A DNA stretch of 57,576 bases. Source: Desulfobulbaceae bacterium (GTDB taxonomy: Bacteria; Bacteroidota; Ignavibacteria; Kapaibacteriales; UBA2268). How positions within the stretch are numbered: position 1 is the stretch's first letter; every line of letters starts with the position of its first letter. This document shows positions 1 to 57,576 of this stretch, piece by piece. A program made the translations under genes and the position numbers. A model generated the notes under the pieces. That model searched no databases and was not told where the DNA came from. It saw only the letters and a program-made list of their open reading frames with translations. The DNA is taken from contig JAGXRP010000042.1 in the NCBI GenBank assembly GCA_018335795.1, positions 1 to 57,576 of the forward strand. Reading direction: 5' to 3'.

Positions 1-1
1 C

Positions 2-451
2 AATAATAGCTTTATAATCGGTTTAGCCGGCTATGGAGTGGTCACAAGCCATGAGTTGGAAGATTATCATATTTCGGGTTATGCAGATTCGAGTGCCTAT
101 TTGAGAGTCGGATATGGCGGGCTTTATCTCGGATATACCATTAATCCCCATAAAGTGGTTCATATCACAACTGGTCTGATTATTGGCGGTGGCGGTGCTT
201 TATATACAAGGGCTTATGCGCATCATGACCATGACGAGGATTATAGGGATAGACAAAAGTTTACATACGAAAGCTCGCCGTTTATGATTATTGAGCCATC
301 AATTGGTGCAGAGCTCAATATTACAAAATTCATGCGCTTTGAAGTTGGAGCTTCTTACAAATTAGTATCGTATTTAGAATTGCCGGTAACAGAAAATAGC
401 GATATATCAGGACTTTCGGGATACATTACATTCAAATTCGGTAAATTCTAA
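2..451 (+). CDS. C-terminal part of an outer-membrane beta-barrel protein (partial)
   Basis: The reading frame is open to the left window edge, so the true start lies outside; the GTG at 38 is internal to the visible frame. The visible 149 residues alternate polar and hydrophobic/aromatic residues in strand-like blocks (for example around GYGGLYLGYTI and SGYITFKFGKF). The protein ends in Phe, as outer-membrane barrels usually do for BAM recognition. A short His/Asp-rich loop (HHDHDED) lies between two predicted strands. A strong terminator follows about 55 nt downstream. The exact family and any ligand cannot be told from this fragment. Confidence 0.6.
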   Translation, partial: NNSFIIGLAGYGVVTSHELEDYHISGYADSSAYLRVGYGGLYLGYTINPHKVVHITTGLIIGGGGALYTRAYAHHDHDEDYRDRQKFTYESSPFMIIEPSIGAELNITKFMRFEVGASYKLVSYLELPVTENSDISGLSGYITFKFGKF

Positions 452-506
452 ATGCTGTTTTTTAGCTGAAATCTACTTAAAATGCCTCGTTGAAGAGGTT
501 CCCAAG

Positions 507-544
507 ACTCATACGTTGATTATTTAGCGTATGAGTTTTTTTAT
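507..544 (+). terminator. Rho-independent terminator
   Basis: A perfect 9-bp stem (ACTCATACG/CGTATGAGT, 507-515 with 528-536) and a 12-nt loop are followed directly by a run of T. It ends the transcript of the outer-membrane protein at the window start. Confidence 0.85.
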
Positions 545-628
545 TTGTTTAATTAATATCTAATTTTCATATAAACTAAACAAAGTCTATTATCGTTGAA
601 AAAATCTAACTATATTGAGGAGAGTTAT

Positions 629-1120
629 TTGGAAATCAGAAAGGCTATCATCAATGATTTGGGTTCAATAACCGAAATCTATAATCAGGCAATACTCACT
701 AAAAATGCAACTGCAGATTTATATCCTGTCGAAACTGAAAGCCGCGTAAATTGGTTCAATGAACATACACCCGATAAATACCCGATTTTTGTAGCTGTTA
801 TTGAAGGTAGTGTTGTGGGTTGGATTTCTCTAAGTCCATACAGACAAGGGAGAGCAGCTTTGCGTTACACAGCTGAAGTAAGCTACTACCTTCATACTGA
901 TTTTCAGGGTCGAAAAATAGGCAGCCGTCTATTACAATTTGTGATTGATGAATGCCCGAAATATCAAATCAAAACATTATTTTCAATCATACTCGAACAT
1001 AATATCGTTAGTATCAAATTGATGAAAAAATTCGGCTTTGAGCAATGGGCTTATTTGCCGAATGTAGCTGATTTTGATGGTGCAGAATATGGGCATGTCT
1101 ATTATGGCAGACGAGTCTAA
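629..1120 (+). CDS. GNAT family N-acetyltransferase (PAT/MnaT-like)
   Basis: A small acetyl-CoA-dependent N-acetyltransferase resembling phosphinothricin/methionine-derivative acetyltransferases; it probably acetylates an amino acid, amine or toxic analogue in the cytoplasm. The fold is visible: N-terminal EIRKAIINDL strand, central EVSYYLHTDFQGRKIGSRLL (motif A, the acetyl-CoA loop, with QGRKIG replacing the usual Q/RGxGxG/A), and late NIVSIKLMKKFGF. The frame is open from a TTG at 596, but a GAGGAGAG ribosome site at 617-624 sits just before the TTG at 629, so I choose 629 (163 aa). First of a run of small + strand genes. The substrate is unknown. Confidence 0.85.
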   Translation: MEIRKAIINDLGSITEIYNQAILTKNATADLYPVETESRVNWFNEHTPDKYPIFVAVIEGSVVGWISLSPYRQGRAALRYTAEVSYYLHTDFQGRKIGSRLLQFVIDECPKYQIKTLFSIILEHNIVSIKLMKKFGFEQWAYLPNVADFDGAEYGHVYYGRRV

Positions 1121-1123
1121 AAT

Positions 1124-1147
1124 ATTAGCTAAACTAATTATTTTTTT
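1124..1147 (+). terminator. Weak terminator-like hairpin
   Basis: A short 5-bp stem (ATTAG/CTAAT, loop 1129-1133) is followed by an A-interrupted run of eight T just after the acetyltransferase stop. The stem is weak, so termination would be partial. Confidence 0.35.
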
Positions 1148-1204
1148 ATTTCGTTTGGAGCATTTGTTGCTTATTTTGCAAAAACTTAACTAATTAGGTC
1201 GTTC

Positions 1205-1645
1205 ATGAAATTAATATACATTTTGTTGCTTATCTTTTCCACCTCCGCTCTGTATTCACAAACTGCATTCCCTGATTTTTTACATGGTACTTGGAAAATG
1301 GAGAACAAGGAAATCTACGAGCATTGGGATATCCTATCCGAAGGAAAAATGAAGGGATTTTCATACAAAATGAAGAATGGCAAAATGACAGTGTCAGAGT
1401 ATTTGGATTTAACCATCCAAGGTTCGGACATCATTTATACTGCTTCCGTATTGAACCAAAATAAAGGTGTCGGAATTGATTTCCGAATGACACAATCTGA
1501 TAGTCTCTTTGTTTTCGAGAATCCCAATCACGATTTCCCCAAAAAAATAAGCTATCAAAAACGTTCAGAAACGGAAATTTTTGTTCAAGTATCTGACGGC
1601 AAAGAAAAGGGATTTTCATATACTATGCACAAAATTATTGATTAA
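1205..1645 (+). CDS. Exported DUF6265-like protein
   Basis: A 146-residue protein with a clear N-terminal signal peptide (MKLIYILLLIFSTSALYSQ, cleavage likely after Ser/Gln near residue 19). The mature part has the DUF6265 layout: a GTW turn, then E.W..LSEGKMKGFSY, a middle strand-rich part, and NPNHDFPKKISYQ near residue 100. It looks like a small lipocalin-like beta-barrel of unknown function exported to the periplasm. The next gene begins 16 nt after its stop, so the two are probably co-transcribed. The family assignment is by eye. Confidence 0.65.
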   Translation: MKLIYILLLIFSTSALYSQTAFPDFLHGTWKMENKEIYEHWDILSEGKMKGFSYKMKNGKMTVSEYLDLTIQGSDIIYTASVLNQNKGVGIDFRMTQSDSLFVFENPNHDFPKKISYQKRSETEIFVQVSDGKEKGFSYTMHKIID

Positions 1646-1661
1646 ATAAAAGGATTACATT

Positions 1662-2216
1662 ATGGATAAAGCTGAATTGACGATGGTTGAAAATTTGTAC
1701 AAAAATACGGGCAAAACCTTGGAGCAATGGATTGAAATTGTCCGAAAGGAAAATTTCGAGAAGCCCGGACAAATTATTAAATTTTTGAAAGAGCAACACG
1801 CTTTCACTCATGGTTTTGCAAATCTCGTTGCACTCAAATCCAAAAGAACTGATGCAGGCTCAGTGGAAAACAAAAATGAACTGGTCGAAAAGCAATACAT
1901 TGGCAAAGAGCATTTTAAGCCAATTTACGATAAATTAATGAGCGAAATCCTCAAATTTGGCAAAGATATTGAAATCGCCCCCAAAATAGCATATGTTAGT
2001 TTAAGACGTAAAAAGCAATTTGCTACACTCCAACCTGCAACCAAAACCCGATTTGAAATTGGAATAAACTTGAAAGGACATGCTGCTGAAGGTAAATTGG
2101 AATCAATAAATTCGGCTAATGCAATGTGTTCGCATAAAATCAATCTGTCAGATATCAATGACATTGATTCCGAAGTCCTTGATTGGCTCAAAACAGCATA
2201 TGATAATGCAGGATAA
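1662..2216 (+). CDS. DUF4287 + DUF5655 domain protein
   Basis: A cytoplasmic protein of 184 residues with two recognisable small domains. The N-terminal DUF4287 part (about 5-60) includes TGKTLEQWIEIV and LKEQHAFTHGFANLV. The C-terminal DUF5655 part (about 80-180) includes EIAPKIAYVSLRRKKQFATL and an INLKG strand followed by a DWLKTAYDNA helix. Both occur together in many soil and environmental bacteria; neither has an established biochemical role. AAAGGA precedes the ATG. It forms a probable pair with the exported protein upstream. Confidence 0.75.
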   Translation: MDKAELTMVENLYKNTGKTLEQWIEIVRKENFEKPGQIIKFLKEQHAFTHGFANLVALKSKRTDAGSVENKNELVEKQYIGKEHFKPIYDKLMSEILKFGKDIEIAPKIAYVSLRRKKQFATLQPATKTRFEIGINLKGHAAEGKLESINSANAMCSHKINLSDINDIDSEVLDWLKTAYDNAG

Positions 2217-2263
2217 GTGCATTACTAAAACTTTCATTTTTCTAATTGAAGGGATTAAAAATT

Positions 2264-2740
2264 ATGACCGAAATTGAAAACCAAATTTTGGAAACTTGGC
2301 AGATTAATCATAGGACAAATCTTATGTTAATCAATGCCATAGATGAGGATGCACTGTTGATGACAACTTCAAAACGTGGTGGTGGAACAGTTGGTCACCA
2401 ACTCGCTCATATTTACAACGTCCGATATTGGAAACTGGAGTCATGTGATAAAACGTTGATTGCCGATTTGACTACTATCAAAGCCGAAGACACTAAATCA
2501 ATTGAGATGCTGGTGGAATGTCACACCCTTTCTACAGAATTAGTGTCATCGCTGTTTGAAAAATCAATTAATAACGGTGGAAAAGTGAAAGGGTTCAAAA
2601 GAGGAATCGTCCCACTACTTGGGTATTTCATCCACCATGAAGCTCATCACCGCGGTAATATTTTGCTAACATTAAAATTATGCGGCTTCAAATTAGACAA
2701 TTTTTTGAAATACGGAATTTGGGAATGGAATAAGATTTAA
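2264..2740 (+). CDS. DinB family protein
   Basis: A four-helix-bundle protein of the DinB/YfiT superfamily, likely metal-dependent. Candidate metal-ligand histidines are H49 in HQLAHI and the cluster H124-H129 in HHEAHHRG, matching the usual three-His site. Members include thiol-S-transferases and putative hydrolases; the reaction here cannot be assigned. The frame is open from a TTG at 2246, but AAGGGA at 2249-2254 lies correctly before the ATG at 2264, giving 158 aa. Confidence 0.8.
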   Translation: MTEIENQILETWQINHRTNLMLINAIDEDALLMTTSKRGGGTVGHQLAHIYNVRYWKLESCDKTLIADLTTIKAEDTKSIEMLVECHTLSTELVSSLFEKSINNGGKVKGFKRGIVPLLGYFIHHEAHHRGNILLTLKLCGFKLDNFLKYGIWEWNKI

Positions 2741-2828
2741 TATTTTTGTTTTTATTTAAAGTTGGAATAGAAAAAAACTATTTTTGGATAACTGATAAAA
2801 TCGCTAAACTATTTTCATTATTGTTTCG

Positions 2829-2855
2829 TTTGGGCGAATATATTTATTATATTTC
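2829..2855 (+). promoter_or_regulatory. Possible Bacteroidota-type promoter
   Basis: TTTG (2829-2832) and TATATTTC (2848-2855) resemble the -33/-7 pair TTTG/TAnnTTTG, with a short 15-nt spacer and one mismatch in the -7 box. It lies 15 nt before the YCII-like gene. Confidence 0.3.
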
Positions 2856-2870
2856 ATTTTTAGCTACGAA

Positions 2871-3332
2871 ATGATTAAGTCTATAATTACTCTGATACTG
2901 TTTATGACTGCTTTTGTTGCCATATCGGCACAATCAGTTAATCCAAACTACGATTCTACTTTGGCAAAATCATTACATGCTGATGATTACGGTATGAAAT
3001 CCTATATTTTAGCTATACTGAAATCCGGTCCAAACAAATCAGCTGATAAGGCTATGATTGATAGTTGCTTCAGAGGTCATTTGGATAATATCAAACGCTT
3101 AGTTGACGAAAGGAAATTAATCGTTGCCGGTCCTCTTGGCAAAAATGAAAATTCGTATCGCGGAATATTTATTCTAAACGTTCAATCAATCGAAGAAGCC
3201 GAAGAATTGCTTCAAACTGACCCTGCAATCAAGGAAAAGCTTTTGGACACTGATTTGTATAAATGGTATGGCTCAGCCGCTTTGCCAAAATACCTTGAAG
3301 CATCTGATAAAATATGGAAAGTCAGCCCTTAA
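2871..3332 (+). CDS. Exported YCII-related protein
   Basis: A 153-residue protein with a signal peptide (hydrophobic MIKSIITLILFMTAFVAISA) followed by a YCII-like ferredoxin-fold domain. The domain shows the helix FRGHLDNIKRLVDERKLIVAGPLG, where the conserved His aligns with the putative active-site His of the family, and the EEAEELLQTDPAIKEKLL helix with the family's DP motif. YCII proteins are small putative enzymes related to muconolactone isomerase/EthD folds; export is less common. The function is unknown. Confidence 0.75.
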   Translation: MIKSIITLILFMTAFVAISAQSVNPNYDSTLAKSLHADDYGMKSYILAILKSGPNKSADKAMIDSCFRGHLDNIKRLVDERKLIVAGPLGKNENSYRGIFILNVQSIEEAEELLQTDPAIKEKLLDTDLYKWYGSAALPKYLEASDKIWKVSP

Positions 3333-3395
3333 TTTGTATGGATACAGAAGGAAATGCCTTTGGTTTACATTCAATGAAATAATTTTGGAGAAGCA

Positions 3396-3905
3396 ATGAA
3401 TAAGTATAAAATCGAATTGAAGTGGGCAATCATTTATTGCATAATGGTGCTTTTGTGGATGTTATTAGAAGTAATTCTTGGGCTTCATAGCGAGCATATT
3501 GACTTACACATGGTTACGACCATGTTCTTCCTGATACCGATGATTCTCTTGTATATTTATGCATTGCTCGACAAAAAGAGAAACTTTTACTCAGGCAAAA
3601 TGAGTTACATGCAGGGCTTTGTTACCGGCATTATTATTACTGTAATTATTACACTTCTAAGCCCTTTCACACAATACATCACTTCTGAATTTATTACTCC
3701 CGATTTCTTCACTAATGCTATCGAATACGCCACTTCAACTGCACAGATGACTCCTGAGAAAGCCCAAAAACATTTTAACTTGACGAACTATATTATTCAA
3801 GGATTTTTCGGGTCATTAGTTATGGGTATAGTGTTTAGTGCTATTATTGCTATTTTCACACGTACAAAATCAGATACAAATGTTAACAATGTATCTGACA
3901 ATTAA
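3396..3905 (+). CDS. DUF4199 family integral membrane protein
   Basis: A 169-residue membrane protein with four hydrophobic segments (about 10-30, 42-60, 75-95 and 135-155). The SGKMSYMQGFVTGIIIT stretch between the second and third is typical of DUF4199, as is a long loop with an amphipathic helix before the last segment. The family is common in Bacteroidota and has no known activity. TGGAGAA precedes the ATG. Placed in a run of small + strand genes and probably cotranscribed with the VOC gene 32 nt downstream. Confidence 0.75.
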   Translation: MNKYKIELKWAIIYCIMVLLWMLLEVILGLHSEHIDLHMVTTMFFLIPMILLYIYALLDKKRNFYSGKMSYMQGFVTGIIITVIITLLSPFTQYITSEFITPDFFTNAIEYATSTAQMTPEKAQKHFNLTNYIIQGFFGSLVMGIVFSAIIAIFTRTKSDTNVNNVSDN

Positions 3906-3937
3906 TTTTTTTATATACTTATTAAGGGATTTTTGAA

Positions 3938-4381
3938 ATGACTACTATAAATGTGTATCTAAACTTTAAAGGAAATTGCGAGGATGCTTTCAATTTCTAT
4001 AAATCAGTTTTTGGCGGCGAATTTTCTTATGTTGGCAGATTCGGCGAAATGCCACCACAAGAGGGAATGCCACCAATGCCACCCGAAATGGCTAACCAAA
4101 TTATGCATATTTCTTTACCTATCAGTAAGGAAACAACTTTGATGGGTAGCGACACGGGAGGAGAATGGGCTCCACACTTCTTACAAGGAAATAACTTTTC
4201 GATTTCAGTCAATACTGATAGTAAAGACAATGCAGACCGCTTTTTCAATGGACTATCAGCTGAAGGACAAGTTATTATGCCTATGGCTGATACTTTCTGG
4301 GGAGATTATTTCGGTATGTTCACTGACAAATTCGGTGTAAATTGGATGATAAGTTTCAATGCGGAATATATAGGCAATTAA
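3938..4381 (+). CDS. VOC family protein (PhnB/glyoxalase-like)
   Basis: A cytoplasmic 147-residue protein of the vicinal oxygen chelate superfamily, PhnB-like subgroup. It starts INVYLNFKGNCEDAFNFYKSVFGG, the usual first beta-alpha unit; a Met/Pro-rich turn follows, then IMHISLPI and a C-terminal DKFGVNWMISF strand. PhnB-like members bind metal or small molecules, but their substrate is usually unknown. AAGGGA lies before the ATG. It is the last gene of the small-gene run, closed by the terminator at 4413. Confidence 0.85.
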   Translation: MTTINVYLNFKGNCEDAFNFYKSVFGGEFSYVGRFGEMPPQEGMPPMPPEMANQIMHISLPISKETTLMGSDTGGEWAPHFLQGNNFSISVNTDSKDNADRFFNGLSAEGQVIMPMADTFWGDYFGMFTDKFGVNWMISFNAEYIGN

Positions 4382-4412
4382 ATACTTGTAATATTAAGAT
4401 TTTCAAGAACAA

Positions 4413-4442
4413 AGGAGCATCATAATTTGGTGCTCCTTTTTA
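4413..4442 (+). terminator. Rho-independent terminator
   Basis: AGGAGCATCA (4413-4422) pairs with TGGTGCTCCT (4428-4437), one G-T wobble, 5-nt loop, then a T run. It closes the run of small genes. The remaining 230 nt up to the symporter (4443-4676) is very AT-rich and holds no gene that I can see. Confidence 0.85.
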
Positions 4443-4676
4443 TTCATTCTTGAGCTCTGCTATTAATGCATGATTTGAGCACTTCTATCCCATTATTTAC
4501 ATGACTTGTATAAACTAATTGATATTTTACTTCGTTTAAAATTACCATGTATTGTTTTTGATTTGCATTTTTTGCAATATTGTGTAGTTTTAAGTTTGAA
4601 TTTTTTTTAAAAAATCGGGATTTATTATGATAACATTACTACCTTATAATGAAAACAGAATAATCGCCTCAATCTG

Positions 4677-6116
4677 ATGAGTTTTATTGATATTTGCATT
4701 TTTGTTGTTTACTTCGTTATAATGCTCGGAGTAGGTGTCTATTTTTTCAAAAAGAACAAAAACGTCGAAGACTACTATGTTGGCGGACGCTCACTCGGTA
4801 GTTGGCATATTGGCTTATCTGTAGTCGCCACAGATGTTGGTGGTGGCTTTTCAATCGGACTTGGCGGATTAGGCTTTACGATTGGTTTAGCCGGCTCTTG
4901 GATGCTTTTTACAGGATTAATTGGTGCATGGCTTAGTGCAATTTTCTTGATTCCAATCATTAGCAAAATTTCTACTAAACATAAATTTTTCACCTTACCT
5001 CAAATTTTCGAGCATTTTTACAACAGTAAGGTTGCATTGATTGCCGGGATAATTTCTGCCATCGGATATATCGGCTTTACAAGTTCGCAATTATTAGCCG
5101 GAGCCAAATTAGCATCTGCTACATTTGTCGAAATTGACTTGGTAACTGCACTAATAATTATGGGTGTAATTGCAGTCGTTTACACTGGAATTGGTGGCTT
5201 GAAAGCTGTGATTTATACTGATACAATTCAATGGATTATCCTTATGTCCGGATTGATTTTTATCGGAATCCCAATTGCATATACTGCTATTGGTGGATTT
5301 GATGCAATCAGAGCAACTATCGGTGGGGAATTTTTATCATTTACAAATATATCGTGGCAACAGATTGTTAATTGGGGAGTTACAATTATCCCGATTTGGT
5401 TTGTTGGTATGACTCTTTATCAGCGTATATTTGCCTCCAGAAGCGAAAAAGAGGCTAAGAAAGCTTGGTTTATTGCCGGATTATTCGAATGGCCCATAAT
5501 GGCTTTTATGGGAGTGACGCTTGGTTTGTTTGCTCGAGTAGCATTCGAAAACGGTATGTTTGCCGAACTTGGATATGCGGCAGGCTCAGTAATGGATGCC
5601 GAAATGGGGTTGCCTGTTTTGTTAAATACAGTTCTGCCGGTCGGGCTTCTGGGTATTATGCTTTCAGCCTATTTTTCTGCCATATTATCAACTGCCGACA
5701 GCTGTCTTATGGCTGCATCAGGGAATGTTCAAACTGACATTTTAGGCAAACTCTTCAAATTTAAAACTGACACGAAATCGCTTTTATGTTCATCGCAATT
5801 TATTACGCTTGGTATCGGAATTTTAGCTTTGCTACTTGCATCTGTAATGACAAATGTGCTCGAATTAATGCTTTATTCTTATGCTTTTATGGTATCCGGA
5901 TTATTTGTCCCGATTTTAGTTGCACTATATGGCAGTAAACCAAACCCTAACGCAGCTATTGCGGCGATGATTCTTGGGGGAAGTACGACTGTAAGCTTGG
6001 CGATTGCAAATATAAAATTACCTTTCGATTTAGATGCCAATATTTTCGGGATTCTAACATCAGCTATTATATATTTTGGGGTGGATTCTCTTTATAAAAA
6101 TAATAATGAAAAATAA
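4677..6116 (+). CDS. Sodium:solute symporter (SSS family)
   Basis: A 479-residue inner-membrane transporter with about 13 hydrophobic segments, full length for the family. The N-terminal part carries YYVGGRSLGSWHIGLSVVAT, the conserved SSS signature region after TM1 for Na+/substrate binding, followed by Gly-rich TM2. TM segment LSAYFSAILSTADSCLMAASG near residue 330 carries the Ser/Thr pair of the second half of the sodium site. The substrate is not predictable from sequence alone. The amidohydrolase start overlaps its stop by 11 nt, and the racemase follows, so the three probably handle one nutrient, perhaps an N-acylated or peptide-linked amino acid. Confidence 0.9.
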   Translation: MSFIDICIFVVYFVIMLGVGVYFFKKNKNVEDYYVGGRSLGSWHIGLSVVATDVGGGFSIGLGGLGFTIGLAGSWMLFTGLIGAWLSAIFLIPIISKISTKHKFFTLPQIFEHFYNSKVALIAGIISAIGYIGFTSSQLLAGAKLASATFVEIDLVTALIIMGVIAVVYTGIGGLKAVIYTDTIQWIILMSGLIFIGIPIAYTAIGGFDAIRATIGGEFLSFTNISWQQIVNWGVTIIPIWFVGMTLYQRIFASRSEKEAKKAWFIAGLFEWPIMAFMGVTLGLFARVAFENGMFAELGYAAGSVMDAEMGLPVLLNTVLPVGLLGIMLSAYFSAILSTADSCLMAASGNVQTDILGKLFKFKTDTKSLLCSSQFITLGIGILALLLASVMTNVLELMLYSYAFMVSGLFVPILVALYGSKPNPNAAIAAMILGGSTTVSLAIANIKLPFDLDANIFGILTSAIIYFGVDSLYKNNNEK

Positions 6117-7236
6117 TAAAATAACAGACTTGAGACATGAGCTTCACAAGCATCCTGAACTTTCACACAAGGAATTCCAAACTGTTGAGCGAATTTCCGA
6201 TTTTATAAATGCTGCCTCGCCCGATGAAGTTATTTCACTTGGCTCCACAGGGAAAGCATTCGTATTCAATGGCAAGGAAAAGGGAAAAACCTTGATGTTC
6301 AGAGCCGAACTCGATGCATTGCCTATCACAGAAGAATCAATTCTTGAGTATTCATCGTCAAATTCCAATGTTTCTCATTCTTGCGGTCATGACGGACACA
6401 TGGCTATAGTCGCGGGACTTGCATTGAAAATAGCTGAAATGCGACCCAAAAAGGGGAGAGTTATCTTGCTTTTTCAGCCTGCTGAAGAAGTTGGTGAAGG
6501 TGCTCGTGAAATTGTCAATGACCCTGCTTTTATAGCTATCGCTCCGGATTATATCTTTGCGCTGCACAATATACCAGGTGCCGAAACAAATCATATTTTG
6601 CTCAAATCTGATACATTTGCTGCTGCATCAAAAGGGATGACTGTGAAACTTATCGGGAAAACTTCTCATGCAGCAGAACCAGAAAACGGCATTAGCCCTG
6701 TCAATGCAATTCAGCACATAATCAAAAATCTTTCCGATTTAGCTTCAGACAAAAGTAAATTTCGTGACATGATTTTGCTCACATTTGTTCACATTCGGAT
6801 GGGCGAAATCGCTTTCGGAACAAGCCCCGGATATGCTGAAATCATGATTACTTTACGCGCTTTTGACAATGATGATATGGATTTATTGACCCGCCAATCT
6901 GAGGAAATTATCTCGAAAATAGCTGAAGATGAAAAACTTAAGGTCGAGATTTCATATAGCGAAGTATTTCCGGCTGTTGTCAATCAAGACGATTGTGTGA
7001 ATTTCGTCGTCCAAGCTGCTAAGGAGAATAATCTGCCGATAAATAATCTACAAACGCCTTTCAAATGGTCGGAAGATTTCTCATACTTCACCCAAAATCA
7101 TCCCGGTTGCATGTTTGGCTTGGGAGCAGGAATTAATCAAGCCCAACTGCATAATAGCGACTACGACTTTCCCGATGAATTATTAAAAGCCGGTATAAAT
7201 ATGTTTTTCTCAATTTACAAACAAATCAATTTTTAA
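6106..7236 (+). CDS. M20D family amidohydrolase
   Basis: A zinc aminoacylase/amidohydrolase of the M20D group (IAA-amino-acid, hippurate and N-acetyl-diaminopimelate hydrolases); it cleaves an amide to free an amino acid. Metal-site residues are visible: C93 and H95 in CGHDGHMA, E127/E128 in QPAEEVGEGA (general base plus ligand), H154 in ALHNIPG, and the late His in QLHNSDYDF. The dimerisation lid is around HAAEPENGISPVNAI. The frame runs upstream to 6076, but the ATG at 6106 (376 aa) begins at the usual position before DLRHELHKHPELS and overlaps the symporter stop, suggesting translational coupling. Confidence 0.9.
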   Translation: MKNNKITDLRHELHKHPELSHKEFQTVERISDFINAASPDEVISLGSTGKAFVFNGKEKGKTLMFRAELDALPITEESILEYSSSNSNVSHSCGHDGHMAIVAGLALKIAEMRPKKGRVILLFQPAEEVGEGAREIVNDPAFIAIAPDYIFALHNIPGAETNHILLKSDTFAAASKGMTVKLIGKTSHAAEPENGISPVNAIQHIIKNLSDLASDKSKFRDMILLTFVHIRMGEIAFGTSPGYAEIMITLRAFDNDDMDLLTRQSEEIISKIAEDEKLKVEISYSEVFPAVVNQDDCVNFVVQAAKENNLPINNLQTPFKWSEDFSYFTQNHPGCMFGLGAGINQAQLHNSDYDFPDELLKAGINMFFSIYKQINF

Positions 7237-7240
7237 AATC

Positions 7241-8395
7241 ATGCAAGAAAGCTCCCTTATAACACTTAAAGAAAAATCCGTAGAAAATAACATCAATTTT
7301 TTGAAAAAAAAAATTGGAAAAAAAGTAAAAATATCGGCTGTCGTCAAAGCTAATGCCTACGGACACGGAATTGAACACATTGTACCATTGTTTGAAAAGC
7401 ATGGTATTGACCATTATTCAGTATTTTATTACCATGAAGCTGTTCGTGTTTCCGAGAGTTTGTCCGGCGAAGCTGCTATTATGATTATGGGCTGGATAGC
7501 GGATAATGATATGCGCAATACAATCCAAAAAGGATTTGAATTCTACATTTTCAATGTTGAACGATTAAAAACTGCATTGGAAATTGCCCAACAACTCGGA
7601 ATTAGAGCCAAAATCCATCTTGAAGCTGAAACAGGGATGAATCGAACAGGACTGAATTTAGATGAATTCAACGAAGCTATCCGGATTATAAAAGATAATC
7701 CCGACTATATTGAAGTTGTGGGTTTTTGTACCCATCTTGCAGGTGCCGAAAGCATCTCAAATCACTATAGGATTCAAAAGCAATTAAAAAAATATTTTAA
7801 ATTACTGGATGTGCTGGAATCGAATGAAATAAAACCAAAATTCAAGCATGTCGCTAATTCTGCTGCTGCGTTTGTATATCCTGCTTCGAGGTTGGATTTG
7901 GTCAGAATTGGGATTATGATTTACGGCTTTTGGTCGAGCACAGAAACTTTTATCCAATATTTAGACAATAAGGTAAACAAAAACGACCCATTAGACAGAA
8001 TATTAGGATGGAAAACTCAAATCATGGCTACCAAAAAAATCAAAGCCGGCGAATTTGTAAGTTATGGTATTTCGTACCTCGCACAAAACGATATTGTAAC
8101 CGCTGTATTACCAATTGGATACGCAGGAGGATACATTCGTTCGTTGAGTAACAAAGGGCAAGTATTACTTCATGGACAATTCTGCAGAGTCATCGGAGTG
8201 GTAAATATGAATATGATAATTATTGATATCACTCATATTTCCGGTGCTGCAATTGGAGATGAAGTTGTTATAATCGGTCGTCAAGGGGATTTAGAGATTA
8301 AAGTTGGTGCATTTAGCGATATTAGCAATAAGCTTAACTATGAAGTTTTAGCAAATTTGCCACCAAACATTGACAGAAAGATATTGAGTATTTAA
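7241..8395 (+). CDS. Alanine racemase-like PLP enzyme (divergent)
   Basis: A fold-type III PLP racemase of 384 residues, starting 4 nt after the amidohydrolase stop. The PLP lysine K36 (AVVKANAYGHG), the Arg contacting PLP (DLVRIGIMIYG) and catalytic Tyr275 (FVSYGISY) are kept. Other conserved positions deviate: the carbamylated-Lys position (K129 in Geobacillus Alr numbering) is Glu128 in HLEAETGMNRTG; GYADG is GYAGG; the CMDQ motif is NMNM. So racemisation is likely, but the natural amino acid may not be alanine, and a catabolic or broad-specificity role beside the symporter and amidohydrolase is plausible. Assignment as a racemase is firm; substrate is inference. Confidence 0.85.
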   Translation: MQESSLITLKEKSVENNINFLKKKIGKKVKISAVVKANAYGHGIEHIVPLFEKHGIDHYSVFYYHEAVRVSESLSGEAAIMIMGWIADNDMRNTIQKGFEFYIFNVERLKTALEIAQQLGIRAKIHLEAETGMNRTGLNLDEFNEAIRIIKDNPDYIEVVGFCTHLAGAESISNHYRIQKQLKKYFKLLDVLESNEIKPKFKHVANSAAAFVYPASRLDLVRIGIMIYGFWSSTETFIQYLDNKVNKNDPLDRILGWKTQIMATKKIKAGEFVSYGISYLAQNDIVTAVLPIGYAGGYIRSLSNKGQVLLHGQFCRVIGVVNMNMIIIDITHISGAAIGDEVVIIGRQGDLEIKVGAFSDISNKLNYEVLANLPPNIDRKILSI

Positions 8396-8442
8396 TTAGT
8401 GATTTACTGAATTTCACTATAAAATGTCGTTTTAATTCACAT

Positions 8443-8476
8443 TTTGTTAATAATTCGTTAATTATTCGTACTTTTA
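8443..8476 (+). promoter_or_regulatory. Possible Bacteroidota-type promoter
   Basis: TTTG (8443-8446), 22-nt spacer, TACTTTTA (8469-8476), one mismatch from TAnnTTTG. It is placed 30 nt before the methyltransferase ATG. Confidence 0.4.
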
Positions 8477-8505
8477 TAGAATTATCATAACATTATTGAT
8501 TGAAT

Positions 8506-9258
8506 ATGGCATTAAAGTTGGAATTTGAAGAACAAGGTTTGTGGCTTTTTAAGTATAGAGGTGTTTTGCCTATTGCATTGTTGTTTTTTGGTTTAGCATT
8601 ATACTTGAAGACGGTCGTTTACCCCGAGTCATTTATATTGAGAGGAACATTATACGAAGAATACTACGTTTATTTTTGTCTCTTAATTAGTTTAATCGGT
8701 TTGGCTATTAGGGTCTATACTGTTGGCTTTACGCCCAAAAATACTTCGGGTCGCAACGTGGATGAGCAAGTCGCCGACACTTTGAATACTACCGGAATTT
8801 ATTCAATAGTCAGACATCCCTTGTATTTGGGCAATTTATTCATGTGGCTTGGTCCGGCAATGTTGACAGGGCAATTCTGGTTTGTTGTTGCATTCGGATT
8901 GTTTTATTGGGTCTATTACGAGAGAATAATGTTTGCAGAAGAACAGTTCCTAACCCGCAAATTCGGCAGTATTTATGCAGATTGGGCTGACAAAGTCCCC
9001 GCTTTTATTCCTTTTTTTAGCAATTATCATCATTCAAATTTATCCTTTAGCTGGAAAAAGGTGCTCAAACAAGAGAAAAACGGTTTAGTTGCAGTCTTTT
9101 TGATTTTTGTAATTTTCGATGTTTCCGGTCAATTTGTCAATGGCACAAGAGATTTCAACTACTTTTTATTAGCCTCATTTGTTGTTACGGGCGTCCTGTA
9201 CCTTGTTTTGCGATATTTGAAAAACAACACTTCGGTGCTAAACGAATCGGGCAGATAG
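8506..9258 (+). CDS. Membrane methyltransferase, ICMT/PEMT-like
   Basis: An integral membrane protein of about 250 residues with a core like isoprenylcysteine carboxyl methyltransferases and phospholipid methyltransferases. The SAM-binding signature is visible: GIYSIVRHPLYLGN, then EEQFLTRKFGSIYADW about 45 residues later. Four hydrophobic segments precede or surround it, and two more form a C-terminal extension after residue 190 that is not part of the core. A bacterial member would methylate a lipid or a small hydrophobic substrate; which one is unknown. I use the ATG at 8506 rather than the TTG at 8500; no clear Shine-Dalgarno is present. Confidence 0.8.
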   Translation: MALKLEFEEQGLWLFKYRGVLPIALLFFGLALYLKTVVYPESFILRGTLYEEYYVYFCLLISLIGLAIRVYTVGFTPKNTSGRNVDEQVADTLNTTGIYSIVRHPLYLGNLFMWLGPAMLTGQFWFVVAFGLFYWVYYERIMFAEEQFLTRKFGSIYADWADKVPAFIPFFSNYHHSNLSFSWKKVLKQEKNGLVAVFLIFVIFDVSGQFVNGTRDFNYFLLASFVVTGVLYLVLRYLKNNTSVLNESGR

Positions 9259-9385
9259 GGATTCGATAAACTATTTTCATTTTCAAGAACATTTGTCCCA
9301 TACTTGTAAATAAAAGCTCATCAATAGCGTTTGGATATAATTAGAAATGTAAAATCTTGTTTTTTAACTTTTGACGGATTTGAAA

Positions 9386-9892
9386 ATGGAAGCCCAAATA
9401 TTATTTTCGGAAAAGCAGAGATTCACTCAATGGTGGATATGGGGAATTATGATGCTGATTAACTCAATCTGGATAGTTGCGATTTTTGTTCAACTTATCG
9501 GCGGGACTCCCTTTGGCAATAACCCAATGAGCGATGTAGGCATTATTATTACTGCGATACTTACGATTTTGCTTACATTTTTCATGAGGTCCCTAAGATT
9601 AGAGACGCAAATTCGTACAGACGGGATATATGTTAAATTTTTTCCTTTCTATCTCAATTTCAAAAAATACTTCTGGTACGAAATTTCAAAATGTTATTTG
9701 CGAGAATACAAACCGATTAAGGAATATGGCGGATGGGGTTTACGCGGATTCATAAAAAACAGAGCCTTGAATGTATCCGGCAACCAAGGTCTTCAACTGA
9801 TTTTCACCGACAACAAAAAACTTTTGATAGGCACAAACAAGCCCGATGAAATGAAACTTGCATTGATGAATTTAGGAAAGCTGACGGAATGA
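9386..9892 (+). CDS. DUF6141-like two-TM membrane protein
   Basis: A 168-residue protein with two adjacent hydrophobic segments (WWIWGIMMLINSIWIVAIF and the segment around IIITAILTILLTFFM) followed by a soluble PH-like domain. That domain contains LRLETQIRTDGIYVKFFPF, then GGWGLRG, and LQLIFTDNKKLLIGTNKPDE. The layout matches DUF6141, frequent in Bacteroidota, of unknown role. The frame is open from a TTG at 9371; the ATG at 9386 is preferred. It converges on the higA gene, with only 16 nt between stops. Confidence 0.65.
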   Translation: MEAQILFSEKQRFTQWWIWGIMMLINSIWIVAIFVQLIGGTPFGNNPMSDVGIIITAILTILLTFFMRSLRLETQIRTDGIYVKFFPFYLNFKKYFWYEISKCYLREYKPIKEYGGWGLRGFIKNRALNVSGNQGLQLIFTDNKKLLIGTNKPDEMKLALMNLGKLTE

Positions 9893-9908
9893 GATGGAAC
9901 ATAGATGT

Positions 9909-10208
9909 TTAGCTCGCAAAAACTTCCGCTTTTTTGATACTGTCCAAAGTAGTACCTAAGGCTTGGCTTTCTACCTCCAAATCATAATCGTTCTGGAGAC
10001 CTAACCAAAATTTAGCAGAGTTACCAAAAAAGCGACTTAGTCTGAGTGCAGTTTCGGCTGTTATCCGTCGTCTGCCCTTAATTATTTCCGAGATACGAGT
10101 CTGAGGGATATGAGTCTCTTTTGACAGTCTGTATGCAGTCAAATTCATAGGAATCAAAAATTCTTCATTTAGAATCTCGCCCGGGTGTATATTTTCTAAC
10201 TTTTCCAT
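9909..10208 (-). CDS. higA: HigA-type antitoxin, orphaned from its toxin
   Basis: A 99-residue XRE-family protein of the HigA/VapI subgroup. IHPGEILNEEF starts the family domain. The helix-turn-helix spans about residues 25-60 (AYRLSKETHIPQTRISEIIKGRRRIT), followed by RLSRFFGNSAKFWLGLQNDYDL. HigA binds its own promoter and neutralises the HigB ribosome-dependent mRNA interferase. Here no intact higB exists on either side; only its first 14 codons remain, overlapping the higA start. The protein may still act as a DNA-binding repressor or as an anti-toxin against incoming HigB. Confidence 0.9.
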   Translation of the reverse strand: MEKLENIHPGEILNEEFLIPMNLTAYRLSKETHIPQTRISEIIKGRRRITAETALRLSRFFGNSAKFWLGLQNDYDLEVESQALGTTLDSIKKAEVFAS

Positions 10209-10246
10209 ATTTTTTCCGTATCTTTTGAACCAAATGAAATAATCAT
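10196..10246 (-). pseudogene. higB: Remnant of higB toxin gene (first 14 codons)
   Basis: Directly before and overlapping higA on the minus strand lies a 16-codon frame reading MIISFGSKDTEKIWKS and a TAG stop. Its first 14 residues look like the N-terminus of HigB/RelE-type toxins, which commonly begin with an MI(I/K)(S/T)F..K.TE.IW pattern. The frame then runs straight into the higA start (the ATATGG is shared), so about 80 codons of toxin, including the RNase core, are gone. An internal deletion joining early higB to the higA start codon explains this. The homology call is from memory of the family. Confidence 0.65.
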
Positions 10247-10272
10247 ATAGTATCGTCTCTTAATAGTAACGT

Positions 10273-10303
10273 CAAAAGTAAGTAGTTATTTTTAGAATTC
10301 AAA
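10273..10303 (-). promoter_or_regulatory. Retained higBA promoter, Bacteroidota type
   Basis: On the minus strand TTTG (10303-10300), a 19-nt spacer and TACTTTTG (10280-10273) fit TTTG/N17-23/TAnnTTTG exactly. Transcription would begin near 10266, about 20 nt before the higB remnant start and about 60 nt before higA. Confidence 0.55.
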
Positions 10304-10323
10304 AAATTAATGTGAGTGTCTTT

Positions 10324-10354
10324 CTCCCTCTCCTTCTGAGAGAGTCGGGGTGAG
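10324..10354. repeat. Short palindromic element (REP-like)
   Basis: The stretch contains CTCTC-CTTCT-GAGAG (10328-10342) followed by TCGGGGTGAGG and seven T. It resembles the widely scattered CCCTCTCC...GAGAG.CGGGGTGAGG intergenic palindrome seen in many bacterial genomes. It sits between the higA promoter and the 3' end of the T9SS propeller gene, and could terminate a + strand transcript. Confidence 0.4.
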
Positions 10355-10365
10355 GTTTTTTTGCT

Positions 10366-11604
10366 TTAATTCACCACTAAGAATTTATTAACATATTCCT
10401 TGCTTCCGTCCTTTATATGTAAAAAGTAAGTGCCGCTTATCAGCTTTAACGGTATGCGAATATCTCCAGTTGATAAATTTAAATTCATAGTACGAATTAC
10501 TCTACCATTAATGTCTGTTATACTGCAACTGATTTGATTATTTGCAAAGGTGAAATTACGAATACTTAGTGCATTGTTTAAATATTCAACGGTAAACGGA
10601 TTTTGGATTTCAGGTTCTATACTTGCACCTGTCATGATTTTTTCAAAGTCGAAACAAAAAATATTATGTCTTAATATAATGAGGGTATTATGAGCAATAT
10701 TATATTCTGCCAACCCTGTAAAATCATTTCGCTTATATATTGATTTATCATCCTTCATATTTATAATTTCAAAATTTAAGACTTGATTCCAATCACTCCC
10801 TACGGCAATTAAATCATTAGTAATAAATCCAAAACCCATTACACCATTCAAAATGTTATTTTTTCCATAATGTTTATAGAGTGATAATTTATCCGTATCA
10901 TATAGGTATAAATTATCGAAATACACTCCAAACCCTACTAATCTCGAATCTGGGGAGAATTTGATTGAGCGAACTTCACGGAAACCTTTGTTTTCAGATA
11001 ATATTTTAATTGGTGCTAATGTTTGAGCATCCCATAATAATAGATGTGTATCTCCTTCATCTTGTGTTTTGTAGAACCATCCAACTGTTGCTACAAATCT
11101 TCCATCCGGTGATACACAAGGACTACCTATTTGAGTTTTTTCAAAATAATTTTGACTTATTTTTTGTTGTTTGGTCTCTATATTGAAAGAAGCTAATTGA
11201 TAAGACTCGCTAAATGGAACTTCTAAATTAAATATCAATGTTTTGTTGTCAGGCATAAACTTTGGAGATGTATTTGAAGTCGTAAATCGTACTACGACTT
11301 CTTGTGTTTCGTAGTCAATAACACATCTTTGGTCAGTAAGTGCAGATATGTATTTTCCGTCAGGGCTGATATCATAAAAGATAACTTGATAAGGGAACTC
11401 TCTGATAATCGTTCCTGTATTGCCGTCAATTTCTACCTCTGTACTCCCTTTTCCTGCGAATATGTTTCCATTCGGGTGTACAAGGAATCGTTGATATGAA
11501 TTCTCTGTCACCCAAAGTAGATTGGGGTCAGGGTCAGGCTCTTGAGCCAGTAATGGGTTACAATATAGCATTGCAACAACGAATAAAACAAATGCTCGTT
11601 TCAT
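10366..11604 (-). CDS. Secreted WD40-like beta-propeller protein with T9SS sorting domain
   Basis: A 412-residue exported protein. A signal peptide (MKRAFVLFVVAMLYCNPLLAQ) is followed by a propeller-like body with repeated blocks of the type ISPDGKYISALT, VSPDGRFVATVG and FSPDSRLVGFGV, each followed by a variable strand. The C-terminal 75 residues form a type IX secretion sorting domain: CSITDINGRVIRTM, then PLKLISGTYFLHIKDG and a final KFLVVN strand. It is predicted to cross the outer membrane by T9SS and be anchored or released at the surface. Function is not predictable beyond a possible binding scaffold. It appears monocistronic. Confidence 0.75.
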   Translation of the reverse strand: MKRAFVLFVVAMLYCNPLLAQEPDPDPNLLWVTENSYQRFLVHPNGNIFAGKGSTEVEIDGNTGTIIREFPYQVIFYDISPDGKYISALTDQRCVIDYETQEVVVRFTTSNTSPKFMPDNKTLIFNLEVPFSESYQLASFNIETKQQKISQNYFEKTQIGSPCVSPDGRFVATVGWFYKTQDEGDTHLLLWDAQTLAPIKILSENKGFREVRSIKFSPDSRLVGFGVYFDNLYLYDTDKLSLYKHYGKNNILNGVMGFGFITNDLIAVGSDWNQVLNFEIINMKDDKSIYKRNDFTGLAEYNIAHNTLIILRHNIFCFDFEKIMTGASIEPEIQNPFTVEYLNNALSIRNFTFANNQISCSITDINGRVIRTMNLNLSTGDIRIPLKLISGTYFLHIKDGSKEYVNKFLVVN

Positions 11605-11725
11605 AAAAATTCTCCCCGAAATACATGTTCCGTATATATTCTATGACACATGAACGCCGAAATTATCTCAAAATTAGGGAAAAAAGTTGGGAAATGGATA
11701 AAAATTATTAATTTACCTCACAGTT

Positions 11726-11866
11726 GTAGGGACAGAACAGCGTTCTGTCCTTGGATATCAGATGGACTCCTCCTCGCAGGTGGAGTCCATCTATCAATGT
11801 CAATTTTCCCATCCCACAGTTGAAACCGTGGGCTATGTTTTGGACAGAAAGCTGTTCTGTCTCTAC
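11726..11866. repeat. MITE-like inverted-repeat element, 141 bp
   Basis: Left end 11726-11750 and right end 11842-11866 are 25-bp inverted repeats matching at 23 positions. Each end is itself a hairpin: GGACAGAA-N5-TTCTGTCC on the left, GGACAGAA-N5-TTCTGTCT on the right. Inside lie an 11-bp perfect hairpin (AGATGGACTCC with GGAGTCCATCT, 11760-11792) and an imperfect palindrome (CCCACAGTTGAAACCGTGGG, 11813-11832). Open frames crossing it are low-complexity by-products of the palindromes. No transposase is present. No target duplication is obvious. Confidence 0.6.
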
Positions 11867-11888
11867 ATTTCAGTCCCCCCCCCCATAC

Positions 11889-11915
11889 AAAAAAAAAGCT
11901 GCCCAATCGGGCAGC
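11889..11915 (-). terminator. Rho-independent terminator (minus strand)
   Basis: On the minus strand GCTGCCC-GATT-GGGCAGC (11915-11898) is followed by nine T (11897-11889). It would end the transcript of the NTF2-like gene. A run of ten C (11875-11884) lies just beyond. The same stem sequence is used at 31878. Confidence 0.8.
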
Positions 11916-11933
11916 CTATGAAATTCTCATCTC

Positions 11934-12034
11934 GTCCCGTCAGTTGTTCTAAAGTTAGTGTATCCTCAATAATTACAACCGACGACTATAATTCAGATTC
12001 GTCCCGACCCTTCAATTATAACAACTGACGGGAC
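11934..12034. repeat. Inverted repeat with 15-bp arms
   Basis: GTCCCGTCAGTTGTT (11934-11948) and its exact reverse complement AACAACTGACGGGAC (12020-12034) flank about 70 nt. Degenerate partial copies (ACAACCGACGA near 11976 and TCGTCCCGA near 12000) lie inside, suggesting nested palindromes. It lies just after the stop of the minus-strand NTF2-like gene. Together with the MITE-like element it fills the 436-nt stretch 11605-12040, which has no gene. Confidence 0.6.
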
Positions 12035-12040
12035 ATGAAT

Positions 12041-12400
12041 TTATGCGTAAAGTTGTGAAACGTCCAAGAAAATTTCGTAATCTTTGACTTTGTCGTCCAC
12101 CAAACCCAACACGTTGCAGAATCCAACTGTGAGTTGCGTGTCGTTGTGCCTTGTATATGTCACTTTCCCTTTGGAGATTACTGTGTTGCCATCTTGAAAT
12201 ACTGACAAATCTGAATGCAGTAGCCCTTTGATTGAATCGAAAAAGCCGGCTACAGCTTGTTCGACATTGACTTTGCCTTCAACAGGAGGGAAATTACCCA
12301 TAGTAAAGATTACATCTTCAGTTAAAAATGATGCGAATGATTTGGCATCCCTGCCATCTATTGCTTTGAACAAGTCCTTAGACCAATCTTGATAATTCAT
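12041..12400 (-). CDS. NTF2/SnoaL-like protein
   Basis: A 119-residue cytoplasmic protein with the cone-shaped NTF2-like fold. It has a first helix (WSKDLFKAIDGRDAKSFASFLTEDVIFTMG), a loop NFPPVEGK, a helix EQAVAGFFDSI, and strands VISKGKVTYTR and TVGFCNVLGL. The family includes ketosteroid isomerase-like enzymes and binding proteins; no catalytic set is recognisable. It stands alone on the minus strand with its own downstream terminator. Confidence 0.75.
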   Translation of the reverse strand: MNYQDWSKDLFKAIDGRDAKSFASFLTEDVIFTMGNFPPVEGKVNVEQAVAGFFDSIKGLLHSDLSVFQDGNTVISKGKVTYTRHNDTQLTVGFCNVLGLVDDKVKDYEIFLDVSQLYA

Positions 12401-12516
12401 AATTTTATATATTTTTAAAAATGAAACATAAACTCACACTTAAACGCAGAAACGAATCTTATAGTTTATGCTATTATGAATTATGTCTAATTGTTAATTA
12501 TGTCAGAATATCTTGT

Positions 12517-13467
12517 CTAAAATACTTTGTCAGCTTTTGATAGAAGGCTGTCGGGAATGCTCAGACCTTGCTCTTGAGTAGTCTTTTTATTAATATAAAA
12601 TGCGTACTTAACTATGGGCTTCATCCCAAAATCTGTAGTTTTTTTGCCTGATAGGATTGCTGCCGCTATCTTGCCCGATTCTAATCCCCAAAAATCATAA
12701 TCAACTCCAAATCCGATTGCTGCACCTTTTTCGACTTGAAGTGGGTCAGTCACGAATATGGGAATTTTCTTTTCTCTCGCAATCTTCGAAATATATGGTA
12801 AGCCGAGATAAACCATATTATCCGCCGATGCGATTATGACTTGGGCATCCTTTGCGACAATTGTCTGTATTGCTTGTGCGATGTCGTTAGAATTGTACAC
12901 AGGGAGGTCTATCACTTTGATATTTCTTCTCTTGAATTCCTGAATCAATTGATTTGCCGAAAATTGAGCGTTTGGCTCGGAAATGCTGTAAGGTAAGCCT
13001 ACTATTTGTAAATTCGGCACGAAACTCATGACCAAATCAACGAATTCGACTATTTTGAATGGGTCGTAAACTCCGGCTAAATTATCGGGCGACGAACTCA
13101 TTCCGGCTTGTTCAGGGCTGAATGTTACGGTCGCTACAACGGGAATGTTTTTGATTTTTTGTGCTGCTGCCACCATACATGGAGTCGAATTTGTGATTAT
13201 CATATCGGCATTAGCCATTTGGAATGCGTCAAGTATTTGCACTATATTTCCGATTTCGCTTTGGGCGTTCTTGTAGTCAATTTTAATGTTTTCACCATCT
13301 CGATAACCTGCCTCTTCGAGCGATTTAATCACTCCCAATCTGGCTTGGTCTAAAGCAGGGTCTTCGGATATTTGGACAATGCCGATGTAGAGTTTGCCAT
13401 CTTTTTTGTTACATGTTGATAACAAGACGGAGACCAAAGTTATAAGAAAAAAAAAGCAAATTTTCAT
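12517..13467 (-). CDS. ABC transporter substrate-binding lipoprotein (TrpX/ABC_sub_bind family)
   Basis: A periplasmic solute-binding lipoprotein of about 316 residues. The ATG at 13467 gives MKICFFFLITLVSVLLSTC with a lipobox ending at Cys19; an ATG four codons upstream (13479) is less likely. The mature protein has two Rossmann-like lobes of the TrpX/YtfQ-like ABC_sub_bind family: IGIVQISEDPALDQARLGVIK, then MIITNSTPCMVAAAQ, PVVATVTFSPEQAG, and QVIIASADNMVYLG. Members bind aromatic amino acids or other small organics. No permease or ATPase gene is adjacent, so it is an orphan here. Confidence 0.85.
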   Translation of the reverse strand: MKICFFFLITLVSVLLSTCNKKDGKLYIGIVQISEDPALDQARLGVIKSLEEAGYRDGENIKIDYKNAQSEIGNIVQILDAFQMANADMIITNSTPCMVAAAQKIKNIPVVATVTFSPEQAGMSSSPDNLAGVYDPFKIVEFVDLVMSFVPNLQIVGLPYSISEPNAQFSANQLIQEFKRRNIKVIDLPVYNSNDIAQAIQTIVAKDAQVIIASADNMVYLGLPYISKIAREKKIPIFVTDPLQVEKGAAIGFGVDYDFWGLESGKIAAAILSGKKTTDFGMKPIVKYAFYINKKTTQEQGLSIPDSLLSKADKVF

Positions 13468-13488
13468 AATAAGATCCATTCATTTTGA

Positions 13489-13521
13489 CAAATTTATAAT
13501 TTTTAAATATAATAAATTCAA
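13489..13521 (-). promoter_or_regulatory. Possible Bacteroidota-type promoter (minus strand)
   Basis: TTG (13521-13519), 22-nt spacer and TAAATTTG (13496-13489) on the minus strand fit the -33/-7 consensus and lie about 20 nt upstream of the lipoprotein start. Confidence 0.45.
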
Positions 13522-13584
13522 TCTTAAGGTAGTCTAATTCTAAGTTAAGTTTCTAATTAAATTTTATAATCATAGAGGAGTATT

Positions 13585-13947
13585 ATGTATTTACTGACAA
13601 TTGGTCTCGGAGCGGTATTAGTTTTGTTGGGTTTAGGGAGTTATGTTGGTTCAGGAGCCCAAAGCGTTACGGCGTTGATTCCTGCATTTATCGGGTTGCC
13701 GATTCTGATTCTCGGTTTAGTTGCCAAAAATGAGGGACGCCGCAAAATTGCAATTCATATTGCTATCGTATTGGTTCTGCTTGGATTTATTGGGACAGTC
13801 CCGGGTGTTTTCAAGTTATTCAGTCATTTGGGCGGTGCAGAAATAGAGCGCCTTGCAGCAGTTTATGTGCAATCAATTATGGCTGTTCTGTGTTTTATTT
13901 ATTTGATTTTTGCTGTCAAATCTTTTATTGATGCACGTCGTAAATAA
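13585..13947 (+). CDS. Small four-TM membrane protein
   Basis: A 120-residue protein with four hydrophobic segments: about 3-21, 31-48, 56-73 and 92-111. The first two are Gly/Leu-rich, and a short basic NEGRRK turn separates the second and third. AGAGGAG lies a few bases before the ATG. It ends ARRK. Similar short membrane proteins are common and uncharacterised; no function can be given. It faces the histidine kinase end to end with 2 nt between stops. Confidence 0.65.
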   Translation: MYLLTIGLGAVLVLLGLGSYVGSGAQSVTALIPAFIGLPILILGLVAKNEGRRKIAIHIAIVLVLLGFIGTVPGVFKLFSHLGGAEIERLAAVYVQSIMAVLCFIYLIFAVKSFIDARRK

Positions 13948-13949
13948 TT

Positions 13950-15620
13950 TTAGTTGTATTTATTTTCGACAACAGGTAAAACCAATGTGAAAGTACTTCC
14001 AATATCGGGAGTACTTTCTACTATTATATCTCCACCATTCATATGGGCAAATTCCTTGCTCAACAATAAGCCCAATCCGGTCCCTTTTTCACCCTCAGTG
14101 CCCAATCTGGCTTCTGAATTTGTAATTTTGAATAAATTTTCCAAGGTATAGTTGTCCATTCCAATTCCGGTATCATTGACCGAAACTAGTACATGGTCTT
14201 CGTGACATACGCAATTCAATGTGACTTTGCCGTTTGTAGGTGTGAATTTAATAGCATTGCTCAATAGATTTCTCAAAATTGTTTTAATCATTTCGATATC
14301 TGCATAAAGTATAAAATCGCATTCGCAAATATGATTTAAATCAATCTGTTTGCGTTGAGCATTTTCCATGTTCAATCTGAATGAGCTTTCCACTACTTCA
14401 CTTATCTGGAAATAACGGGGTCTAGGCACCAATTTTTTGGTCTGAGACATTGACCATTGCAACAAATTTTCGAGTAAATTGAATAATGCTGAAGAAGCCT
14501 CTTTCAGATTGATAGTATATTCTTTTATTTGATTTGTTGGGATAGTGTCGAAATTGTCTGCCAAATCTTTCAGCATCATCATAATTCCGGTCAGAGGGCT
14601 TCGGAGGTCATGAGCGATTATATTGAAGAAGGTATCTTTGTCAGCATTCAATTCCTTGAGTAATTGTTGGGTTTCTTCTTGTTGTTGTTCCAATGCTTTT
14701 CTAGAGCAAATATCGGAATAGCTTCCTATTGCAACTCGGGTACCATTGAATAATGTATGCTTCACCGAACGTTCGCTTATCCAGATATAATTGCCGTTAG
14801 GGTGTAGCCACCTATATTCTACGATGTATGGCTTATTGAATTCAAACAATTCATCAAATTCTTTGTTAATTCTTTCTCTATCATCATGATGAATTCGATT
14901 GAACCAAATTTCTTTACTGTTTGCGATTATTTCTTCAGGTGAGAAACCTGTAATGTTATATATATTCGGACTTACATAGTGTGTATTTCCATCTCTATCC
15001 AAAATCCATGTGGCATCGGGGATATTCTCGACAAGTAGTTTGTATTGCTCTTCTCGATCAGCCAATTTGGCAAGCGTTAGTTCTCTTTCTTTCTCTGATG
15101 AAATTTGTTGGCTTATATCTACAGCAATTCCAATGACAAATTCCATATTAAATTCTTTGAATTGTAATCTGGTAATTGTTAAATCACACCATACTGTTTC
15201 GCCGTTTTTATGCAAGTAAGGCTTTACAAATCTATGAGTGCTAATTTCATTCTTGGTTAATTCAATAATTAGTTCAATTTCAGCTTCATACACTTCTTTT
15301 TCTGATAAATCGGATAGATGTAATTTGAGAAATTCTGCTTCGGAATAACCTAATAATTGGCAAAAAGCATGATTAACTTCAAGTATAGTCATTTTTTCGA
15401 TGTTCAAAATAATTATACCGGCGGGAGTATGGTCGAATATACTACGGAAAAAGTAATCGCTCTCGAGTTTCTGTTCGAGCATATTCTTAATGTCTGAATT
15501 CTTTTCGGTTAACTTCCCACCGATTTCATCAGCAATTATTTTTTTCAGATATCTATTCTCAGACTTTAGTCTTTCGATGGTACCGATTAATGTTTTTATA
15601 TCGTTTTGGACATTTATCAT
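13950..15620 (-). CDS. Cytosolic PAS-domain sensor histidine kinase
   Basis: A 556-residue kinase without membrane segments. A short coiled-coil start (1-55) is followed by two PAS domains: about 55-175 (FDHTPAGIIILNIE) and 195-310 (VENIPDATWILDRDGN, ending with a PAC motif RVAIGSYSDI). Then come the HisKA dimerisation helix with phospho-acceptor His337 (FFNIIAHDLRSPLTG) and a HATPase domain (N box LLSNAIKFTPTNG, G1 NDTGIGM, G2 GTGLGL). No response regulator is next to it, so it is an orphan kinase. It starts 91 nt after lptB on the same strand and may be read through from it. Confidence 0.9.
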   Translation of the reverse strand: MINVQNDIKTLIGTIERLKSENRYLKKIIADEIGGKLTEKNSDIKNMLEQKLESDYFFRSIFDHTPAGIIILNIEKMTILEVNHAFCQLLGYSEAEFLKLHLSDLSEKEVYEAEIELIIELTKNEISTHRFVKPYLHKNGETVWCDLTITRLQFKEFNMEFVIGIAVDISQQISSEKERELTLAKLADREEQYKLLVENIPDATWILDRDGNTHYVSPNIYNITGFSPEEIIANSKEIWFNRIHHDDRERINKEFDELFEFNKPYIVEYRWLHPNGNYIWISERSVKHTLFNGTRVAIGSYSDICSRKALEQQQEETQQLLKELNADKDTFFNIIAHDLRSPLTGIMMMLKDLADNFDTIPTNQIKEYTINLKEASSALFNLLENLLQWSMSQTKKLVPRPRYFQISEVVESSFRLNMENAQRKQIDLNHICECDFILYADIEMIKTILRNLLSNAIKFTPTNGKVTLNCVCHEDHVLVSVNDTGIGMDNYTLENLFKITNSEARLGTEGEKGTGLGLLLSKEFAHMNGGDIIVESTPDIGSTFTLVLPVVENKYN

Positions 15621-15711
15621 ACTTATAATTTATCATTTTTTTATTGATACTCGCCAAAGTAACTACAAAATTCAAATAATCAAAATAATTTTTTGTAATA
15701 TATTTATTTTC

Positions 15712-16461
15712 TTATACTTGATAGCGTTCCAACTTGAATGTTTCACCTAAATATCTTTTTCGAACTTCCTCATTATCTGCGATTTCAGCAGCTGTTCCTG
15801 AAATATAAATAGTACCGTCAATCAAAATATAAGCACGGTCTGTTATAGACAAAGTTTCATGAACATTATGGTCAGTTATTAGAACACCAATATTTTGCTC
15901 CTTGAGTTTGGAAACCATTTTCATAATGTCTTCGACTGCAATCGGGTCAATTCCGGCAAAAGGTTCGTCTAAAAGCACAAATTTTGGCTCTGAAGCGAGA
16001 GTTCTCGCGATTTCGCACCGGCGTCGTTCTCCACCTGACAACATATAGCCTGTAGATTTACGGATATGTTGAATCCCGAATTCATTTATTAATCGTTCAA
16101 GTTTTTCCTTTCGCTGACTTGCAGTAAATCTTTGCATCTGCAGAATCGCCCGAATATTATTTTCTACAGACATTTTTCTAAAAACTGACGGCTCTTGCGG
16201 GAGATAGCTCAATCCCAATCGAGACCGCCTATACATCGGTTTACCGGTTATATCATTTCCGTCTAACTTGACTATACCGCTATTTGGTTTAATCATCCCC
16301 ACAATCATGTAGAATGTAGTGGTTTTTCCGGCTCCATTTGGACCAAGTAAGCCAACTACTTCACCTTGTTTGATGTTGATTGACACGTTGTTTACTACTA
16401 CGCGTTTTTTGTAGCGTTTTACTAAATTCTCGGCTGACAATTCGCTATGTTGAGTTTCCAA
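15712..16461 (-). CDS. lptB: LPS export ABC transporter ATP-binding protein LptB
   Basis: The cytoplasmic ATPase that drives lipopolysaccharide extraction by LptFG. All ABC motifs are present: Walker [10 protein letters not shown] (about 40-48), Q-loop LPQE (Q89), signature LSGGERRR (141-148), Walker B FVLLDEP (161-167) and H-loop His198. The LptB-typical [19 protein letters not shown] block separates it from other ABC ATPases. The start is TTG, with AAGG upstream lying in the last codons of htrA; only 6 nt separate the two genes, so translation is probably coupled. lptA/lptC/lptFG are not in the window. Confidence 0.92.
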
Positions 16462-16467
16462 TTTTTT

Positions 16468-17670
16468 TTACCTTCGAGGTCTTTGTTCTAATTTTAAATT
16501 TACAGATTGTTCTTTTCCGTCCCTTAATACCTTGAAATTCAGAGTCTGTCCTGTAACTGCATCGCCTGTAGCTATTAAATAATCTTCGAGTCGGAGAATT
16601 TTATATCCGTCAATCTCGGAAATCACATCACCAAGTTTGACACCCGATTTTTCAGCAGGCGAATTATTCAACATGCCGAACACCACAACTCCTTCTTGCA
16701 AATTTGAACCGATATATCTTGCCAACTGTTCGTCCAATTCACGTGGCTCAATTCCCGTATAATAGTCTCTATCAATCTGGCTCTTGCTTTTCAATAGTTC
16801 AACAATTTTTTTGACTCTGTCAATAGGTATAGAAAATCCTATGCCAATACTTCCTGCACCTTGTCTGTTTTGAGAAGTAGAATAAATAATTGTATTCATA
16901 GCAATAACTTCGCCAAGTGAGTTGACTAAGGGTCCGCCTGAATTTCCGGAACTAATTGCGGCATCTGTTTGAATCATACCTTTATATACACGGTTGTATG
17001 GCGAATCTTGGTGTAATATATTTATATTATTATTTGATACTACGCCAACTGTAACTGTAGGTTTTGCATTACGGTCAAACAAACCGAAAGGGTTGCCGAA
17101 TGCAATTACCCATTCGCCGATTATAACATCGTTCGATGTACCCAATTTTAAATATGGTAAGTTGTTTCCTTTGATTTTGAGCAATGCCACATCCGTAACC
17201 ATGTCCGAGCCGATTATTTCAGCTTCGTGCTTTGTACCGTCGGTCATTGTTACGATTATTTTCGAAGCATTTCCGGCTACGTGGTGATTAGACAGAATAT
17301 AGCCGTCGGGCGAAATGATGAATCCCGAACCTAAGCCCTGGACTTCATATTCTCGGACACTACTTCCTTGATTACCTCCAAAAAAGCGCCTGAACATTGG
17401 GTCATCAAAGAACGGATTACGATAAACCACTTGACGAACTTCAGTGACGTTGATGCCAACGATTGCAGGACTACAAATTGCAATTGCATCAGTAATTGCA
17501 TTTCGGCGCGAATTGCTTATGTCATTATTTGTAGATGATAATTTGTTTACTATATTTTCATTGAGAGCCAATTCCTGTTTATTGTCGTTAGAGCCGTTAT
17601 TACTCTGTGCTTTGCACGAAATTAGGAATGTGACTATTAGCGATGCAATAAATATTGTTCTGTATGTCAT
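16468..17670 (-). CDS. HtrA/DegP-like periplasmic serine protease, lipoprotein
   Basis: A 400-residue S1C protease with one PDZ domain. The N-terminus MTYRTIFIASLIVTFLISC has a lipobox (Cys19), so it is probably a membrane-anchored lipoprotein rather than soluble DegP. Catalytic triad residues are His130 (SNHHVAG), Asp160 (DVALLKI) and Ser244 (GNSGGPLV). The PDZ domain (about 300-395) includes SPAEKSGVKLGDVISEIDG. It has a LoopL-type Phe-rich insert (NPFFDDPMFRRFFGG) before the protease core, typical of DegP/DegQ. Role: periplasmic protein quality control. It precedes lptB in one operon, linking envelope stress to LPS export. Confidence 0.92.
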   Translation of the reverse strand: MTYRTIFIASLIVTFLISCKAQSNNGSNDNKQELALNENIVNKLSSTNNDISNSRRNAITDAIAICSPAIVGINVTEVRQVVYRNPFFDDPMFRRFFGGNQGSSVREYEVQGLGSGFIISPDGYILSNHHVAGNASKIIVTMTDGTKHEAEIIGSDMVTDVALLKIKGNNLPYLKLGTSNDVIIGEWVIAFGNPFGLFDRNAKPTVTVGVVSNNNINILHQDSPYNRVYKGMIQTDAAISSGNSGGPLVNSLGEVIAMNTIIYSTSQNRQGAGSIGIGFSIPIDRVKKIVELLKSKSQIDRDYYTGIEPRELDEQLARYIGSNLQEGVVVFGMLNNSPAEKSGVKLGDVISEIDGYKILRLEDYLIATGDAVTGQTLNFKVLRDGKEQSVNLKLEQRPRR

Positions 17671-17785
17671 ACCTTTACTTTACAAATAATTTTATAAATT
17701 TGTGAATAACTTATATTTTTTATTTAATAAATCTTAGTTATTTTACGATTTTTTGTTCGATAAATTTTAGACGATTGAAATAAGC

Positions 17786-20293
17786 ATGAGTAAACTTGTA
17801 AAAGTTGCGCTGCCGATACCGACAGACCAACTGTTCACATATAAATTACCCGAATCCGACTCTGATGCTGTCGGGAAGAGAGCTATTGTTCCACTTATGA
17901 ATAGAGAAGTGACCGGAATAATCGTTGAATTTGATGAATCGGACTATAAATCCGAAATCAAAGATATTGTAGATGTCCCTGACCAATTGCCGATTTTCAG
18001 CGAAAACATGCTCAAATTCACTCGCTGGATGTCAGAATATTATATGACGTCTTGGGGCGAGACATTGAAAGTGGCGCTACCACCGGGATTTTTCGTCCAA
18101 AGCACTACCAAATTCAAATTGACAGACCTTGCCACTTCAAATTCTGCTTTACTTCAAAACATCAGAGGACCACGTCAAGCTGAAATCGCAAATTTATTGA
18201 GCGAACATAATTCCTATGTAACAGTTGCTTACATCGAAAAAAAATTAGGTACAAAAATTTCAACATCCCAACTTAATGCACTCGAGAATGCAGGTATAAT
18301 TGAAATTGAGGATAGCAAAATAAGAGCTAAAAGTGCTAAGAAAGTCAAAATGCTCGCTATTACGGAAAAATATTTGAATGATGAAATTGAGGTTAAGTTA
18401 TTTCTTATCAATTCTGAGTCCAAAAAACCTTCTTATGGGCGACTATTCAGTCTTTTGTACATGCAACACATGAATAGAATCAAAGGGATACCATCAAAAA
18501 TCGCGCTCGAAGAGGCAAAAGTATCTCGTTCTGTGGTAAATACTCTAATCAAAAAAGGGGTAATATATGAATATGAAATTGAAGCCGATTATGTTGCTGA
18601 AACAGTAGTAACGCCCTTAGTAACTAAAGATGAAATAAATGCAACACTATCGGATGAGCAACAAGAATGCGTTTCTCAAATTTGCGATGCTATTGAAAAG
18701 AACCAACAAGAGCCTTTTCTTTTGCATGGAGTTACCGGTAGCGGTAAGACGCTGATTTATATGCAAGCTGTCCGTAAAGTACTCGATATGGGCAAAACTG
18801 CACTACTGCTCGTTCCTGAAATTGCTCTTACACCACAATTGATTGACAGATTCAGGAAAGTATTCAGCAATCAATTAGCTGTATTGCATAGCGGGATGAA
18901 GGACAGCGAAAGGTTCGAATCTTGGAATGCTCTCAAAAAAGGGGAATATAGCATTGCTTTGGGTGCTCGTTCTGCTCTTTTTGCTCCAATTGATAATTTA
19001 GGCATTATTATCGTTGACGAGGAGCACGACAGTTCATACAAACAAGATTCTCCTGCACCGCGTTACCAAGCTCGCGATAGTGCAGTTATGAGGGCAAAAA
19101 TTGAGAATTGCCTTTGTTTACTTGGTTCGGCTACTCCTTCAATCGAAAGTATGTTCAATACAACTTCCAAATATAAAATTGCTCAAATTAAAAGCAGAGC
19201 TGATGGCGCCGAAATGCCTGAAGTGACTTTGCTTGATACTATTTCTGCTATGAAAAATAACCAAATGGTTGGTTCTTTCAGCCGATTATTGATGGATAAA
19301 ATCATTCAAAAAGTCAATCGGAAAGAAGGTATTATCATTTTGCAGAACAGACGTGGTTTTGCTTCGGTCGTTTGTTGCAATGATTGTGGTTTCATTCCCG
19401 AATGTAGCCATTGTTCTGTCAAACTTACATATCATAAGCCCAAAGAATCATTAATTTGCCATTACTGTGGTTATATCGAGAAAATGATTGAAAAATGTAA
19501 AGCTTGTGATAATGAATCTCTCGCTCTTATCGGAACAGGTACACAACGAATTGAAGCTGAATTGGCATCACTTCTTAACGAAAGAGGGTTGAAGCCTGTA
19601 ATAAAGCGTATGGATTCTGATACTGTAAAACCAGCCGGTTCACTTCGGAAGATATTGACTTCGTTTGCAAAAGGGGATACTGATATTCTCGTTGGGACGC
19701 AAATGTTAGCTAAGGGTATAGATATAGAACGAGTGACACTCATCGGTGTTATTAATGCTGATTTGCAGTTATTATTTCCCGATTTTCGGTCTGCAGAACG
19801 TACATTTCAACTTTTGACCCAAATTTCGGGCAGAGCAGGCAGGCAAAAAGATTATCGTGGTGAAGTTATTTTGCAAAGTTTCAATCCTAATCACTATGCT
19901 GTCAGACTTGCGGCTGCAGCTGATTATGGTGCGTTTTACTCTCATGAAATAGAATTACGACGCGATATACTCTATCCACCATTTGTCCGATTTATAGCTG
20001 TTGAATTTTATGGTGGTGACGAAACAAAAGTTATTAGCTATGCCAAAAGATTCTTCTCACTTTTCCCGAGAAGTGCAGCCATACATGAAATTATGGGTCC
20101 CGTTGTACCAACAATTGCCAGAATCAGCAATAATTACAGACGAGTAATTTATATCAAGTCCAGTAAATCTAAAGACCCTTCGGGAAATATTACTCGAGCT
20201 GCTATTCGCGATGTTTTGAAACGATTCGCACTACCTTTTTCAAAAAATGTTGTTATGATAAAAATAGATATCGACTCTTACTCGTCATTATGA
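17786..20293 (+). CDS. priA: Primosomal protein N' (replication restart helicase PriA)
   Basis: An 835-residue 3'-5' DNA helicase that reloads the replisome at stalled forks. Visible parts: the N-terminal DNA-binding domain (1-100, KVALPIPTDQLFTYKLP), a winged-helix region, Walker A HGVTGSGKT (about 314-322), the DEEH box (411-414), and a zinc-binding insert of four CxxC-type pairs (CNDCGFIPECSHC, then CHYCG and CKAC). Motif GTGTQRIEAEL, the helicase block VGTQMLAKG, and the QISGRAGR motif VI follow. It is full length. It is transcribed divergently from htrA. Confidence 0.97.
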   Translation: MSKLVKVALPIPTDQLFTYKLPESDSDAVGKRAIVPLMNREVTGIIVEFDESDYKSEIKDIVDVPDQLPIFSENMLKFTRWMSEYYMTSWGETLKVALPPGFFVQSTTKFKLTDLATSNSALLQNIRGPRQAEIANLLSEHNSYVTVAYIEKKLGTKISTSQLNALENAGIIEIEDSKIRAKSAKKVKMLAITEKYLNDEIEVKLFLINSESKKPSYGRLFSLLYMQHMNRIKGIPSKIALEEAKVSRSVVNTLIKKGVIYEYEIEADYVAETVVTPLVTKDEINATLSDEQQECVSQICDAIEKNQQEPFLLHGVTGSGKTLIYMQAVRKVLDMGKTALLLVPEIALTPQLIDRFRKVFSNQLAVLHSGMKDSERFESWNALKKGEYSIALGARSALFAPIDNLGIIIVDEEHDSSYKQDSPAPRYQARDSAVMRAKIENCLCLLGSATPSIESMFNTTSKYKIAQIKSRADGAEMPEVTLLDTISAMKNNQMVGSFSRLLMDKIIQKVNRKEGIIILQNRRGFASVVCCNDCGFIPECSHCSVKLTYHKPKESLICHYCGYIEKMIEKCKACDNESLALIGTGTQRIEAELASLLNERGLKPVIKRMDSDTVKPAGSLRKILTSFAKGDTDILVGTQMLAKGIDIERVTLIGVINADLQLLFPDFRSAERTFQLLTQISGRAGRQKDYRGEVILQSFNPNHYAVRLAAAADYGAFYSHEIELRRDILYPPFVRFIAVEFYGGDETKVISYAKRFFSLFPRSAAIHEIMGPVVPTIARISNNYRRVIYIKSSKSKDPSGNITRAAIRDVLKRFALPFSKNVVMIKIDIDSYSSL

Positions 20294-20341
20294 TACATTA
20301 ACATATTAACATGTATTGAATTATTAATGAAAGGAGATTTA

Positions 20342-21595
20342 ATGACAAAATCTATTTTAACTTTTGTAATTGTATTATTAACAATATTACCAAAGTCTTA
20401 CTCAAACGAATTGACTGAAGGTTGGAAACTGAATGGCTACGTGCAAACCATCCCGTACCTTGATGGTCGAGATTTTTCCAACAAAACTTTTATGCCATTT
20501 TACACTTCCATGAAACTGAGGCTTGGTGTCGAAAAGAGTGTTGGTGATTATCTTGATTTCAATGTCCAATTCCAAAATTCACGTGTTTTCGGGCAAGAAG
20601 GAGCTATCACAACAAACAACTCACATATATTCTTGATTCAAGGCTACCTCGAATTTAAAAATATACTAAATCAACCTTTATCTTTAAAAGTCGGCAGGTA
20701 TCAGTCGGATTACGGCACAGGCAGATTTATTAGTGTAAGCCCATGGAATTATGTCGAGCGAGCATTTGATGGTTTCAAGTTGAAGTATGATAATAATGAC
20801 CTGATGCTCGAAGCATTTTATGCTAAGCATACATCGGAAACAAAATCACAAAACGGAAACGCATTCCCTGCTGCGAGTATCTTCAAACTAACTGAATATA
20901 ATGATTACGACATGGCAGGAATATTTGGTGAGAAGAAATTATCCGACAAAATGAAAATCCAGGCTTTGGGCTATATGGAACTTAATAACGCCCAAAATGC
21001 TCAAGGTATGAAAATGTTAGAGCGATTTACGGGTGCTCTCACTTTTATCAAGCCGGCGGAACCAATTGGCGTCACAGTCGAACTTGCTTATCAAGGCGGC
21101 AAAAATCAAGGTCGCAATATTGCTGCATACCTAACAAGCATCAAACTTGATTACAAAATCTCCGATTTCACTTTGAGTATCGCCAATGATAAACATTCCG
21201 GAACGGCGCCAAATTCGGGTGAAGTCAATACATTCGATAATTATCCCGCAGCCAAGCACCGCTTCTTTGGATTGATGGATTATTTCACTACTGCGAGCTC
21301 AAATTATCCGCTCGGTGTTGATGACTACTATGCCGGTTTTGTCTGGAAATTTACCGAAGATTGGAATATGACGCTTTACGGTCACCAATTCATCTCCAAC
21401 AAAGAAGCATTAAATTATGGGACTGAAATAGATTTGACAATAAGATATAATTTGGACAAGAAAATTTTTGTAGAATTTGGCAATGGAATATTTTTACCTG
21501 ATGATTTGATGATTGACATGTTCGAATCTGCTCTCGGACCCGGACATAGTGACCCTGCTTTAGTATCGTACTTGAGATTCACCGCCCGCTTATAA
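20342..21595 (+). CDS. Outer-membrane porin, alginate-export-like family
   Basis: A 417-residue outer-membrane beta-barrel. An AAAGGAG ribosome site lies at the right distance before the ATG at 20342, so the ATG at 20327 is not used. Signal peptide: MTKSILTFVIVLLTILPKSYS. The barrel starts EGWKLNGYVQTIPYLDGRDF, continues with KLRLGVEKSVGDYLDFNVQFQ and GRYQSDYGTGRFIS, and ends with LRFTARL, as expected of an Alginate_exp-type porin. The solute is unknown; alginate itself is not implied. It ends at a strong terminator, and the His-rich protein and TonB receptor follow in the same direction. Confidence 0.75.
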   Translation: MTKSILTFVIVLLTILPKSYSNELTEGWKLNGYVQTIPYLDGRDFSNKTFMPFYTSMKLRLGVEKSVGDYLDFNVQFQNSRVFGQEGAITTNNSHIFLIQGYLEFKNILNQPLSLKVGRYQSDYGTGRFISVSPWNYVERAFDGFKLKYDNNDLMLEAFYAKHTSETKSQNGNAFPAASIFKLTEYNDYDMAGIFGEKKLSDKMKIQALGYMELNNAQNAQGMKMLERFTGALTFIKPAEPIGVTVELAYQGGKNQGRNIAAYLTSIKLDYKISDFTLSIANDKHSGTAPNSGEVNTFDNYPAAKHRFFGLMDYFTTASSNYPLGVDDYYAGFVWKFTEDWNMTLYGHQFISNKEALNYGTEIDLTIRYNLDKKIFVEFGNGIFLPDDLMIDMFESALGPGHSDPALVSYLRFTARL

Positions 21596-21625
21596 AATAT
21601 TAGCCTACACTAAGCAAAAAAATTG

Positions 21626-21664
21626 GGATGCAAATTAAAAAAATATTTGCATCCTATTTTTTTT
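21626..21664 (+). terminator. Rho-independent terminator
   Basis: GGATGCAAAT (21626-21635) pairs perfectly with ATTTGCATCC (21645-21654) over a 9-nt loop, followed by a long T run. It ends the porin transcript. Confidence 0.9.
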
Positions 21665-21679
21665 GTGATTATTTTGCAC

Positions 21680-21694
21680 TTGTAGTTATTACAA
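21680..21694. promoter_or_regulatory. Possible operator palindrome
   Basis: TTGTA-GTTAT-TACAA is a perfect 5-bp dyad 33 nt before the His-rich protein start, between the terminator and the gene. A Fur/Zur-family site is conceivable given the His-rich product, but the dyad is short and could be chance. Confidence 0.25.
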
Positions 21695-21726
21695 ATACAT
21701 AAAAAGTATTATTTGGATAAGATTAA

Positions 21727-22092
21727 GTGAATAACAACACTTTATATAGAACTGCAGCATTATTTTTGTTGATTGCAATTATCTTTACGACTTATAATTT
21801 CACTTTAAACGGGCATTATCATCGTACTGAAGAAGGTGTATTGATTTATCATTATCACCCTTATGAGCATGATGAAGACAGCGATTCGAGCGAAAGCAAG
21901 CACACTCATACGCAATTACAATTCGTCAATCTCGAGAGCAATACTCATATTCGATTCTGCGTTGTGTTGGCAGTTGTCATACTCCATAATTTGAATGAAT
22001 CCAAAATAGAGCTACAATTCATTGATTTTATACCGCACGTCACATCTGTTGATATGCTGTCACCCCAATTGCGTGCTCCACCTGTACTCTGA
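21727..22092 (+). CDS. His-rich small membrane/exported protein beside a TonB receptor
   Basis: A 121-residue protein with a GTG start. A hydrophobic N-terminal segment (about 8-24) exports or anchors it. It is followed by a metal-ligand-rich stretch: GHYHRTEEGV, YHYHPYEHDEDSDSSES, then KHTHTQ. A second hydrophobic segment (RFCVVLAVVIL) follows, and the protein ends RAPPVL. Small Bacteroidota proteins with G(H)xH...HxHPY patterns and RAPP/RGPP ends often precede TonB-dependent receptors, so a periplasmic zinc or other metal-binding role in metal uptake is a reasonable inference. The receptor gene starts 57 nt downstream. I cannot assign a known name. Confidence 0.65.
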   Translation: MNNNTLYRTAALFLLIAIIFTTYNFTLNGHYHRTEEGVLIYHYHPYEHDEDSDSSESKHTHTQLQFVNLESNTHIRFCVVLAVVILHNLNESKIELQFIDFIPHVTSVDMLSPQLRAPPVL

Positions 22093-22149
22093 AAACAAAC
22101 CCTTTCCATTTTTTTCTAATCATTTTTTAATATAATTTAAGTTAATACT

Positions 22150-24489
22150 ATGAAAAAGTATCAAAAATATATCGTATCTTTATGCTTGCTTATAATGTTA
22201 GGCAGTACCAATATTTTATTTAGCTCCACAGAAGTATCTGTGCTCGGGCAAGTTACCGAGAAAAACGGCAAAGGGATACCCGGAGCAACAATCCGAATCC
22301 CAAATACTGTACTTGGGTCGGTCGCAAACGTTGAAGGTAATTTCAATTTGAAAAGAGTGAAAGCCGGAAAAGTTAAATTCTTGATTTCAGCAATTGGTTA
22401 TAAAAGTCAAGAAGTTGAATTCTACATCCAAAACTTCGAAACGACATACGAAATTGGAAATATTGTGCTCGAGGAATCATCAATCAACACATCTGACATA
22501 ATCGTAACGGCTACTCGTTCCGAAAAAATTTATGAGGATGTGCCGGTCAAAGTTTCAGTGCTTGACGACAGAATTTTCTCTTCTGTATCTGCAATTACTC
22601 TAAACGAAGGATTAGCATTCCGCCCGGGACTACGAATCGAAAACAACTGCCAAAATTGCGGATTCAATCAAGTAAGAATAAACGGGCTCGATGGTAGATA
22701 TTCGCAAATCCTGATTGACAGTAAACCAATCTTTTCTGCACTCAATGGCGTTTATGGCTTAGAACAAATTCCTCAGAATATGATTTCTCGAGTAGAAATT
22801 ATTCGTGGCGGCGCATCTACTTTATACGGCGGAAATGCCATTGCAGGTGTCGTAAACGTTATTACCAAAGACCCCGAATTCGATGGCGTTAATGTTGAAA
22901 TGAGCCAATCAGTTCTACCGGGTAACCGCAGCGATGAAGCCTTTGAAGGCTCCGACAGAACTTTTAAAATATCCGGACAATTACTTAATAACCATGAAAA
23001 TTTGGGAATACATATTCACGCAATGAATCGTTCAAGAGATGCTTGGGATGCCAACAACGACGGATTTAGCGAAATACCGTCGATTGATTTGATTGTGTTT
23101 GGCGGTAAAATGAACTATAAACCTGATATTTATACACGAATCGGTTTGGAGTATCATAATATCAATGATAGTCGTCGCGGTGGCAATAAATTCCATTTGG
23201 CGCCACATCTAACCGATGTGACTGAAATGGTCGAACATAATATTAATGCTATTGGATTAACTGCCGAGAGATACATAAATAGTTCTGATAAAATCTCATC
23301 TTATTTATCCTACCAAAATACTCATAGAGACAGTTACTACGGCAGTGGAGGCGACGAAAATGCTTATGGCATTACTGATAATTATACCTTGGTTTTCGGG
23401 TTGCAATACACCAAAGCTATTAGCCAATTCGCAGGAGAGCATGTCTTGACAACCGGATTTGAATATAAGCATGATGATTTGAAAGATTTATCGCCTGCTT
23501 ATAATAGAGCAATCATTCAAGAATCGCATGATTTTGGCTTGTATATACAAGATGATTGGATGCTTTCTGATTTGTTCAGTATCTTGAGCGGTGTACGATT
23601 TGACAAAAGTAACTTTATCGAGGATTTAATTCTTAGTCCGAGATTTAATGTGCTGATGAAATTATCGTCAAATATGTCGCTTCGTACCAATTTTTCGACG
23701 GGATTCAGAGCTCCACAAGTTTTCGATGAGGATTTGCACCTTACGCAAGTAAATGGTGGCGGAATGGTAATATCAAACAGTCCTGACCTGAAGTCGGAAC
23801 GCTCAATTTCCTATGGTGCATCTTTAGACCACAATATTAGCTTCGGCAGCGTTCGCTCATCTTACTCTTTAGAATTCTTCTCGACAAATCTCATAAATGC
23901 TTTTGTTCTCGAAAACACAGGAACAAACGAAAATGGAGACATGCTTTTAGTCCGAGTAAATGCAGAAAACGCTACAGTTAGGGGTCTAACTGCGGAATTT
24001 ATGATTGAACCTTGGGATTTTTTGAATTTTTCTACAGGGTTTACATACCAAACGTCGAAATATTCTGAAGCAATTGAATGGTCTGAAGGACTTGAAAGCG
24101 GACAATCAAGTACGGAAAATATGCTTCGCACTCCTGATTTGTACGGATTCTTTACAATTTCATCGGACATCACTTCCAAACTGAATTTCACTGTTTCGGG
24201 AGTTGTAACAGGACCCATGCTCGTTCCGCATTATGCAGGTGGAATTGGGCTTGATGGTCTTGAAAATGTAGATGACAAATTAGTCGAAACCTCAACATTC
24301 GCAGATTTGCATTTGAAAGTTTCATACCAAATTTTCTCTCAACCTAACTTGGAACTTGGTTTTACTGTTGGTAATTTGCTTAATTCATTCCAAAATGACT
24401 TTGACAGAGGCATGAATAGCGACGCAGGATATATTTATGGACCAACAAGACCTCGATACTTCGCTCTGAATCTAAAGGCAGGAATTTGA
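22150..24489 (+). CDS. TonB-dependent receptor with carboxypeptidase-like N-terminal domain
   Basis: A 779-residue outer-membrane active transporter. Signal peptide about 1-25. An Ig-like CarboxypepD_reg domain (about 28-110, GQVTEKNGKGIPGATIRIPN) follows, then the plug (about 120-235) and a 22-strand barrel ending YFALNLKAGI. The plug carries NNCQNCGFNQVRINGLDG, a CxxC pair typical of a subgroup of Bacteroidota receptors, then QILIDSKPIF and VEIIRGGASTLYGGNAIAG. The CxxC and the His-rich neighbour suggest a metal or metal-chelate as cargo; this is inference. The barrel is intact and full length. Confidence 0.9.
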   Translation: MKKYQKYIVSLCLLIMLGSTNILFSSTEVSVLGQVTEKNGKGIPGATIRIPNTVLGSVANVEGNFNLKRVKAGKVKFLISAIGYKSQEVEFYIQNFETTYEIGNIVLEESSINTSDIIVTATRSEKIYEDVPVKVSVLDDRIFSSVSAITLNEGLAFRPGLRIENNCQNCGFNQVRINGLDGRYSQILIDSKPIFSALNGVYGLEQIPQNMISRVEIIRGGASTLYGGNAIAGVVNVITKDPEFDGVNVEMSQSVLPGNRSDEAFEGSDRTFKISGQLLNNHENLGIHIHAMNRSRDAWDANNDGFSEIPSIDLIVFGGKMNYKPDIYTRIGLEYHNINDSRRGGNKFHLAPHLTDVTEMVEHNINAIGLTAERYINSSDKISSYLSYQNTHRDSYYGSGGDENAYGITDNYTLVFGLQYTKAISQFAGEHVLTTGFEYKHDDLKDLSPAYNRAIIQESHDFGLYIQDDWMLSDLFSILSGVRFDKSNFIEDLILSPRFNVLMKLSSNMSLRTNFSTGFRAPQVFDEDLHLTQVNGGGMVISNSPDLKSERSISYGASLDHNISFGSVRSSYSLEFFSTNLINAFVLENTGTNENGDMLLVRVNAENATVRGLTAEFMIEPWDFLNFSTGFTYQTSKYSEAIEWSEGLESGQSSTENMLRTPDLYGFFTISSDITSKLNFTVSGVVTGPMLVPHYAGGIGLDGLENVDDKLVETSTFADLHLKVSYQIFSQPNLELGFTVGNLLNSFQNDFDRGMNSDAGYIYGPTRPRYFALNLKAGI

Positions 24490-24511
24490 TGAAAAAATAT
24501 TAAAATAGTTT

Positions 24512-24537
24512 GTAACTTTTTGGCTTTTCATGTGTCT
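24512..24537 (+). promoter_or_regulatory. ECF-sigma-like promoter (site A)
   Basis: GTAAC (24512-24516), 16-nt spacer, TGTCT (24533-24537), with T-rich flanks, resembles ECF sigma promoters of Bacteroidota. A near copy lies at 29622-29648 (site B). It lies 23 nt past the receptor stop and points to the structured element at 24586. Confidence 0.45.
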
Positions 24538-24585
24538 ATAGTATAAGAAACAAAAATGTAATTTGAAATAAAAAATAAAAATTAA

Positions 24586-24692
24586 GCGGGAGCTTTTAAC
24601 GTTTGCCATGTTGAATTTCTTTATCTCTTCATTAGCACTCCCTGAATCGAAAAAAATTCGGTATGGCGTTAAAATCAACTCCCGCTGTTTTA
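24586..24692 (+). ncRNA. Structured intergenic element, possible small RNA
   Basis: A 100-nt bulged inverted repeat: GCGGGAG/CTCCCGC (24586-24592 with 24679-24685), TTTTAAC/GTTAAAA (24594-24600 with 24668-24674) and GCCAT/ATGGC (24605-24609 with 24663-24667). A small hairpin CGAA-TTCG lies inside, and a T-rich tail follows on both strands. Site A lies 50-75 nt upstream on the + strand, so this could be a small RNA driven by an ECF sigma factor. It also overlaps a 34-codon frame (24608-24712, ATG start) of unknown worth. Alternatives: a bidirectional terminator between convergent genes, or a miniature inverted-repeat element. It fills the 219-nt gap after the receptor. Confidence 0.4.
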
Positions 24693-24708
24693 TTTTATCA
24701 AATTTACT

Positions 24709-25881
24709 TTAGACTATTTCTATTATCAAGGCGTTTGCCTCTCCACCACCAATACACAATGTAGCCAAACCACGCTTTAAACCTTTTTCCTTCAAAGCAT
24801 AAATCAAAGTTGTGAGAATTCTTGCACCGGACGCTCCAATTGGATGTCCTAATGCAACGGCACCACCATTGACGTTTACTTTTTCATGTGGGATACCGAG
24901 TTCGCGAAGTGAGTGCATCGGCACACATGAAAATGCTTCGTTTATCTCGAACAAGTCAATATCTTCAACTGTTAAGCCCGTTTTGTCTAATATCTTTTTG
25001 ATTACAGCAGTAGGTGCGGTAGTGAACCATTCGGGTTTTTGAGCGTGCGAGCAATGAGCAATAACTTTTGCCAATGGTTTTAAACCTTTTGATTCTGCCC
25101 AAACATCTGAAGTGACTACCAATGCAGCAGCTCCATCATCAATAGAGGAAGCATTTGCGGCAGTGATTGCACCGTCTTTTTTGAAAACTGCTTTCAATTC
25201 AGGGACTTTTTCAAATCTAACTTTTGAAGGCTCTTCGTCTTCCGAAACGGTTATATCACCTTTCTTTGAAGGGATGACAACGTTTACGATTTCATTCGCA
25301 AATCTGCCGGATTTTTGTGCATCCAAAGCACGTTTGTAGCTTTGAATAGCGTATTCGTCTTGGGATTCGCGATTTATGTCACATTCTGTTGAGCAAAGTT
25401 CACCTGCAAGCCCCATGTGGAATTTGTTATAAACATCCCACAAACCGTCATGCACCATTGAATCAATCAACTCGCCGTTACCCATACGATAGCCGGTACG
25501 AGCATTTTGAAGCAAATATGGTGCATTGGACATAGATTCTTGACCGCCTGCAACAACTACTTGTGCATCGCCGCATTTAATAGCTTGGTCAGCAAGCATC
25601 ACGGCCTTCAGTCCGCTTCCACACACCTTATTAATAGTCATACATTCAACCGATTCGGGCAAACCGGCATAAATTGATGCTTGCCTGGCAGGTGCTTGTC
25701 CAACTCCTGCAGCAAGTACATTACCCATAATAACTTCGTCAACGTCTTGAGGACTTATTCCTGCACGGTTGACAGCTTCTTTAATAGCGATTGCTCCCAA
25801 CTGAGGAGCTGTTAGTTGCGAAAGAGAGCCCATGAAGGCACCAATTGGAGTTCTTGTTGCTGATAAGATAACTGAGTTCAT
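24709..25881 (-). CDS. Acetyl-CoA C-acetyltransferase (thiolase)
   Basis: A 390-residue type II (biosynthetic-like) thiolase that condenses two acetyl-CoA or cleaves acetoacetyl-CoA. The acylated Cys is in NKVCGSGLKAV near residue 88. NEAF, GGAVALGHPIGASGAR (His near 348) and CIGGGEANALIIE (second Cys near 378) complete the active site. The start TTCTAATACGTTCAT-type N-terminus MNSVILSATRTPIGAFMGS is normal and full length. No other beta-oxidation or polyhydroxybutyrate gene is adjacent, so the pathway is open. Confidence 0.92.
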   Translation of the reverse strand: MNSVILSATRTPIGAFMGSLSQLTAPQLGAIAIKEAVNRAGISPQDVDEVIMGNVLAAGVGQAPARQASIYAGLPESVECMTINKVCGSGLKAVMLADQAIKCGDAQVVVAGGQESMSNAPYLLQNARTGYRMGNGELIDSMVHDGLWDVYNKFHMGLAGELCSTECDINRESQDEYAIQSYKRALDAQKSGRFANEIVNVVIPSKKGDITVSEDEEPSKVRFEKVPELKAVFKKDGAITAANASSIDDGAAALVVTSDVWAESKGLKPLAKVIAHCSHAQKPEWFTTAPTAVIKKILDKTGLTVEDIDLFEINEAFSCVPMHSLRELGIPHEKVNVNGGAVALGHPIGASGARILTTLIYALKEKGLKRGLATLCIGGGEANALIIEIV

Positions 25882-25997
25882 GTTTTTCCTGAAGAATTGT
25901 CAATAAAACTTTAAAACGTAACATCTTATTTGATATTTTTTATCATTGTAAGTTCTTTAAATTTCACACATTTTATATCTATTCCATTTTTTTGCCG

Positions 25998-26005
25998 TAT
26001 ATTTG
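25998..26005 (+). promoter_or_regulatory. Possible -7 box (TATATTTG)
   Basis: TATATTTG fits TAnnTTTG and lies 29 nt before the MBL-fold start. No -33 TTG is seen at the right distance, so support is weak. Confidence 0.3.
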
Positions 26006-26034
26006 CTTTTTGTATTGGAATATTTCTGGAAAAC

Positions 26035-26664
26035 ATGCAGGTTATACCGATTGAAGCGGGACCGGTAGCCACAATAGGTTATCTGGTAATAGATAAAAAA
26101 TCAAAAAAAGGAGCAATCATTGATGCGCCCCTTGAAAGTACTACATATTTTGACTCTCTCATCACCGAAAATAAAATCAAAGTTGAAGCTATAATTTTAA
26201 CTCATACCCATTGGGACCACGTCGCAGATTTAGCAAAACTAAAGCGTCTGACAGGAGCTAAAGTTTACGTACACCAACAAGATGAACATAGACTTACTGA
26301 GCCGATGAACCATACAGTTATTCCGCTCCCGTTCAACATTGAATCGGTCGAGGACTACAAACTTATCACTCACGATGACGAAATCAAAATAGGCAACTTA
26401 TCATTCAAAGTTGTCCATACACCTGGTCATACTGAAGGAGGTATTTGTTTGATTGAATATCACCACAAAATTATTTTCGCAGGTGATACAATCTTTAATG
26501 AAAGTATCGGCAGGGTTGACTTGCCGGGTGGCTCAATGGAAACACTTTTGAATTCAATCAAAACTGTATTGATGAATTTACCTGACAATTTCAAGATATT
26601 CAGCGGACACGGTCCTGCTACTACCATTGGTTGGGAACGTAGTCGCAATCCTTTTTTGAATTAG
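26035..26664 (+). CDS. MBL-fold metallo-hydrolase (glyoxalase II-like)
   Basis: A 209-residue metallo-beta-lactamase-fold hydrolase. The binuclear metal site is complete: THTHWDH (H57, H59, D61, H62), H132 in TPGHTEGG, D151 in FAGDTIF, and a late His in FSGHGPAT. The length and GHTEGG motif match the YcbL/glyoxalase II-like group, which hydrolyses thioesters such as S-lactoylglutathione; the substrate is not certain. The frame is open from an ATG at 25930, but the added part is not conserved-looking; the ATG at 26035 (MQVIPIEAGP) is the family-typical start. Confidence 0.88.
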   Translation: MQVIPIEAGPVATIGYLVIDKKSKKGAIIDAPLESTTYFDSLITENKIKVEAIILTHTHWDHVADLAKLKRLTGAKVYVHQQDEHRLTEPMNHTVIPLPFNIESVEDYKLITHDDEIKIGNLSFKVVHTPGHTEGGICLIEYHHKIIFAGDTIFNESIGRVDLPGGSMETLLNSIKTVLMNLPDNFKIFSGHGPATTIGWERSRNPFLN

Positions 26665-26700
26665 CTTTATGATAAGAATCATTAATCAAATGGTGTTTGT

Positions 26701-27201
26701 ATGAAGATTCGTTTGATTCAAATTTCGTTTCTTTTTACTATTGTTTGCTTATTCCAAGCATGTTATTCGTTCACAGGTGGCTCGATTCCGTCACATCTCA
26801 AGACTCTATATATATCGGCTGTAAACGATAATAGCGGGTTCGGTAATCCGGAATATAGAGATTTGCTTACTAACAATTTGATTGATGTATTTCGTACAGA
26901 TAATTCACTTTCACAAGTAGATTTCGGTGGAGATGCTCGCCTGACTGTCATAATTTCAGCTATTCGCGAGAATCCCGTTACTGTTAGTCCCGGAGAATTG
27001 GAAACAGAACGTAAAGTTGAAGTTCATTGCGATGTTGAGTATTATGATAATGTTAAAAAAAGTGTAATTTTCAAAAAAAACTTTATGACCTATGACATAT
27101 ATCCTGTTTCTGACGCTATAACAGGGCGTACACAAGCTATTACAACAGCACTTAATCAAGTTGCTGATGATATATTGTTAGCAGTTGTATCAGGTTGGTG
27201 A
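26701..27201 (+). CDS. lptE: LptE-family outer-membrane lipoprotein
   Basis: A 166-residue lipoprotein with signal peptide and lipobox LFQAC (Cys21). The mature part reads YSFTGGSIPSHLKTLYISAVNDNSG, then a helix of NPEYRDLLTNNLIDVF, and LTVIISAIRENP, as in LptE, the plug subunit of the LptD LPS translocon. The Bacteroidota form of LptE is divergent, so the assignment is by layout and motif. It begins 37 nt after the MBL gene and is probably cotranscribed with it. lptD is not in the window. Confidence 0.75.
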   Translation: MKIRLIQISFLFTIVCLFQACYSFTGGSIPSHLKTLYISAVNDNSGFGNPEYRDLLTNNLIDVFRTDNSLSQVDFGGDARLTVIISAIRENPVTVSPGELETERKVEVHCDVEYYDNVKKSVIFKKNFMTYDIYPVSDAITGRTQAITTALNQVADDILLAVVSGW

Positions 27202-27218
27202 TTTTTTTCATATTTTTG
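27185..27218 (+). promoter_or_regulatory. Possible Bacteroidota-type promoter
   Basis: TTG (27185-27187), 23-nt spacer, TATTTTTG (27211-27218). It overlaps the 3' end of lptE and lies 38 nt before the glycosyltransferase. Confidence 0.35.
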
Positions 27219-27255
27219 TGTTGTAAAAATAATTTTTGGCAAATAGTCATTTAGT

Positions 27256-28707
27256 ATGGAAAATATTATACTCATTATTTACTTTGTTTCTCTAAGCATT
27301 TTATTCATGTTCGGCATCCATGGCGTGATATTGTTGTATTATTACCGCAAAACACACGCTGCAAGTCATCCGAATGAGAAAATGCCTGAAACATTTCCTC
27401 TTGTCACAATTCAATTGCCTATTTTCAACGAGAAATACGTTGTTGCAAGGCTTATTAAGTCGATTTGTGAGATTGAATACCCCAAAGATAGACTTGAAAT
27501 TCAAGTCTTGGATGATTCGACAGATAATACTACCGAAATTGCACAAGATTTAGTCAATCAGTATGCCGCAAAGGGATATGATATTGTCTATGTCAATAGA
27601 AAAAGTCGCAATGGATTCAAGGCTGGTGCACTCAAATACGGTCTCGAGTTTGCTAAGGGCGAATTTGTTGCAATCTTCGATGCTGACTTTGTTCCTAATA
27701 GTGACTTTTTGCTCAAAACTATTCCACATTTCAATAATCCCGAAATTGGAATGGTCCAAACAAGATGGGAACATCTAAACGAAGAATATTCTTTCTTGAC
27801 AAAGGCTCAAGCACTCGCTTTGGATGGTCACTTTGTAATAGAGCAACAGGTTCGGAATAAAGCCGGATTTTTTATCAATTTCAATGGTACAGCAGGAGTT
27901 TGGAGAAAAGATTGTATCTTTGATGCCGGTAATTGGCAAGCTGATACACTTACTGAAGACCTTGACTTGAGCTATCGTGCTCAGATAAAGGGATGGAAAT
28001 TCCGATTCCTGAATGATGTTACTTCGCCTGCAGAATTGCCTGCAGACATCAATGCCCTTAAGACCCAACAATTCCGTTGGACAAAAGGAGCGGTCGAAAC
28101 TGCTATCAAAATGTTGCCCAAAGTGTTTAAATCCAAGCTTTCACTCAAAGTGAAATTCGAGTGCTTTGTTCATCTTACCAGCAATATTGTATTCCCGTTC
28201 ATTATTGTAGTTGCATTGCTCAATATTCCTCTTGTAGTAATCAAAAACACAATTGGTGGGTTTGACGAATACTACTCTATGATGTCTGTTTTTGTACTTG
28301 CATCGGTGTCTACTTTTTTGTTCTATACTTATGCTCAAAAAGCCTTACATTTGGATTGGAGAAATCGTTTATTGCTTTTCCCGGTATTTCTTGCCGGCAG
28401 TATGGGCTTTGCGGTCAATAATTCCAAAGCTGTAATTGAAGCCTTAATCGGCAAAAAATCCGCATTTGCACGCACTCCCAAGGAAGGAATAGTTGGCACT
28501 CAAAAATCAATTTCGGCAAAATCTTATTTCCAACGTAGAATCAGTAGCACTGTAATAATAGAACTACTCTTGGCGCTTTATTATCTAGTAGGCATTATCA
28601 TTTCAGCTGCATACCTCGAAATCGCAGCAATTCCTTTCCAACTACTATTTTTATTTGGCTTTGGGACTGTTGGATACCTTTCTTTGAGGCATGCTCTTGC
28701 CAAGTAG
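27256..28707 (+). CDS. Family 2 glycosyltransferase, cellulose synthase-like
   Basis: A 483-residue processive-type GT2 enzyme in the inner membrane. One N-terminal membrane segment (about 4-28), then the GT-A domain: QLPIFNEKYVVARLIKSIC, DDSTDNT (UDP-binding Asp pair), DADFVPNSDF (DxD-like), TEDLDLSYRAQ (catalytic Asp) and QQFRWTKG (the Q/RxxRW motif), followed by four or five C-terminal membrane segments. These motifs resemble beta-glucan or glucomannan synthases (CESA-like/CsbB-like groups). The polymer or lipid-linked product is not predictable. It ends at a strong terminator. Confidence 0.9.
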   Translation: MENIILIIYFVSLSILFMFGIHGVILLYYYRKTHAASHPNEKMPETFPLVTIQLPIFNEKYVVARLIKSICEIEYPKDRLEIQVLDDSTDNTTEIAQDLVNQYAAKGYDIVYVNRKSRNGFKAGALKYGLEFAKGEFVAIFDADFVPNSDFLLKTIPHFNNPEIGMVQTRWEHLNEEYSFLTKAQALALDGHFVIEQQVRNKAGFFINFNGTAGVWRKDCIFDAGNWQADTLTEDLDLSYRAQIKGWKFRFLNDVTSPAELPADINALKTQQFRWTKGAVETAIKMLPKVFKSKLSLKVKFECFVHLTSNIVFPFIIVVALLNIPLVVIKNTIGGFDEYYSMMSVFVLASVSTFLFYTYAQKALHLDWRNRLLLFPVFLAGSMGFAVNNSKAVIEALIGKKSAFARTPKEGIVGTQKSISAKSYFQRRISSTVIIELLLALYYLVGIIISAAYLEIAAIPFQLLFLFGFGTVGYLSLRHALAK

Positions 28708-28730
28708 TAAGAAAATCTAGTATTTAAATG

Positions 28731-28762
28731 GAGACAGATATATTTTTTCTGTCTCTTTTTTT
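28731..28762 (+). terminator. Rho-independent terminator
   Basis: GAGACAGA (28731-28738) pairs with TCTGTCTC (28748-28755), followed by seven T. Confidence 0.88.
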
Positions 28763-28763
28763 A

Positions 28764-28771
28764 TATATTTG
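28764..28771 (+). promoter_or_regulatory. Possible -7 box (TATATTTG)
   Basis: TATATTTG right after the terminator, 33 nt before the next gene. No -33 element is evident at the right distance. Confidence 0.3.
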
Positions 28772-28803
28772 CAATTCAATTTTTGAAATCTAGACTAATA
28801 ATT

Positions 28804-29577
28804 ATGATGGATACAATCAGCCAAAATAATATAAGAGAATACGACATCACCGAAATACTTGGTATTGCTTGGAATATCTTCCGAACAAAGTACCATGTCT
28901 TGTTTTCTATTGGTTTTTTAGTGTATTTGCCGTCAAATATTCTTGTAGCTACAATGCCCCATATCAATATTGAACACTTATTGGGTGCAGATTATTTCAC
29001 AAGATTGGGCTTTTCGGCAACATTGATTAGCTCAATGCTCTTAGCCTTTGGCGGAAATATCGCTATTGCAATAGCAGTAAATAAAATTGTTTTCGAGCAA
29101 AGCGAATCTGTTAAAAAAGTATTTTTGCAATTCATCTCGAAATTTCTAAGTGATTGGCATATTAATTTATTGGTTATAGCCGTTTTTTTTGTAGCAGGCA
29201 TGTTTTGGCTGACATCGGTCTTTCTTAATGCTTTTTTATTTTTGTTGGTTTCAGTACCTGCAATCATTCTTTTGAATTATTGGGTCTTTGGTATCTATTC
29301 ATTTGCAATGCGTGAATTGAACTTGTATGAATCCTTAAAATACAGTTACGCTGTTGTTTATGAGCGATGGGGAAAAGTATTCTTATACACTGTTTCATTA
29401 TTCTTACTTTCATTAGTAGTTGTTGTTTTTTCTGCAATACCATTTTCATGGTTAGGTGGGAATGTGATATTAGAAGTCATTTACAACACATTAGTTTCAA
29501 TTTTGAATTCATATTTTGTAGTTGCTTTTACTGTTTTCTTCGTTAATTTTGAAGAATCATCCTACAAAAAGCAATAA
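28804..29577 (+). CDS. Six-TM integral membrane protein
   Basis: A 257-residue hydrophobic protein. A short soluble start (REYDITEILGIAWNIFRTKY) is typical of proteins with an N-terminal amphipathic helix before paired membrane helices. Six hydrophobic segments follow, in a pattern like the glycerophosphodiesterase membrane-domain/DUF975-type proteins. The frame opens at a TTG at 28783; ATG 28804 or 28807 is preferred. Function unknown. It ends at a terminator. Confidence 0.65.
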   Translation: MMDTISQNNIREYDITEILGIAWNIFRTKYHVLFSIGFLVYLPSNILVATMPHINIEHLLGADYFTRLGFSATLISSMLLAFGGNIAIAIAVNKIVFEQSESVKKVFLQFISKFLSDWHINLLVIAVFFVAGMFWLTSVFLNAFLFLLVSVPAIILLNYWVFGIYSFAMRELNLYESLKYSYAVVYERWGKVFLYTVSLFLLSLVVVVFSAIPFSWLGGNVILEVIYNTLVSILNSYFVVAFTVFFVNFEESSYKKQ

Positions 29578-29583
29578 TTAAGT

Positions 29584-29611
29584 AAAATTTCAAAAAAAAG
29601 TGAAATTTTTT
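29584..29611 (+). terminator. Rho-independent terminator
   Basis: AAAATTTC (29584-29591) pairs with GAAATTTT (29602-29609), and the T run continues past the stem. It closes the membrane-protein gene 6 nt after its stop. Confidence 0.7.
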
Positions 29612-29621
29612 AAAATTTCTT

Positions 29622-29648
29622 GTAACTTTATTATAACTTCATGTGTCT
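29622..29648 (+). promoter_or_regulatory. ECF-sigma-like promoter (site B)
   Basis: GTAAC (29622-29626), 17-nt spacer, TGTCT (29644-29648), embedded in TTGTAACTTT...CTTCATGTGTCTTTT, very like site A at 24512. It is the only promoter-like signal in the 199-nt gap before the T9SS gene and would leave a leader of about 120 nt. Confidence 0.5.
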
Positions 29649-29776
29649 TTTAAGTAAGCAATCTTTTGAAATTGTTCAAAAGCATTTTGCCGATAACTCG
29701 AAACTTGTTAACTTTGCTATTTAATATTAGAACATTTTAAAATTTATTTTTTGTTAAAACATTTTAAGGAAACAAA

Positions 29777-31849
29777 ATGAAAAGATTTTTTTACACAATG
29801 CTTGTGATGGCAGTATTTCCTGCCCTATTGTATTCACAAGGTATTTTCCTAAACGAAGCAGACAATTCTTCTGCTCAGAATCATAAGAACGAATCTGAAC
29901 TTCTGAAAATTTTACCGGAAGTGAGCTACGACAAACAATTGGCACCACTTACTCAAGGAAAATTCAAAGAAATTGGTATCACAATTGACTTGATTTTCAA
30001 CACTTACTACTCAGGAGTTACACCATTTGTTTACGAACCTAATTCAGGTACTTTGATATATGTCCAAACAGACAGAATCAGAGTTCCAAACGTTGACTCT
30101 TCAGCTTTGACAGGAATAATCGTACTTTACACTTCACAAGATGGTGGCGAAAATTGGCAAACACACGAAATTTACCGTAAATGGGGTAAGGTCCCTGTTA
30201 ATGCATCTATTGCAGTTTTAAATCCAAACAATGAAACTAATCCTGCAAACTTTAAATATGTAATCTCAACAAGATTCTTCCAATTGAACAGAAGCACCGG
30301 TACAGATAACTATGAAAATAAAGGTGGATTGTTCTTACTTTATGAAGGTAATAACTTCACATATTTTGAATATCCTGAACCCGGACCATTGTCAAATAAC
30401 CCGGGTACAAATCAGCGTTGGAGTATGGCAAATATGACTGCATCCGGAGCTAAGAATGGTAATTACTTCTATGCAGGTGGCTTACTGACACCGGCTAATG
30501 AATTTATTCAATATGGTTATTATGGCTTTGGTTATGTTGGTCTTGACGCAGCTGATGTTGGCTCTTCAATTCCTGCACAATTCAATTACGACCAATTTAA
30601 ACCAAGTACGGGTGGATTAGGCTCTTCTTTTACCAGTCAAATGAATCTTGACGTTGACGCTCAAGGCAATGTTTATGCGGCTGTTAATAATCACTTTAAG
30701 CCAAATACAGAAGATAGAGGTAGAGTTGTTGGCGTTGCAAAATCAATTGATAATGGTAAAACTTTTTCAGAATTCAACAAAATGTCTGCTTCAATAATTG
30801 ACGATTTTGTAACTTTCAAAGGTGGAAATCCAACTATCGGTGTTTCAACACCTGGCTCATACCCATATTCATCAAACGGTTTTAGAGTTATAGCAGAAGA
30901 TGAATATAGTTTTATCTATAGAATATTTAGTTTTACATCTCAACAATCTTATGATACATATATTGTAGAAGCTTATCGTAAGGGCGGTCAATGGGGCATG
31001 AGAGAAATTTCAACTTTTAGTGGTAACAAATGGAGAATTCCATATGTTATTCAAGACACTAATTCAATCACTCAGACAGACCAATTCTTTGACAATTCAA
31101 GACAACACGAAGTACAACTTGCAATTACCGCTGATGGCCAATATCTTGTTGCGAAATGGATGGACAACCGTCAAGATTTAGTAGAACTTGCTACTCCATA
31201 CCCAACATTAGTTGGAAGTGGACAAATTGATTCAATGTTAACTACAGATATTTTCTACTCATATAGACCTGTTAACGGTACACAATGGTCACCGGCATAT
31301 AATTTGACAAATGACGTATGGATGAACAAGGGCACTTGGATTCCTAACATAGTTCCAAGTATCAACAAAATACCAGTCATCGAACATGCAACCGTAAGAT
31401 TTACAAATCCTTCAAACCCAAGAATTGCTTATCCTTACTTCTTGCAAAACTTTGTGGTTGAAGCCAGCATTCGCAATCACATTCTTGTTGCTACATTTGA
31501 CGGTCTAAACCCGGGCAATATCCGTAACGAAGCTATTCAAGTTCCTGAAGGAGTTGCCGGTGTAAGTAGTGTTGATGAAGTAAATTACAACTTCAGATTA
31601 TTCAACATGAGTCCTAATCCGGTCAACAATGATGGTTATATCAACTATCAATTAGATGCTCCAGGCCATGTAACTATTGACATTCACAATTCTTTAGGTC
31701 AAAAAGTCATGAATGTACGCAATGCATTCACAGACCAAGGCTTATGGCAAGCTAATTTCTCAGCTTCAGAATTGCCAGCCGGTGCTTATTTCTACACTTT
31801 GACATTCAATGGCAAATCTGTAACAAAACCAATGCACATTGCTCGTTAA
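29777..31849 (+). CDS. Large T9SS-secreted protein with sialidase-like propeller
   Basis: A 690-residue secreted protein. Signal peptide MKRFFYTMLVMAVFPALLYSQ. The body (about 60-580) reads as a beta-propeller with Asp-box-like turns (SQDGGENWQ, SIDNGKTF), as in sialidase/BNR-repeat proteins, without a recognisable catalytic Arg triad. The final 80 residues are a T9SS sorting domain: NMSPNPVNNDGYINYQL, DIHNSLGQKVM, SELPAGAYFYTLTFNGKS and a final strand. AAGGA precedes the ATG. Terminators on both sides make it monocistronic, with an ECF-like promoter. Likely an abundant surface or extracellular protein; the ligand is unknown. Confidence 0.8.
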   Translation: MKRFFYTMLVMAVFPALLYSQGIFLNEADNSSAQNHKNESELLKILPEVSYDKQLAPLTQGKFKEIGITIDLIFNTYYSGVTPFVYEPNSGTLIYVQTDRIRVPNVDSSALTGIIVLYTSQDGGENWQTHEIYRKWGKVPVNASIAVLNPNNETNPANFKYVISTRFFQLNRSTGTDNYENKGGLFLLYEGNNFTYFEYPEPGPLSNNPGTNQRWSMANMTASGAKNGNYFYAGGLLTPANEFIQYGYYGFGYVGLDAADVGSSIPAQFNYDQFKPSTGGLGSSFTSQMNLDVDAQGNVYAAVNNHFKPNTEDRGRVVGVAKSIDNGKTFSEFNKMSASIIDDFVTFKGGNPTIGVSTPGSYPYSSNGFRVIAEDEYSFIYRIFSFTSQQSYDTYIVEAYRKGGQWGMREISTFSGNKWRIPYVIQDTNSITQTDQFFDNSRQHEVQLAITADGQYLVAKWMDNRQDLVELATPYPTLVGSGQIDSMLTTDIFYSYRPVNGTQWSPAYNLTNDVWMNKGTWIPNIVPSINKIPVIEHATVRFTNPSNPRIAYPYFLQNFVVEASIRNHILVATFDGLNPGNIRNEAIQVPEGVAGVSSVDEVNYNFRLFNMSPNPVNNDGYINYQLDAPGHVTIDIHNSLGQKVMNVRNAFTDQGLWQANFSASELPAGAYFYTLTFNGKSVTKPMHIAR

Positions 31850-31877
31850 TTCTTAAGAATTGAAATCTAAATTCAAG

Positions 31878-31903
31878 GCTGCCCATTAGGGCAGCTTTTT
31901 TTT
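31878..31903 (+). terminator. Rho-independent terminator
   Basis: GCTGCCC-ATTA-GGGCAGC (31878-31895) followed by eight T. The remaining gap to the aminotransferase shows no gene. Confidence 0.9.
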
Positions 31904-32092
31904 GTTAAAATTTTTCAAATGGAATTCTCATGAACTGTCCAATTTAATTGCATTGATGATATAAAATCTTTGCTAATACTTTGCGTCATTTCATCGGTTC
32001 AATAGGCTTTAAAACTCGATTTTCCGATTGAATACATGAAACAAAATGGTTTTGATTTTCTTGAAAATTATGAAATTAAACTACAAAAAAAT

Positions 32093-33211
32093 ATGAAATT
32101 TATTGACCTCGATACTCAATACAAGAGACTAAAAAGCAGTATAGACAAAGAAACATTAAAAGTGCTTGATTCGGGCACTTTCATCATGGGCGGCAAAGTA
32201 ACGGAATTGGAGCAACTCTTAGCTGACTACGTTGGAGTGAAGCATTGCATATCCTGTGCATCAGGGACAGATGCCCTTCTAATGCCACTTATGGCTTGGG
32301 GCATAGGTAGGGGAGATGCCGTGTTTACTACACCGTTTACATTTATTGCAACAGCCGAAGTTATTGCTTTGACAGGTGCCACTCCAGTTTTTGTTGACAT
32401 TGACTCCAAAACTTTTAATATTGATGTCGTTGAGCTTGAATTAAAAATTCAGCAAATCATTTCGGAAGGGAATTTGCAGCCCAAAGCAATAATCCCTGTG
32501 GACTTATTCGGTTTGATGGCTGAATATGCCAAGATTAACGAAATCGCCGCGAAATATGGTCTCAAAGTACTCGAAGATGCAGCACAATCATTTGGGGCTG
32601 TGCAATTGGGCAGAAAGGCATGTAGTTTCGGTGATGTTGCAGCCACATCATTTTATCCGGCAAAACCACTTGGATGCTACGGAGATGGTGGAGCAATTTT
32701 CACCAACGACGCAGATACTGCAATGCTACTACAATCAATCAGAGTTCATGGTCAGGGCGAAGATAAGTACAACAATGACCGAATTGGCATAAATGGGCGA
32801 TTGGATACTATTCAAGCCACAATATTAATTGAAAAAATGAGCATTTTTGATGAAGAACTTCTCTTACGAAATAAGGTTGCCAATATATATTCAACACACC
32901 TTAAAACCGTTACAGTTCCATTCGTTCCTGATGATAATTCCAGTGCCTGGGCTTTATATTCAGTGCTCGCCAAAAGTACTGAACATCGTCGAATTATAAT
33001 GGAAAAATTAAGCAGTCTGAATATTCCAAGTGTGATTTATTATCCCAAGCCGCTCCATTTGCAAAGAGCTTTTGATTATCTTGGGTATAAAAAGGGTGAT
33101 TTCCCGATTTCCGAGATTGTTTCCGAACGCATTTTCAGTTTACCCATGCACCCATATTTGACCGAAGCAGACATTAAGCAAGTCTGCGAAGTGATATATT
33201 TGATTGATTGA
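32093..33211 (+). CDS. DegT/DnrJ/EryC1/StrS family aminotransferase
   Basis: A 372-residue PLP-dependent sugar aminotransferase, which transfers an amino group to a nucleotide keto-sugar for surface polysaccharide or LPS. Motifs: SGTDALLMPLMAWGI (cofactor phosphate contact), TPFTFIATAE, EDAAQSFGA (Asp to the pyridine nitrogen), FYPAKPLGCYGDGGAIF (PLP lysine), and a C-terminal SLPMHPYL. The frame opens at an ATG at 32036; the family normally starts MKFIDL, so I use 32093, although neither has a good ribosome site. It stands alone and converges on ftsI. No other sugar-nucleotide gene is near. Confidence 0.88.
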   Translation: MKFIDLDTQYKRLKSSIDKETLKVLDSGTFIMGGKVTELEQLLADYVGVKHCISCASGTDALLMPLMAWGIGRGDAVFTTPFTFIATAEVIALTGATPVFVDIDSKTFNIDVVELELKIQQIISEGNLQPKAIIPVDLFGLMAEYAKINEIAAKYGLKVLEDAAQSFGAVQLGRKACSFGDVAATSFYPAKPLGCYGDGGAIFTNDADTAMLLQSIRVHGQGEDKYNNDRIGINGRLDTIQATILIEKMSIFDEELLLRNKVANIYSTHLKTVTVPFVPDDNSSAWALYSVLAKSTEHRRIIMEKLSSLNIPSVIYYPKPLHLQRAFDYLGYKKGDFPISEIVSERIFSLPMHPYLTEADIKQVCEVIYLID

Positions 33212-33219
33212 TTTTGTGA

Positions 33220-35325
33220 TTATCTGGAATAAATAATACAATTTGAACTACCATCGGAATTTCGTGACCATTTTTGATCTGTTACGATATTTCCGTTGCC
33301 AACAATTTTAGTTTTTACACCGCCGGCATTCAAAATTGCAAGTGCGCTTCTGAGTGGCATTCCTTTTAGCACTACTATTGCTTCAGGGCTTTGGACAGTA
33401 TCAGTAGCTACAATAGTCATATCAATAATTTTACCATTAATTGTGCGGCTATGAGCTTTGGGATTTTGAGCAAGCACAATTCCATGTGAATTACCCGAAT
33501 ATGTCAGCCCAAAACCACGCTTTTTGAGCAATTGTTCTGCTGTTTCAGACTGCATCCCTATTATATTCGGCACTAAAACGGAATCCTTGTTAGTTTTGGT
33601 ACTGTCAACAAATTTATTAGCAATTGCAGTTATTGAATTTGCTCCTGTCCATTTGGAAGCTATTCCCCTGAAAATTGGGGCAGCCGTGGCACCACCGTAA
33701 ATACTCGATCGAGGCTTATCTAACATCACTATCAATGCTACTTGAGGGTCATTCGCAGGGAAATAACCCGCAAATGTAGCGGTGTAATTTTCTTTTGAAT
33801 ATCTCCCATCAACAATTTGTTGCGAAGTTCCCGTTTTTCCGCAAATTTCCAATCCGTCAACTCTTGCAGCTTTTCCGGTCCCTCGGCTTACAACACCCTT
33901 CAAAATATCAGTCAATCTTGCTGCGGTCTCTTCAGATATAACCCGCCTGACCATCACAGGATTCTGCCTATAAATTTCTCGTCCTTCAGAGTCGAAAACC
34001 GAACTTACAAGATATGGTTTCATCAGCGTACCGCCATTCGCAACAGCTCCGTAAGCATTTGCCATTTGTAGCGGCGTCACGGATAATTCGTAACCGAAAC
34101 CCAAATAGCGTTTGGTTGAAGATGTGAAATTTTTGGGTTTGGGCAATTTACCTGTCACTTCACCCGGGAAATCTACATCAGTTTTGATACCAAAACCAAA
34201 ATCTCGTAAATATTTGTAGAAATTTTTATCGCTCATCATATTTGCCACAGTTGACATTATGATGTTAGACGAATATTCCATAGCCTGACGGAAAGAAATC
34301 CTTCCCAAGGGCTTAACATCGCGAATAACATAGCTTCTCATGGTAAGAGTGCCCATGTGCCCGTCTAAAGTGTCAGTTTCTTTTATGATATTCTCTTCTA
34401 ATGCTGCAGCTGCTGTAATAAGTTTAAAAGTCGAACCCGGCTCGTATGTGTCTGTAATCGCTCGCATTCGCAAAAAGGCTGAAGACATACCACCGGGTTT
34501 ATGAGGGTCGTAACTCGGATATGATGCTATGGCAATGATTTCGCCTGTTTTCGGGTGGAGAGCTACTACTGTACCGCTTTCAGCACCGGCATTATCAACA
34601 CCTGTTTTCAATTCATGTTCGACAATTCTTTGTAAGTCAATGTCAATCGTTAGATTCATCGAATATCCGTCGGATGCAGGAATCAAAGGCAAATCTGCAG
34701 CAGGACGTAACCTGCCTGCTCCGTCGCGATTCATTATCATATAACCGTCGCGACCTTTCAACAAACTATCCCATTTGAGTTCAATTCCACTCAAGCCGTT
34801 GTTATCTACGTCAGTAAAGCCGATAAGTTGAGAAGCGATGTTATCGTAATGATAAATCCGTCTCGGTTCGCGAATGAGTATTAAGCCCTTATCCGAAAAC
34901 CCTGTTAGCTTATCAAACTTTGTTGGGTCTGCTCTTCGAGTTATCCAAACAAAAGATTTTTTAGATGATTTTACTTTGGAAATAATCTCTGATGCACTAA
35001 GACCGTAATCATGTTCGACAGCTTTTGCAAATGCACTCAAATCCTGTATGTGGCGTGGGTCAATAGCTATTGAAACACTCTCGAAATTCGATGCAATAAC
35101 TTTGCCGTTACGGTCATAAATGATGCCGCGTTCGGGTGTCAGAGTGACTTTTGATTCGTGCTGACGTTTAGCCTTTGCTTTGTATTCATCATTTGATATG
35201 ACTTGAATATCAATCAATCGCCAAATAACTATTGCTATCCCGATATTGACCGCAATCAGTACTATCCAGAATTTCCAAAATTTCTTTTGCCGTATGTCTT
35301 TTTCAGGAGCGTTCATTAGACTCAT
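33220..35325 (-). CDS. ftsI: Division transpeptidase FtsI (penicillin-binding protein) with PASTA domain
   Basis: A 701-residue class B PBP that cross-links septal peptidoglycan. One N-terminal membrane anchor (about 18-38), a non-catalytic domain with GIIYDRNGKVIASN, and the transpeptidase with SxxK Ser298 (GSTFK), SxN (YSSN, 352-354) and KTG (GKTGTS, Lys497). A PASTA domain (about 592-660, VPNIIGMQSETAEQLL) follows, and a second shorter PASTA-like end. PASTA on FtsI is more usual in Gram-positives and in some FCB lineages. Its ATG overlaps the ftsL stop by 4 nt. Confidence 0.93.
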   Translation of the reverse strand: MSLMNAPEKDIRQKKFWKFWIVLIAVNIGIAIVIWRLIDIQVISNDEYKAKAKRQHESKVTLTPERGIIYDRNGKVIASNFESVSIAIDPRHIQDLSAFAKAVEHDYGLSASEIISKVKSSKKSFVWITRRADPTKFDKLTGFSDKGLILIREPRRIYHYDNIASQLIGFTDVDNNGLSGIELKWDSLLKGRDGYMIMNRDGAGRLRPAADLPLIPASDGYSMNLTIDIDLQRIVEHELKTGVDNAGAESGTVVALHPKTGEIIAIASYPSYDPHKPGGMSSAFLRMRAITDTYEPGSTFKLITAAAALEENIIKETDTLDGHMGTLTMRSYVIRDVKPLGRISFRQAMEYSSNIIMSTVANMMSDKNFYKYLRDFGFGIKTDVDFPGEVTGKLPKPKNFTSSTKRYLGFGYELSVTPLQMANAYGAVANGGTLMKPYLVSSVFDSEGREIYRQNPVMVRRVISEETAARLTDILKGVVSRGTGKAARVDGLEICGKTGTSQQIVDGRYSKENYTATFAGYFPANDPQVALIVMLDKPRSSIYGGATAAPIFRGIASKWTGANSITAIANKFVDSTKTNKDSVLVPNIIGMQSETAEQLLKKRGFGLTYSGNSHGIVLAQNPKAHSRTINGKIIDMTIVATDTVQSPEAIVVLKGMPLRSALAILNAGGVKTKIVGNGNIVTDQKWSRNSDGSSNCIIYSR

Positions 35326-35618
35326 TCAATAACTTGAGGTGCAACATCGGGGGTCACCATATCTAATTCTTCAGTGGCGTAATTGATTATACGGTCGGCG
35401 GACTGTAAATGAATAACTTGTGATTGAAGTCTTTTATTTTTGTCTCTCAATTCGTTAGCCACTTTTTCCAAATCTCGTTTTTGGACAAGCAATCCGTTAA
35501 TACTGCGAACATTAGAAACGAAAACGACAGCCGCCGCTGCTGCAACAACGATGAAAACAAGTACTAACCAACGGTTATCCTTGAGCCAATCTGTTATTTT
35601 AGTTGTAAAATTAAACAT
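35322..35618 (-). CDS. ftsL: Cell-division protein FtsL-like
   Basis: A 98-residue bitopic protein: a short cytoplasmic start, one membrane segment (WLVLVFIVVAAAAAVVFV), then a periplasmic coiled coil (LVQKRDLEKVANELRDKNKRL) and a short tail. This and the overlap with ftsI identify FtsL of the FtsQLB complex, though the sequence itself is poorly conserved. An in-frame ATG 21 nt upstream is possible (35639). mraZ and rsmH, which usually precede ftsL, are not here. Confidence 0.8.
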   Translation of the reverse strand: MFNFTTKITDWLKDNRWLVLVFIVVAAAAAVVFVSNVRSINGLLVQKRDLEKVANELRDKNKRLQSQVIHLQSADRIINYATEELDMVTPDVAPQVIE

Positions 35619-35680
35619 GATTATAAAAGTGCATTTCAATGCCTAAAAAAGAAAAGAAAAAGTATTCCCCCATACTAATA

Positions 35681-35688
35681 CAAACATA
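35681..35688 (-). promoter_or_regulatory. Possible -7 box for ftsL (TATGTTTG)
   Basis: On the minus strand TATGTTTG fits TAnnTTTG, about 63 nt before ftsL. No clear -33 is seen. Confidence 0.3.
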
Positions 35689-35744
35689 CAAACAAGAAAC
35701 ATGAATAAAAAACATAAAAAAACATATAAAATGAAAAAAAAGTT

Positions 35745-35774
35745 TTTGTAGATAAAAAAATCTTGCTATTTTTG
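35745..35774 (+). promoter_or_regulatory. Promoter of rpmI-rplT, Bacteroidota type
   Basis: TTTG (35745-35748), 18-nt spacer, TATTTTTG (35767-35774): an exact match to TTTG/N17-23/TAnnTTTG, 43 nt before rpmI. Confidence 0.6.
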
Positions 35775-35817
35775 TAGTTCTCTATTGAGATGAGAATAAT
35801 AATAAACAGGATAAACG

Positions 35818-36015
35818 ATGCCTAAGATGAAGTCAAACGGGTCTGCAAAAAAGCGGTTTAAAATCGCTTCGAGTGGTACTATCAAGCGACGCAAAGCTTA
35901 TGGAAGTCATATATTGACCAAAAAAAGTTCAAAGCGCAAAAGAAATTTGAAGCAATCAGCTGTCATCAGTGATGTTGATGTTCGTAGTGTAAAAAGATTA
36001 TTAGCAAAAGCCTAA
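35818..36015 (+). CDS. rpmI: Ribosomal protein L35
   Basis: A 65-residue basic protein with the L35 pattern: MPKMKSNGSAKKRFKIASSG, then KRRKAYGSHILTKKSSKRKR and the C-terminal DVRSVKRLLAKA. Large-subunit assembly protein. It lies 65 nt before rplT, the usual order, but infC, which commonly begins this operon, is absent. Confidence 0.96.
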   Translation: MPKMKSNGSAKKRFKIASSGTIKRRKAYGSHILTKKSSKRKRNLKQSAVISDVDVRSVKRLLAKA

Positions 36016-36080
36016 ACGGCTTAATTGGGCAAAAGGGGTAGCGGCTCTCCCTCAGCCTTTAAATATTAGGAGGTATAACC

Positions 36081-36428
36081 ATGCCAAGAGCAAATAATAA
36101 AGTAGCGGCTCGCAATAAAAGAAAGAGAATTCTAAAGCTTGCCAAAGGCTATTGGGGACTAAGAAAAAATGCTTGGACCATTGCCAAAAATCATATCGAG
36201 AAAGGTTTACTTCATGCCTTTGTAGGACGTAAATTAAAGAAACGTAGCTACAGAAGTTTGTGGATAATGCGTATTAATGCTGCTGCTCGTGAGAACGGCA
36301 CAACATACTCAAGACTAATTCATGCCTTGAATATGAAAAATATTCAAATGAATCGTAAAATTTTAGCTGACTTTGCGATGAACAAACCTGAGGTATTCCA
36401 AGCAATTGTTCGCAATGCGATGAATTAA
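36081..36428 (+). CDS. rplT: Ribosomal protein L20
   Basis: A 115-residue L20, which binds 23S rRNA early in assembly. Motifs: [26 protein letters not shown], the helix [20 protein letters not shown] and the C-terminal [24 protein letters not shown] precedes the ATG at a short spacing. The 65-nt gap from rpmI has no convincing L20-binding structure visible by eye. Confidence 0.97.
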
Positions 36429-36437
36429 GAATTTTTA

Positions 36438-36467
36438 TTGTTATTTGAAAAATATTTAGTATATTTG
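36438..36467 (+). promoter_or_regulatory. Promoter of the tRNA-secE-nusG cluster
   Basis: TTG (36438-36440), 19-nt spacer, TATATTTG (36460-36467), placed 16 nt before tRNA-Tyr. Exact fit to the Bacteroidota -7 box. The next genes through rpoC may be read from it. Confidence 0.6.
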
Positions 36468-36483
36468 TAAGCTATGCAATTTT

Positions 36484-36570
36484 GGGCAGATACCGAAGCG
36501 GTTAAACGGGGCAGACTGTAAATCTGCTAGGTAACACCTTACGGAGGTTCGAATCCTTCTCTGCCCACCA
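36484..36570 (+). tRNA. tRNA-Tyr (GTA), with CCA
   Basis: Acceptor GGGCAGA pairs with TCTGCCC; anticodon stem GCAGA-CTGTAAA-TCTGC gives anticodon GTA. A long class II variable arm fits tyrosine. CCA is encoded (36568-36570). Confidence 0.95.
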
Positions 36571-36594
36571 CCAACATGTAAATTGACAGCTTTT

Positions 36595-36667
36595 GCGGGA
36601 GTAGCTCAGTTGGTAGAGCATCAGCCTTCCAAGCTGAGGGTCGCGGGTTCGAGTCTCGTCTCCCGCT
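36595..36667 (+). tRNA. tRNA-Gly (TCC)
   Basis: Acceptor GCGGGAG with CTCCCGC; anticodon arm TCAGC-CTTCCAA-GCTGA gives TCC. Normal length. No CCA in the DNA. Two small hairpins lie in the 70-nt spacer after it (36682-36709 and 36711-36723). Confidence 0.95.
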
Positions 36668-36737
36668 CGAAAATTTGAGAGGTCATTCAGCATAAATTGG
36701 CTAAATGACATCGCAGTTTGCGAGTATTGGCATTTAT

Positions 36738-36810
36738 GCTGATGTAGCTCAGCTGGTAGAGCACGTCCTTGGTAAGGACGAGGTCACGGGTTCAAGTCCC
36801 GTCATCAGCT
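36738..36810 (+). tRNA. tRNA-Thr (GGT)
   Basis: Acceptor GCTGATG with CATCAGC; anticodon arm CGTCC-TTGGTAA-GGACG gives GGT. No CCA encoded. tRNA-Trp starts 9 nt later, with no tuf between. Confidence 0.95.
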
Positions 36811-36819
36811 CAGCTGAAT

Positions 36820-36892
36820 ACGGGTGTAGCTCAATTGGTAGAGTAGCGGTCTCCAAAACCGTTGGCTGTGGGTTCAAGTCCTACCACCCGTG
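36820..36892 (+). tRNA. tRNA-Trp (CCA anticodon)
   Basis: Acceptor ACGGGTG with CACCCGT; anticodon arm GCGGT-CTCCAAA-ACCGT gives anticodon CCA. No 3' CCA encoded. It directly precedes secE, the standard order. Confidence 0.95.
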
Positions 36893-36955
36893 CAAATTTT
36901 GAGGTGTGCCCTCTGGGTTATACCGAATTTTTTACGTTATTTAATAAAGTTCAAA

Positions 36956-37138
36956 ATGGTTGGCAAAATTAAAAAGTTCACAAGTGAAGTTGTCTCCGAA
37001 ATGAAGAAGGTCTCATGGCCCTCTAAAGAGCAATTACGTGAATCAACTATTGTTGTGGTAGTCGTCACTGGCATTATCACTGCTTTTACGTTCATTATTG
37101 ATGAAATAATGACTTTTTTCATGAAATCAATATTTTAA
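36956..37138 (+). CDS. secE: Preprotein translocase subunit SecE
   Basis: A 60-residue single-membrane-span SecE: a basic amphipathic start with EMKKVSWPSKEQLRESTIVV (the conserved SecE signature around residues 15-34) and a hydrophobic segment VVVTGIITAFTFII. The frame is open from 36890 over the end of tRNA-Trp, but the ATG at 36956 is the family start. SecE clamps SecY in the translocon. nusG follows after 15 nt. Confidence 0.95.
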   Translation: MVGKIKKFTSEVVSEMKKVSWPSKEQLRESTIVVVVVTGIITAFTFIIDEIMTFFMKSIF

Positions 37139-37153
37139 CCCGACAACATAATT

Positions 37154-37723
37154 ATGACTGATTACGGCGAACATATAGACGAAACCAAGATTGAACCGCG
37201 TTGGTACGCTATTCGGACTTATACAAGTCACGAAGCTAAAGTCAAAACAGGTATCGAAGCCGAGATCAAAAGAATGGGCTTACAAGACAAAGTCCTCGAA
37301 ATTGTCATTCCGCAAGAAACGGTTTTTGAAGTTAGAAATGGTAAGAGAAGAACCCGGATTAAAAACTTTTTACCCGGATACATTCTTATTAAAGCTGTTT
37401 TAGACCGCAGAACGCGTGACATCATCAGCCAAGTTCCATCAATCGTTAGTTTTGTAGGTCGTCGTAGCGAACCCGTTGCTTTACAACCGCACGAAGTCGA
37501 GAGAATCATCGGTAGAGTGGAAGAACGTAAAGACATTACAACAGTTGAGACATCTTTTGCCGTCGGTGACCCTGTCAGGGTTATCGAAGGTCCATTCAAT
37601 TCCTTTAACGGTACAGTAAAAGAAATTAACTTCGAAAAACAAAAACTCAAAGTTGAAGTCGGAATATTAGGCAGGAAAACTCCTGTCGAACTTGATTTCA
37701 GCCAAGTTGAATTAGAAATATAG
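37154..37723 (+). CDS. nusG: Transcription termination/antitermination factor NusG
   Basis: A 189-residue NusG that binds RNA polymerase and suppresses pausing and links transcription to Rho or ribosomes. NGN domain: RWYAIRTYTSHEAKVKTGIE, then LPGYILIKAVLDRRTRDII, and a short linker VERIIGRVEE. KOW domain at the C-terminus: FAVGDPVRVIEGPFNSFNGTV. Full length. rplK follows after 31 nt. Confidence 0.97.
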   Translation: MTDYGEHIDETKIEPRWYAIRTYTSHEAKVKTGIEAEIKRMGLQDKVLEIVIPQETVFEVRNGKRRTRIKNFLPGYILIKAVLDRRTRDIISQVPSIVSFVGRRSEPVALQPHEVERIIGRVEERKDITTVETSFAVGDPVRVIEGPFNSFNGTVKEINFEKQKLKVEVGILGRKTPVELDFSQVELEI

Positions 37724-37754
37724 AATTTTAGTAAAGTATAAATAAAGCACTTAT

Positions 37755-38180
37755 ATGGCAAAGAAAGTAATTGGTTCGTTCAAGTTGCAACTCAAAGCTG
37801 GGGAAGCAACAATGGCGCCGCCCGTAGGTCCGGCTTTCGGTCAGCGAAGCCTTAACGGTATGGAATTTGTAAAGCAATTTAACGGTAAAACTTCGAAGGA
37901 TATCGGTACGATATTCCCCGTTTTAGTTACTTATTTTAGTGATAAGTCGTTTACTTTTGTTATCAAATCCCCACCCGCATCAGTTTTGCTCGCTAAAGCT
38001 GCCGGATTAAAAAGTGGTTCGAAAGAACCTAACAAAGTGAAAGTTGGCAAGGTAACTCGCCAACAAATAGAGGACATTATAACAATTAAAAAGAATGACC
38101 TTAACGCTTATGATATAGAAAAATCTGTTTCCATGATAGCCGGTACGGCTCGTAGCATGGGTATAGTAGTCGAAGACTAA
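37755..38180 (+). CDS. rplK: Ribosomal protein L11
   Basis: A 141-residue L11 of the GTPase-associated centre. N-terminal domain: [23 protein letters not shown] (Pro pair present). C-terminal rRNA-binding domain: [21 protein letters not shown] and [12 protein letters not shown]. It starts ATGGCAAAGAAAG with a modest upstream ribosome site. rplA follows after 27 nt. Confidence 0.97.
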
Positions 38181-38207
38181 TTTTTGTAATTTAAAATAAT
38201 TAATAAC

Positions 38208-38906
38208 ATGAAAAATCGAGGAAAAAGATTCAGCGCTTTGCTGAAAAGTTACGACCAAGACGCAATATTTGATTTAAATGATGCTATTTCGCTCGTTAAG
38301 AAAAATGCTAACGCAAAATTCGACGAGTCCTTCGAAATGGTCATGAATCTCGGTGTCGATCCTCGTAAAGCAGATCAAATGGTTCGCGGTACTGTATCGC
38401 TGCCCCACGGCACAGGTAAGAACGTCAGAGTGCTGGTATTGGCAAAAACACCGAAAGATCAAGAAGCTTTAGACGCAGGCGCCGATTATGCAGGTCTTGA
38501 AGAATATGTCGAAAAAATTAAAGGTGGTTGGGCTGACATTGACGTTATTGTCGCAACCCCGGATGTTATGGGCGAAGTTGGGAAACTCGGTCGTATATTA
38601 GGTCCTCGTGGCTTGATGCCGAACCCCAAAGTCGGTACCGTTACCTTTGACGTAGCGAAAACAGTTGTCGAATTGAAAGCCGGTAAAATTGAATATCGTG
38701 TTGATAAAACCGGTAACATTCATGCCGCAATCGGAAAGTGCTCATTTGATGTAGCACAACTTACTGACAATGCCACTGCTTTGTATTCAAGTATATTGAA
38801 AGCAAAACCATCAACGGCAAAGGGTAAATACATTAAGAAAGTAGCGTTCTCCTCGACCATGGGTCCGGGTGTAAACGTCAAAGAATCAACTTTTATTCAC
38901 GATTAA
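38208..38906 (+). CDS. rplA: Ribosomal protein L1
   Basis: A 232-residue L1 of the E-site stalk. Motifs: [41 protein letters not shown] (domain I), the [16 protein letters not shown] block and a C-terminal [13 protein letters not shown]. Full length and normal. In many bacteria L1 represses this operon by binding its own mRNA; no site is evident to me. Confidence 0.97.
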
Positions 38907-38920
38907 GACTATTACGCGCT

Positions 38921-38966
38921 AATTTCAGGCTCGCTTCTCGCCCCGTTAGGGGTTGTGTCTGAAATT
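38921..38966 (+). promoter_or_regulatory. L10-type leader hairpin before rplJ
   Basis: AATTTCAG (38921-38928) pairs with CTGAAATT (38959-38966), and an inner CCCC-GTTA-GGGG stem (38941-38952) lies between. Asymmetric internal loops separate the stems. Position and shape match the L10-L12 binding leader that autoregulates rplJL. It is by eye only. Confidence 0.55.
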
Positions 38967-38992
38967 AAACATAAAATTGGTGATATATATTT

Positions 38993-39523
38993 ATGGTAAC
39001 AAAAAAGAAAAAACAGCAATTAGTTGACATTCTTGTCAACCAACTGCAGGAAGCTCAAGGCATCTTTCTTGTAAATTTCGAATCTATGGACGTTGCGTTA
39101 ACCAACCAATTCCGTAAATTAATTTACGAGAAAGAGCTGAATTACAAAGTAGCTAAAAATACTTTGCTTCGCAGAGCTTTAGACGTAGTCGGTAAATTCG
39201 ACATTCCGGATGACGTATTAAAAGGTCAGACTGCGATTGTGTTCGGATATAATGACCCGACTAAGCCGGCAAAGGTTATCAAAGAGTTCTCCGAAAAAGG
39301 TGGCAAACCGGCTTTCAAAGCTGCAGTCATCGAAGGTCAATTCTTTGGCAGTTCGCAACTAAGTGTAGTAGCTTCGTTGCCGTCACGTGACGATTTAATG
39401 GCTGCAATTGTAGGTAGCCTCGGTGCTCCAGCATCCGGTATCGTCGGTACTATTAACTCTTTATTGAGTGATGTCGCATCATTAATCGAAGAAGTTGCTA
39501 AAAAGCAACATGATGCAGCGTAA
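38993..39523 (+). CDS. rplJ: Ribosomal protein L10
   Basis: A 176-residue L10 that anchors L7/L12 dimers to the ribosome stalk. Features: KKKKQQLVDILVNQLQEAQGIFLVNFESMDVA, YKVAKNTLLRRAL (rRNA contact), and a C-terminal helix (TINSLLSDVASLIEEVAKKQ) that binds L12 dimers. It is preceded by the hairpin leader. Confidence 0.97.
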   Translation: MVTKKKKQQLVDILVNQLQEAQGIFLVNFESMDVALTNQFRKLIYEKELNYKVAKNTLLRRALDVVGKFDIPDDVLKGQTAIVFGYNDPTKPAKVIKEFSEKGGKPAFKAAVIEGQFFGSSQLSVVASLPSRDDLMAAIVGSLGAPASGIVGTINSLLSDVASLIEEVAKKQHDAA

Positions 39524-39563
39524 TTAATTATTTTGTATAATATTTTTTAAAAGTGAGTTTATA

Positions 39564-39947
39564 ATGTCAGAAAAAATAGAAAAATTACTTGAAGAAATTG
39601 CTTCTCTTACACTTCTCGAAGCGTCAGAACTTAAAAAAGCAATGGAAGACAAATTTGGCGTAACTGCCGCTGCTCCTATGATGATGGGTGCTATGGCTGC
39701 TCCTGCAGCGGCTGCTGCTCCTGCAGAAGAAGAACAAACTGAGTTCGATGTAGAATTGACAGAAGCAGGCGAAAAGAAATTGAACGTTATCAAAGTCGTT
39801 CGCGAATTGACAGGCGTTGGTCTCAAAGAAGCTAAGGACCTCGTAGAAGGTGCACCTAAAGTTATTAAAGAAGGAGCTTCAAAAGATGAAGCCATGGATA
39901 TTAAAAAGAAATTGGAAGAAGCAGGCGCTAAGGTTACACTTAAATAG
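39564..39947 (+). CDS. rplL: Ribosomal protein L7/L12
   Basis: A 127-residue L12. N-terminal dimer helix [25 protein letters not shown], Ala/Met/Pro-rich hinge (about 35-58), and C-terminal domain with [24 protein letters not shown]. It recruits translation factor GTPases. A ribosome site AAAAGTGAG lies before the ATG. Confidence 0.97.
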
Positions 39948-39968
39948 CTTGTTGTATCTCGCAACAAC

Positions 39969-40005
39969 GGGGAAAGTGAGTAATATTTACTCGCTTCCCC
40001 TTTTT
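39969..40005 (+). terminator. rplL-rpoB attenuator, first hairpin
   Basis: GGGGAAAGTGAGTAA (39969-39983) pairs with TTACTCGCTTCCCC (39987-40000), one bulge and one wobble, with a 3-nt loop, followed by five T. It lies in the position of the partial terminator that lowers rpoBC relative to ribosomal genes. Confidence 0.75.
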
Positions 40006-40086
40006 GTTCTTATTTTGGGGTCTTCTCTTTAATTAATTAAAATACATTTTTATAAATTTCAATTGATGGATAAATATATACTAAAA

Positions 40087-40144
40087 AAGGGCTTTTATGA
40101 TATTTCTGCTATTGGCAGCGACATCATAAAATCCCTTATTTTTT
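40087..40144 (+). terminator. rplL-rpoB attenuator, second hairpin
   Basis: AAGGG-c-TTTTATGAT (40087-40101) pairs with ATCATAAAA-t-CCCTT (40123-40137) around an inner CTGC/GCAG hairpin, then a T run 40139-40144. It ends 28 nt before rpoB, upstream of its AGGAGGT. Together with the first it gives two barriers. Confidence 0.7.
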
Positions 40145-40172
40145 GTCCTAAAGCGTTAACAGGAGGTGCTCA

Positions 40173-43100
40173 GTGGACGTAAATACTAGCAACATCGGTA
40201 CGGATAACAGATTGGATTATTTGGTAGGTCACAAAACCTATGGTAATCTTGATTTGAAACTCCTCGAAACCGGAGACGGTATTTTCAGACTTCGTAAAAG
40301 AGTGAGCTTTTCTCGCTCATTAGTAACACCGGTATATCCCGATTTACTAAGTGTGCAATTAGACTCATTCGAAGAATTTATGCAGGAAAATGCTCCTGCT
40401 TCCAAACGCCGCGACGTTGGTTTGCAAGCGGCTTTTAAGACAAATTTCCCAATTGAAGATGCTTCTTCGATGTTCCAACTTGAGTTCATTGATTATAGCA
40501 TCGAAAAGCCAAAATATAGCGAGGAAGAATGCAGAGAACGCGAACTTACTTATGCTAAACCTTTGAAAGCAAAGTTGAGGTTATCGAGTAAAGCCGATAA
40601 AGCTACCGACGATTATTTTGAAGCTATCGAACAAGAAGTTTACTTAGGTAATCTTCCCTCTATGACGTCACGCGGTACTTTCATTATCAACGGAGCCGAA
40701 AGAGTAATCGTAAGCCAGATTCACCGCTCTCCGGGCGCATTCTTCGATGATGCTGTTCACCCGAACGGCACAAGAATTTATACAGCGAGAATTATTCCTT
40801 TCAGAGGTTCATGGATAGAGTTTACAACCGATATCCATGATGTTATGTATGCCTATATTGACAGAAAGAAGAAATTCCCTGTCACCACTCTCATCAGAGC
40901 CTTAGGTTATTCCTCTGACGAAAATATTATCGAACTTTTCGGTTTGACTGATGAAATTGAACCAGATGAAGTTGACGATTCACTTCTCGGTATGAAAATT
41001 GCCAACGACCTTGTGGACTTAACAACCGGCGAAATCATTGGCGGCAGAGATATGATTATTTCGCCTGAAATACTTGAAATGATGCAAGCTACAAAGTTGG
41101 CACCATTCAAAGTTTACAAATATACCGACCCTACTGAAGAACCGGTCATTGCCCGTACATTGACCAAAGACCCTTCAAGAACTCGCGAAGACGCTCTCGA
41201 ACACATCTATAGACAACTTCGTTCGAGTGACCCACCCGATATCGAAACCGCTGAAGCTTTGTTGGACAAATTATTCTTCAATTCTAAACGCTATGATTTA
41301 GGTTTGGTCGGAAGGTTCAGAATTAACGAAAAGATGGGATTAGAAATCCCTTACGACGAAACGACATTAAGAACTGAAGATATCATTACAATCATTAAAC
41401 ATTTGATTTATCTTCATGATAATAAATTAACTGGCGATGACATTGACCACTTGGGCAATAGAAGAGTTCGTACAGTTGGAGAGCAACTCAGCACACAATT
41501 CAATTTGGGACTTGCACGAATGGCTCGTACTATTCGCGAAAGATTGAGTTTGCACGAAGAAGAAGTACCTACTCCTTCGGAATTGGTTAACGCTCGTACT
41601 ATCAGCTCTGTCATCAATCAGTTCTTCGGTACAAATCAGTTGTCCCAGTTCATGGACCAAACTAATCCGCTTGCCGAATTGACGCACAAAAGACGTACGT
41701 CAGCTTTGGGTCCGGGTGGTTTGACTCGCGAAAGAGCAGGATTTGAAGTACGTGACGTTCATTATACTCACTACGGAAGATTATGCCCGATTGAAACACC
41801 TGAAGGTCCGAATATCGGTCTGATTTCTTCATTGGCAATTCATGCACGTATAAATGATTTGGGTTTTATCGAAACTCCTTATCGTATTGTTCGTGACGGT
41901 ATTGTTACAGCCGAAATTGAATTTCTTTCAGCCGAAAAAGAAGATATGAAAATCATTTGTCCTGCTTCATCTCCATTAGATGAAAATAACAGGATAGTTG
42001 GTGAAAAAGTAAGAGCCAGAAAATCAGGCGACTTCGTATTAGTAGAACCATCTGAGGTTGACTATGTTGACGTATCGACAGACCAAATCACAAGCCCTGC
42101 ATCATCTTTGATTCCATTCCTCGAACATGACGATGCAAACCGTGCCTTGATGGGCTCAAACATGCAACGCCAAGCTGTCCCACTTCTGCGTCCGGCAGCT
42201 CCCGTAATTGGAACCGGCATGGAAGCAAGAGTAGCAAAAGATTCGAGAACTTTGATGCTCGCCGAAGAAGATGGAATAGTCGAATACGTTAGTGCGGAAA
42301 TGATACGTATTCGTTACGAAGATAATAGGTCAGATATTGACAAAATGTTGAATTTCGACCGTAAAGAAGTAGTGACATATAGATTGTTGAAATTCTTCAG
42401 AACTAACCAAGATACTTGTATCAACCAAAGACCTATCGTTTCCGTTGGTCAACGAGTCGTCAAAGGTCAACCAATTACCGACGGTGCCTCGACAGACAAA
42501 GGCGAATTAGCTTTGGGACAAAACGTTATGGTTGCATTCATGCCTTGGCGTGGTTATAACTTTGAAGATGCGATTATCATTTCTCGTAGAATGGTAGCCG
42601 AAGATATTTTTACTTCAATTCATATTGAAGAGTTTACACTCCAAGTTCGAGATACTAAACGCGGTGAAGAAGAATTCACACGCGAAATCCCGAATGTCAG
42701 CGAAGAAGCGGTTAAAGATTTAGACGAAACAGGTATCGTCAGAATAGGTGCCAATATCCAAGAAGGCGATATCCTAATTGGTAAAATCACTCCAAAAGGT
42801 GAAACTGACCCGACTCCTGAAGAAAAATTATTACGTGCAATATTCGGAGACAAAGCAGGAGACGTCAAAGACGTTTCGCTCAAAGCTACACCAGGTCTAA
42901 AGGGCGTTGTAATCAATACTAAATTGTTTACACGCAGATTAGTAACAATGGATAAAGACACTCGCGCCTCCGAGAAAAAACGTCAAGAAATGATTAATAA
43001 GATGGAAAAAGAAACCATCAAAAAATTAGATGACGAATGTGTAAATAGAGTTTCAGCCCTTATTGACGGAGAAAAATTACTTGGTTTGAGATTAGTCAAC

Positions 43101-44066
43101 GGAGTTACTGTTTTCAGAGCAGGTCAAAAAGTTACTGCTAAAGATGTAGTAGCTGCTTATTCCGAAGGTTTGCTAAAGCCAGAATTAGTCACAGATGACC
43201 AACCGATTTTATCGGACGATGTCAAAAATGACTTACTCATCAATATGCTTTCTAACTTTTTATCAAAACGTAAAGACGAACAAGCTAAATTCAGAGCAGA
43301 GAAAAATAAATTAGCTGCCGGTGACGAACTCCAACCCGGAATTCTTCAGATGGCTAAAGTTTATGTTGCAAAGAAACGTAAATTGCAAGTCGGTGATAAA
43401 ATGGCGGGACGCCACGGTAACAAAGGTATAGTATCCAAAATCGTAGCTCCGGAGGACATGCCATTCATGTCAGACGGAACTCCTGTTGACATCGTATTGA
43501 ATCCTCTCGGCGTACCTTCTCGTATGAACTTGGGTCAGCTGTATGAAACAGCACTCGGATGGGCAGGCAATAAGTTAGGTTTGCATTTTGCGACCCCTAT
43601 TTTCGATGGCGCTACTTGGGACCAAGTAGGCGATTATCTCGAGAAAGCCGGACTACCGCGTGATGGAAAGACTTACCTATATGATGGACGTACAGGCGAC
43701 AAATTCGATATGAAAATTACTATCGGCATCATATATATTCTTAAGCTCTCTCACTTGGTTGCAGATAAATTGCACGCTCGTTCGATTGGTCCTTATTCTC
43801 TTATCACACAGCAACCACTCGGCGGTAAAGCCCAATTTGGTGGTCAAAGACTTGGTGAGATGGAAGTTTGGGCACTCGAAGCTTATGGGGCTGCACATAC
43901 TCTGCAAGAAATGATTACGGTCAAATCTGATGACGTCCAAGGTAGAGCACGTATGTACGAATCAATCGTGAAGGGCGATAATATGCCCGACCCGAACATA
44001 CCCGAATCATTCAATGTATTGATTCGTGAATTGCAAGGCTTGTGCCTTGAAGTGCATATTGAGTAG
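40173..44066 (+). CDS. rpoB: RNA polymerase beta subunit
   Basis: A 1297-residue beta subunit. GTG start after AGGAGGT (40161-40167). The rifampicin region NQLSQFMDQTNPLAELTHKR followed by RTSALGPGG keeps the residues corresponding to Asp516, His526 and Ser531 of E. coli, so no common rifampicin-resistance change is visible. ERAGFEVRDVHYTHYGRLCP, EEKLLRAIFGDKAGDVKD and the C-terminal KLSHLVADKLHARS / GGKAQFGGQRLGEMEVWALE are all present. Full length, with ordinary lineage-specific inserts around 250-300. rpoC begins 49 nt downstream. Confidence 0.98.
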   Translation: MDVNTSNIGTDNRLDYLVGHKTYGNLDLKLLETGDGIFRLRKRVSFSRSLVTPVYPDLLSVQLDSFEEFMQENAPASKRRDVGLQAAFKTNFPIEDASSMFQLEFIDYSIEKPKYSEEECRERELTYAKPLKAKLRLSSKADKATDDYFEAIEQEVYLGNLPSMTSRGTFIINGAERVIVSQIHRSPGAFFDDAVHPNGTRIYTARIIPFRGSWIEFTTDIHDVMYAYIDRKKKFPVTTLIRALGYSSDENIIELFGLTDEIEPDEVDDSLLGMKIANDLVDLTTGEIIGGRDMIISPEILEMMQATKLAPFKVYKYTDPTEEPVIARTLTKDPSRTREDALEHIYRQLRSSDPPDIETAEALLDKLFFNSKRYDLGLVGRFRINEKMGLEIPYDETTLRTEDIITIIKHLIYLHDNKLTGDDIDHLGNRRVRTVGEQLSTQFNLGLARMARTIRERLSLHEEEVPTPSELVNARTISSVINQFFGTNQLSQFMDQTNPLAELTHKRRTSALGPGGLTRERAGFEVRDVHYTHYGRLCPIETPEGPNIGLISSLAIHARINDLGFIETPYRIVRDGIVTAEIEFLSAEKEDMKIICPASSPLDENNRIVGEKVRARKSGDFVLVEPSEVDYVDVSTDQITSPASSLIPFLEHDDANRALMGSNMQRQAVPLLRPAAPVIGTGMEARVAKDSRTLMLAEEDGIVEYVSAEMIRIRYEDNRSDIDKMLNFDRKEVVTYRLLKFFRTNQDTCINQRPIVSVGQRVVKGQPITDGASTDKGELALGQNVMVAFMPWRGYNFEDAIIISRRMVAEDIFTSIHIEEFTLQVRDTKRGEEEFTREIPNVSEEAVKDLDETGIVRIGANIQEGDILIGKITPKGETDPTPEEKLLRAIFGDKAGDVKDVSLKATPGLKGVVINTKLFTRRLVTMDKDTRASEKKRQEMINKMEKETIKKLDDECVNRVSALIDGEKLLGLRLVNGVTVFRAGQKVTAKDVVAAYSEGLLKPELVTDDQPILSDDVKNDLLINMLSNFLSKRKDEQAKFRAEKNKLAAGDELQPGILQMAKVYVAKKRKLQVGDKMAGRHGNKGIVSKIVAPEDMPFMSDGTPVDIVLNPLGVPSRMNLGQLYETALGWAGNKLGLHFATPIFDGATWDQVGDYLEKAGLPRDGKTYLYDGRTGDKFDMKITIGIIYILKLSHLVADKLHARSIGPYSLITQQPLGGKAQFGGQRLGEMEVWALEAYGAAHTLQEMITVKSDDVQGRARMYESIVKGDNMPDPNIPESFNVLIRELQGLCLEVHIE

Positions 44067-44115
44067 AATAAATTACAACGACAAAAATTAATAATAAATA
44101 TAAGGGAGATTTATA

Positions 44116-47100
44116 ATGCAACCATTGCAAATCCCGAGAAGAGGATTCCGTAAGATTTCTATCAAAATCGCCTCGCCGGATGATATATTGAATCGTTCAC
44201 ATGGCGAAGTTACTAAACCGGAAACTATCAATTATCGGTCGTTTCGTCCTGAAAAAGATGGGCTTTTTTGCGAGAAAATCTTCGGTCCTATACGCGATTG
44301 GGAATGTGCCTGTGGCAAATACAAACGTATTCGCTACAAAGGTATAGTATGTGACCGATGCGGTGTCGAAGTTACACAAAAATCTGTGCGTCGCGAACGT
44401 ATGGGGCATATCCAATTGGCTGTTCCTGTGGTTCACATTTGGTTTTTGCGTAGTTTACCAAGCAAAATTAGTGCAATTCTCGGTATGCCGACTAAGGATA
44501 TCGAAAGAATTGTTTACTATGAGTCATATGCTGTAGTACGTCCGGGCAACACCCAACTGCAACCGCGAGATTTATTGACTGAAGAACAATATTTGGACAT
44601 CGTTGAGAATTTGCCGAAAGATGAACTTGATTTAGATTTCGATGACAAGAACAAATTCTTAGCCCTTATTGGTGGCGAAGCCATCAAAGAATTACTAAAA
44701 CAAGTAGAGCCTGAACGTACTTATTACGAATTGAAAGCCAGACTTAAAGAAGAAACTTCTCAACAGAAAAAAACGGAATTACTAAAACGCCTAAGAGTGC
44801 TTGATGCATTCCGCTCAAGTATGAAAGGCGAATACCCCAACGAACCGAGTTGGATGGTATTGGATATCGTTCCCGTGACACCTCCTGACTTGCGTCCGCT
44901 TGTGCCGCTCGAAGGTGGTCGTTTTGCAACGTCTGACTTAAATGACCTTTATAGACGTGTTATCATCAGAAACAACAGACTCAAACGCCTCATTGATATT
45001 CGCGCCCCTGAAGTTATCCTGCGTAATGAAAAGAGAATGCTTCAGGAAGCAGTTGATGCACTATTTGATAATAGTCGTCGTGCAGTCCGAAGCGAATCTC
45101 AACGTGCACTCAAATCTCTTGCTGATACTTTGAAAGGTAAAACAGGTAGATTCCGCCAAAACTTACTCGGTAAACGTGTTGACTATTCCGGTCGTTCGGT
45201 TATCGTCGTTGGTCCGGAGCTTAAGATTCACGAATGTGGATTGCCCAAAGATATGGCGGTCGAATTATTCAAACCTTTTATTATCAGAAAATTGATTGAA
45301 AGAGGTCACGTAAAAACTGTTAAAAGCGCCAAGAAAATGGTCGAACGCAAAACTAACGAAGTTTGGGATATTTTGGATAAAGTAATTGACGGGCATCCGG
45401 TATTACTTAACCGTGCCCCGACTTTGCACAGACTTGGTATTCAAGCGTTCCAACCACGTCTAATCGAAGGTAAAGCTATCCAATTACACCCACTCGTCTG
45501 TACTGCATTCAACGCAGACTTTGACGGTGACCAAATGGCAGTTCACTTGCCGATTAGCTTTGAAGCACAGCTAGAAGCTATGCTCCTTATTTTGGCACCG
45601 CATAATATCATGCACACCCAAAATGGCGACCCGATTGCCGTTCCATCGCAAGACATGGTACTTGGAGTGTATTATTTGACAAAAATGAGGCCGGGAAGCA
45701 AGGGCGAAGGCAAAGTATTTGCTTCTGCTGATGAAGTAATTATTGCATATGATTGCGGTATCGTAGAATTAAATACAAAAATTAAAGTTCGATATCGTGG
45801 CGAAATGCTCGATACTACTGTCGGCAGAATCATTTTGAATGATATTGTTCCCGAAGAAATGGGCTATATCAATGAATTACTCACTAAAAACAGACTTCGC
45901 CAATTAATCGGTAATTGCTTCCGCGCTGCAGGATTGGCTAAAACTGTCGAGTTTCTCGATGATTTGAAAGAAATGGGCTTTACTTATGCCACTAAAGGTG
46001 GACTTTCTGTTAGTGTTGATGACGTTATCATACCTGACGCTAAGAAAAGCATTATTACAAACGCCCAAAATAATATTGATAAATTTGAAGATGCATACCA
46101 AAACGGTGTAATTAGTGCCGGCGAACGTTACAACAAAATCATTGACACATGGTCAACTGCGACTAACTTAGTTGCAGACCGTTTATATAGTGAAATGCAA
46201 CGCGATAAATCCGGATTTAACACATTTTGGATGATGTTGGATTCTAAAGCTCGTGGTTCTAAAGAGCAGATTCGTCAGCTTGCCGGGATGAGAGGTTTGA
46301 TGGCAAAACCTAAAAAATCTTTATCCGGTTCGACAGGCGAACTTATCGAAAACCCGATCATATCGAACTTCAAGGAAGGCTTGTCCATTCTTGAATACTT
46401 TATCTCAACTCACGGTGCTCGTAAAGGTCTTGCCGATACTGCACTTAAGACTGCCGATGCAGGTTACTTAACTCGCAGACTTCATGACGTCGCCCAAGAT
46501 GTTATCATTTCCGAATCCGACTGTGGTACAATTCGCGGTGTGGAAATGACGGCACTGAAAGACGGCGAGGAAATCAAAGAGCCTTTGGTAGAACGTATCA
46601 TGGGTAGAGTTGCTCTTCGTGATGTGGTTGACCCACTTACAGAGGACGTAATATGCAAAGCCGCTCAAGTAATAGACGAAAAAGTTGCCGCTCAAATCGA
46701 AGCATCTTCTGTCGAATCTGTTTTGATTCGTTCGGTATTGACTTGTGAATCGCGTCGTGGTGTGTGTGCCAAGTGTTATGGACGTAATCTTGCAACCGGA
46801 AAAATCGTTGATACTGGCGAAGCAGTTGGTACAATTGCATCACAGTCAATCGGCGAACCGGGGACGCAGCTTACTCTTAGAACATTCCACACAGGTGGTA
46901 CTGCAGCTTTAGTTGCTTCACAATCATCTGTTCAAGCTAAATTTGATGGCGTTATTCAATTTGAAAATGTTAAAACTGTCAGTTACGAAGGCGACGAAGA
47001 GAAAATCGTTCTGGCTACCAGCCGAAGCGGTATTATTAATATTGTTGACCAAGAAAGTAACAGAACTCTAACGAAATACGATTTGACTTACGGAGCACAA

Positions 47101-48396
47101 TTGCTCGTAAGTAATGGCGAAGAGGTCAAAAAAGGTCAACAAATTTATTCTTGGGACCCATACAATTCTACAATTTTGACCGAGGTTGCAGGACGTATTA
47201 AATATCGTGATTTGGTTTTAAATATCACTTATCGCGAAGTTCATGATGAGCAAACAGGACACATTACTAAAATCGTAATTGATTCGAAAGACAAGACTAA
47301 AATCCCAACTATTGACATCATTGATGATGCAGGCGAAGTATTGCGTAGCTATAATATTCCTTCGAGAGCTCAGCTTAAAGTGGATAACGGCGAATTTGTC
47401 GGCGTTGGTACAGACCTTGTGAAGATTGCTCGTGACCGAGGCAGAACTCAGGACATTACGGGTGGTTTGCCACGTGTAACTGAACTATTCGAAGCTCGTT
47501 CACCGCAAAACCCTGCCGTAATAAGCGATATTGACGGAACTGTATCATTCGACAGTCACAAACGTGGTCAACGTATCATCGTTGTTACTTCGCTTGACGG
47601 CAAAACTGTCATCGAATATGGCGTATCTGTCGGTAAGCACATTTTAGTCCAACAAGAAGACTTTGTACGTTCAGGTGACAGATTGACAGAAGGTTCTATT
47701 AATCCGCACGATATCCTGCGTATCAAGGGTGCTAACGCAGTACAGGAATATCTTGTGAATGAAATTCAAGAAGTTTATCGTATGCAAGGTGTGAAAATCA
47801 ATGATAAGCATATCGAAGTTATCGTTAGACAAATGCTTCAGAAAGTAAAAATTGCCGACTCGGGCGATTCTGCTTTCTTAGACAACGAAAACATTGACCG
47901 TATCAGATTTATTGACGAAAACCAGAAAATAAAATCTATGGTGGTAATCACTGATGCCGGCGACACACAATTCATGGAAAATGAAATCGTACCAAAGCGA
48001 AAAGTTCGTGAGGAAAATGCAAGCAGAATTCAACACAACTTACGCGAAAGCGAATATCGTCCTGCTGAACCTGCCATTTCTGAGCCGATTTTGCTTGGCA
48101 TTACTCAAGCGTCCTTAACTACCGAAAGCTGGTTGTCTGCTGCATCATTCCAAGAAACTACACGTGTGCTTTCTGATGCATCAGTCGCTGCAAAGGTTGA
48201 CCATTTAATCGGATTGAAAGAGAACATCATTCTCGGACAATTAATTCCTGCCGGAACTGGTTTGAGACATTATCAACAAATGACGGTTCATTCCGAAGTT
48301 GGCAATATTTTCGGCAGAAAAACTTATGGTGCTGATGACGTTATTGCCCCGGCTTACGAAGCTGAACCAAGAGTGAAAAATCCTACGCACGCATAA
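44116..48396 (+). CDS. rpoC: RNA polymerase beta' subunit
   Basis: A 1426-residue beta' subunit. First zinc site [20 protein letters not shown] near residues 75-95; catalytic [12 protein letters not shown] (three Mg-binding Asp); bridge/trigger helix region GMRGLMAKP and [21 protein letters not shown]; second zinc site [13 protein letters not shown]; then a C-terminal domain with the SxL motif [29 protein letters not shown] precedes the ATG. Full length. A terminator follows. Confidence 0.98.
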
Positions 48397-48416
48397 TCAC
48401 GTAGATAAATAATTAT

Positions 48417-48449
48417 AAAAACCGTTCCATTAGGAGCGGTTTTTTTTTG
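48417..48449 (+). terminator. Rho-independent terminator of the rpoBC operon
   Basis: AACCGTTCC-ATTA-GGAGCGGTT with one wobble, followed by eight T. It lies between convergent rpoC and the MuiA-family gene. Confidence 0.9.
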
Positions 48450-48458
48450 TTTCCCTCA

Positions 48459-50042
48459 TCACTCTTTCGGTGAATCAATCTTATATCCGAATTTCTTCTC
48501 AATTGTTTTCCCCGCCGGAATATTGACCTCCCATGTCAGGAAGCCTTTTTCCTTATTCACTTCAGCCCCTGAAGTCTCAATCAAATCCACTTCGATTTTT
48601 TCGTGAGTTGAAACTGGGAATTGGTCTTCGATTGTCATTTTAATTTCGGATTTGCGATTATTTTTAGCTGTAATTACGTAACCGTATGACTTGACCACAT
48701 TCTTGCTGAAGAATTTTGTTTCGGTCATGTCTTCGACGATTTCCCGTTTAAGCACTATGCTTTTGTCTCTGCCGAGCGAAATTGACAGCGAATCATCGGT
48801 AGATTGAGGATTAATCATAGTCTTGCCGATGTAGGTATTTTCAAAATAGATGTAAGATTCGCCCGGGAGCAAGTTCAATTTGCCCCAATCCGAAACTTTT
48901 GCAACCAAAAAGGCATCCGTGTCAAGTTTCGGGACACAATAATATTCGTAAGTAGCGGGTACATCCACCTCATTTAATGTAATGCTTTGCTTTCGATTGT
49001 CAGATTTGATCGAATATTTGTTGCTTGGGTTGAATTCCACAGTCATATATTTGTTTTCGACAAAGCCGAGTTCAATTCCTTCTACCTTCATTTTCATATC
49101 AGTGTCATATGTGCGTACATTTGCTGTTTTATCCATAGATAACGGAGATGATAGTTCATAATCAATCTTCTGTCTATTTAAGCGAAGATACCATGGATAA
49201 AGTACGGGCATCTCATTGCTCAAATTCGGGTTTCTGGTGGATAGCACCAAAGATACATTTTTCCAATCTCTGCCTGTGCCCTGCCAAACGTTCGCTTTAT
49301 ATGATAGCAGTAAAGGTGAGGAAATATCCTTGAATTTCAGTTCGTAATTTGGCACCCATCCGGCAGAAGGTGTGAAAGTATTGAGCTCTAAATTGATATT
49401 GCCATCAATCTCGCTACTCAAAACGGCAATTATTTGATAATTCTGAAGTGTTATTTTTGTTGCTTCGTATTCTGCGATTTTTTTATTTAGCCTTGCTAAA
49501 TCTTTACCATAGGCGTTATTTTTTTCCTGAAAATTCAAGATTTCTTTCCTGATTTCAGTAACCCTTTTGTTGTAGTAAGCGGCTAACGCGGTCAAATCCT
49601 GAATCGTAGCGCCCTTTTCTGTTTCGGGATGCAATTTAAAGCTTGAGATAATCAAGTCTTCGCCTTGCAAAACGGAAATCTGATTATTTATGTCTCTAAT
49701 TAAATAGTTCAAAGTTTTGACGCTGTCTCGCAGTGCTATAATTATTTTTGGCTCAACCTGCTCTTCGATTGGGATGTTCTCCATCTGAAAATCGGTTGAC
49801 ATCACAGATGTAGAAGCACCCGAGGATAAGCGAATTGAATTTCCATCAATAACCGGCGGCAAGGAATCAATATAGATTATATTTGTCCCTTTTTTGACAT
49901 TAGCTTTCAAACTCATTGACAAGTTTGCACCACTTTGAAATACTGTAATTTTGTCGGGAGTCCCTACGACGTGAACCTCGTGTTGTGAGATAGCTGATAC
50001 GAATTGTGCCATGAACACAATCAAAATCGCTAAGATTTTCAT
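48459..50042 (-). CDS. MuiA/DUF4139 family exported protein
   Basis: A 527-residue exported protein. Signal peptide about 1-19 (MKILAILIVFMAQFVSAIS). The N-terminal DUF4140 domain (about 28-130, VVGTPDKITVFQSGANL) is followed by a coiled-coil region (130-200). The DUF4139 domain holds GWVPNYELKFKDISSPLLLSYKANVWQGTG and DWKNVSLVLSTRNPN, and the final part is VNIPAGKTIEKKFGYKI. The family is named after a mucoidy inhibitor but has no proven function. Its minus-strand promoter may be TACTTTTG at 50098-50091. It stands alone. Confidence 0.85.
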   Translation of the reverse strand: MKILAILIVFMAQFVSAISQHEVHVVGTPDKITVFQSGANLSMSLKANVKKGTNIIYIDSLPPVIDGNSIRLSSGASTSVMSTDFQMENIPIEEQVEPKIIIALRDSVKTLNYLIRDINNQISVLQGEDLIISSFKLHPETEKGATIQDLTALAAYYNKRVTEIRKEILNFQEKNNAYGKDLARLNKKIAEYEATKITLQNYQIIAVLSSEIDGNINLELNTFTPSAGWVPNYELKFKDISSPLLLSYKANVWQGTGRDWKNVSLVLSTRNPNLSNEMPVLYPWYLRLNRQKIDYELSSPLSMDKTANVRTYDTDMKMKVEGIELGFVENKYMTVEFNPSNKYSIKSDNRKQSITLNEVDVPATYEYYCVPKLDTDAFLVAKVSDWGKLNLLPGESYIYFENTYIGKTMINPQSTDDSLSISLGRDKSIVLKREIVEDMTETKFFSKNVVKSYGYVITAKNNRKSEIKMTIEDQFPVSTHEKIEVDLIETSGAEVNKEKGFLTWEVNIPAGKTIEKKFGYKIDSPKE

Positions 50043-50138
50043 AAAAAAGCCTTTAAATATTTTTCATCAATTAAGAACGTTTCGCAAAATCAAAAGTAAC
50101 AAGAAAATTGCAACATTTGGGGCAATGAATTTTTGAAC

Positions 50139-50168
50139 AAAAAAAAGAGGCTGTTTCCAACCTCTTTT
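50139..50168 (-). terminator. Rho-independent terminator of korAB
   Basis: On the minus strand AAAAGAGG (50168-50161) pairs with CCTCTTTT (50150-50143), followed by T to 50139. It lies 25 nt past the korB stop. Confidence 0.8.
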
Positions 50169-50192
50169 CTAAAAAGCATAAAAATAATATGA

Positions 50193-51242
50193 TTACTTGA
50201 TCTCCCACCATTCATCGCCACGCATTAGGTCTTCTAAGTTGCCTTCGCCTTTGCGTTCGATTAAATCATTGATTTGCCAAGTAACTTTTTGGTCGTAAGT
50301 TGGTTTCGATTCTGCATAAATGACACCCATCGGACGTGGTAATTCGGGATTGAATGACATATCGGACAATATTAATGCTAATGTAGAATCTTCCTCGTTA
50401 TGAATAATCAAATCATTCACTGAGTACTTGCCTTCGTCGAGATTGACCACTTTTGGTTTGTAACCATCCATGATGATACCTAATTCGTTCTTGAAGCCAA
50501 AAACGAGTGGTTTGCCGTGTTCCAAATTGATTGTGCTTGTTGGGCGAGTCTCTTTTCGAGTGTATTCGTCGAAAGCGCCATCGTTGAAAATCACGCAATT
50601 TGCATAAATCTCTACAAATGAAAATCCTTTATGTTGCGCTGCTCTCTGGAACAGGTGCTTCATGTGCGAAGGATTATTGTCATAACCGCGAGCTACAAAT
50701 GTAGAGCCCGAGCCCAATGCCAATGACGATGGGTTGAACGGGTCGTCTAATACACCGAACGGTGACGATTTCGTTTTTTGCCCAACGCGTGAAGTAGGGG
50801 AGAACTGCCCTTTTGTGAGCGAATAAATTTCGTTGTTGAACATAATCACGTTGATGTCCACATTTCTGCGAGAAGCATGAATCATGTGATTGCCACCAAT
50901 ACTCATGCAATCGCCATCGCCAGTCGCCACCCAAACCGATAAATCGGGACGAGCCACTTTGAGCCCTGATGCTATTGCTAAAGCACGCCCATGAATGGAA
51001 TGAAATCCGTAAACGTCCATGTAGTAAGGGAAACGGCTCGAACATCCAATTCCGGAGACGAATACGATTTTCTCTTTCGGAACGCCAATATCTGGCATTA
51101 TTCGTTGAACTTGCGATAAAATAGAGTATCCTCCACATCCGGCGCACCAACGTACATCAATAGGTGCTTTGAAATCTTTTGGAGTGTATTGCGGAATTTC
51201 AGTATATTCCTTATTTATCAATCCATCAAGTTGAGTTATCAT
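50193..51242 (-). CDS. korB: 2-oxoacid:ferredoxin oxidoreductase, beta subunit
   Basis: A 349-residue TPP-binding beta subunit. Visible: CAGCGGYSILSQVQ with its Cys pair (Fe-S or TPP site), FVSGIGCSSRFPYYM, the TPP motif GDGDCMSIGGNHMIHA with NNEIYSLTKGQFSPTS (Mg-diphosphate), and GARG-less end. It is the KorB type of the two-subunit enzyme that decarboxylates 2-oxoglutarate (or another 2-oxoacid) to the acyl-CoA with reduction of ferredoxin. Overlaps korA by 4 nt (ATGA). Confidence 0.92.
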   Translation of the reverse strand: MITQLDGLINKEYTEIPQYTPKDFKAPIDVRWCAGCGGYSILSQVQRIMPDIGVPKEKIVFVSGIGCSSRFPYYMDVYGFHSIHGRALAIASGLKVARPDLSVWVATGDGDCMSIGGNHMIHASRRNVDINVIMFNNEIYSLTKGQFSPTSRVGQKTKSSPFGVLDDPFNPSSLALGSGSTFVARGYDNNPSHMKHLFQRAAQHKGFSFVEIYANCVIFNDGAFDEYTRKETRPTSTINLEHGKPLVFGFKNELGIIMDGYKPKVVNLDEGKYSVNDLIIHNEEDSTLALILSDMSFNPELPRPMGVIYAESKPTYDQKVTWQINDLIERKGEGNLEDLMRGDEWWEIK

Positions 51243-53086
51243 TTTGAGACTCCTTCGGAAAGTAATATTTCTTCAATTTTATTGGCAATTTCTTCTGCAG
51301 TAAAAGTATTTCCTTGAACTTTATTAAGTCCTATAATAGGACGCATATATTTGTATTGTAGTAATATTTTGAGTTGACCAAGATTCAATTCCGGAACAAG
51401 AATTTTCTTGAAATTACTCATAATATCACCTAAATTAGCTGGCAATGGATTGAGATATTTCAAATGCACGTGTGAGATTTTCAGGTCCTTTTCTCTGAGC
51501 GATGCCAAAGCATTTCTTGCCGAACCCCAAGTACTGCCCCAAGTCACAAGGAGTAATTCTCCGCTTTCATCGCCATCTACAACTAAGTCGGGAATATCTT
51601 GAACGATTCTTTCGACTTTTTCGGCGCGAATTTCGCACATTCTTTGGTGATTCAGCGGGTCGTGTGATACTAAGCCTGTTATATTATCTTTTTCTAATCC
51701 GCCAATTCTATGTTCCAATCCGGGTGTTCCGGGAACTGCCCAAGGGCGAGCCAAAGTTTCTGGGTCGCGTTTATACGGAGCGTATGTTTCTTTATCTGTG
51801 GCAAATTTAATACTTATGTCCGGTAGTTCATCTAATGTCGGAACTTTCCACGCTTCCGAGCCTTGTGCAATATAACCATCGGTAAGCAAAATAACAGGAG
51901 TCATATATTTGATTGCAATTCTTGCTGCTTCGATTGTCATATCGAAACAATCAGTTGCGGTGCTTGCTGCAAGGACAGGAATTGGGGCTTCGCCATGGCG
52001 ACCCCAAAGTGCCATTAACAAATCAGATTGCTCAGGCTTTGTTGGCAAACCTGTACTCGGACCAGCTCTTTGAACATCAACAACGACCAATGGCAATTCC
52101 AGCATAACTGCAAGACCCATTGCTTCAACTTTGAGTGACAGACCGGGACCGCTTGTTGTAGTTGCTGCTAATGCACCACCGTAGGAGGCGCCGATTGCCG
52201 ATGTAATGCCGGCGATTTCGTCTTCCATTTGCATATGCTTTACGCCATATTGCTTATATCCGGAAATGAAATGCAAAATTTCAGTTGCAGGAGTAATAGG
52301 GTAGGAGCCTAAAAATAATGGTAATTCAGCCTTTTGAGCGGCAACTGCCAAGCCCAATGCGACTGCATTATTGCCTGTAATGTTGCGGTAAATACCTTTT
52401 CGCAAATCTGCAGGTCTGACAATATAGCGAACAGCTAAATCTTGACCCATTGCTCCGAAATTGTAACCCGCTTTGAATACTTTCAGGTTTGCATCGCGAA
52501 TTTTTTCGTCTTTGCCAAATTTCTTATTGAGCCAATTTTGGGTTGGTTCCAATGGTCTGTCGAATAGCCAATATGCAAGACCGAGTGCGAAAAGATTCTT
52601 AGTTCGGTCAATCATTTTTGGCGGCAAATCGAAATCTTCAAGTACTCTGCGAACTTGCTCGTTAATGTCATAAGCGAAAACTTGGTAACCTTTCAGGCTA
52701 CCGTCTTCGATAGGATTGCTTTCGTACTTTGCCAATTTAAGATTTTTATCCTTAAATCCGGCTTTATTCAAAAGTAAAATACCGTGTTTTTTGACGTCTT
52801 TCAAATTTACCTTGAGTGACGCTGCGTTCATAGCCACAAGCACATCTATTTTATCTCCCGGGGTGTTTGTGTTTGTTGCACCAAAATGAATTTGGTAGGC
52901 ACTGACGCCATACAAAGTTCCTTCGGGAGCCCTGATTTCTGACGGGTAATCAGGAAAGGTGTTAACGATGTTACCCATTTCTGCGGAAGTATCCGAGAAT
53001 TGAGTTCCAGTCAGCTGCATGCCATCACCGGAGTCTCCGGCAAATCGAATGACAGCTTTTTCGACTTCTACAAATTGCTGTTCCAT
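51239..53086 (-). CDS. korA: 2-oxoacid:ferredoxin oxidoreductase, fused gamma-alpha subunit
   Basis: A 615-residue protein in which the gamma domain (about 1-190, VIRFAGDSGDGMQLTGTQF and ALGLAYWLFDRP) is fused to the alpha domain (about 215-615, GSYPITPATEILHF, IGASYGGALAATTTSGPG, and VVDVQRAGPSTGLPTKPEQSD). Such fusions typify KorA of Bacteroidota, Chlorobi and actinobacteria. The enzyme forms an alpha2beta2 complex with KorB and has no separate delta ferredoxin subunit. In this lineage it can run in the oxidative or reductive TCA direction; the direction cannot be read from sequence. Confidence 0.93.
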   Translation of the reverse strand: MEQQFVEVEKAVIRFAGDSGDGMQLTGTQFSDTSAEMGNIVNTFPDYPSEIRAPEGTLYGVSAYQIHFGATNTNTPGDKIDVLVAMNAASLKVNLKDVKKHGILLLNKAGFKDKNLKLAKYESNPIEDGSLKGYQVFAYDINEQVRRVLEDFDLPPKMIDRTKNLFALGLAYWLFDRPLEPTQNWLNKKFGKDEKIRDANLKVFKAGYNFGAMGQDLAVRYIVRPADLRKGIYRNITGNNAVALGLAVAAQKAELPLFLGSYPITPATEILHFISGYKQYGVKHMQMEDEIAGITSAIGASYGGALAATTTSGPGLSLKVEAMGLAVMLELPLVVVDVQRAGPSTGLPTKPEQSDLLMALWGRHGEAPIPVLAASTATDCFDMTIEAARIAIKYMTPVILLTDGYIAQGSEAWKVPTLDELPDISIKFATDKETYAPYKRDPETLARPWAVPGTPGLEHRIGGLEKDNITGLVSHDPLNHQRMCEIRAEKVERIVQDIPDLVVDGDESGELLLVTWGSTWGSARNALASLREKDLKISHVHLKYLNPLPANLGDIMSNFKKILVPELNLGQLKILLQYKYMRPIIGLNKVQGNTFTAEEIANKIEEILLSEGVSK

Positions 53087-53173
53087 GTCAAACTTTTTTA
53101 TTTTTTAAACAAGCAAATAACTTAACTTCTAATATAACTGTTGAGCAATGTATTGGTTTTAGTCGCAAAAATT

Positions 53174-53209
53174 TTGTCATTCTTACCAAAAAGATGATAA
53201 GAATGACAA
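53174..53209. terminator. Hairpin terminator after the DHOD-like gene
   Basis: TTGTCATTCTTA (53174-53185) and its exact complement (53198-53209) form a 12-bp stem with a 12-nt loop. On the minus strand it is followed by AAAATTTTTG. It separates the DHOD-like gene from korA, so the two are separate transcription units. Confidence 0.65.
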
Positions 53210-53235
53210 TTTTACATTGCTAATTACAAATTTAA

Positions 53236-54234
53236 TCAATAATTCAATACGTAATTATTCAAAGCTTTCATATATTGGGCTCTTTCGTAAGAACTTGGGT
53301 CGGGGATGTTGAGTTGGCTCATACTTCCTTGCATTTGCATAATTGATTCGTATTCGTGTTCGGTCATCCATTCTACCATTTCTTCTTCGATGTCTTTGAT
53401 ATAATCTACTCCGTAACGGAGCAATGTAGAACAAAGCATAGTGACATTTGCACCTACGAGCATTATCTTGATTACATCTTCTCCATAGTGGATGCCACTT
53501 GTAGCAGCGAGGTCGGAGAATATTCTCCCTTTTAGAATCGCAATCCATCTCATCGGTAAACGCAAATCGGTTGGGTTGCTCAAAATTATATGTGGCTCTA
53601 CTTCGAGTTCTTCCAAATTAATATCGGGTTGGTAGAAGCGATTGAACAATACAAGTGCATCTGCACCGGCGGCATCGAATCTCTTTGCCATGTTTGCCAT
53701 ATTTGAGAAAAACGGGCTAAGTTTGAGTGCTACCGGAACGCTGACGGCTGCTTTCACTGATTTAAGGATTTCTACATATTCATCTTCGATTTCGGCACCA
53801 GTTTTGTCCAATTCTGTAGGGATATTATAAATATTCAATTCAATAGCATCAGCACCTGCGGTTTGCATTTGCTTAGCGAAATCAGTCCACCCACCCACAG
53901 TAGAGCCGTTAATACTGGCAATTACAGGGATTTTTACACTTTCTTTTGCTTTGCGAATATGTTCGAGATACTCGTCTGGTCCAAGGTTGTATTCGCTTGT
54001 ATCGGGGAAATAACTCAATGATTCCGCAAAGGCTTCTGTGCCTTGAGTGGTATGATAAAAGAGTTCCTTTTGTTCGAATTTGATTTGCTCTTCGAATATT
54101 GAATACATCACCAGAGCTGAAGCGCCGGCATCCTCAATTTTTTTTATACCGTCCAAAGTTCTTGATAATGGCGAAGCAGATACAACAAGTGGCGACTTAA
54201 GAGTCATGCCCATGTATTTTGTTTTCAAGTCCAT
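53236..54234 (-). CDS. Dihydroorotate dehydrogenase-like flavoprotein
   Basis: A 332-residue FMN-type TIM barrel of the DHOD superfamily: SPLVVSASPLSRTLDGIKKIEDAGA, then NGSTVGGWTDFAKQMQ, ALKLSPFFSNM and GADALVLFNRFYQPD. Where true class 1 dihydroorotate dehydrogenases have an NxSCPN loop with the catalytic Cys (or Ser), this protein has ELNIYNIPTELDK, with no Cys or Ser. It is therefore probably not a pyrimidine enzyme. Similar proteins are often encoded beside nifJ in FCB bacteria. Here it follows nifJ by 67 nt, with an intervening hairpin. A role in ferredoxin-linked redox or assembly is inference. Confidence 0.75.
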   Translation of the reverse strand: MDLKTKYMGMTLKSPLVVSASPLSRTLDGIKKIEDAGASALVMYSIFEEQIKFEQKELFYHTTQGTEAFAESLSYFPDTSEYNLGPDEYLEHIRKAKESVKIPVIASINGSTVGGWTDFAKQMQTAGADAIELNIYNIPTELDKTGAEIEDEYVEILKSVKAAVSVPVALKLSPFFSNMANMAKRFDAAGADALVLFNRFYQPDINLEELEVEPHIILSNPTDLRLPMRWIAILKGRIFSDLAATSGIHYGEDVIKIMLVGANVTMLCSTLLRYGVDYIKDIEEEMVEWMTEHEYESIMQMQGSMSQLNIPDPSSYERAQYMKALNNYVLNY

Positions 54235-54276
54235 AATTTACTCCAATTAAATTTTTTAATTTTCAATAGAATTATA

Positions 54277-54296
54277 GAAGCGGATTGCTCCGCTTC
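54277..54296. repeat. Hairpin between nifJ and the DHOD-like gene
   Basis: GAAGCGGA-TTGC-TCCGCTTC, a perfect 8-bp stem 5 nt past the nifJ stop. On the minus strand no T run follows, so it is more likely an mRNA-stabilising or processing element than a terminator. Confidence 0.5.
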
Positions 54297-54301
54297 CGTA
54301 T

Positions 54302-57300
54302 TTATTTTTGCTCTTCAACGGGAGCATTAGTACGTTCAGCCATGAATTTATATTTAGCGAATCTTTCGTTCACTTGTTCTTGTGCGGTTTTGAATAAAAC
54401 TTCTGCTACTTTGGGGTTGCTCTTCATCAACATTTGGAATCTGCCTTCGCTTTGCATAAATTCACGCACAGCAATCTTAGGTTGTTTAGAGTCCAATATC
54501 AATGGATTCTTACCTTCGTCAACTAAATTCGGATTGTATCTATAAAGTAACCATTGACCCGAATCAACCGCAAGCTTATGTTGTGCAAGAGGACGGCTCA
54601 TGTCAATACCGTGAGCTATACAATGACTGTAAGCAATGATAATCGAAGGTCCGTCGTGGGCTTCTGCTTCGAGGAATGCCTTCAAAGTATGCTCGTCCTT
54701 AGCACCGAATGCTACTGAAGCCACATATACATTGCCGTAAGCCATTGCCATCGAACCTAAATCTTTCTTTTGGGTTGCTTTGCCACCCGCTGAGAATTTT
54801 GCGACAGCACTTATAGGTGTTGATTTTGAAGTCTGACCGCCTGTATTTGAATATACTTCAGTATCAAGTACTAATATATTCACATTTTTGCCTGATGCCA
54901 ACACGTGGTCTAATCCACCATAACCGATATCATAAGCCCAACCATCTCCACCGACAATCCATACGCTCTTCTTGACTAAATAATCAGCAACTGTTACTAA
55001 TCTCTTAGCCAATGGGTCATCTATTTTGCTTAATTTATCTTTTAATAATTCAACTTTAGCTCTTTGGTCTGCGATTTCTTGTTCGTCCTTTTGACTTGCG
55101 TTTATCAATTCGAAAACAAAATCATTTCCTAATTTATCTGCCAATTTTTCGAGTAAAAACACTGCTACTTCTTTTTGTTTATCAATCGCTAAACGATATC
55201 CAAGACCAAATTCGGCATTATCTTCAAATAATGAATTTGACCATGTTGGTCCTCTGCCATCCAAATTCTTAGCCCAAGGTGTAGTTGGTAAGTTACCGCC
55301 ATAGATTGAAGAGCATCCTGTCGCATTTGCTACGATTGCTCTATCTCCGAATAATTGTGACATCAGTTTGATATATGGTGTTTCGCCACATCCTGCACAA
55401 GCACCCGAGAATTCGAATAATGGGAGCATAACTTGTTGGCTTCTGATATTATTGGTATTGACTTGAGTTCTGTCAAGGTCAGGAATTTGTAAGAAAAAGT
55501 CCCAATTTTCTGATTCAGGTTGACGTAATGGAATTTGATTTTCCATATTAAGAGCTTTCAAGCTGACATTGGATTTATTCTTAGCCGGGCATACTTCGAC
55601 GCAAACTCCGCAACCTGTACAATCTTCCGGTGCAACTTGAATAGAATATTTCCAGCCGTTAGCCTTCCAATTTTTATCTTTTGCATCAGTATATTTAAAT
55701 GTTTCAGGAGCATTTTCGAGATGTTTCGGGTCGTAAACTTTGATTCTGATTGTTGCATGAGGACATACAAAGGCGCATTTGCCGCATTGTGTACATGTGT
55801 CCATATCCCAAACCGGAATTTCGAGTGCAATATTACGTTTTTCCCATTTTGCAGTATCTGTTGGGTAGGTACCATCTTGTGGGAATGCACTGACAGGTAG
55901 GAAATCGCCATTTCCGGCAATAATCTGACCCAAAACGTCATGTACAAATGCCGGTGATTTGGCAGATACAGGAGCGTGAAGGTCAAAGCTACTTGTGGCT
56001 TCATTCGGGACCGGTATTTCGTGCAAGTTTTTGAGTGTGTTGTCAACTGCTTGGATATTCATTGCTACAATTTCTTCGCCTTTTCTGCCGTATGTTTTGC
56101 GGATTGAATCTTTGATTGCTTCGATTGCTTCTTCGCGAGGTAAAACACCCGATATAGCGAAGAAACAAACTTGCATCACAGTATTGATTCTACGTCCCAT
56201 ACCACTTTGTTCGGCTACTGTTTGTGCATCTATTGCAAATAGCTTAATTTTCTTTTCAATTATTTGTTTTTGTTGTGATTTCGGTAAGCTGTCCCATACT
56301 TCATTCACTGCTACCGGAGTATTAACTAAAAATACGCCACCCGGACGAAGATTCTTAATCAAATCAAATTTTTCGAGGAATACAGTTTGATGGCATCCAA
56401 CGAAATTGGCAGTGGAAATCAAATATGGTGCTCTGATTACATCCGGTCCGAATCTTAAATGAGATACGGTTACGGCTCCGGCTTTTTTGGAGTCATACAC
56501 AAAGTAGCCTTGAGCGTAATTATTTGTGTTTTCGCCAATAATCTTAATCGAATTTTTGTTCGCGCCGACAGTACCGTCCGAACCAAGTCCGTAGAACATT
56601 GCTCTAACAACGTTATCAGCTTCAATATCGAAATTCGGGTCGTAATCAATGCTTGTAAATGTGACATCGTCATTGATACCGACTGTGAAATTGTTTTTGG
56701 GATTGTCCAACGCCAAATTATCGTAAACACCTTTTACCATAGCAGGTGTAAATTCTTTTGATGACAATCCAAATCTGCCACCGATTACTTTCGGCATTTC
56801 TTTAATACTTCCATAACCCAATTCGAGTCCTTGGTTTAGACCAAAAACTACGTCCAAGTATAATGGTTCAGCGGGAGCGCCCGGTTCTTTTGTTCTGTCA
56901 AGCACAGCAATTTTCTTAACTGTAGAAGGTAAAGCTTCTAACATGCGTTTGAAATCAAATGGACGGAACAAGCGAATTTTCAACATCCCGACTTTGCGTC
57001 CTTGTTTGTTCAGTGTTTCTACAGTTGACTGTACAGTTTCACATCCCGAAGCCATCAAAATGACAACTTCTTCAGCATCAGGTGCGCCGACGTATTCGAA
57101 TAATTTATAATATCTACCTGTCAAATCACCGAATTCGTCCATTACATTTTGAACTATATCAGGACATGCTTGGTAGAACTTGTTAATCGTTTCGCGATTT
57201 TGGAAGAACACGTCAGGATTTTGGGCAGTTCCGCGAAGAACGGGTTTGTCAGGTGTTAAGCATCTGTTTCGATGAGCTTGAACTAAGTCATCAGTGATCA

Positions 57301-57574
57301 ATTTTTTCATTACTTCATCAGGAATAACTTCAATTTTAGAAACTTCGTGTGAAGTTCTGAACCCATCGAAGAAATGAAGGAAAGGAATTCTTGAGCGAAG
57401 TGTTGATGCTTGCGAAATTAGTGCAAAGTCCATTACCTCTTGAACAGAAGCGGCACCCAAGAAGGCGAAGCCTGTCCCGCGTGCAGCCATAATATCACTA
57501 TGGTCGCCAAAAATCGAAAGTGCATGAGTCGCTAATGAGCGAGCCGTTATATTGAAAACAGTCGAGGTTAGCTC
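54302..57574 (-). CDS. nifJ: Pyruvate:ferredoxin (flavodoxin) oxidoreductase (partial)
   Basis: A single-chain pyruvate:ferredoxin oxidoreductase; the 5' end is cut by the window edge. The visible frame starts with ELTSTVFNITARSLATHALS and GDHSDIMAARGTGF, before the internal Met at 57490, so about 90-110 N-terminal residues are missing of a typical 1180. Two ferredoxin-type clusters are present: CTQCGKCAFVCP and CTGCGVCVEVCP. The proximal cluster/TPP region is CAGCGETPYIKLMSQ, ATGCSSIYGGN, GDGWAYDIGYGGLDHV and YSNTGGQTSK. It links pyruvate to acetyl-CoA, CO2 and reduced ferredoxin. With korAB it shows a ferredoxin-based central metabolism. Confidence 0.95.
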   Translation of the reverse strand, partial: ELTSTVFNITARSLATHALSIFGDHSDIMAARGTGFAFLGAASVQEVMDFALISQASTLRSRIPFLHFFDGFRTSHEVSKIEVIPDEVMKKLITDDLVQAHRNRCLTPDKPVLRGTAQNPDVFFQNRETINKFYQACPDIVQNVMDEFGDLTGRYYKLFEYVGAPDAEEVVILMASGCETVQSTVETLNKQGRKVGMLKIRLFRPFDFKRMLEALPSTVKKIAVLDRTKEPGAPAEPLYLDVVFGLNQGLELGYGSIKEMPKVIGGRFGLSSKEFTPAMVKGVYDNLALDNPKNNFTVGINDDVTFTSIDYDPNFDIEADNVVRAMFYGLGSDGTVGANKNSIKIIGENTNNYAQGYFVYDSKKAGAVTVSHLRFGPDVIRAPYLISTANFVGCHQTVFLEKFDLIKNLRPGGVFLVNTPVAVNEVWDSLPKSQQKQIIEKKIKLFAIDAQTVAEQSGMGRRINTVMQVCFFAISGVLPREEAIEAIKDSIRKTYGRKGEEIVAMNIQAVDNTLKNLHEIPVPNEATSSFDLHAPVSAKSPAFVHDVLGQIIAGNGDFLPVSAFPQDGTYPTDTAKWEKRNIALEIPVWDMDTCTQCGKCAFVCPHATIRIKVYDPKHLENAPETFKYTDAKDKNWKANGWKYSIQVAPEDCTGCGVCVEVCPAKNKSNVSLKALNMENQIPLRQPESENWDFFLQIPDLDRTQVNTNNIRSQQVMLPLFEFSGACAGCGETPYIKLMSQLFGDRAIVANATGCSSIYGGNLPTTPWAKNLDGRGPTWSNSLFEDNAEFGLGYRLAIDKQKEVAVFLLEKLADKLGNDFVFELINASQKDEQEIADQRAKVELLKDKLSKIDDPLAKRLVTVADYLVKKSVWIVGGDGWAYDIGYGGLDHVLASGKNVNILVLDTEVYSNTGGQTSKSTPISAVAKFSAGGKATQKKDLGSMAMAYGNVYVASVAFGAKDEHTLKAFLEAEAHDGPSIIIAYSHCIAHGIDMSRPLAQHKLAVDSGQWLLYRYNPNLVDEGKNPLILDSKQPKIAVREFMQSEGRFQMLMKSNPKVAEVLFKTAQEQVNERFAKYKFMAERTNAPVEEQK

Positions 57575-57576
57575 GC

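Follow-up and report, generated by a model that had tools for sequence, protein, structure and literature searches.

Introduction

The csRNAs of Streptococcus, which belong to the CiaR regulon, have unpaired regions that hold anti-Shine-Dalgarno and, in most cases, CAU anti-start stretches, and are thought to block translation start (PMC3091779). In Salmonella, RaiZ, which is cut from the 3' end of raiA and depends on ProQ, represses hupA at its ribosome-binding site (PMC5391140). Outside Proteobacteria, Fusobacterium has FoxJ, a sigmaE-dependent sRNA of about 156 nt that represses a porin mRNA and whose sigmaE dependence was established by experiment; FoxI is also named in that report (PMC11005410). 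In Flavobacterium psychrophilum, the ECF motif SM6 precedes T9SS and ECF sigma/anti-sigma genes, and the same species has a structured sRNA, Rfp18, which is not placed behind SM6 in the sections of the article covered here (PMC9723704). Our comparisons with all these systems extend to the covered sections of the cited articles.

In this study, we analysed a window of 57,576 nucleotides (the whole stretch of DNA under analysis, from contig JAGXRP010000042.1) that holds a candidate sRNA gene. On the one hand, the candidate resembles the csRNAs in its predicted unpaired anti-Shine-Dalgarno and CAU stretches and in a promoter that would likewise belong to one stress-type regulon (PMC3091779). On the other hand, the csRNAs are controlled by a response regulator and have two stem-loops on either side of their anti-start stretch, whereas here that stretch would be displayed in the loop of one hairpin that follows an ECF-type promoter; the sequence relation between the two was compared via Rfam only (PMC3091779). 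RaiZ shares with the candidate an HU-type gene as its target, which here is a predicted one; the candidate differs in having its own putative promoter, and its pairing is predicted (PMC5391140). Its neighbours are TonB receptor and thiolase genes, unlike those expected from an origin of the RaiZ type. FoxJ is similar in length and is also an sRNA with an ECF promoter outside Proteobacteria, whereas the ECF dependence of the candidate is predicted and its predicted targets include no porin (PMC11005410). The SM6 motif comes from a related phylum and is likewise an ECF motif found with T9SS and sigma genes, but it has a CGT -10 box, unlike the motif here (PMC9723704). Finally, intrinsic bidirectional terminators resemble the element of this genus, which is a hairpin flanked by T-runs between convergent genes; the element differs from them by its own conserved promoter, its invariant loop and a homologue between divergent genes.

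Results

Organization of the locus

The gap between the TonB receptor and thiolase genes (24490-24708, 219 bases) contains, in order, TTTGTAACTTTTTGGCTTTTCATGTGTCTATA, an A-rich leader and a 103-nt hairpin with a T-rich end (Table 1). A preliminary description of this DNA had placed GTAAC-N16-TGTCT just past the TonB receptor gene, and this agrees with our reading (GTAAC at 24512, TGTCT ending at 24537, spacer 16). It had also noted no gene in the gap but a doubtful 34-codon frame; the frame is present and does not act as a gene. The element occurs as a single copy in its own 3.53-Mb genome, which ruled out a repeat or mobile palindrome. The comparison within the genus covered three species, namely the own genome (G000), G001 and G002. 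In the leader, an ATG is immediately followed by TAA (24557-24562, + strand) in all three.

Table 1. Features in and around the gap between the TonB receptor and thiolase genes, in positions of the window
Feature	Position	Strand	Remarks
TonB-dependent receptor gene, upstream neighbour	22150-24489	+	
Putative ECF-type promoter, TTTGTAAC ... TGTCTATA	24509-24540	+	29/32 columns identical in three species
Predicted A-rich leader of the RNA	24544-24584	+	start near 24544, deduced from the -10 position
Long hairpin	24585-24687	+	MFE -31.9 kcal/mol, z -4.7; invariant 24575-24674 (100 nt)
Outer stem	24585-24592/24679-24686		8 bp
Second stem	24594-24601/24667-24674		
Inner arms	24605-24622/24650-24667		G-U pairs included
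Conserved apical segment CTTCATTAGCACTCCCTGAAT	24627-24647	+	0 mismatches to CTTCATNAGCACTCCCNGAAT in the genus trio and G020
Putative anti-start CAT	24630-24632		within the apical segment
Putative anti-Shine-Dalgarno CTCCC	24638-24642		within the apical segment
Terminator-like T-rich end	24688-24700	+	from sequence; TTTTTT retained in G020
Acetyl-CoA acyltransferase (thiolase) gene, downstream convergent neighbour	24709-25881	-	

Structure of the hairpin

The inverted repeat described earlier is real, but the three stems that it had been given (7, 7 and 5 bp) were too small. The top of the hairpin consists of a small apical stem and an 11-nt loop, and GTTTTATTTTAT follows on the 3' side of the hairpin. 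When 24584-24688 was folded alone, none of 200 shuffles was as low as the + strand (Table 1), and the - strand reached -36.5 kcal/mol with a z of -6.0. Because the fold is strong on + and - alike, folding does not discriminate between the strands. T-rich tails end the hairpin on both strands, so that it may serve as a terminator as a side function in this genus. In the predicted structure of the own RNA, TTAGCACTCCC / UUAGCACUCCC is unpaired with a probability of at least 0.82; CUCCC is open, and the C and A of CAU lie mostly inside the weak apical stem. In the G020 RNA, all of CAUAAGCACUCCC is predicted to be open with a probability of at least 0.99. Read on the - strand, the apical segment resembles a translation start followed by a frame of three codons (GGGAG-N5-AUG AAG AGA UAA).

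A scan of the window with Rfam gathering scores found four tRNAs and nothing else. At E<=5, it added only three implausible families, far under their cut-offs; the element matched neither 6S RNA nor another Rfam family.

Conservation within the genus

The invariant 100-nt stretch includes the loop. By parts, identity among the three species was 42/42 in the 5' arm of the hairpin, 20/20 in the loop and 38/41 in the 3' arm, where the substitutions were confined to a small bulge; it was 91% of columns at 24541-24584 and 13/19 in the spacer at 24490-24508. In the flanking genes, 298/503 third codon positions were identical in the TonB part and 221/391 in the thiolase (57-59%). The aligned window gave 991 noncoding stretches of 100 nt, whose identity averaged 0.84; the highest value, 1.0, was that of the stretch at 24575. 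The runner-up (35741, 0.99) overlaps an rpmI frame that was missed in gene calling, as judged by eye. The whole gap ranked 7th of 28 scored gaps with 0.922 (30 were listed, 2 of them unaligned), and the other convergent gap in the list for the window was 0.776 identical.

Since the stems are invariant, there is no covariation inside the genus that would prove them. Taken together in the alignment, the promoter and the hairpin behave as one unit. The core of the preliminary description, an sRNA behind a sigma-specific promoter, is thus supported, as promoter, stems and loop are kept jointly in three species. Two further invariant runs were seen in the window: the longest, of 114 nt (54185-54298, three species), covers a gene end and the next gap, and one of 101 nt (44212-44312) is coding.

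Promoter motif and associated genes

The bare pattern GTAAC-N15-17-TGTCT was found 3 times in the window, against 0.19 expected. Across the whole own genome it had 19 matches, against 21 for the reversed pattern, and bare GTAAC/TGTCT was dropped as promoter evidence because its genome-wide count was not above the control. A longer form of the motif (query 13-70) was present in many family genomes among the matches listed. We used an extended motif, TTGTRACWTTTTNNNNTTTSATGTGTCWWT, which was drawn up after the hits had been seen and was allowed up to 3 mismatches. It had 18 sites in G000, 17 in G001 and 16 in G002 (51 in total), and the reversed pattern had 0 in each.

The downstream sequence was read at 57 distinct sites in the loci examined, 6 of them from other genera. 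A plausible gene follows 54 of these sites, and the remaining 3 are the copies of the candidate sRNA element. At the 54 gene-linked sites, a frame on the same strand starts 5-299 nt downstream (within 130 nt at 48/54); one frame has 40 codons (L227, at a contig end), and the rest have at least 140. At the element itself, the same mechanical rule picks out frames that begin 272-330 nt away and are 57-76 codons long; these lie antisense inside the thiolase gene and were not counted. Accordingly, the element is the exception among the motif sites, having a hairpin in place of a gene.

The 54 genes include ECF sigma genes of three kinds, and a fourth (L150) has a related site outside the pattern. 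Some of the scanned motif-preceded genes encode cNMP-binding, rhomboid (at its cut-off), LVIVD or TPR domains; one protein is subtilase-like, under the NCBIfam cut-offs, and many have N-termini that look secreted by eye. A T9SS sorting tail occurs in L047 and in the window protein at 29777-31849, where the type A sorting domain TIGR04183 scored 37 bits against a cut-off of 23. About 130 nt upstream of the latter gene lies GTAAC-N17-TGTCT (29622-29648, + strand). In G001, three tandem ECF-type promoters, 62 nt apart, lie upstream of one ECF sigma gene (L233; G001:C15:62400-65400, - strand).

Because the enriched motif sites precede genes that include ECF sigma genes, we read the motif as an ECF-type promoter, and 24509-24540 is most likely such a promoter. 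As in an ECF-dependent sRNA gene, it stands directly 5' of a short unit that is putatively noncoding. The envelope-stress role proposed earlier may be read from the make-up of the motif-sharing genes only (ECF sigma genes and secreted-looking proteins). The published SigP motif of P. gingivalis was also considered, and in the covered sections of its article it bears no resemblance to the GTAAC/TGTCT motif (PMC4800418); those of PMC12596196 hold nothing bearing on the ECF-type motif.

A homologue in a second genus

In G020, a genome of another genus of the same family, the covariance model R1 gave a weak match (24 bits, E 0.055). This copy has GTAAC-N16-TGTCT, a hairpin with an unrelated stem sequence and a TTTTTT run; its hairpin folds at -33.5 kcal/mol (z -5.5) and carries the loop CTTCATAAGCACTCCCGGAAT. 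The loop common to the genus and G020 is CUUCAU(U/A)AGCACUCCC(U/G)GAAU. The covariance search across relatives that had been proposed thus found promoter, hairpin and loop recurring jointly at another locus in another genus. The G020 copy lies between divergent porin-like and serC-like frames (named by eye), which makes a mere convergent terminator less likely and favours the + strand. Comparison of the sequences thus shows the promoter motif and the hairpin, the conservation of the two as a pair, and the homologue at a second locus.

The loop pattern CTTCATNAGCACTCCCNGAAT, with at most 2 mismatches, had 6 sites in 54 family genomes and 0 in the reversed control. Four sites had 0 mismatches (the three genus copies and G020), and both sites with 2 mismatches were rejected, the one in G023 being inside a long frame without a promoter and the one in G001:C5 being coding-like by eye. 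The shorter core TCATNAGCACTC had 26 sites in 13/16 chosen genomes, against 11 in the reversed control, and only the G020 copy has the promoter, folds most strongly and is free of a long frame. In a DNA search of the 54 family genomes, the hairpin was found at full length in the three genus genomes only; the other listed matches had at most 34 nt over at most 37 query bases, and L142 and L145 were unlike the element.

At E<=1, R1 had matches in 7/54 genomes. The one in G020 was judged a homologue by eye. Those in G019 and G010 were rejected as lacking the loop, and four in G031 as dispersed palindromes in appearance (both by eye). Four G031 hairpins (L172, L176, L177 and L178) share a palindromic core (GTTTCAGCATC...GATTCCGAAAC) and look by eye like a dispersed repeat. 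The model R2, built from the G020 sequence alone, gave the genus copies only 17.5-19.6 bits, and MAFFT cannot align the unrelated stems, with 12/38 own pairs satisfied in G020. When R1 was run on 22/67 TonB-receptor loci, only L067, the record of G002 itself, matched. No sRNA copy was detected in G034 and G068, which both belong to G020's genus, or in G008 by the DNA, R1, loop-pattern and loop-core searches.

Predicted targets

The loop may be read as an anti-start (CAU) and an anti-Shine-Dalgarno (CUCCC) at start-site spacing. In the three genomes, CAGGGAGTGCTAATGA had 15 matches at <=2 mismatches, 3 of which are the element, and its reversed control had 2. Outside the element, one match was common to the three genomes. 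It is AAGGGAGTGCTAATGG, at which an HU/IHF-type gene starts, and it is complementary to the loop over 14 nt in each of the three species. The best NCBIfam model for this gene was HU-beta (E 3.9e-24), under its curated cut-off. The other predicted target is flagellar, a TIGR02530 gene (flg_new, model above cut-off); its start site matches exactly in G001 and with one mismatch in G000, and no match was seen in G002. Of 60 start-like sites, 8 appeared real, 5 of these being the deliberately included HU and flg_new copies.

The predicted duplex energies were -27.1 kcal/mol for the own HU gene and -25.1 (G000) and -37.5 (G001) kcal/mol for flg_new. The background of 289 start sites, taken from the loci examined and including the HU site itself, had a mean of -10.2 and an sd of 3.5 kcal/mol, and its next best member (-24.2) was at a doubtful start in G001. 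In G002, a gene for a secreted-looking protein has the start site GGGAGTGTTTATG (L404; G002:C8:7990-8002, - strand), which gave -25.3 kcal/mol with the loop of the own RNA and is a possible third target. On the other hand, shuffled loops that kept CUCCC and UCAU reached -27.1 in 1.5% of 200 trials over the 289 start sites, so that, for HU alone, a match of this grade may arise by chance over a whole genome. A predicted 180-nt fold places most of the own HU start site in paired regions.

Between the genera, the HU start site is GAGTGCTTATG in G020 vs GAGTGCTAATG in the genus, and the loop is CATAAGCAC vs CATTAGCAC. An A-to-U change in the HU site is thus matched by a U-to-A change in the loop, and the second HU difference in G020 (GG to GA before GAG) has no mirror change in the loop. 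The own loop gave -27.1 with its own HU and -18.9 with the G020 HU, and the G020 loop gave -21.5 with the G020 HU and -21.7 with that of the own genome. Cognate pairs are thus better in sum, and the G020 loop alone does not discriminate.

HU was matched in 49/54 family genomes; 30 loci were fetched, of which 28 were scored, and the other two (L290 and L305) were read and are without the motif. In pairing with the own loop, seven of the 28 start sites reach -17.1 or lower (the genus trio, G034, G020, G068 and G008), and the one that follows has -14.4. G034, G068 and G008 have a similar HU start site, with an extra base in G008, although no sRNA copy was detected there. Since most of the seven are among the closest HU relatives, shared descent may explain their likeness. 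Considering all this, we regard the evidence for and against HU as a real target as evenly balanced.

Discussion

We consider it very probable, from the sequence comparison, that the element is an sRNA gene. We infer transcription, pairing in the cell, repression and the involvement of a sigma factor as follows. RNA polymerase with an ECF sigma factor would transcribe the + strand into a trans-acting sRNA of about 150 nt, with a predicted start near 24544 and an end near 24690-24700. This RNA would consist of the A-rich leader and one long hairpin that doubles as the terminator, and its loop would expose a complement of the Shine-Dalgarno sequence and AUG. Loop pairing would then block ribosome loading on selected mRNAs, with the HU-type nucleoid protein as the leading predicted target and the flagellar gene as the second. 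That the sRNA occludes start sites seems a reasonably good proposal, and an ECF-dependent, trans-acting sRNA of this kind, with HU as leading target, is the explanation that we favour with some reserve.

An ECF-dependent sRNA could also work in another manner, through different mRNAs or through a bound protein, in which case the HU and flagellar matches would be a chance likeness to start sites. We consider this rather unlikely, though well worth keeping in mind. It would fit with the non-negligible genome-wide chance of an HU-grade match, with the HU site that G034, G068 and G008 retain where no copy was detected, and with GGAG-N5-ATG sites of similar spacer near loop-like matches in sRNA-less genomes (L322 and L334 read backwards, by eye). 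However, it leaves to chance a 14-nt HU match in the exact start-site register in three species, a further start site matched in that register, and the matching change of loop and HU in G020.

The remaining explanations dispense with such an sRNA. A bidirectional terminator had been named as a simpler option. An intrinsic one beside a chance promoter-like sequence would fit the convergent neighbours and the strong fold and T-run of each strand, but it gives no account of the invariant loop and promoter or of the homologue, which shares both of these and lies between divergent genes. Moreover, the other convergent gap of the window is only 0.776 identical, and the promoter is part of a motif with a reversed-pattern control; we hold this explanation to be improbable. 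The lower fold energy of the - strand, together with the start site that its loop would display, would suit a functional RNA of that strand, either a structured 3' end of the thiolase mRNA or an sRNA derived from it. Since no thiolase adjoins the G020 homologue, whose promoter and T-run are set for the + strand, and since the loop core fits the + reading, this is very improbable. A small protein gene appears more remote still: a 34-codon frame on the + strand and a 68-codon frame on the - strand do exist, but the invariant stretch has zero synonymous changes, the 34-codon frame loses its stop in G001 and extends to 51 residues, the end of the - frame diverges in G001 and G002, and an open frame over the G020 loop has at most 31 codons. 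On the lost stop, the absent synonymous change and the diverging end, these frames were rejected.

Tentatively, the ECF-dependent sRNA may represent a new family of Ignavibacteriota, in which one hairpin combines a terminator with an anti-start-codon loop and links ECF signalling to the translation of HU and flagellar genes. Among the matches listed from an incomplete literature collection, no paper was titled on such an sRNA of Ignavibacteria, Kapabacteria or Chlorobi. As the target prediction is precise to the base, it is testable in a laboratory host, though the organism is known from metagenome assemblies. If the new-family reading is true, the control of the HU start site would have arisen separately from the enterobacterial RaiZ, and this lineage would be a second one with sRNA control at that site, which would suggest that sRNAs target HU recurrently. 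It would also give an ECF regulon of Ignavibacteriota a noncoding arm.
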